Source: Selenomonadaceae bacterium
GTDB lineage: Bacteria > Bacillota > Negativicutes > Selenomonadales > Selenomonadaceae
Length of the DNA stretch: 39,194 nt
Reading direction: 5' to 3'
Assembly: GCA_017470715.1 (NCBI GenBank)
Contig: JAFUYE010000058.1
Location: forward strand, 1-39,194
Below are positions 1 to 39,194 of the stretch, piece after piece (within the stretch, counting starts at the first letter, position 1; each line of letters opens with the position of its first letter). The position numbers and the translations under genes are program-made. The notes beneath the pieces are model-generated. The model was not told the DNA's origin. It did not search any database and was given only the letters and a program-made list of their open reading frames with translations.

Positions 1-123
1 AACGAGTTGAGCGAGACGGATTTGCAGGCAGTGGTTGAGCAGTTAAATCAGAGACCGCGAAAATGTTTGGGTTACAAATCACCGTGGGAAGTGTGGTTTT
101 CTACCCCGTTGCACTTCGTTTGA
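1..123 (+). CDS. IS30-family transposase, C-terminal fragment
   Basis: Frame 1 is open from the first base and ends with TGA at 121-123, giving 40 residues. The fragment contains LNQRPRKCLGYKSPWEVW, which matches the typical C-terminal end of IS30-family DDE transposases (a run like NxRPRKxLGYxTPxE). The rest of the gene lies left of the window, so intactness cannot be judged. The sequence just after the stop is probably the right end of the insertion sequence, but I could not define its inverted repeat without the left end. The family call rests only on this short tail. Confidence 0.8.
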   Translation, partial: NELSETDLQAVVEQLNQRPRKCLGYKSPWEVWFSTPLHFV

Positions 124-220
124 CAATTCAAGTGCCCAAAGAAAAGTTGCAAAAGAAAGGGCACCTCGCGGGGGCGTTGCTCATAGTTGTTCCGGCGTGT
201 GAGAAGTCGTGCGTTATCGT

Positions 221-279
221 GTCCGCAAGTGAAACGTCCTGTTTCAATTGCGGACGAGGCCGTCATCCGTGACGGCCTC
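221..279 (+). other. Two adjacent hairpins between the IS end and gmhB
   Basis: Bases 221-255 fold as GTCCGCAA/TTGCGGAC plus an inner TGAAAC/GTTTCA stem with one mismatch and a 5-base loop. Bases 256-279 directly follow as a perfect 10-bp stem (GAGGCCGTCA/TGACGGCCTC) with a TCCG loop. There is no T-run after either, so a standard intrinsic terminator is not supported. They could be IS-associated, REP-like, or a structured leader of gmhB. The rest of 124-388 holds no gene that I can support. Confidence 0.5.
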
Positions 280-388
280 TGATTTCCCGTTGCGAATTAT
301 GCATTTCGCATTGCTGATTATTTTCGGGCAGGAATTTTTCTGCGCGTCGACGAATCAAAATCAAAAATTTTTATGGAGTTTTGGCGAA

Positions 389-898
389 ATGATTCAAGCA
401 ATTTTTTTCGACAGGGACGGCGTCTTAAATGAGGAAGTCGGTTACCTTTGGCAGATTGAAAAATTCAAGTGGATTGACGGAGCACGCGACGCGATTAAAT
501 TTTGCAACGAACGCGGGATTTTAACGGTCGTCGTCACCAATCAAGGCGGAATCGCTCGCGGGCTGTACACTCACGCTGAAGTTGACGCGTTACATGACTT
601 CATGCAAAAAAGTTTGTCCGAAGTCGGCGCGCACATCGACGCGTTTTATTTTTGTCCGCATCATCCTGAAGGTGTCGTGCCCGAATTCAGCATCGTTTGT
701 GATTGTCGCAAGCCGAAAGCCGGTTTGATTTTGCGGGCGTGCGCGGAATTGGATATTGACCCGAAACGCTCAATTTTAATCGGCGACGCTCAACGCGACA
801 TTGATTCGGCAAATGCGGCGGGACTTCGCGACGGAATTTTTTTCACGGGCGGAAATCTTTTTGATGTCGTTAAATCTGAGGTTGAAAAATTATCGTGA
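389..898 (+). CDS. gmhB: D-glycero-D-manno-heptose 1,7-bisphosphate 7-phosphatase
   Basis: A 169-residue HAD-superfamily phosphatase of the GmhB/histidinol-phosphatase type, which removes the 7-phosphate of heptose bisphosphate on the way to ADP- or GDP-heptose for LPS core. Visible motifs are the nucleophile motif FDRDGVLNE near the N-terminus, VTNQGGIARG (motif II), the zinc-binding loop CPHHPEG...CDCRKPKAG, and GDAQRDID (motif IV). The length is normal. I chose ATG 389 because the protein begins directly with the beta-strand MIQAIFFDRDG and a GGAG lies about 10 bases upstream; an upstream in-frame start at 248 would add residues with no family similarity. Its stop overlaps the next start (GTGA), which suggests translational coupling. 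Confidence 0.9.
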   Translation: MIQAIFFDRDGVLNEEVGYLWQIEKFKWIDGARDAIKFCNERGILTVVVTNQGGIARGLYTHAEVDALHDFMQKSLSEVGAHIDAFYFCPHHPEGVVPEFSIVCDCRKPKAGLILRACAELDIDPKRSILIGDAQRDIDSANAAGLRDGIFFTGGNLFDVVKSEVEKLS

Positions 899-1815
899 GC
901 AATTTTATTGAGCTTGGTAAAAAAATTTATGACTTGTCCAATCCGCGAGAGGCGCACCGATTCGCCGTGTTTATTGCGCGGTGTTGTCTGCACCCGCAAC
1001 GAATGAGCCGCCTTGAAAAATTTTTCGGGCAGTCGGAACTGTTCAAGCAAATTGCGGACGGCTATCCGTTTGTCTACGAACAGGCGACGCGGGCATTTTT
1101 TTATCACAAGTCGACGTTCGAGGAGCGGGCGCGGCTTATCGAAGAAAACATGCAATTTTTGTCCGCGAAAATGAATGATGACTTCATGCTGAAACTTTAC
1201 GGCGACAAAAAAATCGAACTGTGGCGAATGGCTTTGGACGAAACACTTGGCGAAATGAATTTGGTTTTGTGCGCGGAATCCGGTCAACGCAAAGAAGGTT
1301 TGGCGGCTGTGATGTTCAATTTGCCCGGCGAAGTGCCCGTGTATCAGATTTTGTTTTGGATTGCGCGTGACGAACTGATTAATCGCGACGGCAAATGGGC
1401 AATGTGGATTGGCGCAATGCAAGGCCCGAACGTCGACGACGCGAAAGATTTGGTCAAACGCATAACGAAAAAATGTCACGCTTACCGCACTAAGAATTTA
1501 ATTCTTTATGCCGCGCAGGCTGTTGCCCGAAGTTTGGGCGTCGAAAAAATTTTTGCCGTCACGAACGCGGGCTATTACGCCAACAATCACGTCCGCAGCG
1601 ACAGGAAATTAAAAACTTCATTCGGCGATTTTTGGGCTGAAGCCGACGGAATTCCGACGAATGACGAAAGATTTTTCGAGTTGCCGTTGACTGAAACGCG
1701 CAAGACCGTCGAAGAAATTCCTTCGCACAAACGCGCCCAATACCGTCGTCGATTCGCGTTGCTTGACGAACTTGACAATTCGATTGCCGAAACGTTGCGG
1801 AGGTTTGAACGTTGA
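895..1815 (+). CDS. VirK/YbjX (DUF535) family protein
   Basis: 306 residues from a GTG start that overlaps the gmhB stop by four bases. The pattern resembles the DUF535/VirK/YbjX family: a central region ending in MWIGAMQGP, then a region with KNLILYAAQAVARSLGV and VTNAGYYANNHVRSDRKLK, and a C-terminal KRAQYRRR stretch. The biochemical function of this family is not established; members occur in envelope or virulence contexts of Gram-negative bacteria. Its position between heptose and glycosyltransferase genes fits a role in envelope or LPS biology, which is inference. No signal peptide or membrane segment is obvious. The stop overlaps the next TTG start (TTGA). Confidence 0.75.
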   Translation: MSNFIELGKKIYDLSNPREAHRFAVFIARCCLHPQRMSRLEKFFGQSELFKQIADGYPFVYEQATRAFFYHKSTFEERARLIEENMQFLSAKMNDDFMLKLYGDKKIELWRMALDETLGEMNLVLCAESGQRKEGLAAVMFNLPGEVPVYQILFWIARDELINRDGKWAMWIGAMQGPNVDDAKDLVKRITKKCHAYRTKNLILYAAQAVARSLGVEKIFAVTNAGYYANNHVRSDRKLKTSFGDFWAEADGIPTNDERFFELPLTETRKTVEEIPSHKRAQYRRRFALLDELDNSIAETLRRFER

Positions 1816-2996
1816 GATTAGCAATTTTTGAAAACATAATGACGCCCGGCGGTCACGAAGTCGAATTCGACAGAATCATCGTCGAGGAATTTCGCGCGCT
1901 TGGTCACAGCGTCGAATTTTACGTCCCCGAAAATTTTACGTTCCAATTCGATTATCACACGCCCGTTAATCGGCTCAAGGGCGACGCCGTCACTTACACG
2001 AATTCACGCGGGTTGAAGAAAATTTTTGCCGCCGCCAAACGTGAAATCAATCGTCAACGCTGGTACAGTCAGCTTTTCGACGCACAAAAAAATTTCGACG
2101 CGCTGATTATCCCCACGTCGACTTACAGATATTTGCGGGCGTTGAATCACAGTTGCCTGAAAAAAATTTCCGTCCCGATGATTTTTATTTTGCACGGAAT
2201 CAATCCGACGGAGGCACCGAAATTTTTGGCAGAGGCGGACAAACTTTCGTCGAACAGAAATATCAAGCCCGTTGTTTTGACGTTCGGCGATAACATTTTC
2301 GGTGAGCGGCGCGAAAATATTTTTACGATTTATCCGCCGACATACACCGCACGCGACTTGAAAAAACAATTAGGAGTTAGGAATGAGGAATTAGGAATTA
2401 ATGACGAAACCATTTCAAATTCCAAATTCCAAATTCCTAATTGCTTGAAAGTCGGTTTCTTCGGTCAATATCGTCGTGAAAAAAATCTGCGCGGACTGCT
2501 GGAAGTTTTTTTACGCGGCAACTACACCCGCAAAGTTAAATTGCAAGTTCAAGGCTCGACGATGCACGCGGAAGACTCGGACGACTTTGAAAAAATTATC
2601 AAGCAGTATTCGGGCGACGAACGTTTAAGTTTCCTGCACAAAGGTTTAATCGGTGCCGAGTGGCAACATGCGATTTTCGGCGTCGACGCGTTGTTGATGC
2701 CGTATTCTGCGGAGCGATACCGTTATCATTGGGGCGGAATGCTTTTCACGGCGATTGGTTTCGGCAAGCCCGTTGTCGCCTCAAACGACATGAATCCCGA
2801 AGTTTTCGACATGTACCGTGTCGGCGAAACTTTCACCAGCGGAAATTTGGACGAACTTGCCCGCGTGCTCGAAACTTTTATCAACGACTTCGACAAAAAT
2901 TTTCCGACATACGCGGCGAACTTAAAATCGGCGGGCGAAAACTTTTCACCGGTCAACTTTGCGCGGCGGATTGAAAAAATTATTGCGTCAAGTTGA
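1812..2996 (+). CDS. GT-B glycosyltransferase with a heptad repeat inserted in frame
   Basis: 394 residues from a TTG start coupled to the previous stop. It has a two-domain GT-B layout. The N-terminal domain begins RLAIFENIMTPGGHEVEFDR. The C-terminal domain has a KVGFFGQYRREKNLRG strand and a donor-binding region with MPYSAERYRYHWGGMLF and GFGKPVVASND, as in GT4/GT1-like enzymes. The acceptor and sugar are unknown; the neighbours suggest LPS or flagellin glycan. Residues ~186-211 are encoded by a palindromic heptad element at 2368-2443, read as VRNEELGIND and onward, placed in the linker between the two domains without breaking the frame. A strong hairpin terminator follows. Confidence 0.8.
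   Translation: MRLAIFENIMTPGGHEVEFDRIIVEEFRALGHSVEFYVPENFTFQFDYHTPVNRLKGDAVTYTNSRGLKKIFAAAKREINRQRWYSQLFDAQKNFDALIIPTSTYRYLRALNHSCLKKISVPMIFILHGINPTEAPKFLAEADKLSSNRNIKPVVLTFGDNIFGERRENIFTIYPPTYTARDLKKQLGVRNEELGINDETISNSKFQIPNCLKVGFFGQYRREKNLRGLLEVFLRGNYTRKVKLQVQGSTMHAEDSDDFEKIIKQYSGDERLSFLHKGLIGAEWQHAIFGVDALLMPYSAERYRYHWGGMLFTAIGFGKPVVASNDMNPEVFDMYRVGETFTSGNLDELARVLETFINDFDKNFPTYAANLKSAGENFSPVNFARRIEKIIASS
2368..2443. repeat. Heptad palindromic element, GGAATTA type, inside a gene
   Basis: The left half carries CAATTAGGA followed by GTTAGGA, ATGAGGA, ATTAGGA units. The right half carries the inverse (AATTCC units) and ends TCCTAATTG, so the 76 bp can fold into one long hairpin. The same units occur at 32021, 33574 and 37548. 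This copy lies in the coding sequence of the glycosyltransferase and keeps the reading frame open. Confidence 0.8.
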
Positions 2997-3016
2997 CATC
3001 TTCACGGAAGAATTTT

Positions 3017-3074
3017 AAACTTTTGTCACGTTAAGAACAAAGCTCTCGACGTTACGAAAGTTTCTTTTTGTTTT
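3017..3074 (+). terminator. Rho-independent terminator after the first sugar operon
   Basis: A 15-base arm starting AAACTTTTGTCACGT at 3017-3031 pairs with ACGTTACGAAAGTTT at 3049-3063 with one mismatch and one G-U pair. It is followed directly by CTTTTTGTTTT. It ends transcription from the gmhB operon before the flagellin genes. Confidence 0.7.
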
Positions 3075-3090
3075 ACACGGAGGTGAAACC

Positions 3091-3200
3091 ATGACTGTGA
3101 AGATTGTATACAACAAGGGGGGCTACTTTCTCTCGGCACGCTGAACAAAACAAGGCGGGCAAAGTTCCGGCAAACGTTATTAAGATCAACTCTGCAAGGA
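3091..3200 (+). pseudogene. Decayed 5' end of a second flagellin gene
   Basis: ATG 3091 has an excellent ribosome binding site (GGAGGTGA, 3079-3086), yet only 17 codons are open, reading MTVKIVYNKGGYFLSAR and then TGA. Aligned with the flagellin start at 3232 (MTMKAMYNAGAQLSLAQLNK), the two share M-T-x-K-x-x-Y-N; after a frameshift, LNK and a KAG stretch can also be recognised at DNA level. I read this as the remnant of a tandem flagellin copy whose body was deleted. A functional micropeptide is possible but less likely. Confidence 0.55.
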
Positions 3201-3231
3201 TTTTGTGTTTGCTTTATGCGGAGGTGATATT

Positions 3232-4792
3232 ATGACAATGAAAGCCATGTACAACGCCGGGGCTCAGCTGTCGCTTGCCCAACTCAACAAAAATATCACC
3301 AAAGCGGGCAACGCAATGGCAAAACTTTCGTCTGGCGAACGAAAAATCGGTGCGCAGGACGACGACTCGGCAAGTTTCGGCATCTCGGAAAAAATGCGTG
3401 AACAGATTCGCAGTTTGTTGCAGGACAATCAAAATGTTCAAAACGGTTCGTCGATGATTAAAATTGCCGAACGCGGCATCGACCAAATTGTTCAGGAACT
3501 TACCCGTTTGAAGGAACTGGCGATTAACGCGGCAAACGACTCGAATACGGACGAAGACCGCCGCACGATTCAAAAGGAATTCACTTCGGGTTTGGACACG
3601 ATTAACGACATTGCAATCGGCACGACATACAACGGTCAAAATTTTGCTCGACGGCAGATGGGCGCGCGGCGGTTCGGTTTCACTTTCAGCAGGCGGCGGC
3701 GGCGCAAATACCAAACTCACCAACGTGGTTACCGCTTTCAAGGCGTCATACAATGCACGTGCCTCGTCGGCTACCACAAGTGGCACCACAAGAAACGGAT
3801 GCTCTAAAGAGTGGCGTTTTCCGATAGATAAAGGATTCAGTGGCTTGGATTTTTCGGTTGAGCTTGATTTTTCCGCGATGACGACCTCGGAACCTTATCC
3901 CGACACGTTGGACGGTCAAGGTTTTACGATTTTATGTGACGGTTGTCCGCAATACATAAACATTCGTTTTGATTCGTCAATATCGGCTGCGCAATCGAAG
4001 TACGATTCTACACCCGGTCTTGCATCTGACGGAAGTCGCAATGACTATGCACGCGAATTCATTATCGGCGTCAAAGATGTAACAAGTTCTGCTGATTTGG
4101 CGGAGACGATTTTTCAAGGTATTTCTGCAGTCAGCAACCAAATTGAAAAAAGTTTTACGGTACACTACTATGGAACCGTAAAGCCGTCTTATAATATCTC
4201 ATGTTTCAGCAGTCATGTTAATTCGAGTGACGACATTTTAGTCAACGCGGCTCATGAATTCCGAATCAGACGAGATCCAAATGACCCTTCCAAAATACTT
4301 TTCACGAAAAATAATACTGGTATGATGTTCAAGGAAGGTACAATCGCCAACCCGTTGATAGATCCGACCATTCCCGCCAAAGTCGAAACAAAAACGTGGA
4401 ATCCGCTTTGGGTTCAGCACGGCACGCAAGCGGGACAACACGTCAACATTTACATCAACAGTATGCAAACCAAGGATTTGGGAATCGACAACGTCAGAGT
4501 CACGACGAGAGACGAAGCACTTGCCGCAATCGGTAAAGTTGAATCTGCGCTTGAAACGGCACTTGACGAAGCGACAAATTTGGGCGCGTGGCTCCAGCGA
4601 CTCGAATTCACCGACTTAAACGTCACGACAATGGGCGAAAACGTTCAGAACGCCGAATCGACAATCCGCGATGTTGATATGGCGAAAGAAATAACCGAGT
4701 ACACGAAATACAATATTTTAACGCAATCTTCGCAGGCAATGTTGGCGCAGGCGAATCAAAACGGCTCGGCAATCTTAAGTTTATTGCAGTGA
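3232..4792 (+). pseudogene. Flagellin, split by a one-base frameshift
   Basis: The N-terminal part (from ATG 3232, ribosome site GAGGTGAT just upstream) has the D0/D1 flagellin pattern: LSLAQLNKNITKAG, KLSSGERK, ISEKMREQIRSL, and ends near TTYNGQN. The C-terminal part continues in another frame from LLDGRWARGG, through a ~250-residue variable domain, to the conserved D0 end ENVQNAESTIRDVDMAKE and ILSLLQ. The break is at the TTTT run 3642-3645: deleting one T would restore NGQNLLDG and a protein of about 519 residues. The long second part has no further lesion, so the shift is recent, a phase-variable tract, or a sequence error. Flanking sugar transferases suggest that flagellin or LPS glycan is made here. 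Confidence 0.85.
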
Positions 4793-4826
4793 AAATTTTC
4801 GTCGAAGCGGGCGGCTGAAAATTTTT
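4791..4826 (+). terminator. Possible terminator after flagellin
   Basis: GAAAATTTTC at 4791-4800 can pair with GAAAATTTT at 4817-4825 around a 16-base loop. The T-run lies partly within the stem, so it is a weak example, but the position directly after the flagellin stop fits. Confidence 0.4.
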
Positions 4827-4900
4827 GAGCGACTGCGGTGAAAAAATTTTGTCAGCACCTTATAAAATCTGTACGAAAAAATTTGTCCCATGTCGGAAAT

Positions 4901-4929
4901 TTGCGGCGCGGGATTTTTTTTGTTATCAT
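4901..4929 (+). promoter_or_regulatory. Candidate sigma-70 promoter for the GT2-GT9 pair
   Basis: TTGCGG at 4901-4906 and TATCAT at 4924-4929 are separated by 17 bases. The -10 matches consensus at five of six positions; the -35 is weak. It lies 25 bases before the GT2 start, just upstream of its GGAGG site. Confidence 0.4.
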
Positions 4930-4954
4930 GACGAAAACTTTTTGGAGGACTCGA

Positions 4955-5743
4955 ATGGCTAAAGTTTCCGTGCTGATTCTGGCTAAGAACGAAGAAAAAT
5001 TTATCGGCGCGTGCATAAAAAGCGTTTCTGATTTTGCGGACGAAGTTGTTGTTATCGACGACTTCAGCACCGACGCGACCGCGACAATTTCAAAAAATCT
5101 CGGCGCACGTGTCGTTCAACGCGCTTTGAACGGCGATTGGGGCGGTCAACAAACTTTCGCGATTCAACAGGCGAAATTCGATTGGGTTTTCTTTATCGAT
5201 GCCGACGAACGCTCAACGCCCGAACTTTCCGCCGCGATAAAAAAAATTCTTGCCGACGACGACAAAAAAATTGCTTGGCGAACGGCTCGGCTGAGTTATT
5301 TTTGGGGTCAACCGCTAAAACACGGCGGCTGGTTCCCAGATTACGTTACGCGACTTTTCCCGACGGCGGGCAGTTACGTCACGGGCTTTGTTCACCCGCA
5401 AATTCATCACAAATGCGACGCCGAAAAAGATTTTCCCGAAAGCTCATATCTGGTTCACTACCCGTATCGCGATTGGAATCATTATTTCAACAAGCTGAAC
5501 TTTTACACGACGCTTGCCGCGAAAAAAGCTCACGAACAGGGAAAGTCCGCGAACATTTTGGATATGATTTTGCACCCGATTTGGGCAAGTTTCCGAATGT
5601 ATTTTCTGCGCGGCGGATTTTTGGACGGGCGAATCGGCTTCGTGTTGGCGGGCTTCCATTACTTTTACACGATGGCGAAATATGTCAAGCTGTACTATTA
5701 CGGCAAGGAAAATGTTCACGTGACGGAGGCGAACGATGTTTAA
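4955..5743 (+). CDS. Glycosyltransferase family 2, WaaE/KdtX-like
   Basis: 262 residues, GT-A fold. The start VSVLILAKNEEKFIGACI, then VVVIDDFSTDAT and the metal-binding FFIDADER give the GT2 pattern. The spacing and the YPYRDWNHYFNKLN region resemble the WaaE/KdtX branch that adds glucose to inner-core heptose in LPS. A hydrophobic C-terminal region (HPIWASFRMYFLRGGF and onward) suggests membrane association. ATG 4955 is chosen because TTTGGAGG precedes it and the family fold begins there; an in-frame start at 4838 would add a non-conserved tail. The gene overlaps the next start by eight bases, so the two act as one transcription unit. Confidence 0.85.
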   Translation: MAKVSVLILAKNEEKFIGACIKSVSDFADEVVVIDDFSTDATATISKNLGARVVQRALNGDWGGQQTFAIQQAKFDWVFFIDADERSTPELSAAIKKILADDDKKIAWRTARLSYFWGQPLKHGGWFPDYVTRLFPTAGSYVTGFVHPQIHHKCDAEKDFPESSYLVHYPYRDWNHYFNKLNFYTTLAAKKAHEQGKSANILDMILHPIWASFRMYFLRGGFLDGRIGFVLAGFHYFYTMAKYVKLYYYGKENVHVTEANDV

Positions 5744-6779
5744 AAATATTCTTGTCAACGCGCTGGTGAATTTGGGCGACGTGGTGTTGACGACTTCGGC
5801 ACTTGCGCTCATCAAAAAAAATTTCCCCGACACGCGAATCACGATGCTCGTCAAGCCGGTTGTCGCGGACGCGGTGATTGATAATCCCGTTGTCGACGAC
5901 GTGATAATTTTGGACTACCGCGCCAAAGAAAATTCTTTCGGTAAGATGTTAACGCTCGTCAAAAAAATTCGGCAACGTCACTTCGACCTTGCAATTTCGT
6001 TCGACAGGAAGTTGAGACCCGCGCTGATAACTTTTTTGGCGGGAATTCCGCGCAGAGTTTGTCCGACGAAAGTTTTCGACAACAATTCAAGCCGCGTGAC
6101 AATGTTTTATACGGACGTTGTAGAAATTTCGCACGACCTGAACAAAACTTTGCAGGCGGAAACTTATCAAGAGATTGTCCGCAAATTTTTTAATATCGAC
6201 GGTCACGAAACGCCGAAGTTCCCGAAAAAAATTTCACCCGTCGCCGAAAAGTTGTTGGCTCGACTTCCGCAGAAAAAATTTAAAATCGCGCTGTGTGTCA
6301 AGGGAACTTTTCCGCTCAAGACATGGAGCAAAGAATATTTCGCCGAAACCGTTCGCGAACTGAACAAAAATTACGACGCGGCATTTTTTATCGTCGGCGC
6401 ACCGAACGACCGCGATTATGCCGACGAAGTCATTCGCGAAATCGGCTTTGACGTGGAAAATTTTTGCGGTGAAACTTCGCTGACGGATTTGGCGGAACTT
6501 TTTCGACGCGCAGATTTATTTGTCACCGTCGACACGGGCGCAACGCACATTGCCGCGACGACCGGCGTCAAAATGGTCACGATGTACGGTTGCACGAGCC
6601 CCGACAGATGGCACCCGATTAATCCGAACGCAATCGCTTTGACCAGCCGCGAAAATTGTTGTCCGTGCACTTTCAAAGCCGAACAATGCCCGACGTATCC
6701 GAAGCCCGCTTGTCTGCAAAATGTCACGCCCGCGCAGGTTATCGACGCCGCGAAAGAACTTTTGCCGACAAGCACTTAA
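5736..6779 (+). CDS. Glycosyltransferase family 9 (heptosyltransferase-like)
   Basis: 347 residues with the ADP-heptose:LPS heptosyltransferase pattern. It begins KNILVNALVNLGDVVLTTSALALIKKNFP, quoted here as the pieces NILVNALVNLGDVVL and ALALIKKNFP. The C-terminal half has FVTVDTGATHIAA and TSPDRWHP, which bind the nucleotide-sugar. It would transfer heptose to the Kdo-lipid A or inner core at the cytoplasmic membrane, which fits gmhB at the start of the locus. I cannot tell WaaC from WaaF or a later enzyme from sequence alone. A cluster of cysteines near the C-terminus (CCPC, EQC, ACLQ) also occurs in many GT9 proteins. A bidirectional terminator follows. Confidence 0.85.
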   Translation: MFKNILVNALVNLGDVVLTTSALALIKKNFPDTRITMLVKPVVADAVIDNPVVDDVIILDYRAKENSFGKMLTLVKKIRQRHFDLAISFDRKLRPALITFLAGIPRRVCPTKVFDNNSSRVTMFYTDVVEISHDLNKTLQAETYQEIVRKFFNIDGHETPKFPKKISPVAEKLLARLPQKKFKIALCVKGTFPLKTWSKEYFAETVRELNKNYDAAFFIVGAPNDRDYADEVIREIGFDVENFCGETSLTDLAELFRRADLFVTVDTGATHIAATTGVKMVTMYGCTSPDRWHPINPNAIALTSRENCCPCTFKAEQCPTYPKPACLQNVTPAQVIDAAKELLPTST

Positions 6780-6789
6780 CAAAATGAAA

Positions 6790-6821
6790 AACCCCGCTCC
6801 GTAAAGGAACGAGGTTTTTTT
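6790..6821. terminator. Bidirectional terminator between the GT9 gene and pckA
   Basis: AACCCCGCTCC and GGAACGAGGTT pair with two G-U or mismatch positions around a short GTAAA loop, followed by a T-run on the plus strand and preceded by an A-run that serves the minus strand. It separates two convergent genes. Confidence 0.7.
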
Positions 6822-6859
6822 GTTACGCAACGAAAAATTTTTCCGCCGCAAAAAGTTTC

Positions 6860-8476
6860 TTAAAGTTTCGGACCTGCCGCAACGAGAGCTTTGCCCGCCG
6901 CGTTGTATTCGTATTTCTTGAAGTTCTTGATAAAGCGGCTTGCCAAATCTTGAGCTTTTCTGTCCCATTCAGTCGGGTCTGCATAAGTGTTGCGCGGGTC
7001 GAGAATATTTGTCGCAACGCCTTCGAGTTCGGTCGGAATTTCCAAATCGAAGATAGGAAGTTTTTTCGTCGGAGCAGTTTTAATTGCGCCGCCGAGAATT
7101 GCGTCGATAATTCCGCGAGTGTCTTTAATCGAAATGCGTTTGCCGGTGCCGTTCCAGCCCGTGTTGACGAGATAAGCTTTCGCGCCGGATTTTTCCATGC
7201 GTTTAACGAGTTCTTCGGCGTATTTGGTCGGGTGCAGTTCAAGGAATGCTTGACCGAAGCACGCGGAGAAAGTCGGAGTCGGCTCGGTGATACCGCGTTC
7301 CGTACCGGCAAGTTTCGCCGTGAAGCCGCTGAGGAAATAATATTTGCACTGTTCGCTTGTCAAAATCGAAACGGGCGGCAGAACACCGAATGCGTCCGCG
7401 CTGAGGAAAATGACCGATTGCGCCGCAGGACCGTGGCTGTCGGGGCGAACGATATTTTTGATGTGGTAAATCGGATAGCTGACGCGGGTGTTTTCCGTGA
7501 CGGATTTGTCTGCGAAGTCAATCTTGCCGTTTTTGTCGACGGTGACATTTTCAAGCAGAGCATCGCGACGAATTGCGTTGTAAATGTCGGGCTCGCTTTC
7601 CTTGTCGAGGTTGATAACTTTCGCGTAGCAACCGCCCTCGAAGTTGAAAACGCCTTGGTCGTCCCAGCCGTGTTCGTCGTCGCCGATAAGCAAACGTTTC
7701 GGGTCAGTAGACAGCGTGGTTTTGCCCGTGCCGGAAAGTCCGAAGAAAATCGCAGTGTTTTCGCCGTTCATGTCGGTGTTCGCCGAACAATGCATTGCTG
7801 CTATACCTTTAAGCGGCATGAAAAAATTTTGGACGCTGAAGCACCCTTTCTTCATCTCGCCTCCATACCAAGAATTTATGATAATCTGCTCTTTTGTACT
7901 CAAATTGAATACTATGGCAGTTTCTGAATTCAAGCCGAGTTCTTTCCAGTTGTCGACTTTCGCTTTCGACGCGTTATAGACGACGAAATCGGGTTCCTGA
8001 TCGAATTCGGCTTGATTCTTCGGGCGAATGAACATGTTGGTGACGAAATGCGCTTGCCAGGCGACCTCCAACAAAAAGCGAATCTTCATGCGGGTATCTT
8101 TGTGCGTGCCGCAGAAGCCGTCGACGACGAAAAGGCGTTTGTTGCTGAGTTCATCAACCGCGATTTTTTTGAGAGCCTTCCACGATTCGACGGAACATTT
8201 TTTGTTGTCGTTCGGATACTCCGGAGTTGTCCACCAAACTTCGCCGGGCGCGCCTTCTTTGGTGAAGTCGTCGTATACGAGAAATTTGTCTTTGGGACTG
8301 CGGCCAGTGTAAATGCCGGTCATGACGTTAATCGCGCCGAGTTCGGTTTCCTGTCCGACGTCGAAGCCTTCGAGGTCGGGACGCGTCTCTTCATTGAACA
8401 AGACTTCGTAGCTGGGATTGTACAAGATTTCGGTCGTGCCTGTGATTCCGTACTTGCTGAGATCGAGCATTGGCAT
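6860..8476 (-). CDS. pckA: Phosphoenolpyruvate carboxykinase (ATP)
   Basis: 538 residues, the usual length for the ATP-dependent enzyme that interconverts oxaloacetate + ATP and PEP + CO2 + ADP. Visible motifs are [12 protein letters not shown] (substrate loop), the P-loop [11 protein letters not shown] at about 246-256, [20 protein letters not shown] (metal and PEPCK-specific motifs), and the adenine-binding region near TPTFSACFG. In succinate- or propionate-forming anaerobes it often runs toward oxaloacetate, which fits the nearby Dcu carrier. ATG 8476 has AGGAGGTAAGAA in front. A near-consensus promoter lies at 8507-8535, so it is probably monocistronic. Confidence 0.97.
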
Positions 8477-8506
8477 ATTTCTTACCTCCTAAATTTTACT
8501 GCGTCG

Positions 8507-8535
8507 ATAATAAACTTTCGCGCCGCGATTGTCAA
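8507..8535 (-). promoter_or_regulatory. Sigma-70 promoter of pckA
   Basis: On the minus strand a perfect TTGACA (8530-8535) and TATTAT (8507-8512) are separated by exactly 17 bases. Transcription would start near 8500, leaving a short leader with the AGGAGGT site. No operator could be recognised. Confidence 0.75.
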
Positions 8536-8567
8536 TTAAAAAGCCCGCACGATTGCGCAAAAAAAAT

Positions 8568-8596
8568 TTGATTCGCGTCCGATTATGTGCTAAAGT
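8568..8596 (+). promoter_or_regulatory. Weak promoter candidate for the HNH gene
   Basis: TTGATT (8568-8573) and TAAAGT (8591-8596) are 17 bases apart, four of six matches each. The remaining 8597-8703 leader shows no clear feature apart from the ribosome site. Confidence 0.35.
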
Positions 8597-8703
8597 GTAT
8601 CTATCGTAAATCCACACCGCACGCAAAACGTGAATCAAAAACTGTTCGTCGTTATTCTAAGCGTTTCCGCGTGCAATGTCAAATCACAAAGGAGCGATTG
8701 TCT

Positions 8704-9318
8704 ATGACTGTTGACGAAGCGAAAAAAATCCTGCTGGCGGCGAATCTCAGCCCGCTCGAACGGAATGCGTTGCATGTTTTGCTGGAAAAGATTGATTACA
8801 AAGACTTGCCCGGCGAAGAATGGCGCGATGTTGTCGGTTACGAAGGACTTTACCAAGTCAGCAACTGCGGACGAGTTAAAAGCTTTCAGAAAGACAACGT
8901 GAAAATTCTTAAATCAAATCCCGGTATCGGCGGTTACTTGCGCGTTGTTCTTTGCAAGGATTTCAAGAAGAAAAACCGTTTTGTTCATGTGCTGGTTGCG
9001 CAAGCGTTCATTCCGAATCCCGAAGGCAAGCGGCAAATTAATCACATTGACGGGAACAAACAGAATAGTCACGTCTCGAATCTGGAATGGGTCACGCCCG
9101 CCGAAAACATTCAGCACGCTCTTAAAATGGGATTGATTCAAAGCGGTTGCGACCGTTTCGACGCCTTATTAAATGTCGACCAAGTTCGCGAAATTCGCCG
9201 TGATTGTATTCCAAATGACAGGCAACTAGGGTTCAGTGCATTTGCAAGAAAATTTAATGTAAGTGACGCTGTTGTTAGACTCGCGTATTACGGCGAAACT
9301 TACAAGTACGTCGAATGA
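8704..9318 (+). CDS. Free-standing HNH endonuclease with NUMOD4 domain
   Basis: 204 residues. After an N-terminal helical region there is a NUMOD4 motif (EEWRDVVGYEGLYQVSNCG, residues ~38-56), then an HNH_3 core with FVHVLVAQAFIPNP, INHIDGNKQNSHVSNLEWVT, and a C-terminal helix-turn-helix-like part (AFARKFNVSDAVVRLAYYG). Such proteins are homing or phage-type nucleases that move themselves. It sits alone between pckA and the giant surface-protein gene, convergent to the latter. ATG 8704 follows AAAGGAGCGATTGTCT; an earlier in-frame start at 8587 would add a basic tail not seen in the family. The target site is unknown. Confidence 0.85.
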   Translation: MTVDEAKKILLAANLSPLERNALHVLLEKIDYKDLPGEEWRDVVGYEGLYQVSNCGRVKSFQKDNVKILKSNPGIGGYLRVVLCKDFKKKNRFVHVLVAQAFIPNPEGKRQINHIDGNKQNSHVSNLEWVTPAENIQHALKMGLIQSGCDRFDALLNVDQVREIRRDCIPNDRQLGFSAFARKFNVSDAVVRLAYYGETYKYVE

Positions 9319-9433
9319 GCGCACAATCTGCGCGGCGTTGTTCCCTCGTCACGGCGGCGGGGGATTTTTGTTGCAAAAAAGTTTTCGGCGGGCGATAAAA
9401 GTTTACTTTGAACGCTGAACCGGTCAATACAAA

Positions 9434-9467
9434 ATCCCGCCAAACTTTCGACGGGATAATTTTTTTT
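9434..9467. terminator. Bidirectional terminator between the HNH gene and the giant gene
   Basis: ATCCCG (9434-9439) pairs with CGGGAT (9452-9457) around a 12-base loop, followed by an AATTTTTTTT tract on the plus strand. It resembles the hairpin at the end of the atp operon. Confidence 0.6.
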
Positions 9468-9483
9468 GATTGAAGCATTCGGA

Positions 9484-12400
9484 TTATTTTTTCGTCCATT
9501 GAGCGGTATCGTGATTCGCCGCGTAAGTTTCGCCGTTGATTCGGAAGTCGACTTGAGCCGTGCTTTCGACGTTGAGTTGTCCGCCGTCAGCAAAGTTCAG
9601 CGTCACGCCCGTTGAAGTTATTTCCGTCGACAAAATTTGTTCAAGCGTCAAGCCGGTGAATTCGACAATGTCGCCGTCGCTTGCATTTTGAATCGTGTCG
9701 TTGCCGTTGCCGCCCGCCGTGTAGAAGAAAGTATTTTGTCCGTCGCCGCCGAAAAGTAAATCGTTGCCGTCGTCGCCGCCCCAAAGTGAAGCATCACCGT
9801 TGCCCGCGATAATCGTGTTGTCAAGTTCGTTACCGGCAATGAGCATTTCGCCCGTCGAATCGGACGCGTCAATCATTTTGATGTTGCCGTCGTAAAATTT
9901 TCCGTGTTGATTGTTCATCCAAATTTCTGCGCTCTCGTCGACAGTCAAAGTCGCGTTGTTGCCCGTGCCGACGAATTGATTCGCCATTGTGTTGTAGCGG
10001 AGATTTTCGCCGACGTTGGCAATCAAGTCATTGTATCGGAAATTTTTACCGTTCGCGTCCGCAAGCGTCAAACTGTTTTCGTCGTCAAATTTCAAGACAA
10101 CGTTGTCGCCCGAAAGCAAAACATTTGTAAGCGTGCCGCTGACTTTAAGCATGTCCGCGTTGCCGGAAAATTTATTTTCGTCGGTGAGGAACTCGAAATT
10201 TGAAACCGTGTCGTTGCCGTCGCCCGCGAAGAAAAAGAACGAAGTCCTGCCGTTTTTGGTTTCCGAGCCCGCTTTGCCGATAAGTTTGTCGTCGCCCGCG
10301 CTGCCCCACAAACTGCCGTAACCGTTGCCCGCAATCAAAGTTTCGTTGTTTGCGGAACCCATGAGCGTCGAAAGTCCGTCGCCCGCCGTCACCGTGTTAA
10401 TTCCGTAGAAATAAACGTCTTCGCCGTTGATTGTGCCGACCGCCTCTTCAGTCAAGTTGACCAGAATCGAATCATCAATGCCCGTGAAGTCGACGCCCGA
10501 ATTTTCGCCCGTGTAAATGTTTGCGAATTCGTTGCCCGCCGCGATAACCGAATCTTTTTGCGCAACGAAAGTTTTGTACTCATCGCCGTTCGTTTCGACA
10601 ACTTTAACAGCCGCAAAAGTTTCGCCGTCGCCGACTTCCGACAGAACCGTCCTGCCCGCGTCCGAACTTTCAACACTGACATTTGAGCCGTCGAAAATAA
10701 TTTCCCAATCGGGGTCGACAACAACCGCGTCACTGTTGCCGTCGAAACCTGCGCGGAAATTTTCGATTGTGTTTTTGCCGTCCGTAATGTCGATTGTCGC
10801 GCCCGATTTTGATTCGTCGCGTTCGTTCGCAGGCAAAAGTTCAATGTAATTGTTGCCCGCGCCCGCGTCGACGAAATTGCCTTCCGCCGCAAAAATCGTA
10901 TCGTTGCCGCTACCGCTTATCAACGTCGAATAAACGTCGCCCGACAAAAGCAAATTGTCCGTGAGGTTGCTTGCGTCCAACGAAGCGTAATTTTCCGCGA
11001 ATCCGACAATTTCACGCGTGTTACTTCTGTCGCTGTAGAGATTGACGATTTGGCTTTGCGTGCCGAAATCCGCAACCGCAGAGCCCATTGAAAGTTCACC
11101 GTTCGCGAAATCAATCGTGCCGTCTTTAATTTTCGCGGCAATGTCTGTGTAATTCAAGTTGAAACCGCTACGCGTCGTGAAGTCGTAGTTGTCAATCGTC
11201 ATTTTGCCGCCGAGCGGGAACAACCACGCATTGCCGCCCGTCGTCAAAGACAGGTGAACATTTTTGCCTTGACTGACAACCGTGTCGTCGCCCGCCGTAA
11301 TGTTGACACGCGCCGAAGTATCTTCGACAATCGCCAAACCGCCGCTCAACGAAATATCAAATCTGCCGTTGTCGTCCGCCGAAACGACGGAAACATTTTC
11401 GGGCTTGAAGTGGTCGACAATTTCGTCCGCCGAAGTGTTTTTCGTGATAAGCGGTCGAGCGGAATTGTAAATGTAAGCGTCCGTTCCGTTTTCAAGCCCG
11501 ACAAAAGTATCGCCCGCAGATGCCGTCAAAGTTTGTCCGTTGACCGTGTAATTGCCCGCGTCTGAAACAGTCAAGCTTGCGCCTTCGTCAAGTCCGACAA
11601 CTTCTTTATCGCGAATCCAAACGTCATTGTCGCCCGTCAAAGTGAATTTGCTTTCGTTGACAGCCATTGATGCGCCGGTCTGTTGCAACCAAATTTTATC
11701 CGCGTCTTCGGTATCGAGTTCGGAGCCGTCCGCCACGTCGTGAATATAAATTCTGTCGTCGAACGCGCCGATTGACGAAAAGTATCCGTCGAACATGCCG
11801 CCGATACCGTTAATCATGACTGCGTTTGACGGCTCGCTGAATTGCAAATTGCCTTCGACGTTCGAGATGTTCGAGAGAATTTCATATTCGCCGGAGAACT
11901 CAAAAGTAATGTTGTCGTCGCCCGTGACGGTAATGGCAATCGAATCGTCCTTCGTCGCGCCGAAAGTGAAAGTTCCTTCCGTGTCCGTGTGAATTTTGCT
12001 TGCCGAACCGACACTTGCCAAAGTTGCGCCGTCACTCAAGCCGAAAAGTTCAACGTTGCTGTTACCGCCTGCGACAACGGAAACATCTTTGTCGCCGAAA
12101 AGCTGAATGCCTTTGTCGCTGCCGTTGATACTGACTGCGCCGCCCGTAAAGTCGCCGCTGACCGTGCCGTTCAAGTCGTTGATTTTGTCTGCGTAGGGAG
12201 CCGAATCAACGTCGAATCGCGCACGAATTCCCGTACCGAGTTCCGTACCTTCGGCAAGCGTGTAAGTTTTTTTGCCGATTGTAAATTTGCCCGTCGTGTC
12301 CGTGACAAGGACGTAATAGCTCAATGTGTCTTCGTCGTCGAGAGTTGCACCGCCGCTGATTGACGCGCCGTCAGAAATTCCGATAACGTCTTCCAAACCG

Positions 12401-15400
12401 ATCGGGTCTGTTCTGATTCGATATGAACTGTCGCCCGCCGCAATAAATTTTTCCGTGAAGAGTGAACCGACATACGGCGAATCGAGATAGCCGAGATATT
12501 CTTCGCTCTCTGTGGTGAGCGTGCGGCTGAAAACAAAACCGTCCTGCGCGCCCGTGACGGTGATTATCATCGGAATTTCTCTGCCGTCGTCCAAACTCAA
12601 CGGGTCAAGCTGGAAAATTTTTGCGTCGGCAGTGACGTTGCCGGCTTCCGCCAACACGAAAGATTTTCCTTCGCCGAAACCGTTTGCAACAACATTCGCG
12701 CCTAACACGACGTTATCGGGTGACAGACTGACATTGCCGTTGCCCGCGAAAGTCATCCCGTCGTACGTGACAACGTCGTCGGTCGTCTTGAACGTCATGT
12801 AATCATCCGTCGCCGTCATGGAAATATTTTCGGCGGAAGTCGTGATTGTCTGCCCGTTGATAGTGTAAGTTCCCGCTTCCGAAGTCGTGAAATAAATCGC
12901 GGGCATAAAATCTTTCAAGTCGGTCGAAACGTCGGAGCCCTCGGCGATTTTAAAAATTCCGTGCCCGATGAAAACTGAACCGCTGTTAATGGTGAAAGTG
13001 CTTTCTTTGCCGTCGCGTTCCCAAGTGATTGACAGCGCGCCCGTGCCCGCAACGTAATTGGTGCCCTGCGCGGAAATTTCGATGTAGGAACCTTCGCCGT
13101 TGCTTTCAAGCGTGATATTGACGGGTTGACCGCCAATCGTTGAAGTTGCCGTAAGTTTTGAATCGGCGTCGAACAGAACTTTGCCCGCGTTGTAATGAAT
13201 CGTGCCGTTGAGGTTTGACAACGTCGTTTGAACGCCCGTCGCCGTCGTCAAGTCGATTGACAATTCGCCGTCGGAAGAAACTTTTATGCCGTCCGCGTCA
13301 AAGCCGATTGAGCCGCCCGCGTCGCTTGAAGACAAATTTAAAACAGTGCCGTCTTCCCATTCGAGATTAAGCGCGGTGTCTTTATCAAATGAAAAAGTTC
13401 CGTCTGTGTTTATCAGCAACGCGCCCGCCGTCACGTCGAGTGTCGCGCTGCGTTCCGTGTCGCCCGTAACGAAATTCAATTCGAGTTTGCCGTCGCCCGC
13501 GTTCGGAGCAAAACGAATACCGTCATCCGTGAACGAAAAGTTTCCGCTTGCGTCGTCGAGTGCCGTGACTTCCAACGAATTTTCGTCGCCGTTGCTTAAC
13601 GTCAACACGGTGTCTTTTTTCAGCGAAAGTTCCTGTGTCGAGGGATTCAAGCCGACAGTGCCGTCGATTACGAGCTGATTTTCAAAAGTCGTTTCGCCAT
13701 CCTTGCTTACGGTGAATTTCAATTCGTGTTTGCGGGCGTTCGGGAAATTGAATTCGATTGTGCCGTCGCTGGTGACTGTCGGAACGAAAACAATCGTCGT
13801 GTCGCAGGTCGACATTTTGATTCCCGTGCCGTTATCAAACAAAATTTCTGCGAAAGTGTTTGAACCGTTGCCGTGTGAACTGTTGCCGCCCGTCAAGCCG
13901 TAAGTGCCGCTTTTCGGACTGAAACTGAGCACGCCGCCGAGATTCAAATCGCCCGCAAGAAAAGTTTGTTCGCCGCTTGCGATTGAAATATCAACGGACT
14001 TGTCGTCGTCGAGTTCAAAGTAAAAAATTCCGTCTTCGACTTTGTAAGACGCGGAAATTTCTTCGCTTGCGGTAAATGTGATGTCTTGCCCGCCGCGATT
14101 GACGGAAATTTTTGTGCCCTTCGGAATTGAAATTTTGTCGTTGTCGAAAGTAATTGAGCCGCTTAAAAGTTTGAGGTCTGTGCCCAAAACTGCAGTGTCG
14201 CTGTCTTTAATCGTCACGTTGAAGTTACTGCCGTCGTCGTTCGGTGTGACGATAATTTTTCCGCCGTCGGAAGAAATATTTACCGGCGCGTCGTCGTCTT
14301 TGCCCGTGAAAGAAATCGTGCGGTCGTCGTCGACAAAAGTAACAGTCGCATCTTTCGACAAAGAAATTTCGTCACCGCTGACGCTGACATTGCCGTTGCC
14401 GCTGAAATTGTAATCGTTGTAATTGATGCCCGCGTCCGCCGCGAAAGTAATAGTGTCGTAATCGGTCATTGTGACTTCGGCGAGGTCTTCGGTCGCGGTA
14501 ATTTCCATGCCGTTGAGCGTGTAATTGCCCGCCGTTTCGAGCGCGAAAGGAAATTCGTCGTCGTTTGTTTTGAAGGTACTGCCTTCGGATAAACTTAACA
14601 ACCCCTGCGATTTTCCGCTGAAGTAATCGGTTATCGCGCCGTTTTGTAAATTCCATGTTGTGCCCTGCAGGTAATCCATAACGAAAGTTGCGCCTTCGTT
14701 GGCTTGGTAAATAATTCCGTCGGTGCTGAAATGCAGGGAAGTCGTGCCGCCCGAAGTTCGCAAAACATTATCGTCATAGTTGCCCGAAGGGTCGACGAAT
14801 CGAATTTCGGTGCCGTCGGTTGCGGTAAACGTGCCGCCCTTGTAATTGACCGTGCCGTCAACGGAGGCGAGTTCGATTATGTCTTTGCCATCAATCGTCA
14901 AAAGAACGTCGAGAGCGTCGGGCGTGGCCGGTGTCACCGACAAACCGTCTTGCGGAGACAAAAAGATTTTACCGCCGGCATCTTTCTTTGCGGTAATCGT
15001 CAAATTTCTGCCGTCCTCAAAAACAGTTTTAAGCACGGTATCTTTCGTCAAAGAAATTGATCCGTCGAGGTTGTAAGTCAAAGAACCCGTCATATCGAGT
15101 GACGCCGTGCGCGTTTCGCCGTCGCGTGTCACGGAAACTCTCAATTTGCCGTCGTCTGCGTTGGGCTTGAAATTAATTCCGTTTTCCGTCAAAGACAATT
15201 CGCCGCCCGCCTCGTCGGTTGTCGTCGCCGTCAACGTGTAATCGTTCAAAGTTGTAGTAACGCTTGTGCCGCCCGCAAGAACGAAAGTATGGTTCGTGAA
15301 ATTGCGAATCGCCGTGCCGGAAACGTCAAAGTTAAGTGTGTTGCTGCCCATCAATACAGCCACATTGAATTTTTCGGAACTGATGGCGAACGCTTCGGAC

Positions 15401-15816
15401 GTTATCGAGAATTCGGCGGATTTTTCAACCGTGAATTCATAATCGGCACGGGAATGCGTTCCCGCGATAAAAAATTTTGCGGCTCCCGTTGTAACTTTAT
15501 CGCTTGTGACGGTGGCGGTGCCTTCGCTGAATTTGAATTGTCGCCCGCCGAGCGTGACGGCAAGTGAGTCGTCGTCCGTTGCAGAAAAGTCAATCGCGCC
15601 GTCGGTTGCGTCGAAAGTTATTGTCGGGGAATTTTCCGCCTCCGTGAGCGTCGCTTGAACTTTGCCGCTTGCAAGTCCCGAAATTTTTTCGTCGTCGTCG
15701 AGATTGAAAACCGCGTCGGTGAGCGCAGTGTAAGTTACGCCGTCAAGTTCGTAAGTTTCGCCCGCAGAAATTTCCTGCGTCGCGAATCGTTGTAAGTCGA
15801 AAGTAAATTTGCTCAT
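9484..15816 (-). CDS. Giant repetitive surface or secreted protein with RTX-like C-terminus
   Basis: 2110 residues, very acidic, apparently without cysteine, and composed mostly of degenerate beta-rich repeats of roughly 70-90 residues. Recurrent phrases are AGNYTVNGQTLTA, AGTYTINGQTITT and AGNYTLNGMEITA; also SGNGNVSVSGD and AGNGNVSLSPD. The last ~350 residues contain imperfect RTX/haemolysin-type motifs such as GSAGDDKLIGKAG, GDGNDTVSNFE and GGNGNDTIQNASDGD, implying calcium binding and type I export. It has no classical signal peptide; it starts MSKFTFDLQRFA, a leader I associate with Selenomonadaceae proteins (from memory). The start has AGGAGTG upstream. Likely an adhesin or S-layer-like protein; no secretion genes are adjacent. 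Confidence 0.8.
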   Translation of the reverse strand: MSKFTFDLQRFATQEISAGETYELDGVTYTALTDAVFNLDDDEKISGLASGKVQATLTEAENSPTITFDATDGAIDFSATDDDSLAVTLGGRQFKFSEGTATVTSDKVTTGAAKFFIAGTHSRADYEFTVEKSAEFSITSEAFAISSEKFNVAVLMGSNTLNFDVSGTAIRNFTNHTFVLAGGTSVTTTLNDYTLTATTTDEAGGELSLTENGINFKPNADDGKLRVSVTRDGETRTASLDMTGSLTYNLDGSISLTKDTVLKTVFEDGRNLTITAKKDAGGKIFLSPQDGLSVTPATPDALDVLLTIDGKDIIELASVDGTVNYKGGTFTATDGTEIRFVDPSGNYDDNVLRTSGGTTSLHFSTDGIIYQANEGATFVMDYLQGTTWNLQNGAITDYFSGKSQGLLSLSEGSTFKTNDDEFPFALETAGNYTLNGMEITATEDLAEVTMTDYDTITFAADAGINYNDYNFSGNGNVSVSGDEISLSKDATVTFVDDDRTISFTGKDDDAPVNISSDGGKIIVTPNDDGSNFNVTIKDSDTAVLGTDLKLLSGSITFDNDKISIPKGTKISVNRGGQDITFTASEEISASYKVEDGIFYFELDDDKSVDISIASGEQTFLAGDLNLGGVLSFSPKSGTYGLTGGNSSHGNGSNTFAEILFDNGTGIKMSTCDTTIVFVPTVTSDGTIEFNFPNARKHELKFTVSKDGETTFENQLVIDGTVGLNPSTQELSLKKDTVLTLSNGDENSLEVTALDDASGNFSFTDDGIRFAPNAGDGKLELNFVTGDTERSATLDVTAGALLINTDGTFSFDKDTALNLEWEDGTVLNLSSSDAGGSIGFDADGIKVSSDGELSIDLTTATGVQTTLSNLNGTIHYNAGKVLFDADSKLTATSTIGGQPVNITLESNGEGSYIEISAQGTNYVAGTGALSITWERDGKESTFTINSGSVFIGHGIFKIAEGSDVSTDLKDFMPAIYFTTSEAGTYTINGQTITTSAENISMTATDDYMTFKTTDDVVTYDGMTFAGNGNVSLSPDNVVLGANVVANGFGEGKSFVLAEAGNVTADAKIFQLDPLSLDDGREIPMIITVTGAQDGFVFSRTLTTESEEYLGYLDSPYVGSLFTEKFIAAGDSSYRIRTDPIGLEDVIGISDGASISGGATLDDEDTLSYYVLVTDTTGKFTIGKKTYTLAEGTELGTGIRARFDVDSAPYADKINDLNGTVSGDFTGGAVSINGSDKGIQLFGDKDVSVVAGGNSNVELFGLSDGATLASVGSASKIHTDTEGTFTFGATKDDSIAITVTGDDNITFEFSGEYEILSNISNVEGNLQFSEPSNAVMINGIGGMFDGYFSSIGAFDDRIYIHDVADGSELDTEDADKIWLQQTGASMAVNESKFTLTGDNDVWIRDKEVVGLDEGASLTVSDAGNYTVNGQTLTASAGDTFVGLENGTDAYIYNSARPLITKNTSADEIVDHFKPENVSVVSADDNGRFDISLSGGLAIVEDTSARVNITAGDDTVVSQGKNVHLSLTTGGNAWLFPLGGKMTIDNYDFTTRSGFNLNYTDIAAKIKDGTIDFANGELSMGSAVADFGTQSQIVNLYSDRSNTREIVGFAENYASLDASNLTDNLLLSGDVYSTLISGSGNDTIFAAEGNFVDAGAGNNYIELLPANERDESKSGATIDITDGKNTIENFRAGFDGNSDAVVVDPDWEIIFDGSNVSVESSDAGRTVLSEVGDGETFAAVKVVETNGDEYKTFVAQKDSVIAAGNEFANIYTGENSGVDFTGIDDSILVNLTEEAVGTINGEDVYFYGINTVTAGDGLSTLMGSANNETLIAGNGYGSLWGSAGDDKLIGKAGSETKNGRTSFFFFAGDGNDTVSNFEFLTDENKFSGNADMLKVSGTLTNVLLSGDNVVLKFDDENSLTLADANGKNFRYNDLIANVGENLRYNTMANQFVGTGNNATLTVDESAEIWMNNQHGKFYDGNIKMIDASDSTGEMLIAGNELDNTIIAGNGDASLWGGDDGNDLLFGGDGQNTFFYTAGGNGNDTIQNASDGDIVEFTGLTLEQILSTEITSTGVTLNFADGGQLNVESTAQVDFRINGETYAANHDTAQWTKK

Positions 15817-15851
15817 AGATGAATCACTCCTGAAAATAAAATTTCATACGC

Positions 15852-15880
15852 AGAATATCACAGCGAAATTTTTTAGGCAA
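15852..15880 (-). promoter_or_regulatory. Candidate promoter of the giant surface-protein gene
   Basis: On the minus strand TTGCCT (15875-15880) and TATTCT (15852-15857) are 17 bases apart, 36 bases before the start codon. Each box matches consensus at four of six positions. Confidence 0.45.
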
Positions 15881-15994
15881 CAGGTGGTCCCTGCAGACCG
15901 GCAAAATAAATATGTCGTATGTTGCAGGAAATACTTTCGGCGCAACGAATAAAAATTCTGTCATCAAGGATTTATTTTAGGAGAGGTGATTTGT

Positions 15995-17335
15995 ATGGAG
16001 ATGTTTTTGGGCTTCCTTGTGCTGTTGGCGTGTTTGATTATCGGCGTGCGCCACGGCGGTATCGGGCTTGCCGTCATAAGCGGCATCGGTCTCGTAATTT
16101 ACACGTTCATATTCGGTTACAAACCCGGTACGCCGCCGATTGACGTTATGTTGACGATTTTGGCGGTCGTAACCTGCGCGGGCTTTTTGCAGACTTCGGG
16201 CGGCTTAACTGTCATGCTCAAGTACGCGGAAAAATTCCTGCGCAACAACCCGAAACACGTCACGATTCTTGCGCCGCTGACAACTTGGTTTTTAACGGTA
16301 TTGTGCGGCACGGGTCACGTCGTCTATACGATGTTCCCGATTATCTACGACATTGCGATTAAGCAAAACATTCGCCCCGAACGACCGATGGCGGTTGCGT
16401 CCGTCGCGTCGCAGATGGGAATTTGCGCGTCGCCGGTGTCGGTTGCAATCGTTTCAATCGTCGGCTTTATGGCAACGGCGGGGCACAATTATTCCGTCCT
16501 GCAAATTTTGGCTGTCGCAATGCCTGCAACGGGGCTCGGAGTATTTTTCGCGGCACTTTGGAGTTACAAACGCGGCAAAGACCTTGAGGACGATGAACGC
16601 TTCCAAGAATTCATCAAAGACCCGACCAACCGCGATTACGTTTACGGCGACAGCGAATCTTTGCTCGATAAAGAATTGCCGCCGAGTTTTTATCACGCAA
16701 TGTATATTTTCTTCGTGGGTATTCTCGTTATCGCGGCGTTGGGCAACTTCCCCGACTTGCTTCCGCACTTCCCGAACGCGAAAGGTGATTTGAAACCGAT
16801 TTCGATGACTGCGGTTATTCAGATGGTAATGTTGCTCGTTGCGGCGACGATTTTGTTCGTCTGCAAAGTCAAAGCGAAAGATGTCGGCAACAGTCAAGTT
16901 TTTAAATCGGGTATTGTCGCGCTCGTTTCGGTTTACGGTGTCGCGTGGATGGCAAATACCTGCTTCGGCGCGCACATGGCTTTCCTGAAAGAATTTTTGG
17001 GCAATGCTGTCGCGGAATATCCGTGGGCGTTTGCAATTATCGCGTTCCTCACGTCCAAACTCGTCAACTCGCAGGCTGCGGCTATCGCAATTGTTTTCCC
17101 GATGGCTCTGAGCGTCGGAATGGATCCGGTTATAATCATGTCGTTTATCAGCGCGTGTTACGGTTACTTCTTCCTGCCGACATATCCGTCCGATTTGGCT
17201 TGTATCGGTTTCGACCGTTCGGGCACGACGCGAATCGGCAAATACATTTTGAATCATTCGTTCATGATTCCCGGTTTAATCGGCGTCATAAGCGGTTGTT
17301 GCGTCGGCTTCGTCATGGCACATATCGTCTTGTAA
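15995..17335 (+). CDS. Anaerobic C4-dicarboxylate transporter, DcuA/DcuB type
   Basis: 446 residues with about ten to twelve hydrophobic segments, the normal length for Dcu carriers that exchange fumarate, malate or aspartate for succinate in anaerobes. It begins EMFLGFLVLLACLIIGVRHG and has a conserved block near CGTGHVVYTMFPIIYDIA and SVASQMGICASPVSVA, then HxFLPTYPSDLA-like FLPTYPSDLACIGFDRSG near the C-terminus, all typical of the family. ATG 15995 is preferred because AGGAGAGGTG ends 7-8 bases before it; an in-frame GTG at 15986 lies in the ribosome site. With pckA it fits succinate or propionate fermentation. DcuA and DcuB cannot be told apart here. Confidence 0.9.
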   Translation: MEMFLGFLVLLACLIIGVRHGGIGLAVISGIGLVIYTFIFGYKPGTPPIDVMLTILAVVTCAGFLQTSGGLTVMLKYAEKFLRNNPKHVTILAPLTTWFLTVLCGTGHVVYTMFPIIYDIAIKQNIRPERPMAVASVASQMGICASPVSVAIVSIVGFMATAGHNYSVLQILAVAMPATGLGVFFAALWSYKRGKDLEDDERFQEFIKDPTNRDYVYGDSESLLDKELPPSFYHAMYIFFVGILVIAALGNFPDLLPHFPNAKGDLKPISMTAVIQMVMLLVAATILFVCKVKAKDVGNSQVFKSGIVALVSVYGVAWMANTCFGAHMAFLKEFLGNAVAEYPWAFAIIAFLTSKLVNSQAAAIAIVFPMALSVGMDPVIIMSFISACYGYFFLPTYPSDLACIGFDRSGTTRIGKYILNHSFMIPGLIGVISGCCVGFVMAHIVL

Positions 17336-17361
17336 AAATTTTTCGCAGACAACCTGCAGAC

Positions 17362-17405
17362 AAAAAAGCCCCCACGTCAGTGAAACGCAGGGGCTAAATT
17401 TTTTT
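17362..17405. terminator. Bidirectional terminator after the Dcu gene
   Basis: AGCCCC (17367-17372) pairs with GGGGCT (17390-17395). An A-run precedes and a T-run follows, so it can serve both the Dcu gene and the convergent GH25 gene. Confidence 0.75.
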
Positions 17406-17931
17406 ATTCGGGTCTGTCAATTTCGTCGTAAAGAATATTGCCGTCGAAAAGTTTTCCGCCGATATTGAACTTGTTAGTGAACTGCCACATGTAGCCTTGC
17501 AAAAAATCTTCGCGTGACCATTGCGCATTCCAAATTGAGCAACCTAAATCGCGCCAATCGATAAAATCTTCAAGCCACGAATAGGACGCGTAAATCCCGC
17601 AGTCAAGCGGCTTGATGTTGTCGAGAAAAGCGCGGCAGATGTCGGTAACGTTTTTTCGGCTGAAGTCGAAACCGTGACGACGCTTGTAATGGTCGGCGTC
17701 TTCCATGTCAAACCAAACGGGAAGTTCAAGCAGAACGCCGCTCTCGTCGATAATGCGCTTGCAAAAGTCGGCTTCGATGATGGCGTCGGCGGGCGTCAAC
17801 GCGTAAGAATAATGATAAGCTCCGCAAACCAAACCTGCGGCATGTGCGCCCTCGACGTTGGCTTGAAAAGTTTCGTCGACGCCGTTTTTTCCGTAACCCG
17901 TGCGGCAGATGGCGAAGTCAATGCCTCGCAT
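17404..17931 (-). CDS. Prophage GH25 lysozyme, N-terminally shortened
   Basis: 175 residues from ATG 17931, which has TTAGGAGTGATTCAT in front. It has GH25 (muramidase) motifs: FAICRTGYGKNG, VCGAYHYSYA, the catalytic VWFDMEDAD, GIYASYSWLE, and the end MWQFTNKFNIGGKLFDGN. A normal GH25 domain begins RGIDVSxxQGxIDWxxV before the FAxxRxGYG strand; here MRGID runs directly into FAICRTG, so about 20 residues of the first strand and helix are missing. This looks like a deletion between two GID codon triplets and probably inactivates the enzyme. The reading frame stays open upstream to 18228 only because of a frameshift in the preceding gene. Confidence 0.8.
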   Translation of the reverse strand: MRGIDFAICRTGYGKNGVDETFQANVEGAHAAGLVCGAYHYSYALTPADAIIEADFCKRIIDESGVLLELPVWFDMEDADHYKRRHGFDFSRKNVTDICRAFLDNIKPLDCGIYASYSWLEDFIDWRDLGCSIWNAQWSREDFLQGYMWQFTNKFNIGGKLFDGNILYDEIDRPE

Positions 17932-17986
17932 ATGAATCACTCCTAAGATGTCGGGCGTGTTCGACGCGTCAAACCGGTTTTTGCCG

Positions 17987-18228
17987 TCAAGGATTGCCGT
18001 TTGTCGTCGAAGTTGTCCCGCCGAGAATGTATGTCGTGCCACCGTAAAAAATTTTATGGCAGGCGGTGAATCGGTTACGTCAAGCCAAATTCCGCCGTCA
18101 ATCGAACTGGCAACAGTCGGCAAAGTAGGCGCACTAAGCCCGCCACCGCCGAGAGAATCCGCAATGCGCTTGTCGTGCTCCATGCGGACTTCTCGGATAA
18201 AATTTTTGATTTTGTTTTTCGATGGCAT
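17987..18228 (-). pseudogene. Small phage tail-region protein, frameshifted
   Basis: From ATG 18228 the protein reads as a basic helix (REVRMEHDKRIADSLGGGG) followed by SIDGGIWLDVTDSPPAIKFF. At the T6 run near 18049 the frame is wrong: the +1 frame continues as YGGTTYILGGTTSTTNGNP and stops at 17987. Restoring one T gives an 80-residue protein, and 242 bp is one short of a codon multiple. Without repair the frame reads through into the lysozyme, giving a false fusion. The family is unknown; it is probably a minor tail or baseplate protein. Confidence 0.5.
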
Positions 18229-18246
18229 GATGAAAATCCTTTGCTG

Positions 18247-18412
18247 TTAATCGAAGATGTCAGCTACGTCCGCCGCCGTGAAACTGTCGCTGCTGTCGCT
18301 CGCCAACTGGCGAAGAATCGCGGCGTCTGCGGTCGAATAATTCTGCTCGGACAAGCCTTTGCCGCTTTCCTGTTTAACGAATTCGCTGGTGTCCTTTTTC
18401 TGCGATTGTCAT
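18247..18412 (-). pseudogene. Small phage protein, frameshifted
   Basis: ATG 18412 with GGAGG upstream reads MTIAEK and then leaves frame at an A5 run; removing one A lets it continue KDTSEFVKQESGKGLSEQ to ...FTAADVADIFD and TAA at 18247 (about 54 residues). The length of 166 bp is one base over a codon multiple. It is acidic and helical, and sits directly before the next small tail-region gene. The function is unknown. Confidence 0.5.
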
Positions 18413-18664
18413 GATGATTTGCCTCCTGAGCAAAAAAATATTTATCTCCACGGTGTGGGCGCACCGTCGGATTCATGAGAGTTGTTTAAATCGTTTGCAT
18501 GAGAGATTGCACCGAAAAAAAATTTAAGCCGCCGGATGCGGCACGAAATTACGCAGACTAAAATGTTTCTGCTACGAAAACAATCACCATGCGGGATTCT
18601 CTTTTGCATTTCTGCATTTCCATTTTACCAATCCCGCGAACAAATTGCAAGGGAGTTGATAACC

Positions 18665-19387
18665 ATGAAACAACCTGAGCGCGTCACCGAATTGCTCGCC
18701 GAACTTCGCGCACTTACCGAAAACGATTTTGAACGCCACCGCATTGACGTTCTCGAACGCTATTTAACCGCGCCGCCTACTGTCGAAGTCATTGACAATA
18801 CCCACCAACGTTTTGACGGCGTGATTTACGCCAAAAGAGCCAGTGGACATTACGGAAGACATACTTCAATCCATCGTGCCGTCTGGTATTACTACAACGG
18901 CAAAATTCCTGAAGAAACGAACATTCATCACATTGACTGCAATCCTGCCAACAATAGCATTTCAAACCTGCAGTTGCTGACAATCGCTGAACACGCCGGA
19001 ATACACCATTCCAAAAATATTGAAGAGAAAATCTGCCCTATCTGCGGAAATACTTTTAATCCTCGCAAGCAAAACCAAACTTTTTGCTCAATCCCTTGTT
19101 CCGCCAAACATATCTCCCAAACTGCAAAAAAATCTCCTGTGGAAAAGACGTGCCCTGTTTGTGGCAAAAGCTTCTCATTGCGATACCAAAATTACAAACA
19201 ACTTTGTTGTTCGCCGTCGTGTTCCAAAAAGTATCAGTGGGCTAACGATGTTTACGATGTAAACATTGAAAAAATTTGTCCCATATGTGGGAAAAATTTT
19301 GTGACAAGGAGCAAGCGAGGGATTTACTGTTCAAAAAAATGTTCAAACAAAGCAAACGAACAACGTCGCAGAGCAAAAAAGAATTAA
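18665..19387 (+). CDS. HNH endonuclease with three C-terminal zinc-ribbon repeats
   Basis: 240 residues, opposite in direction to the flanking prophage genes. A helical N-terminus (MKQPERVTELLAELRALT) precedes an HNH_3-type core: TSIHRAVWYYYNGKIP, then IHHIDCNPANNSISNLQLLT. After this come three zinc-binding units, each CPxCGxxF with a distal CxxxC or CxxKC pair (CPICGNTF, CPVCGKSF, CPICGKNF). Such nucleases home into phage genes. ATG 18665 has GGGAG upstream; an earlier in-frame start at 18536 lacks support. Its 3' end overlaps the convergent HNH gene by four bases. The 18413-18664 gap holds two short hairpins (18450-18467 and 18528-18542) and nothing else I can name. Confidence 0.8.
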   Translation: MKQPERVTELLAELRALTENDFERHRIDVLERYLTAPPTVEVIDNTHQRFDGVIYAKRASGHYGRHTSIHRAVWYYYNGKIPEETNIHHIDCNPANNSISNLQLLTIAEHAGIHHSKNIEEKICPICGNTFNPRKQNQTFCSIPCSAKHISQTAKKSPVEKTCPVCGKSFSLRYQNYKQLCCSPSCSKKYQWANDVYDVNIEKICPICGKNFVTRSKRGIYCSKKCSNKANEQRRRAKKN

Positions 19388-19746
19388 TGTCTTTTTCTGT
19401 TTTCTGCCGTTAGCGTAATTCGCGAGTGGCATTGATGGCAGAGAGGCATAAGATTTCTTTCGTCATTGCCACCGCCCTCGGACAATGGCTTGATGTGGTG
19501 TACTTCTGTTGCCGCCGTGTATCTGCCTTCAAGCTTGCATTGCTCACAAAGCGGGTGACTGTTCAAAAATCTTGCGCGTAACTTTCGCCACTGATAGCCG
19601 TAACGTTTATGGTGTTCGGGCGAACGCAGAAATTTATCGTAATGACGTGATTGCGTCTTTTCATGTTCTGAGCAATATCCGCTTGATGATTCTGTTAAGT
19701 TTGGGCAACCGTTGTATCGGCAAGGTCGTTTAGCTTTTCTCGGCAT
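19384..19746 (-). CDS. Phage HNH endonuclease
   Basis: 120 residues. The N-terminus has a CRYNGCPNL...GYCSEH zinc motif and the core has LCEQCKLEGR, EVHHIKPLSEGG, NLMPLCHQCHSR, the standard HNH fold with two CxxC pairs found next to phage terminase genes, where it assists DNA packaging of cos phages. It lies directly downstream of the terminase small subunit, as in many siphophages. The expected large terminase gene does not follow. Confidence 0.85.
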   Translation of the reverse strand: MPRKAKRPCRYNGCPNLTESSSGYCSEHEKTQSRHYDKFLRSPEHHKRYGYQWRKLRARFLNSHPLCEQCKLEGRYTAATEVHHIKPLSEGGGNDERNLMPLCHQCHSRITLTAENRKRH

Positions 19747-19760
19747 GGTTATCGCTCCCG

Positions 19761-20174
19761 TTACAAAGATTTCTTTTCGATGTTTCTTGCCGAACGTTCA
19801 ATTTGGATGCCGAGTTCAATAGCTTTAAGAATCACGGCAACGGGTTCTGCGCTCAAGTCTTTTTCTTTCAACGCTTTGGCGCCTTCGGCTTGTAACATTC
19901 TGCCGAGGTTTATTTGAAGTCCCGCCATTTTGTTTTGTTCACGTTCGGAGTATTCTTTTTGCGCTTCGGCGCGAAAATACTCAAATACGTCGGCGCGGCG
20001 TTCCCAGTCAAACTTTTCTGCCCAGCGAATTATCGTTTCGCGACTTTTGTTGACTTCAGCCGCAACGTTATCAATATTTCGGTCGTCGCTGTCAAGCCAA
20101 ATTCGGAACGCCTTATAAGCAAGTGTAGATTCGCATTCTTGCCGCTCCCATTCGCTACGTATCGGGCGCAACAT
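19761..20174 (-). CDS. Phage terminase small subunit-like protein
   Basis: 137 residues. A helix-turn-helix region (NVAAEVNKSRETIIRWAEKFDWERRADVF) and a long charged helix to the C-terminus match the small terminase type that recognises phage DNA for packaging. The position between the ParB-like and HNH genes also fits. GGTGAG lies before ATG 20174. The large subunit is missing from the window. Confidence 0.65.
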   Translation of the reverse strand: MLRPIRSEWERQECESTLAYKAFRIWLDSDDRNIDNVAAEVNKSRETIIRWAEKFDWERRADVFEYFRAEAQKEYSEREQNKMAGLQINLGRMLQAEGAKALKEKDLSAEPVAVILKAIELGIQIERSARNIEKKSL

Positions 20175-20180
20175 AAATGC

Positions 20181-20708
20181 TCACCGCACATTTTTATAAA
20201 TCACGGCACGCGAATAACCCGTTACGCCGTCCGTCATCAGATTTAGAAATTCTTCGCGGGTAAAGCCGGACAAGCGAAAAATTTCTTCGGGCTTCATGCC
20301 GAGTTGTTTACCGATTTCTTTTACGGTCTTGCCGTCGGCGAGTAATTCTTTAACGATAGCTTTCATTGGTTCGAGCAGGTGAACGCCGCGAGCGCGATTG
20401 TGCGTTATTGTGCCGTAGATGTCACCGTTGCGGGTTTCGTGTTCGACGATAACAACGGGAACTTTCCCGCCGAGCATTGACTTAAGCGGTTCTTGCTTTG
20501 CAACCGTCCAGCGGTGAAAACCGTCGATAATCGTATAATCGGGACGAACGACGATAGGCAACGTCCAGCCGTTTGACAAAATCGACTGCTTGAGCAATTC
20601 AAGATTGTCACGGCTGACTTTATTCGGATTGTAGTCGTTAGCGGTCAAACGTTCGACAGGAACCCATTGCAGGCTTGCCAACGGCGCGAATAATTTATCG
20701 TTTGTCAC
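20181..20708 (-). CDS. ParB/Srx-fold protein (IbrB-like)
   Basis: 175 residues. It has the ParB N-terminal pattern: LQWVPVERLTANDYNPNKV, LKQSILSNGWTLPIVV, TIIDGFHRWTVAK (nucleotide-binding GxHR-like box), and NRARGVHLLEPM, then a helix-turn-helix-like KEIGKQLGMKPEEIFRL. This matches phage and plasmid ParB-domain proteins, such as IbrB, that are paired with a PAPS-reductase homologue. I chose GTG 20708 because GGAAGGAGC precedes it; a TTG start at 20747 would enlarge the overlap with the upstream gene. Overlap with the IbrA-like gene is 14 bases, indicating a functional pair. The substrate is unknown. Confidence 0.75.
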   Translation of the reverse strand: MTNDKLFAPLASLQWVPVERLTANDYNPNKVSRDNLELLKQSILSNGWTLPIVVRPDYTIIDGFHRWTVAKQEPLKSMLGGKVPVVIVEHETRNGDIYGTITHNRARGVHLLEPMKAIVKELLADGKTVKEIGKQLGMKPEEIFRLSGFTREEFLNLMTDGVTGYSRAVIYKNVR

Positions 20709-21834
20709 GTTGGAATTGCTCCTTCCTGTTTTGGTTTGCCAATTCAAAATATGTTTCGTTGTAGATAGCTCGAAAGGCTCTTTTGTCGGGGTCGCCGAAC
20801 AAAATGGTCTCGTAACAGGCTTTGTAAAGTTTTGGCGTCATGAATACTCCGTACATTGTCACCAATCGCCGCCAATCCGGCAAGGTCTTAACAGTATCGG
20901 GCGGGATTGTGTATTTATCCGTGTTGAGAAAAAGCAGGTCGTAAAGTTTTGCTTTGTAGTCTTGCGGCTCCGAATCTTTTTCCATTGTCGTGCGGCGACG
21001 GGTTTGCCGATTGAACATTTCCGAATCCCAATACAATAAGACAAGGTAAGCATTTGGATAACGGCGTTCGATTTTCGCCCAAAGTTCCGAATCAGTCTCC
21101 GCTACCCAACGCAAGCCCTGAATTGAACTGTCGCCGAAAAAGCAACACAAGCGAAGTCTATGACGCGGCACGCCCGCTTCATACAAACGGATATAAGCTT
21201 CGGGAAACGGCAAATTGTTTTCCTTGATGTAAAGCCAAACGTCGGTATCTTTCCAGTCGTAAATCGGATATTGCAGGCGTTGCTCTAACTTGATAATAGC
21301 CAAAGCCTTTAATCGTTGGATTGATTCAGCCGTTCGCACACCGACCATTGTTATTCCGTCAGCACAGAGCCGTTTGCAAAAGGTTTGATAATTGCAGTAG
21401 CCCGCATAAGGAACAAGCGGATGTTCGGTAACGGCGAAAGGCGGCGGCTCGCGCATCCAAATATCGCGTTTGCTTTTGTCCCACGTTATCCACGATTCGG
21501 TTGCCGACAATTTATCGATAACGCACACTTGCTTGACTTCGAGGCAATACCATTCAAACTTAGCACCGACGCGCAGAAAAATTTCGCGCCACCGATAAGC
21601 CGCTTCAAGCATTGAAGGGTAAAGCCCTTCTTCGTCAATGAAAATTACCGTGAGTTGTTTGGCGTCAACTTCACCGCGCAGGATTAAATCATATGTCAAA
21701 TGCGCCAGACATAATGAATCTTTGCCGGAACTGAAACTTAAATAAACGGGCACGTCGTTGGCGAAAATATTTTTGATTCGTTGGCGTGCCGCGTCAAGGA
21801 CGTTTTGCGTGCCGTAAATTCTTTTTACAGCCAA
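20695..21834 (-). CDS. PAPS-reductase family / PP-loop ATP pyrophosphatase (IbrA-like)
   Basis: 379 residues from a TTG start overlapping the preceding gene by ten bases. The PP-loop is intact (YLSFSSGKDSLCLAHL, residues ~31-46), followed by LTVIFIDEEGLYPSM and VGVRTAESIQR, the arginine motif of phosphoadenosine-phosphosulfate reductase homologues. The long C-terminal part (DVWLYIKENNLPFPEAY, then RLRLCCFFGDSS) is the extended IbrA/DUF3440-like type rather than assimilatory CysH. The chemistry probably involves adenylation of a substrate; sulfur transfer to DNA, as by the related DndC, is one possibility but unproven. It lies between two ParB-like genes. Confidence 0.8.
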   Translation of the reverse strand: MAVKRIYGTQNVLDAARQRIKNIFANDVPVYLSFSSGKDSLCLAHLTYDLILRGEVDAKQLTVIFIDEEGLYPSMLEAAYRWREIFLRVGAKFEWYCLEVKQVCVIDKLSATESWITWDKSKRDIWMREPPPFAVTEHPLVPYAGYCNYQTFCKRLCADGITMVGVRTAESIQRLKALAIIKLEQRLQYPIYDWKDTDVWLYIKENNLPFPEAYIRLYEAGVPRHRLRLCCFFGDSSIQGLRWVAETDSELWAKIERRYPNAYLVLLYWDSEMFNRQTRRRTTMEKDSEPQDYKAKLYDLLFLNTDKYTIPPDTVKTLPDWRRLVTMYGVFMTPKLYKACYETILFGDPDKRAFRAIYNETYFELANQNRKEQFQRDKR

Positions 21835-22415
21835 ATTTTTTCACCGCATTTCGGGCAAGTGACGAATCTTTGAACGCTTTGCGGTTGCTCCGTCGGTTCT
21901 GTTTGTTGGTCGTTTTGCGGCGGGAGTTGTTGAAGTCGTGGTGTCAATGGCTGTGCTGTTTTCATTTCTTGAATTTTTTCTTCGCTGAAGTTGCCGTAGG
22001 AGGTTATTATTTCGTCGGCTTCCTTCGCGTTGGCGGTCAAAACTCTTAAAAGTTCGTCGTCATAACCGGGGATGTCAATGTCGCCGTCAAGTTCGCGCAG
22101 AATCTCATCGAAAACATTTGAATCGTTTACGCCGAGTTCAAAAATCTTGTTATCAACGAGCATTAACTTTTTCTTTTGGTTGACGGTCAAGTTGCCGACG
22201 ACGTAACAGTCGGCGGTCTCGCGTCCCATTATTTGAAGTGCTTGGAACAAACCGTTGCCCGCAAGTATCGTGTTTGTTTCGTCAATGACAATCGGGCGAA
22301 TCTGCCCGAACATTTCAATCGAACGAATGTATTCTTTTATTTGGCGGTCACCGTGCAAGCGGACATTTTTGTTCGGTCGTTTCAGTTCGCTAAGTTTTTT
22401 CGTTACGGTTTGCAT
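21825..22415 (-). CDS. ParB-domain protein with C-terminal zinc knuckle
   Basis: 196 residues. ParB-type nuclease/Srx-fold motifs: KKLSELKRPNKNVRLHGDRQ, YIRSIEMFGQIRPIVID, ILAGNGLFQALQIMG. A Pro/Gln-rich linker leads to a CPKCGEKIWL tail, half of a zinc ribbon, a common ending in phage ParB-like proteins. The start has GGAGG upstream. The gene is coupled to the PP-loop gene, and together with the downstream IbrB-like gene it forms a three-gene block. Confidence 0.8.
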   Translation of the reverse strand: MQTVTKKLSELKRPNKNVRLHGDRQIKEYIRSIEMFGQIRPIVIDETNTILAGNGLFQALQIMGRETADCYVVGNLTVNQKKKLMLVDNKIFELGVNDSNVFDEILRELDGDIDIPGYDDELLRVLTANAKEADEIITSYGNFSEEKIQEMKTAQPLTPRLQQLPPQNDQQTEPTEQPQSVQRFVTCPKCGEKIWL

Positions 22416-22418
22416 GAT

Positions 22419-23402
22419 TCAATTCCTCCGACGTCTAACTGCCATGACAACTGCCGCCAAAAGCATTGCGCCGACCAGATAGGAGCGGCATGATGCCATC
22501 AACGTCCACAGTCCCATAACGCCCATGTCCATAAATTGTACCCAGCCGATTATTGCCGCCGCATCTATCAGCAAACCGAGATTGCGTCCGAACACAAGAT
22601 AGGTCGAATAAATGAAGGTAGACAGCGACGACACCGCAACCAGTGACAGCAGCACGGCTCTAATCAAATTCAATTCGGGCGGCAGGTCAACGAACGCCAA
22701 AGCGAACGCGAATATCATGTACAGCCCGAAAAATAAGCCGCCGAGCGTGAAGGCTTTTTGCATGTCAATTTTTTTGGTCGCGTCGTCGTTGGTGTCGTTG
22801 TAATTCAACAGTTCGTAAAAATATATGAAGGTGAACGGTCCCGGCAAAAGCAGAAAAGCTTTGTGTGCTCCGGTGAGCAACGAATTCGATTCAAGCCCTA
22901 ACGGATGAGTTATAATTTCGCCGTTGCTGTAAATGAAAGCGGCTATCGTAACGAAAACAATCAGTCCGTAAACTGCCAACCAACTTGCTCCGTCGGTTAA
23001 GATGTTGCGAATCATGCCGCGCCACAGCAAAATTGCTACGAAGAATATTGCCGTCGCATATGCAAGCATCGTGCCGCCAGAAATTCCAAATGTCGTATCG
23101 GAAAAGACTTCGCGGATACCGTTCATGTTCAGCCAAATTTGGAAGACCGCCATTAACGTGACGACGCTACAGACGATTTTTGATTTGACGATTTCGCGCA
23201 GGCTTTTCAATCGGCTGACGACTATTCCGAACAAGATACAAGCGAAGACGTTTGCGGCAGTCCAGATAAGTGCCGGCACGATACCGAGCGTCTTTGTTAT
23301 CGTGATTGTGTTGAGCAACGAGCCGACGCCCGCTCAGCTTGCCGCTATCGACAGCCCGTAATACGTTAGTGGTCGTGTTTTGAATCGTTCGCTCAAGGTC
23401 AA
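22419..23402 (-). pseudogene. Integral membrane protein interrupted by an in-frame TGA
   Basis: The main open frame (23318 to 22419, 299 residues) has about nine or ten hydrophobic segments. It has no ribosome site at its first possible start. In the same frame upstream, TTG 23402 with GGGAGG in front reads MTLSERFKTRPLTYYGLSIA and AAS, then TGA (23334-23336), then AGVGSLLNTITIT. The joined N-terminus looks like the first helix of a sodium:solute symporter-type transporter, where tryptophan (TGG) would be natural at the stop. I therefore call it a nonsense-disrupted gene. The family assignment is tentative, and a phage-specific membrane protein is possible. A hairpin with a T-rich tail precedes it. 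Confidence 0.6.
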
Positions 23403-23420
23403 TGTCGCATGCCTCCCGAA

Positions 23421-23446
23421 AACGAGAAAACCGCCCGAAGGCGGTT
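23421..23446 (-). terminator. Hairpin before the membrane-protein gene
   Basis: AACCGCC (23429-23435) pairs perfectly with GGCGGTT (23440-23446) around four bases. On the minus strand it is followed by TTCTCGTTTT, so it can end transcription from the upstream DUF1492 gene. Confidence 0.6.
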
Positions 23447-23495
23447 CCGTATTTTGTCAATCGTATCTTACCAGAGATTTTCAACTGAATCAATA

Positions 23496-23525
23496 TGCCC
23501 TTTTGTGCCCTTTACTGCCCTTTTA
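23496..23525. repeat. Three 10-bp direct repeats, TGCCCTTTnn
   Basis: TGCCCTTTTG, TGCCCTTTAC and TGCCCTTTTA follow each other without spacing. The last unit overlaps the end of the DUF1492-like gene. The exact 10-bp period equals one DNA turn. Confidence 0.6.
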
Positions 23526-23931
23526 TGTACCGCTCCGAAAAATTTTTCAATGCGCGGGTGTGGACTTTGAAAATGTAGCGAATGCCCGTGCGCATGACGT
23601 GAGCTATCTGTTGCCACGAGTAAAAGCACAAGTAGCGATATTCGAGAACAATCCGTTCGTTGTGATTGTCAAGTTCAGCTATCGCGGCGGCGACTTCGTT
23701 CCGAAGGTTGAGCAACTGCTTTATTTCGTCGGCAAGATAATCCGATTGCTGTTGCACGGCGACAACTGCGTTTTCAATCCGTGAGCTTAAGCGTGTCCCG
23801 CCGCCGGGCGTGCCCGTGATTACCGTCGTCACTCGCGTTGCCGTAGATTGCAGGCGTGCTATTTGTTCGAGCTTGCTCTCTATCTTTTCGTTCAGATGAT
23901 AAACCTGTTGCAGATACTCCTTTGCCGTCAA
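23512..23931 (-). CDS. DUF1492-type phage protein, sigma-like regulator
   Basis: 139 residues. The N-terminal half is a coiled coil (YLQQVYHLNEKIESKLEQIA). The C-terminal half reads IVLEYRYLCFYSWQQIAHVM and IFKVHTRALKNF, the sigma-70 region-4-like helix-turn-helix of DUF1492/ArpU-type phage regulators that control late genes. The TTG start at 23931 has AAAGGCGG upstream. It is probably the late transcription activator of the remnant phage. It stops inside the 10-bp repeat array. Confidence 0.7.
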   Translation of the reverse strand: MTAKEYLQQVYHLNEKIESKLEQIARLQSTATRVTTVITGTPGGGTRLSSRIENAVVAVQQQSDYLADEIKQLLNLRNEVAAAIAELDNHNERIVLEYRYLCFYSWQQIAHVMRTGIRYIFKVHTRALKNFSERYIKGQ

Positions 23932-23960
23932 TTCGGGTCGCCGCCTTTCAGTTCATAATG

Positions 23961-24167
23961 TCATTTCTGTGCATAACGCCGATTGAGTTCGCTTAAAAAC
24001 TTTTTGGCAGATGGGAAAGAATCCAAAGCCGCTCTGCCTTCTTCGCGAACTTCGCCTTTGTAATTCGATAAAACTTCGACGATACGCCAAATTTTTCGAC
24101 CGTCGGGGCGAATCACTTCGCGGATTCTATATGTGTGCGAGGGATGGAGCTTGTATGTATCGGTCAT
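23961..24167 (-). CDS. Small phage protein of unknown function
   Basis: 68 residues, basic and mixed alpha/beta by appearance (RIREVIRPDGRKIWRIVEVL). The start ATG 24167 has an excellent TTAGGAGGCGATTTAC site, which also overlaps the stop of the short gene upstream. The pattern is common in small phage genes before late regulators, but I do not recognise a family. Confidence 0.6.
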   Translation of the reverse strand: MTDTYKLHPSHTYRIREVIRPDGRKIWRIVEVLSNYKGEVREEGRAALDSFPSAKKFLSELNRRYAQK

Positions 24168-24179
24168 GTAAATCGCCTC

Positions 24180-24323
24180 CTAAATTTTCGGGTCGTGTTT
24201 AACTCGGTCGTGTTCCTCGGCTTGCTTTGAATCGTTCCAGCGGTCGATTGTTCCGACGAGATACATTTTGTTATCGACGGGCTTTTTATCCCGCCTTCTG
24301 CAAGTCGCCCTGCAGTTCAGCAT
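24180..24323 (-). CDS. Possible 47-residue phage protein
   Basis: Open from ATG 24321-24323 to TAG at 24180-24182, with codon use similar to its neighbours; it includes MYLVGTIDRWNDSKQAEEHD. The ribosome site is poor, so it may be the 3' end of a lost longer gene. Its stop lies in the ribosome site of the next gene. Function unknown. Confidence 0.35.
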   Translation of the reverse strand: MLNCRATCRRRDKKPVDNKMYLVGTIDRWNDSKQAEEHDRVKHDPKI

Positions 24324-24338
24324 ATCTTTTCACGCTTG

Positions 24339-24419
24339 ACTAGGAACTAGGAACTGGGGACTAGAGACTAGTTTACTCGTTTCTACTGGTTCCTGGTTCC
24401 TAATTACTGGTTCCTAGTT
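24339..24419. repeat. Heptad palindromic element, GGAACTA type, without a gene
   Basis: The left half has direct GGAACTA-like units ending ACTAGAGACTAG. The right half has inverted units (TACTGGTTCCTGGTTCC and TGGTTCCTAGTT). The whole 81 bp folds as a long hairpin and shares its units with the cassette at 27231-27698. It lies just outside the prophage. The rest of 24420-24583 shows only a weak hairpin. Confidence 0.8.
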
Positions 24420-24546
24420 GCCGTGCGTGGCGCGGTCTCGTGGCGACATTATTTCAGTCGCTATGCGTTGCCCCTGAACTTCGTTCGTGAAGTCCTTCGG
24501 TTCGGGTTGTCTCAAAAGATAAACAGAAAATCCGTTTAAAAGTCCG

Positions 24547-24573
24547 CGAAATGCTCGATTTTGAGCGATTTCG
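24547..24573 (-). terminator. Weak terminator-like hairpin after the methyltransferase gene
   Basis: CGAAATGCTC and GAGCGATTTCG pair with one bulged base. On the minus strand it is followed by a short TTTTAAA tract only, so support is modest. Confidence 0.3.
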
Positions 24574-24583
24574 GGATGTTTCG

Positions 24584-25303
24584 TTACTGATTTTCGGCGC
24601 GAAGTTTAACTTGCAGATAAAAATTTTTGAATTCCTTGACTACGAGTGCCCAAAGTTTCGGGTGAACCGCATCAAAAATCGTCACGTCCCGATACTTCAG
24701 GTAATAATCTTGCAATTCGGGATAACGATAAAGTTCCGCGCTTTTGGCATAGATGAAAATATTTTGGCGGCGAGAAATTTCAATAGCATCGTTCGTCCAG
24801 ATCTTCGGGCGAAGACAATCAATGCCGATGTAACCGAATTGCAAAAATTTTTGCGCCCAATAAGACGGCCATTGTTCGTTGACGTGATTGGTGCCGCCTT
24901 GAGCGGGAATTGCCGCGCTGAACAAAATCAGGTCGCTTAATCGCGTTAAATCTTCGACAAACGAATCTGCGCGTTCGGGCGACAAATGTTCGGCAACTTC
25001 AAGCGACATTGCCAAATCGAAACGACGTTTCAGTTTTAAGCGGTTTTCAAGGTCGGCGGGATGAAAAAATTTTTCGTCGATAAAAAGTTGCGAACGGTCG
25101 ACATAATCGCCGTCGACGCCATAAATTTCCGTGCCGTGCTTTTGCCAAACGGCAAGCCATGTGCCGACACCGCAACCGACATCAACAACACTGCGCGGGT
25201 GAACGAATTCGGCAACGAGCGGCAAAATTTCTATCGCGGATTTGAATGACGGATTTTTTTGCGCACGATAAAATTTTTCGTCGTAAGGTTGATTGTTATC
25301 CAA
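24584..25303 (-). CDS. Class I SAM-dependent methyltransferase
   Basis: 239 residues. The SAM-binding glycine motif VVDVGCGVGTWLAVW is at about 39-53, then an acidic GVDGDYVD loop and the FDLAMSLEVAEHLSPERAD motif typical of the Methyltransf_23/11 type. The C-terminal part is alpha/beta and not diagnostic. Similar proteins occur in surface-sugar loci, but the substrate cannot be read from sequence. It lies directly after the atp operon terminator and next to the prophage remnant. GGGAGATG precedes the start. Confidence 0.8.
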   Translation of the reverse strand: MDNNQPYDEKFYRAQKNPSFKSAIEILPLVAEFVHPRSVVDVGCGVGTWLAVWQKHGTEIYGVDGDYVDRSQLFIDEKFFHPADLENRLKLKRRFDLAMSLEVAEHLSPERADSFVEDLTRLSDLILFSAAIPAQGGTNHVNEQWPSYWAQKFLQFGYIGIDCLRPKIWTNDAIEISRRQNIFIYAKSAELYRYPELQDYYLKYRDVTIFDAVHPKLWALVVKEFKNFYLQVKLRAENQ

Positions 25304-25317
25304 AGTAAATCATCTCC

Positions 25318-25352
25318 CAAAAAAATCCCGCCGACCAAAGTGACCGACGGGA
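25318..25352 (-). terminator. Terminator of the atp operon
   Basis: On the minus strand ATCCCGTCGG pairs imperfectly with the GGCGGGAT arm, followed by seven T. It lies 24 bases after the atpC stop. Confidence 0.65.
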
Positions 25353-25375
25353 TAATTTTTTGTCTGAAAAAATTT

Positions 25376-25798
25376 TTACGGAATGGGAACGCCTTTAACC
25401 AAAAGTCGCGCCTTTGCACGGGCAAGAGCCGCTTCCGCACGTTTGATGTCGATTTCCGTATCGCCTTTATTTTTAAAACCAGTGATGCGATCTTCGGCAC
25501 GTTTGTAAGCGGATTTCGCGCGCTCAACGTCAATATCGTCGGGAACTTCCGCGCTGTCGGCAAGAATCGTGATTTTTTCGGGCGTAACTTCCATAAATCC
25601 GCCGCTGACGAAAAGCAACGTTTCACTGCCGTCAAATTTAATGCGCAGAGCATTCGGGACAAGTTCCGTCAAAAGTCTGGCGTGTTTCGGCAAGATACCG
25701 AGTTCGCCCGCGATTGATCGGCAAATCAACATGTTGATATCTTTGGCAAAAACTTCGCCTTTGTCGGGCGTGGCAACCTCAAGCAGGATTGTGGACAT
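25376..25798 (-). CDS. atpC: ATP synthase epsilon subunit
   Basis: 140 residues. The N-terminal beta-sandwich (LLEVATPDKGEVFAKDINML, GELGILPKHARLLTELVP) and a C-terminal two-helix hairpin (RAKSAYKRAEDRI, KRAEAALARAKARL) are complete, so the inhibitory C-terminal domain is present. It is part of the F1 central stalk. AGGAGGCGTG at the end of atpD serves as its ribosome site. It is the last gene of the operon. Confidence 0.93.
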   Translation of the reverse strand: MSTILLEVATPDKGEVFAKDINMLICRSIAGELGILPKHARLLTELVPNALRIKFDGSETLLFVSGGFMEVTPEKITILADSAEVPDDIDVERAKSAYKRAEDRITGFKNKGDTEIDIKRAEAALARAKARLLVKGVPIP

Positions 25799-25801
25799 AA
25801 A

Positions 25802-27217
<1,416 letters not shown>

Positions 27218-27230
27218 TCAACTCCTTTGG

Positions 27231-27698
27231 TAGGAACTAGGAACTAGGAACTAGGGACTAGGGACTAGAGACTAGAGACTAGTTCCCGGTTCCTAAAAAC
27301 TAGTTCCTAAGCTTTTTTATGATTGTGGTGAGCAGGCGTCCCGTTTCGTTACAAAGTGACAAGGTCGCCTCAATATCTTCCTGCGTGAAATAACCGATTC
27401 TGACGCAAAGTAACATTTGAGTTTCGACTTCGGCAACCGATCCGCGTGAAATAATTAAAAATCTCACGTAATCTCCCGTTGAAGCTCGTCCGTTACCTTC
27501 CGCAATATTGGAAGGTACAGAAACTGCTGCTCGGCGCAACTGATTTGTCAAACCGTAAAGTTCATCTTTCGGCATTTTTTTAGTCAATCGGTAGACTTCA
27601 ACGGCAAGATCCATTGCTTTCTGCCAAACGATTAAATCCTTATAATGCAAAATCTGTAACCTCCTTCAGAAACTAGTTCCTAGTTCCTAGTTCCTAGT
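27231..27698. mobile_element. Heptad-ended cassette carrying a four-helix-bundle gene
   Basis: The ends are inverted arrays of 7-bp units: TAGGAACTAGGAACTAGGAA at the left and the reverse complement (units of TTCCTAG) at the right, ending three bases before the atpG stop codon triplet boundary. The left array also contains degenerate GGGACTA and GAGACTA units and an internal inverted piece. The only gene inside is the 116-residue four-helix-bundle protein, whose stop codon is supplied by the repeat. The cassette sits exactly between atpG and atpD. Gene-free versions lie at 24339 and, with related units, elsewhere in the window. Confidence 0.7.
27300..27650 (-). CDS. Four-helix-bundle protein (23S rRNA IVS / S23 family)
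   Basis: 116 residues matching this family closely: KDLIVWQKAMDLAVEVYRLT, LTNQLRRAAVSVPSNIAEG, RFLIISRGSVAEVETQMLL, and a final helix ending TIIKKLRN. The family was first noted as the open frame inside 23S rRNA intervening sequences of Leptospira and others, and is structurally related to the Avd accessory protein of diversity-generating retroelements, a nucleic-acid binder. AAGGAGG lies before ATG 27650. The last three residues and the stop come from the flanking heptad repeat. Its place in the atp operon is not expected; it probably came in with the repeats. Confidence 0.85.
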   Translation of the reverse strand: MHYKDLIVWQKAMDLAVEVYRLTKKMPKDELYGLTNQLRRAAVSVPSNIAEGNGRASTGDYVRFLIISRGSVAEVETQMLLCVRIGYFTQEDIEATLSLCNETGRLLTTIIKKLRN

Positions 27699-28817
27699 CT
27701 ACTCCAAAGCGTTTGCACCGCCGACAATTTCGTTGATTTCGTTGGTGATGCCCGCTTGACGAACTTTGTTGTAAAACAGATTCAACCTGCCGACGAGTTC
27801 TTGAGCGTTGTCGGTTGCATTACTCATTGCGTTCATGCGCGAAGAAAGTTCCGACGCCGCCGAGTGAAGCATTGCGCCGTAAATTCGCGTGGCCAATCTG
27901 CGCGGCAAAAATTCATTCAGAATCGACATAACGTCCGGTTCGTAAATGTATTCTTCCTTGAGATTCGCGCTTGCCTTCGCGTAGTCGTCCGTGACAAGCG
28001 GCAACAAAGTCACGTCGTCCGGCACGCAACTGATTGCAGATTTAAATTGCGTGTAAATCAACGTCACGTCGATAATTTCACCGCTTGCGTAACGTTCCAT
28101 GACCAAATCGGCAATTTCTTTCGCGTACTTGTACTGCGGGCGTTCGCTGATTCCGTGATAACTTTTGATGATGTTGTAGCCGCGCTGTTGAAAATGCGTC
28201 GTAGCTTTTCTGCCGACGGTGATAATTTCGATGCCGTCAATATAAGCCGCGTCGTTGTATTCGCGTGCAACGGAAACATTTGCGCCCGAAGACGAACCGC
28301 CGCCGTGAGCAGCTGCACGAGCCACACCGCCCGTCGCGTTCATTTGACGTTGTTGCTTTTGCGTGCGATGTGCGATTGGTTTGACTGCATTGAGCGCGTC
28401 GAAATTTTTCTTGTGGAAATTTTCGTCGTCGCCGTCGTCGTCCATTGAAGTTCCCGTGTCCGTGCCGTCGTATTCAATCGTGTCGTGCGCCTCTTTGAAG
28501 ACGTTGCTTGCGAACGAGCCGGCAAGTCCTTTATCCGAAGCAATGACGATAAACAGAAACTTGCCGTCCGCGTTTTGCTGTTCGGCAATGAGTTCGTCGC
28601 GTGTCTTCAAAAACGGGTGTTCGTATTCGCGCCCACGCATTTGGGAGACAACTCGCCGCATAATTTCCTTGGTTTTGTTGACGTAGGGAATGTTCGACAG
28701 CAAAGCATCACGAGCCGCGTTGAATCGCGAACGGGCTATCATGTCCATTGCGTTGGTTATTTTTTGAATGTTTTTGACGCTTTTGATTCGGCGGCGAATG
28801 TGTTGTAAATTTGCCAT
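27699..28817 (-). CDS. atpG: ATP synthase gamma subunit with an ~80-residue insertion
   Basis: 372 residues against about 285-290 normally. The N-terminal helix (ANLQHIRRRIKSVKNIQKIT) and C-terminal helix (ARIYGAM-like TRIYGAMLHSAASELSSRM, RQAGITNEINEIVGGA) are conserved. The extra length is at residues ~113-194, between the strand FIVIASDKGLAGSFASNVF and IEIITVGRKATTHFQQRG. The insert begins acidic (MDDDGDDE), becomes basic and Gln-rich (HRTQKQQRQ), and ends in AAAHGGGSSSG; it looks disordered. It lies in the globular Rossmann-like part, as does the regulatory insert of plant and cyanobacterial gamma, though the sequence differs. Confidence 0.93.
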   Translation of the reverse strand: MANLQHIRRRIKSVKNIQKITNAMDMIARSRFNAARDALLSNIPYVNKTKEIMRRVVSQMRGREYEHPFLKTRDELIAEQQNADGKFLFIVIASDKGLAGSFASNVFKEAHDTIEYDGTDTGTSMDDDGDDENFHKKNFDALNAVKPIAHRTQKQQRQMNATGGVARAAAHGGGSSSGANVSVAREYNDAAYIDGIEIITVGRKATTHFQQRGYNIIKSYHGISERPQYKYAKEIADLVMERYASGEIIDVTLIYTQFKSAISCVPDDVTLLPLVTDDYAKASANLKEEYIYEPDVMSILNEFLPRRLATRIYGAMLHSAASELSSRMNAMSNATDNAQELVGRLNLFYNKVRQAGITNEINEIVGGANALE

Positions 28818-28830
28818 TTACGCCACCGCC

Positions 28831-30354
28831 TTAACCGGCAACCTTGTAGGTGACAGTTTCCTTGAATTCGTTAATCGCGGATTTAATTTCGGCTTCAAGC
28901 GCGTCATCAAGTTTTTTCTTCTCGACGATTTTCTTGCCGATGTCCGCGTGATTGGCGTGCATGAACTTGATAAAGTCGTTGTGGAACGTAACAACTTTGT
29001 CGACGGGAATATCTGCCAAAAATCCGCGAACGGCGGTATAAATCGTCAAAACCTGATCTTCGACGGGCAACGGCGAATATTGCGCCTGCTTAAGCGTTTC
29101 AACCATGCGTGCGCCTCTGTCAAGTTGAGCTTTGGTAGCTTTATCCAAGTCGGAGCCGAATTGTGCGAACGCCGCAAGTTCACGATACTGAGCCAAATCC
29201 AAACGCATTGTGCCGGCAACTTGTTTCATTGCTTTAATCTGCGCGGAACCGCCGACACGCGAAACCGACAAACCGACGCTGATTGCGGGACGAATGCCCG
29301 AATAGAACGCGTCAGTTTCAAGCATAATCTGCCCGTCCGTGATTGAAATGACGTTCGTCGGAATGTATGCGGAAACGTCGCCCGCCTGCGTTTCGATAAT
29401 CGGCAACGCGGTAATTGAACCTGCGCCGAGTTCGTCCGAAAGTTTCGCGGCACGTTCCAAAAGTCTGGAGTGCAAATAGAAAACGTCACCGGGATAAGCT
29501 TCACGACCGGGCGGTCTGCGGAGCAACAACGACATTGCACGATACGCCGCCGCGTGTTTCGTCAAGTCGTCGTAAATGCACAGGCAGTGACCGTGCTTTT
29601 CGTACATGAAATATTCCGCCATCGTGACGCCCGAATACGGAGCCAGATATTGCAACGGAGCGGAGTCGGCAGCCGTAGCCGCAACGACGATTGAATATTC
29701 CATTGCGCCATGATCTTCCAAAGTTTTCACGACGCGTGCAACCGTCGACGCCTTTTGTCCGATTGCGACATAAATGCAGATACAGTTTTGACCTTTCTGG
29801 TTGATAATCGTGTCGACTGCGATTGCGGATTTGCCCGTACCGCGGTCACCGATAATCAATTCGCGCTGTCCGCGACCAATCGGAACAAGTGCGTCGATTG
29901 CCTTTAAGCCGGTCTGCAACGGCTCATGAACGGATTTTCTGTCCGCGATACCGGGAGCTTTGAACTCGACGGGACGCGACTGCGTTGTCTGAATCGGACC
30001 TTTGCCGTCAATCGGACGACCGAGAGCGTCAACGACGCGCCCGATCATTGCTTCGCCAACGGGCACTTGCATGATTCTGCCCGTGCGTTTGACGGTTGCG
30101 CCTTCTTTGATTTCGTTGTCGCGGCCGAGAATAACCGCACCGACGTTGTCTTGTTCAAGGTTCAGAACGAGTCCGAAAATATCATCGCCGAAGTCAAGCA
30201 ATTCGCCCGCCATTGCCTTATCAAGCCCGTGAATGTGCGCGATACCGTCACCAATCTCAATGACGGTGCCGACTTCGTCAACGTTCAAATCGACGTTGTA
30301 ATTTTTGATTTGCTCCTTGATTATCGCAGTGATTTCATCAGGATTTATCTTCAT
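28831..30354 (-). CDS. atpA: ATP synthase alpha subunit
   Basis: 507 residues, full length. The P-loop GDRGTGKS is at 169-176. Other landmarks are [16 protein letters not shown], the [20 protein letters not shown] block and the arginine-finger region [20 protein letters not shown]. It is the non-catalytic F1 subunit. GAGGTGAAG precedes ATG 30354. The ~600 bases between it and atpH hold an inserted secreted-protein gene and a decayed copy. Confidence 0.97.
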
Positions 30355-30485
30355 GTTTAAGACTTCACCTCACATGGAGTTGAAAAAATTTTAATTGATA
30401 TTACATGCGGTCAGACATTCCGAAATGTTTTCGGAAATACTGCTCGCCGGTTCAATTTCTCTGCGGTCGTAAGTATAACTTTGAT

Positions 30486-30569
30486 TTACGCCGTCAACAG
30501 AGTTTTGCGTTGCCGACGAACAAAATCGCCGCCATAAGACACGCCGCACAGAAAAAATTTTTTTAACAT
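30486..30569 (-). pseudogene. Decayed copy of the neighbouring secreted-protein gene
   Basis: From ATG 30569 only 27 codons are open. The DNA nonetheless matches the signal-peptide region of the gene at 30941: both have ATGnTnAAnAAAnTTTTT and then almost identical GCGATTnTGTTCGTCGGCAA, though in a shifted frame. I read it as a tandem duplicate whose body is gone. A 62-codon frame from GTG 30579 covers the same stretch but has no family resemblance. Confidence 0.5.
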
Positions 30570-30575
30570 AAGCCT

Positions 30576-30941
30576 TCACTTCTTTTTGTCGGTTACGCCG
30601 AAATGATTCACGCTGTAGCCGAAAATGTTATACGCGGGTTGAACATGTGCTCTCTTTGCAGAATCGAAAATTGAGCCTTGTGCGACGCCGTCAATTTTGT
30701 AGTTGGCGAAGTTGTATCCGTCGAACGAATATTTTTTCACGGCGACGAGAACACTGCCGCGCACGTATTTAACATCAACGTCGAAGTGATAACCCTGCCT
30801 GCTGTTGAAAGTTTCGGTTACGACGTAATAATCCGTGCCGCCGCCGCTGTAGATCCAAACGTCCTGCGCGGAAACTTTTGCGTTGCCGACGAACAGAATC
30901 GCCGTCAACATTAACGCGCCGACAAAAATTTTCTTCAGCAT
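30576..30941 (-). CDS. Small secreted protein of unknown function
   Basis: 121 residues. A clear signal peptide (MLKKIFVGALMLTAILFVGN, probably cut after AKVSA) is followed by a short beta-rich domain with YYVVTETFNSRQGYHFDV, VKYVRGSVLVAVKKYSF and HVQPAYNIFGYSVNHFG. It has no cysteine. Similar small secreted proteins occur in Selenomonas-like genomes as far as I recall, without known function. AGAGGTG precedes the ATG. Location between atpH and atpA is unusual, and it is presumably cotranscribed with the ATP synthase. Confidence 0.7.
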   Translation of the reverse strand: MLKKIFVGALMLTAILFVGNAKVSAQDVWIYSGGGTDYYVVTETFNSRQGYHFDVDVKYVRGSVLVAVKKYSFDGYNFANYKIDGVAQGSIFDSAKRAHVQPAYNIFGYSVNHFGVTDKKK

Positions 30942-30953
30942 GACGGCACCTCT

Positions 30954-31490
30954 TTAATCGCGCAGTGAACTTAGCAACGCACGAAGTTTGCCCGCCGCCG
31001 AGCCGTCAATTCGCTTGTCGCCGATTTTGACGATAAGCCCGCCGAGAATCGACGCGTCTTTGTGCGTGCGAATCTGGATTTTGCGTTTCGTCAACGTCGT
31101 AAGTTTTTTCGTCAAGGCGTCCTGCTGTTTTTTCGTCAACGGGAATGCGCTTGTCACGTCCGCAATTAAAATGCCCTGCTCTTTGTTTTTCAGCGAAGTG
31201 AAAATGTCGTAGATTTCGCAGAAAACGCCGATACGTTTCTTGTCGACCAAAAGCATCAAAAAATTCATGACGGTTGCGGAAACTTCTTTGCCGACAGCTT
31301 TGACGAGCAAATCTTTTTTCGCAGATTGCGGCACAAGCGGATTTTGGAAAAATTTTACCGCTTCGGGAATTGCGAACACGTCCGCACGAACTTTGGCAAG
31401 ATCTTTGTCGTAACCGTCGAGTTTATTTTCCTCTTTGGCGATTTCAAAAATTGCCGTGGCGTATTTTGCGGCAAGCTGAATGTTAAGCAT
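30954..31490 (-). CDS. atpH: ATP synthase delta subunit
   Basis: 178 residues. The N-terminal helical domain (NIQLAAKYATAIFEIAKEEN, FFQNPLVPQSAKKDLL) and the C-terminal LTKRKIQIRTHKDASILGGLIVKIGDKRIDGS (given here only in outline: ILGGLIVKIGDKRIDGS) are typical OSCP/delta features. It links F1 to the peripheral stalk. GAGGTGCGG lies before ATG 31490, close to the atpF stop. Confidence 0.93.
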   Translation of the reverse strand: MLNIQLAAKYATAIFEIAKEENKLDGYDKDLAKVRADVFAIPEAVKFFQNPLVPQSAKKDLLVKAVGKEVSATVMNFLMLLVDKKRIGVFCEIYDIFTSLKNKEQGILIADVTSAFPLTKKQQDALTKKLTTLTKRKIQIRTHKDASILGGLIVKIGDKRIDGSAAGKLRALLSSLRD

Positions 31491-31499
31491 CGCCGCACC

Positions 31500-32000
31500 T
31501 CATTTCAAGTCCGCGAACATGTTTTTATCGAGCGACGAAATGAAATCGTTGACGAGTTTGTCGTTTTCCTTCGTGTCGAGATTTTTGGAAACGACTTTGC
31601 CCGCCGCCGCCAAACTGAGCGTGACAATTTGCGATTTCATTTCGGCAAAAGCGCGGTTGCGTTCGTTTTCGATTTCAGCCTGCGCGGTTTGTTTCATGCG
31701 TTCGATTTCTTTGCGCGTTTCGGCGACAGCGGCGTCATGTTCGCGACGGGCGTCAAGATTCGCTTTGTCGACGATTTCTTGAGCTTTTTTGTGCGCGTCG
31801 GACAGTTGAGCTTTGTACTGTGCCAAAGTTTTTTCGGCTTCCTTGCGGTCGGCTTCCGCTTGGTTGAGGTCACCTTTGATTTTGTCGGAACGCTGTTGCA
31901 ACAAACGTGCAACGGGTTTGTAGGCAACCGCACGGAGCAGAGCTACCAACAGCAGAAAGTTGATAATCTGCGCGAGAATCGTTGCGTTGATTTCAATCAA
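31500..32000 (-). CDS. atpF: ATP synthase b subunit
   Basis: 166 residues. One N-terminal membrane helix (INATILAQIINFLLLVALL) is followed by a long coiled coil (LLQQRSDKIKGDLNQAEADR and onward) forming the peripheral stalk. TTG start at 32000 with GGGGTG upstream. A heptad hairpin lies between it and atpE. Confidence 0.93.
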   Translation of the reverse strand: MIEINATILAQIINFLLLVALLRAVAYKPVARLLQQRSDKIKGDLNQAEADRKEAEKTLAQYKAQLSDAHKKAQEIVDKANLDARREHDAAVAETRKEIERMKQTAQAEIENERNRAFAEMKSQIVTLSLAAAGKVVSKNLDTKENDKLVNDFISSLDKNMFADLK

Positions 32001-32020
32001 GTAAAATCACCCCTTTAGTT

Positions 32021-32100
32021 CAATTAGGAATGTGGAATGAGGAATGAGGAATTAAATCCGCCGAAACAATTCCTAACTCCTATCTCCTAATTCCTAATTA
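32021..32100. repeat. Heptad palindromic element between atpE and atpF
   Basis: The left half is CAATTAGGAATGTGGAATGA and related units, the right half the inverse, ending CTAATTCCTAATTA. It folds into a long hairpin of 80 bp. The atpE stop codon TAA lies on its edge. It belongs to the same unit type as the elements at 2368, 33574 and 37548. Confidence 0.8.
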
Positions 32101-32349
32101 TCCGAGGAGCGGGTTGGCATAGAGCATGATGAGCGCGACGACCGTTGCGATAATCGCCATAGCTTCAATCAAGCCGACGGAAATAAGCGTGTTCGTGAAG
32201 AGCGTGTTTTTCGCTTCCGGTTGACGCGTGATACCGTCAATAAATTTGCTGGTGACAAGACCGTCGCCGACGCCCGCGCCGATTGCCGCGAGTCCCATTG
32301 TGATGCCTGCGCCCAAAAGTGCTGCTGCTACCATAATCGCATGTTCCAT
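32098..32349 (-). CDS. atpE: ATP synthase c subunit
   Basis: 83 residues, two transmembrane helices with the polar loop TRQPEAKN between them. The ion-carrying carboxylate is E62 in GLIEAMAII. Unusually, helix 1 has D29 in GAGVGDGLV, at the position of Q32 in classic sodium c subunits and of E32 in the two-carboxylate Fusobacterium type (E32/E65); the 33-residue spacing is the same. The serine that follows the key glutamate in sodium enzymes is A63 here. AAGGAGG precedes ATG 32349. Confidence 0.95.
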   Translation of the reverse strand: MEHAIMVAAALLGAGITMGLAAIGAGVGDGLVTSKFIDGITRQPEAKNTLFTNTLISVGLIEAMAIIATVVALIMLYANPLLG

Positions 32350-32392
32350 TTTAAAAAATCCTCCTTAACATTTGTGAACAAAAAATTTTGAA

Positions 32393-32851
32393 TCATCTTT
32401 CGGGATAAAAATCATTCGAGAAACCGTAAAACTTTTCACCTGATGCAAGATAAAAAGCAAGTTCCGCCGCCTTCATTGCCGCTTCACCCATTGCACGTGA
32501 CACGTCGCGAGGAAGGTATCTCAACTCTTGAGTCTGAGGATTGACGACGTAGATTTTTCTTGCATTGCGGTCGTAAGCGAAATAAAACTTGTCCCGCGCA
32601 GAAATTGTGTTGTCGCCGTCCCAAGCCCGCGGAACCGTAACCCAATCGATTGAAAGGAGCGCATACGGATATTCGTCCGCCTCAACTTTCAAAGTGTTTC
32701 TGACGACGTAACGGGCAACGCCTTGATGACCGTCGAAAATGATGTAATTCGCGTCGCCGTTCAAATATTTTTGATAGCCGCCCGCCGAAGTCGACGCCTG
32801 AATCAACATGAGCGACATAACAAGAATTGACGTGAAAAATTTTTTCGACAT
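32393..32851 (-). CDS. Secreted protein of unknown function
   Basis: 152 residues with a signal peptide (MSKKFFTSILVMSLMLIQAS, probably cut near STSA). The mature part is beta-rich with many Tyr and Asp (GDANYIIFDGHQGVARYVVR, DKFYFAYDRNARKIYVVN) and a helical end (AMGEAAMKAAELAFYLASG). The family is not recognised. It shares general style, not clear homology, with the secreted gene at 30576. It lies between atpB and atpE, where no gene is expected. Confidence 0.7.
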   Translation of the reverse strand: MSKKFFTSILVMSLMLIQASTSAGGYQKYLNGDANYIIFDGHQGVARYVVRNTLKVEADEYPYALLSIDWVTVPRAWDGDNTISARDKFYFAYDRNARKIYVVNPQTQELRYLPRDVSRAMGEAAMKAAELAFYLASGEKFYGFSNDFYPER

Positions 32852-32873
32852 GGCGCCCTACCTCAAGTGAAAT

Positions 32874-33548
32874 TTACTCCGCATGATCTTCTTTGACCGC
32901 GTTGGCAAGATAAGCCATGCTGAGCATTGTGAAGATGACCGCCTGCACGCAACTGATAAAGATACTGAACGCCAGCCACGCAACCGAAGGTATCGGCATC
33001 CATATCGGCATCAGTTTAAGCAGAACAATGATTAGAATTTCGCCCGCGAGAATGTTTCCGAAAAGACGGAATGCCAACGTTATCGGTTTGGCGATTTCCT
33101 CAATCATGTTGATGATGACGAAAACCGGCGTCGGTTGGAAAAAGTGCGCGATGTAATGCCCGCCCTTGAAGTACAAGCCCAGCACGTGAACTATCGCCAC
33201 AACCAAAAGCGCAAGTCCCAATGTCGTGTTCAAGTCATTTGTCGGCGACGCCATAAGCGGCACCAGTCCGATTAAGTTGCTTGCCAACAAAAACATGAAC
33301 AGCCCGACAATAAACGGCGCAAGCATCCGCCCGCGTCTGCCCATCATTGCATCAATTTGTTCGTGAAGCCACAGGATAATCATTTCAACGAAATTTTGCC
33401 AGCCTTGCGGGACAACTTTTAAATTGCGCGTCGCCAAACACGCAATCAACAAAACGATGCCCATTGCCAGCCATGTCATTTTCAGCGTCTCGATGTTGAA
33501 CGTCAAACCGCAAAGATTTATCGTCTCGCGGACACCAATTTCATGCAT
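32874..33548 (-). CDS. atpB: ATP synthase a subunit
   Basis: 224 residues with five to six membrane segments. The essential arginine is R161 in LAFRLFGNILAGE, and PTPVFVIINMIEEIAKP precedes it. It forms the stator half-channels of Fo. I start at ATG 33548, nine bases after GGGAGGTG; an in-frame GTG at 33560 lies inside this ribosome site. A heptad hairpin separates it from atpI. Confidence 0.95.
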   Translation of the reverse strand: MHEIGVRETINLCGLTFNIETLKMTWLAMGIVLLIACLATRNLKVVPQGWQNFVEMIILWLHEQIDAMMGRRGRMLAPFIVGLFMFLLASNLIGLVPLMASPTNDLNTTLGLALLVVAIVHVLGLYFKGGHYIAHFFQPTPVFVIINMIEEIAKPITLAFRLFGNILAGEILIIVLLKLMPIWMPIPSVAWLAFSIFISCVQAVIFTMLSMAYLANAVKEDHAE

Positions 33549-33573
33549 AGAAAGTTTCACCTCCCTTCCGAAA

Positions 33574-33650
33574 GCAATTAGGAGTTAGGAATTAGGAATT
33601 AATTTTGTAATGTAATCATTCCTCATTCATAATTCCTCATTCCTCATTGC
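33574..33650. repeat. Heptad palindromic element between atpB and atpI
   Basis: GCAATTAGGAGTTAGGAATT and onward on the left, inverted ATTCCTCATTCATAATTCC and CATTGC on the right, 77 bp in one hairpin. The last codons and stop of atpI lie in it. Confidence 0.8.
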
Positions 33651-34005
33651 TTTTCCGAGCCAGGATAAAAAGTGCCGTCAAGTAAAACACGCCGAACGAG
33701 ACCGCCGCCGACAAAAATAATTCCGTCGAAATGTGCACCGCGACCGCCAACACAACAAAAATCATCAGCAACCGAAACAACAATCCGACCAACATAATTT
33801 TTTTCGCCTGGGCTGCCGGTGAATTCGCCGCTGCCTCAAGTCGCGCCGCCGTCGACAACAAATAAAAAAAACTAAGCAACGCGCCAATCGGGACAGCACC
33901 GCACAAGTCAAGTCGCCCGACCGAAATCAGTTGCAGGCATAATACTGCCGCTACCGATAAAAAAACTTTCCAACTGTTCTTAAACGTACTCAATACCTGT
34001 CTCAT
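33637..34005 (-). CDS. atpI: ATP synthase protein I-like membrane protein
   Basis: 122 residues with four hydrophobic segments (VFLSVAAVLCLQLI, AVPIGALLSFFYLLS, MLVGLLFRLLMIFVVLAVAV, LSAAVSFGVFYLTALFIL), the AtpI type that assists c-ring assembly. The final KSNEE and TGA come from the heptad repeat, so the original C-terminus has probably been replaced. I prefer ATG 34005 because it leaves 109 bases for a promoter and gives the family length; a TTG at 34086 would extend it by 27 residues. That TTG is part of a perfect TTGACA on the minus strand (34081-34086), a possible -35 box, though no good -10 follows. Confidence 0.75.
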   Translation of the reverse strand: MRQVLSTFKNSWKVFLSVAAVLCLQLISVGRLDLCGAVPIGALLSFFYLLSTAARLEAAANSPAAQAKKIMLVGLLFRLLMIFVVLAVAVHISTELFLSAAVSFGVFYLTALFILARKSNEE

Positions 34006-34114
34006 GCCTGCAAACTTCGACGCGTTGAAGATTTTCCCTTCACGCCGTGAAAATTTTGTGACGCGCAGGATTTGAAATTTTGTCAACGAATTATCTGCGC
34101 GGGAGGCGAAAAGC

Positions 34115-35830
34115 TTGATTCACTGGAAAGAATATCCGCTCAACGTCGTTTCGGAAATTTTGTTGCATGACTTCAACACCGGCAAAAAAATTTTCGACGG
34201 CGACACCGATAAAATTATTCCACGGGCTCAAAAATCCGTCGACGAAAAAATTTTACGCACGCGCTCAATCGCCGAAGTTTTCACGCCCGTCACCGTCGTC
34301 AAGTTCATGGTTGATAATCTTGAACTCGAAAATATTTTTTGGCAAAATCGCGTTGAATCAAAATGCCTCGAAGTTGCTTGCGGCGAAGCTCCCTTTATCA
34401 CAACGCGCTACGATGCCGAATCGGGCGAAGAAATTCCCGCCGCCGAACGTGTCGGAATTCTCGACAGAAAATTTCAGGCAATCCCTAAAAATGTCGTCGA
34501 TAAATTCGGTTATGCCGTGCGTGCAGTTCAAAGTTGTTACGGCTACGAACTTCAAGCCGACAGCCTGTTAATCGCCCGCGCCAATGTCTTGCTCAGTTTC
34601 GTTGATTTTGTCGGTGATTGTTCCGTCGACGAACTGCGCGATGTCGCCGAAATTATCAGCAAAAATTTTTGGTTAATGGACGGTCTCGACTTGCCCGACG
34701 CGCAGGGAAGTTTATTCGCCGTCACGAACGAAATTAAAATCGTCGATTGGTTTGACGACAAACGAGAAATTTTTTTCACGGGAGGTAACGCCATGAAGTT
34801 TGATTTTTTAATCAGCAACCCGCCGTATCAAGACGACACCAACGCCAAGGGATTCGCGCCGCCGCTGTACGATAAGTTCATGGACGCCGCGCCGAAAATT
34901 GCCGATAAATCCGTGCTTATCACGCCGGCAAGATTTTTATTTGACGCGGGTGCCACGCCCAAAGATTTTAATCGCCGAATGCTCAACAATCCGCATTTGA
35001 AAGTTTTGGATTACGCGCCCGACGCACGAAAATATTTCCGCAACGTCGACATTGAAGGCGGTGTTGTCGTCACAATTCAAGACACGACAAAAAATTTCGG
35101 AGCAATTGGCACATTTATTCCGTGGGACGAATTGCGCAGTGCTTCCGAAAAAGTTATCACGCGCCCCGACTTTAAGCCGCTTAACGAAATTGTGTATTCG
35201 CAAAAGAGCTTTAAGCTAAACGAAAACTTTTGTACTGAAAACCCCGACATGCTAAATTACTTTAAAATCAGGAGCGGCTCGACGATTGGAACGAATTTTT
35301 TCGTTGAATTGTCCAAGTATTTTTTCGACGACAAGCCGGACGACGGACGCGAATACATTCGGATTATCGGCAAGTTTGGAACAGCGCGTGTTTACAGATG
35401 GGTTCGCCGTGATTATGTCAACGCACCTGAGCCGCTTTACAAGTGGAAAGTATTCGTTCCCGAAGCAAACGGCGCGTCGGGTAAAATTGTTGAAAATGAA
35501 TCTTCGCGAATCATCAGCACGCCCGTTGTCGGTGAACCAAACGAAGGTTGCACAGAAACTTTTATCACAATCGGAGCGTTCGATACCCGCGACGAAGCAG
35601 AAAATTGTTTGACTTATATCAAGTCGAAATTTGCACGCGTCATGCTCGGTATTTTGAAAGCAACACAACACGCAACGCCTGCGACGTGGGCAAAAGTTCC
35701 GTTGCAAGATTTTTCTGCGTCGAGTGACATTGACTGGAGCGGCGACGTTGACGGGCAACTTTATCGCAAATACAACTTGAGCGACGCGGAAATTAATTTC
35801 ATCGAAACGCACGTTAAAGAAATGCCGTGA
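34115..35830 (+). CDS. Eco57I-like N6-adenine DNA methylase
   Basis: 571 residues from a TTG start behind GGGAGGCG. An N-terminal FTP motif (AEVFTPVTVVKFMVDNLE, ~residues 53-70), a SAM-motif-I equivalent (CLEVACGEAPFIT) and the catalytic SNPPYQDD (~234) mark an amino-methyltransferase of the Eco57I/type ISP style. The ~300-residue C-terminal part probably recognises target DNA. Motif I is unusual in carrying CGEAPF in place of CGxGxF. It is divergent to the atp operon and followed after 346 bases by the giant helicase-methylase, with which it probably forms one restriction-modification system. Confidence 0.8.
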   Translation: MIHWKEYPLNVVSEILLHDFNTGKKIFDGDTDKIIPRAQKSVDEKILRTRSIAEVFTPVTVVKFMVDNLELENIFWQNRVESKCLEVACGEAPFITTRYDAESGEEIPAAERVGILDRKFQAIPKNVVDKFGYAVRAVQSCYGYELQADSLLIARANVLLSFVDFVGDCSVDELRDVAEIISKNFWLMDGLDLPDAQGSLFAVTNEIKIVDWFDDKREIFFTGGNAMKFDFLISNPPYQDDTNAKGFAPPLYDKFMDAAPKIADKSVLITPARFLFDAGATPKDFNRRMLNNPHLKVLDYAPDARKYFRNVDIEGGVVVTIQDTTKNFGAIGTFIPWDELRSASEKVITRPDFKPLNEIVYSQKSFKLNENFCTENPDMLNYFKIRSGSTIGTNFFVELSKYFFDDKPDDGREYIRIIGKFGTARVYRWVRRDYVNAPEPLYKWKVFVPEANGASGKIVENESSRIISTPVVGEPNEGCTETFITIGAFDTRDEAENCLTYIKSKFARVMLGILKATQHATPATWAKVPLQDFSASSDIDWSGDVDGQLYRKYNLSDAEINFIETHVKEMP

Positions 35831-36176
35831 CGTGTTGCAAAAATTTTCGCGCCGTGATAAACTGCAAGCGTAGTTTTAGACAACTGCACGTGATGTAACC
35901 ACGTAAACGTATGACAAAAAGAACCCCCGGTTGCCGCTGGGGTTCAAACGTTTCAAAAAAGATTCTTCGTTTTATGGGGTAACGATAACCATCGGCTGTC
36001 TGTTATCTGTTCCGCTTGTCCGGTCACTTGCAAATGAAGTACAGGACGACGGTCACCAAGAAGGAGATACCGGATACACAAAGAGCCCTGAGTCTGCCAG
36101 CTTGGGGATTCTTTGTTTTACGGAGGCTTGCGAAAAAATTTTTCCGTGACAAGTTGAAGAAACGGAGGCGATTTGA
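35831..36176 (+). other. Intergenic region with structured-RNA-like elements
   Basis: 346 bases without a gene I can support. Hairpin 1: GAACCCC (35921-35927) with GGGGTTC (35939-35945), A-run before it, so terminator-like on the minus strand. Hairpin 2: CCCTGAG (36086-36092) with CTTGGGG (36101-36107), followed by ATTCTTTGTTTT, terminator-like on the plus strand. Between them are two CGGTCAC direct repeats (36021 and 36050). A short frame reading VTITIGCLLSVPLVRSL is present, but its start is unclear. The layout could hold a small RNA or small toxin locus. Confidence 0.4.
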
Positions 36177-39100
36177 TTGGCGATTAAAATTAAAACCGGT
36201 CGGGCGGTCAAGCCGACGATTTACGCATACACGACGCCGGGCGTTTCGTATCACGACGGCTGGATAAAAATCGGTTACACGGAGCAAGAAGTTGACAAGC
36301 GGATTAATCAGCAGTCGCACACGATAGATGTTTATTGTCATCCCGAATGGCACGGCGACGCGATTTTTACCGACGGCAGCGGCGACACGTTCACCGACAA
36401 AAATTTTCATGCGTATCTTGAGCATTTGGAAATTCAACGCAAGCGCGGCACGGAATGGTTTAAAACGGACGGCAAAACTTCGGAGAAACATTTTAATGAC
36501 TTCCGAGCGAATCGCGGCGCGTTAAAAATTGATTCGGTGACGCCCTACAATCTGCGCGACGAACAAAATCTGGCCGTCGAAATGACGTTGGCTTATTGGC
36601 AAAATCACGCGGGCGGAAAATTTTTGTGGAATGCAAAACCGCGTTTCGGCAAGACGTTGGCGGTTTACGATCTGTGCAAACGAGCCGGCGCGCAGAATAT
36701 TTTAATCGTGACGAATCGCCCCGCAATCGCGAATTCATGGTACGCCGACTACAAAAAATTTTTCGGCAACGCGGAATATCTTTTCGTCAGCCGAGTTGAC
36801 GCGCTCAAAGGTGAAAAATTTGTTTTGACCCGCGAAGAATACAACGACGAATTAATCAACCGCGACGACGCGAAATGTATCGAATTCGTCAGTCTGCAGG
36901 ATTTGAAAGGCTCCAAATATTTTAAAGCCGACAGTGACAATGACAAGCTCCGCGAAGTTGCCGAGATTAATTGGGATATTTTGGTTGTCGATGAATCGCA
37001 CGAAGGAGTTGACACCGATAAAACCGAATTTGCTTTCGACCTAATCAAGCACAAGTTCACGTTGCATTTGTCGGGCACGCCGTTTAAAGCTTTGGCGAAA
37101 AAAGATTTTCCTGCCGACGCGATTTTTAACTGGACATATGCCGACGAACAATCGAAGAAAATTTCGTGGACGGGCGACGACGAAAATCCCTACGCCGAAC
37201 TTCCGCAACTGAATTTGTTCACCTACAAGATGTCGGACATTGTCGCGGACGAATTGAAACGCGGCGTCGAAATCAACGGCGAGACCGTCGAATATGCGTT
37301 TGACCTGAACGAATTTTTTGCGACGGACAAAGGCAAGTTCCTGCACGAAAGTTCCGTTGATAAATTTCTTGACGCGTTGACGACACAGAAAAAATTTCCG
37401 TTTTCGACGGACGAACTTCGCGACGAATTGCGCCATACGCTTTGGCTTTTAAATCGCGTGGAAAGTGCCCGACTGCTTGCGGCGAAATTAAAAACTCATC
37501 CTGTTTTCGGCAAGTACGAAATAATTTTGGCGGCGGGCGACGGAAAAACAATTAGGAATGAGGAATTAGGAGTTAGGAATTGTAGCGACGCGGATTTGAA
37601 AAATTCCTTCAAACGTGTTACTGACGCGATAAAAAATTTCCCGCGAACGATAACGCTGTCTGTCGGGCAACTGACGACGGGCGTGACGATACCCGAATGG
37701 ACGGGCGTTTTAATGTTGGCGAACATGACAAGCCCGCAACTTTACATACAGGCGACATTTCGCGCACAAAATCCGTGTTTGTTTCAACGCGACGGAAAAT
37801 TTTTGCGCAAAGAAAATGCTTACGTGTTCGACTTCGACCCTGCGCGGACGCTGAACATTTACGAAACTTTTGCGAACGATTTGGCGTCGAACAGAGCCGA
37901 CACGTTGGAACGTCGACAAAAAAATATTCGCGAGCTGTTGAATTTCTTCCCGGTCATCGGCGAAGACGAACGCGGCGAAATGATTGAACTTGACGCGGAA
38001 GAAGTTTTGTCCGTGCCGAGAAAAATTCGCTCCGTTGAAGTTGTGAAACGCGGCTTCATGAGCGATTTTTTGTTTCAAAATGTTTTTCACGTGTTCAACG
38101 GACAGCCCGAAGTTGTCGACATTATTTCGCTGTTGCCCGCCGTGAGCGAATCCGAAATCGAATTGCCGACGAAAGTTCGCGAGACCGCCGAAAAAATTCA
38201 TCTTGACGAAAACGGCGAAGTTGACATTCCGCAAGAATTTGTAATCGGGCAGGCACAAGAAATTTTCGGCGATAAAGTTTTCGCGTCGACCGAATCAACC
38301 GAGCAACCGAAAATTAAATCTGTCGTTGCGGAAATTTTAAACACGGCGAAGGAACATTACGGCAAAGATTTTTCCGACAAAAAAACTTTGGAAACCAAAC
38401 TCAACGCGGCAGGCACTCAAATTGTCAAGCACGTCGAAGAGCAACGCAAAATCGAAGTAAAACTTATCGAGAACGAGCGCAAGACCGCTTTGAAAAATTC
38501 TTCGACGAGCGGACAAACGGTCGCCGAAATCAACGCGGAATTTGACGAACGCAAGCAAGTTGCCGAAGAAAAATTTCACGCGACGTTGACCGAAAAAATT
38601 AACGACTTCGCGCAGGCTGCCGAAAAAATCGTTGTCGAGACTGTCGAAACGAAATTTGAACAGACAGCTGCCCAAACCGTCACGGACGAAGTCAAAGCTC
38701 ACCTGCGCGGCTTTGCACGAACAATTCCGTCGTTTTTGATGGCTTACGGCGACGAAAACACGACGCTTGCGAATTTCGACAAAATTATTCCCGACGAAGT
38801 TTTTCGGGAAGTCACAAGCATTTCACTTGAGCAATTCCGTTACCTGCGCGACGAAGGCAATTTGTTCGACCCCGTGGTTTTCGATGATTCGGTGCAGGAA
38901 TTTTTGCGTCTGCGGAAAAAACTTGCCGACTACTTCGACGAAGGGCACGACGAAGATATTTTTGACTACATTCCGCCGCAACGCACGAATCAGATTTTCA
39001 CGCCGAAAGACAGCGTAAAATTTATGGCGGACATGTTGGAGCGCGAAAGCCCCGGTTGTTTCGACGACCCCGAAAAAACTTTTATAGATCCGTACATGAA

Positions 39101-39194
39101 ATCGGGCTTGTTCGTTGCGGAAATCGTCAAGCGGCTGTATCGCAGTCCCGCGCTGAAAAAAATTTTCCCCGACAAAGCCGAACGGTTGCGACAC
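36177..39194 (+). CDS. Giant restriction enzyme: GIY-YIG-like nuclease, helicase and methylase (partial)
   Basis: Open for 1006 codons and runs off the right edge. TTG 36177 follows GGAGG at a spacing of eight. Domains: residues ~15-90, a T5orf172/GIY-YIG-like nuclease (YAYTTPGV, WIKIGYTEQEVDKRI); ~135-560, a superfamily-2 helicase with KPRFGKT (motif I), VVDESHE (II), LSGTPFKA (III), TTGVTIPEW and QATFRAQNP (V, VI); ~640-900, a helical coupler; from ~938, a methylase start with QIFTPKDSVKFMADMLE and FIDPYMKSGLFVAEIV. This order resembles single-chain type ISP enzymes but with a different nuclease. The remainder, probably catalytic NPPY and target recognition, lies outside. Residues ~458-469 come from a heptad repeat. 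Confidence 0.8.
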   Translation, partial: MAIKIKTGRAVKPTIYAYTTPGVSYHDGWIKIGYTEQEVDKRINQQSHTIDVYCHPEWHGDAIFTDGSGDTFTDKNFHAYLEHLEIQRKRGTEWFKTDGKTSEKHFNDFRANRGALKIDSVTPYNLRDEQNLAVEMTLAYWQNHAGGKFLWNAKPRFGKTLAVYDLCKRAGAQNILIVTNRPAIANSWYADYKKFFGNAEYLFVSRVDALKGEKFVLTREEYNDELINRDDAKCIEFVSLQDLKGSKYFKADSDNDKLREVAEINWDILVVDESHEGVDTDKTEFAFDLIKHKFTLHLSGTPFKALAKKDFPADAIFNWTYADEQSKKISWTGDDENPYAELPQLNLFTYKMSDIVADELKRGVEINGETVEYAFDLNEFFATDKGKFLHESSVDKFLDALTTQKKFPFSTDELRDELRHTLWLLNRVESARLLAAKLKTHPVFGKYEIILAAGDGKTIRNEELGVRNCSDADLKNSFKRVTDAIKNFPRTITLSVGQLTTGVTIPEWTGVLMLANMTSPQLYIQATFRAQNPCLFQRDGKFLRKENAYVFDFDPARTLNIYETFANDLASNRADTLERRQKNIRELLNFFPVIGEDERGEMIELDAEEVLSVPRKIRSVEVVKRGFMSDFLFQNVFHVFNGQPEVVDIISLLPAVSESEIELPTKVRETAEKIHLDENGEVDIPQEFVIGQAQEIFGDKVFASTESTEQPKIKSVVAEILNTAKEHYGKDFSDKKTLETKLNAAGTQIVKHVEEQRKIEVKLIENERKTALKNSSTSGQTVAEINAEFDERKQVAEEKFHATLTEKINDFAQAAEKIVVETVETKFEQTAAQTVTDEVKAHLRGFARTIPSFLMAYGDENTTLANFDKIIPDEVFREVTSISLEQFRYLRDEGNLFDPVVFDDSVQEFLRLRKKLADYFDEGHDEDIFDYIPPQRTNQIFTPKDSVKFMADMLERESPGCFDDPEKTFIDPYMKSGLFVAEIVKRLYRSPALKKIFPDKAERLRH
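37548..37583. repeat. Half heptad element inside the helicase gene
   Basis: ACAATT, then ATTAGGA, ATGAGGA, ATTAGGA, GTTAGGA units, ending GGAATTGT. 36 bp, exactly 12 codons, read as TIRNEELGVRNC. Unlike the other copies it lacks the long inverted half, although its ends ACAATT/AATTGT are inverted. Confidence 0.75.

Follow-up and report, generated by a model that had tools for sequence, protein, structure and literature searches.

A candidate small foldback element carrying an IVP gene between atpG and atpD of an uncultured Selenomonadaceae bacterium

The atpG and atpD genes of a draft genome from an uncultured Selenomonadaceae group are separated by an insert that consists of a gene of the 23S rRNA IVP family and of inverted arrays of short tandem repeats at its two ends. 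This insert is probably a copy of a small mobile foldback element, of which the intervening sequences (IVSs) of 23S rRNA would be the rRNA-inserted case, with the protein acting on the repeat. The protein family, the 23S IVSs and heptamer repeats are already known. In the open-access literature, no link of IVP genes to matched inverted heptamer arrays was found beyond the Coxiella IVS; judged by that literature, the intergenic cassette with locus-specific matching arrays, the gene-free families and the joint turnover of the two ends seem to be new, and an earlier description is possible.

The window, that is, the whole stretch of 39,194 nucleotides that was analysed, is contig C24 of a 2.91 Mb draft genome (G000). 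Its relevant features are listed in Table 1. The original prediction placed the cassette exactly between the stop codon of atpG and the ribosome-binding site of atpD, and this is correct, with the start of the insert one base off. The atpG stop codon is at 27699-27701 (minus strand), and the ribosome site of atpD, CTCCTTTG, extends up to 27229. As predicted from their GGAACTA units, the TAGGAAC-type array at 27231-27282 and the CTAGTTC array at 27673-27698 form an inverted pair, and 24 nt at the cassette ends (27231-27254 and 27673-27696) are 100% complementary. The only gene of the insert encodes, again as proposed, a protein of the S23/IVS type. It lies in the operon orientation with its own ribosome site, and its last codons, AAG CTT AGG AAC TAG, continue into the repeat; in other words, the stop codon is indeed part of the array. 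Folding of the insert RNA is predicted to pair the two ends (-161.6 kcal/mol, z -6.46), which fits removal from the transcript rather than proving it. It should be mentioned that CTTTGG (27225-27230) and CCAAAG-like letters (27704-27709) flank the insert and extend the inverted match past the arrays, possibly by chance. The window also contains an open reading frame of 2110 codons at 9484-15816 (-).

Table 1. Positions of the cassette parts, the adjoining operon genes and the gene-free repeats, numbered from the first letter of the window.
Feature	Position	Strand	Remark
Whole insert (469 nt)	27230..27698	.	Between atpG stop codon and atpD ribosome-binding site; empty junction in relatives
5' arm (gene sense)	27673..27698	-	Tandem ACTAGGA units
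AAGGAGG, Shine-Dalgarno-like site of the IVP gene	27660..27666	-	Read from sequence
IVP gene, 116 aa, TTG start, stop codon inside repeat	27300..27650	-	PF05635 and TIGR02436
3' arm (gene sense): heptamer array 27231-27282 and reversed units to 27309, forming an inner hairpin	27231..27309	-	
atpG, upstream operon gene	27699..28817	-	PF00231, 290.7 bits
atpD, downstream operon gene	25802..27211	-	PF00006, PF02874
Gene-free heptamer hairpin, GGAACTA-type unit as in the window cassette	24339..24419	.	
Gene-free heptamer hairpin, GGAATTA-type unit	2368..2442	.	
Gene-free heptamer hairpin	32022..32099	.	Absent from 7 of 9 relatives aligned
Gene-free heptamer hairpin, GGAATTA-type unit	33576..33648	.	
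Gene-free AATTAGG array	37550..37581	.	

The atpG-atpD region was searched in 60 genomes of the genus, and the junction was compared at 30 loci (L163-L192; L190 without usable alignment) and at nine IVP loci, which are partly the same places. Empty sites in close relatives, which the prediction called for, are present: the junction is 2-14 nt long in many of them. It measures 5 nt in G016, a relative with 95% identity in the atpD-side segment, and this defines the insert as 27230-27698. The empty junctions carry no array. This means that both arrays belong to the insert, and the sequence comparison confirms the window cassette as a precise insertion. Sister species differ in whether this junction is occupied or empty, and several distinct cassettes are found at it. 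Those of L036, L038, L043, L049 and L058 have period-8 arrays and proteins of one clade (support 94), and L051, at the same junction, has a stop codon within its IVP gene. L076, L078 and L116 form a second protein subgroup. Because the window protein falls outside both groups, at least three separate occupancies of this hotspot seem to have taken place. L183 has a gene-free array at the junction. At L165, L173, L174, L184, L188 and L192 the junction holds what appear to be small reading frames in unrelated sequence of about 260-520 nt; L165 also carries a GGGACAA array.

Matches to PF05635 were found in 39 of the 60 genus genomes. As the threshold for matching ends, an inverted match score of 13 between the two flanks was used, and 48 of the 60 usable IVP loci of the genus reach it while 12 do not. 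Tandem arrays are present on both sides at 45 of these loci, with period 7 in 40 and period 8 in 5. Among the rplT controls, both-side arrays occur at 1/24 and matching inverted flanks at 0/24. Before this comparison, the IVP loci L035 and L066 had been dropped because a flank was shorter than 100 nt, as had six of 30 rplT loci (clipped or of other length). Left and right flanks taken from different loci reach the score of 13 in just 46 of 360 pairs, so the match is largely locus-specific. At L046, L050 and L062, arrays are present at both ends and their units disagree. For comparison, 208 genes of the genome that contains the window were scored; 8 of them reach 13, or 5/205 when three IVP genes are subtracted, and the fourth IVP gene of this genome (L001) scores 15. 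Thus the gene is linked to the end arrays, and relatives that have the gene without repeats, which would have spoken against a cassette, are not the rule.

The same arrangement is observed outside the genus. In other Bacillota, 23 of 29 IVP loci, a set without controls of its own, score at least 13, and L156 and L159 have period 11. All ten plasmid loci examined, out of 31 matches, reach the threshold; nine are cyanobacterial, some of them near-duplicates, and one is from Gemmatirosa. Named genome contigs were represented by the best 80 of at least 590 confirmed loci, found through one conserved peptide. Among the 78 usable ones (L265 and L308 were dropped), 61 score at least 13, as against 0/69 for distal windows of these loci. 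By record titles, the positives among these best 80 of at least 590 come from 15 bacterial phyla and one archaeal Methanophagales MAG, whose locus sits at the score threshold.

The loci sit in unrelated genomic contexts. When similar cassettes were compared, the majority of the closely related ones had homologous flanks and were thus inherited in place. Homology limited to the cassette at unrelated sites was seen in two cases only. One is L122, the gene of which has a deletion, compared with L081-L083. The other is the window cassette compared with contig C67 of G050, where the alignment is limited to 27245-27696 of the window; the atp junction of G050 itself has no IVP gene. Thus both marks of a mobile element, occupied and empty sites and the same element at unrelated sites, were observed. 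The multiple IVP copies of Calothrix PCC 7103 (G359) were rejected as proof of free movement, because they lie within a larger repeat. There are seven of them (L364, L369, L375, L381-L384), five nearly identical over about 2.07 kb and two less alike, and the repeat also includes a reading frame that resembles a transposase, presumably ISL3-like. The three copies tested for arrays, L364, L369 and L375, score only 9.

The end units differ from locus to locus and usually match between the two ends. At 96 period-7 loci, the upstream arm has an almost constant AG (A in 78/96, G in 95/96), and the aligned unit holds 4.55 bits compared with at most 3.53 in 30 shuffles put through the identical procedure, the loci being related and not independent. 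At orthologous sites, both arms tend to carry the same new unit: the outer flanks of L047 (GGTTTTA) and L057 (AGCTTTA) are 94% identical. In 41 orthologous pairs from 10 groups, which are not independent and whose atp group may mix separate insertions, the arm match within a locus is better than that across species in 31; 5 pairs are tied, and in 5 the cross-species match is better. The order of units is not mirrored between the arms (1 of 41 loci tested with P<0.05; Fisher combined P ~1), and therefore one arm is not simply a whole copy of the other.

Unit length partly follows the protein clade. On the protein tree, period changes 11 times over 121 loci, a count that left out 42 of 163 loci without a clear period, whereas shuffling gave a mean of 15.6 and a minimum of 12 (0/500). 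For the 45 genus loci, there are 2 changes compared with a shuffled mean of 5.8. The atp period-8 clade keeps its period, and its units all differ. A strict rule is contradicted by period 8 in scattered loci of other phyla and by L037 (period 8), which is closest to period-7 proteins. It would be an unusual way of evolving if the ends kept their unit length and exchanged its sequence on both sides together; such joint replacement would point to a copying process not yet described.

The window protein is a member of PF05635 (140.6 bits, E 2.5e-41; curated cut-off 33.8), the 23S rRNA IVP family, and of TIGR02436 (135.9 bits; cut-off 24). Its relatives include the solved structures 2gsc and 2rld. 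A remote likeness to Avd is seen with NF033474 (E 1.9e-6, 28.1 bits, cut-off 80) and with bAvd (E 5.7e-4, 20.8 bits, cut-off 40). Pfam and NCBIfam scans found no recombinase or transposase domain in this sole gene of the insert, and we know of no transposase-like or nuclease domain in an IVP protein. The values of dN/dS, computed by an in-house script, were 0 to 0.25 in the 16 IVP pairs tested, which indicates purifying selection on the gene. Two other roles were considered and rejected. For a defence gene, the window protein matched 0 families of PADLOC-DB at E up to 1; for carriage by phages, a tblastn search of 50,697 phage records gave no match at E 1e-5. The family PF05635 ("four helix bundle protein", "S23"), which occurs widely, has no known function, and a general rule that its genes lie between locus-specific matching inverted arrays would give it a testable context. 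Such a rule would also bring two long-standing puzzles, where 23S rRNA IVSs come from and how bacteria came by their abundant heptamer repeats and hairpins, together in one class of element.

Arrays without a gene are numerous in the genome of the window. TAGGAACTAGGAACTAG with at most two mismatches occurs at 267 (overlapping) places, and the reversed control at 0. The stretches surveyed for arrays here and below were hand-picked from long contigs. Those of this genome, 252 kb in all, have 61 period-7 arrays, compared with 0-3 at other periods, except for 41 at the harmonic 14. With one run of N left out of the counts, 55 period-7 arrays were found in 539 kb of 16 other gene-bearing genomes and 5 in 260 kb of seven gene-less genomes; period-9 arrays (4 and 5, respectively) show no excess in gene-bearing genomes. 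The original prediction regarded gene-free elements as non-autonomous relatives of the cassette. Within the genus this is supported: 71 of 106 non-cassette arrays in 15 genomes carry a unit of the cassettes of their own genome, and the mean own-genome fraction is.515 compared with.147 on random assignment (0/2000 permutations). The window genome contributes 43 of the 71; the distinctive cases are G047, G051 and G002, and G021, G016, G034 and G055 share none. Most gene-free hairpins of the window have GGAATTA-type units, which match cassette L004 of the same genome. Of the relatives aligned at 32022-32099, G016 and G055 have the hairpin, built of other units, and the seven others have 25-34 nt of AATGCG-type sequence at this site instead. 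Outside the family, the same claim is less clear. In a test that took in only 24 IVP loci of eight genomes, units are shared by 16 of 87 arrays (own fraction.228 compared with.065; 7/2000 permutations), clearly in Thiohalocapsa (5/7) and Chloroploca (6/12), and in six cyanobacterial genomes by just 5 of 68.

The proposed likeness to IVSs is borne out by L193, L157, L198 and L204, the four loci covered by the rRNA location test. They lie inside 23S rRNA and have inverted ends of the same kind, with scores of 16, 14, 19 and 18, and classical IVSs and intergenic cassettes therefore share their anatomy in the loci seen. The IVSs of Leptospira, Coxiella and others resemble the window cassette in the S23/IVP family, in a size of about 0.4-0.5 kb and in complementary ends that form a long stem around the reading frame. 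In contrast to them, the window cassette lies between protein genes of an operon and not in a 23S rRNA gene, its ends are locus-specific arrays, and gene-free relatives share its unit. For the Coxiella IVS, the available part of one report describes two to three tandem heptamers upstream of the ORF and a 28-bp terminal stem (PMC4990558).

Other repeated elements are similar in part. Foldback transposons such as Drosophila FB have long inverted ends made of short tandem repeats in variable number. The window element has such ends too, but its units vary from locus to locus, and we know of no relation of IVP to foldback transposon proteins. As with MITEs, REPs and REPINs, many short gene-free intergenic hairpins occur beside fewer gene-bearing copies. 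In contrast to these, the ends are tandem 7-mers without a fixed sequence; the family-conserved terminal inverted repeats of TIR transposons and MITEs are not found, as the units differ between loci, and the window genome lacks a match to the Y1 transposase (RAYT) of REP and REPIN systems. A diversity-generating retroelement, in which Avd is an accessory, would show Avd above its cut-off with an adjoining reverse transcriptase, whereas this insert has a sub-threshold relative alone and no reverse transcriptase. Tandem intergenic 7-nt units are also described, in the available text of the reports concerned, for GGGAATC in Xanthomonas, where many form inverted pairs, GGGGA(C/T)T in Nostoc and TAACTGA in Beggiatoaceae (PMC4692102, PMC4679880, PMC4476775). 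Complementary 7-nt repeats are likewise reported in the P6b stem of Nostoc trnL (PMC4476775). The unit GCTGAGT of L354 (Nostoc sp. CHAB 5844) fits the Class II motif NNTGAGT given in part of that report; this single match could link the trnL P6b repeats, the origin of which is unexplained, to an IVP element.

A working model can be put together as follows. The element would consist of a 5' arm array, the IVP gene and a 3' arm array, each arm being a tandem short unit, usually of 7 nt, with the AG of the 5' arm nearly fixed. Since the units of one arm are inverted copies of those of the other, a single strand of RNA or DNA can fold so that the gene lies in the loop. The IVP, which belongs to a family of pentameric four-helix bundles and is a remote Avd relative, might recognise the repeat in the folded arms. 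It would thereby promote the spread of its own cassette and of gene-free hairpins with its unit, and out-of-register pairing during copying might homogenise the arms. In transcripts, RNase III would cut the stem, as the available part of one report describes for 23S IVSs (PMC4990558), which could make insertion in rRNA or between operon genes tolerable.

Different models were weighed against this one. The host itself might make and turn over heptamer hairpins by slippage and template switching, the IVP gene landing or being retained inside them. The abundance of arrays and hairpins without a gene, including those of cyanobacteria with units mostly unlike the sampled cassettes, would be expected from this, and slippage together with out-of-register pairing would account for arms that share units but do not mirror their order. 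In addition, the heptamers of Xanthomonas, Nostoc and Beggiatoaceae are described, as far as the available text goes, without a link to IVP or PF05635 (PMC4692102, PMC4679880). However, the empty atp sites have no array, gene-less genomes of the genus have few arrays, other genes of the array-rich window genome are rarely bracketed, and the arrays of each genome share units with its own cassettes. A passive role of the gene therefore seems unlikely. A fixed cassette, the hairpin ends of which control the IVP gene or the operon mRNA while the protein binds its own transcript, would agree with the long paired RNA ends, the operon orientation and own ribosome site of the gene, the frequent inheritance of orthologous cassettes and the processing of 23S IVSs by RNase III. 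It would involve no movement, and we consider it still less likely, since occupied and empty junctions alternate in sister species, distinct cassettes share one junction, the genomic contexts are unrelated and gene-free hairpins are polymorphic.

Movement driven in trans by a reverse transcriptase or by a Y1 (REP-type) transposase, IVP being an accessory like Avd, appears very improbable. The remote Avd relationship and a somewhat higher frequency of PF00078 matches in gene-bearing than in other draft genomes of the genus (16/39 compared with 4/21, cross-tabulated by hand with IVP presence, as was PF01797) point toward it. Against it, 23 of the 39 gene-bearing drafts, including G006 (99% complete), gave no PF00078 match. 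PF01797 (Y1) had no match in G000; it was found in 7 of the 60 drafts, five of them gene-bearing, and was absent from 34/39 gene-bearing ones. A required partner of either kind is unsupported by these counts.

The preferred model of a mobile foldback element with an IVP that acts on the repeat can be extended. IVP proteins might run a class of mobile elements that do without a transposase and a reverse transcriptase. In such elements, both cassette ends and new intergenic sites would receive short tandem units written or transferred by the protein, with a unit length (7, 8 or 11 nt) tied to the protein lineage. The 23S IVSs would be rRNA-inserted members, and many unexplained bacterial heptamer repeats and hairpins would be gene-free offspring. 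This extension is doubtful at present.

IVP genes in cas loci near Cas4 and Cas6 have been reported earlier, with no mention of arrays in the available part of that report (PMC3936711). In Anabaena sp. 90 pANA02 (L216) and Pseudanabaena galeata pPg_01 (L217), cas6 and cas4 of a CRISPR locus are separated by an IVP cassette whose heptamer arrays match, and a type I-D Cas1 is annotated in L216.
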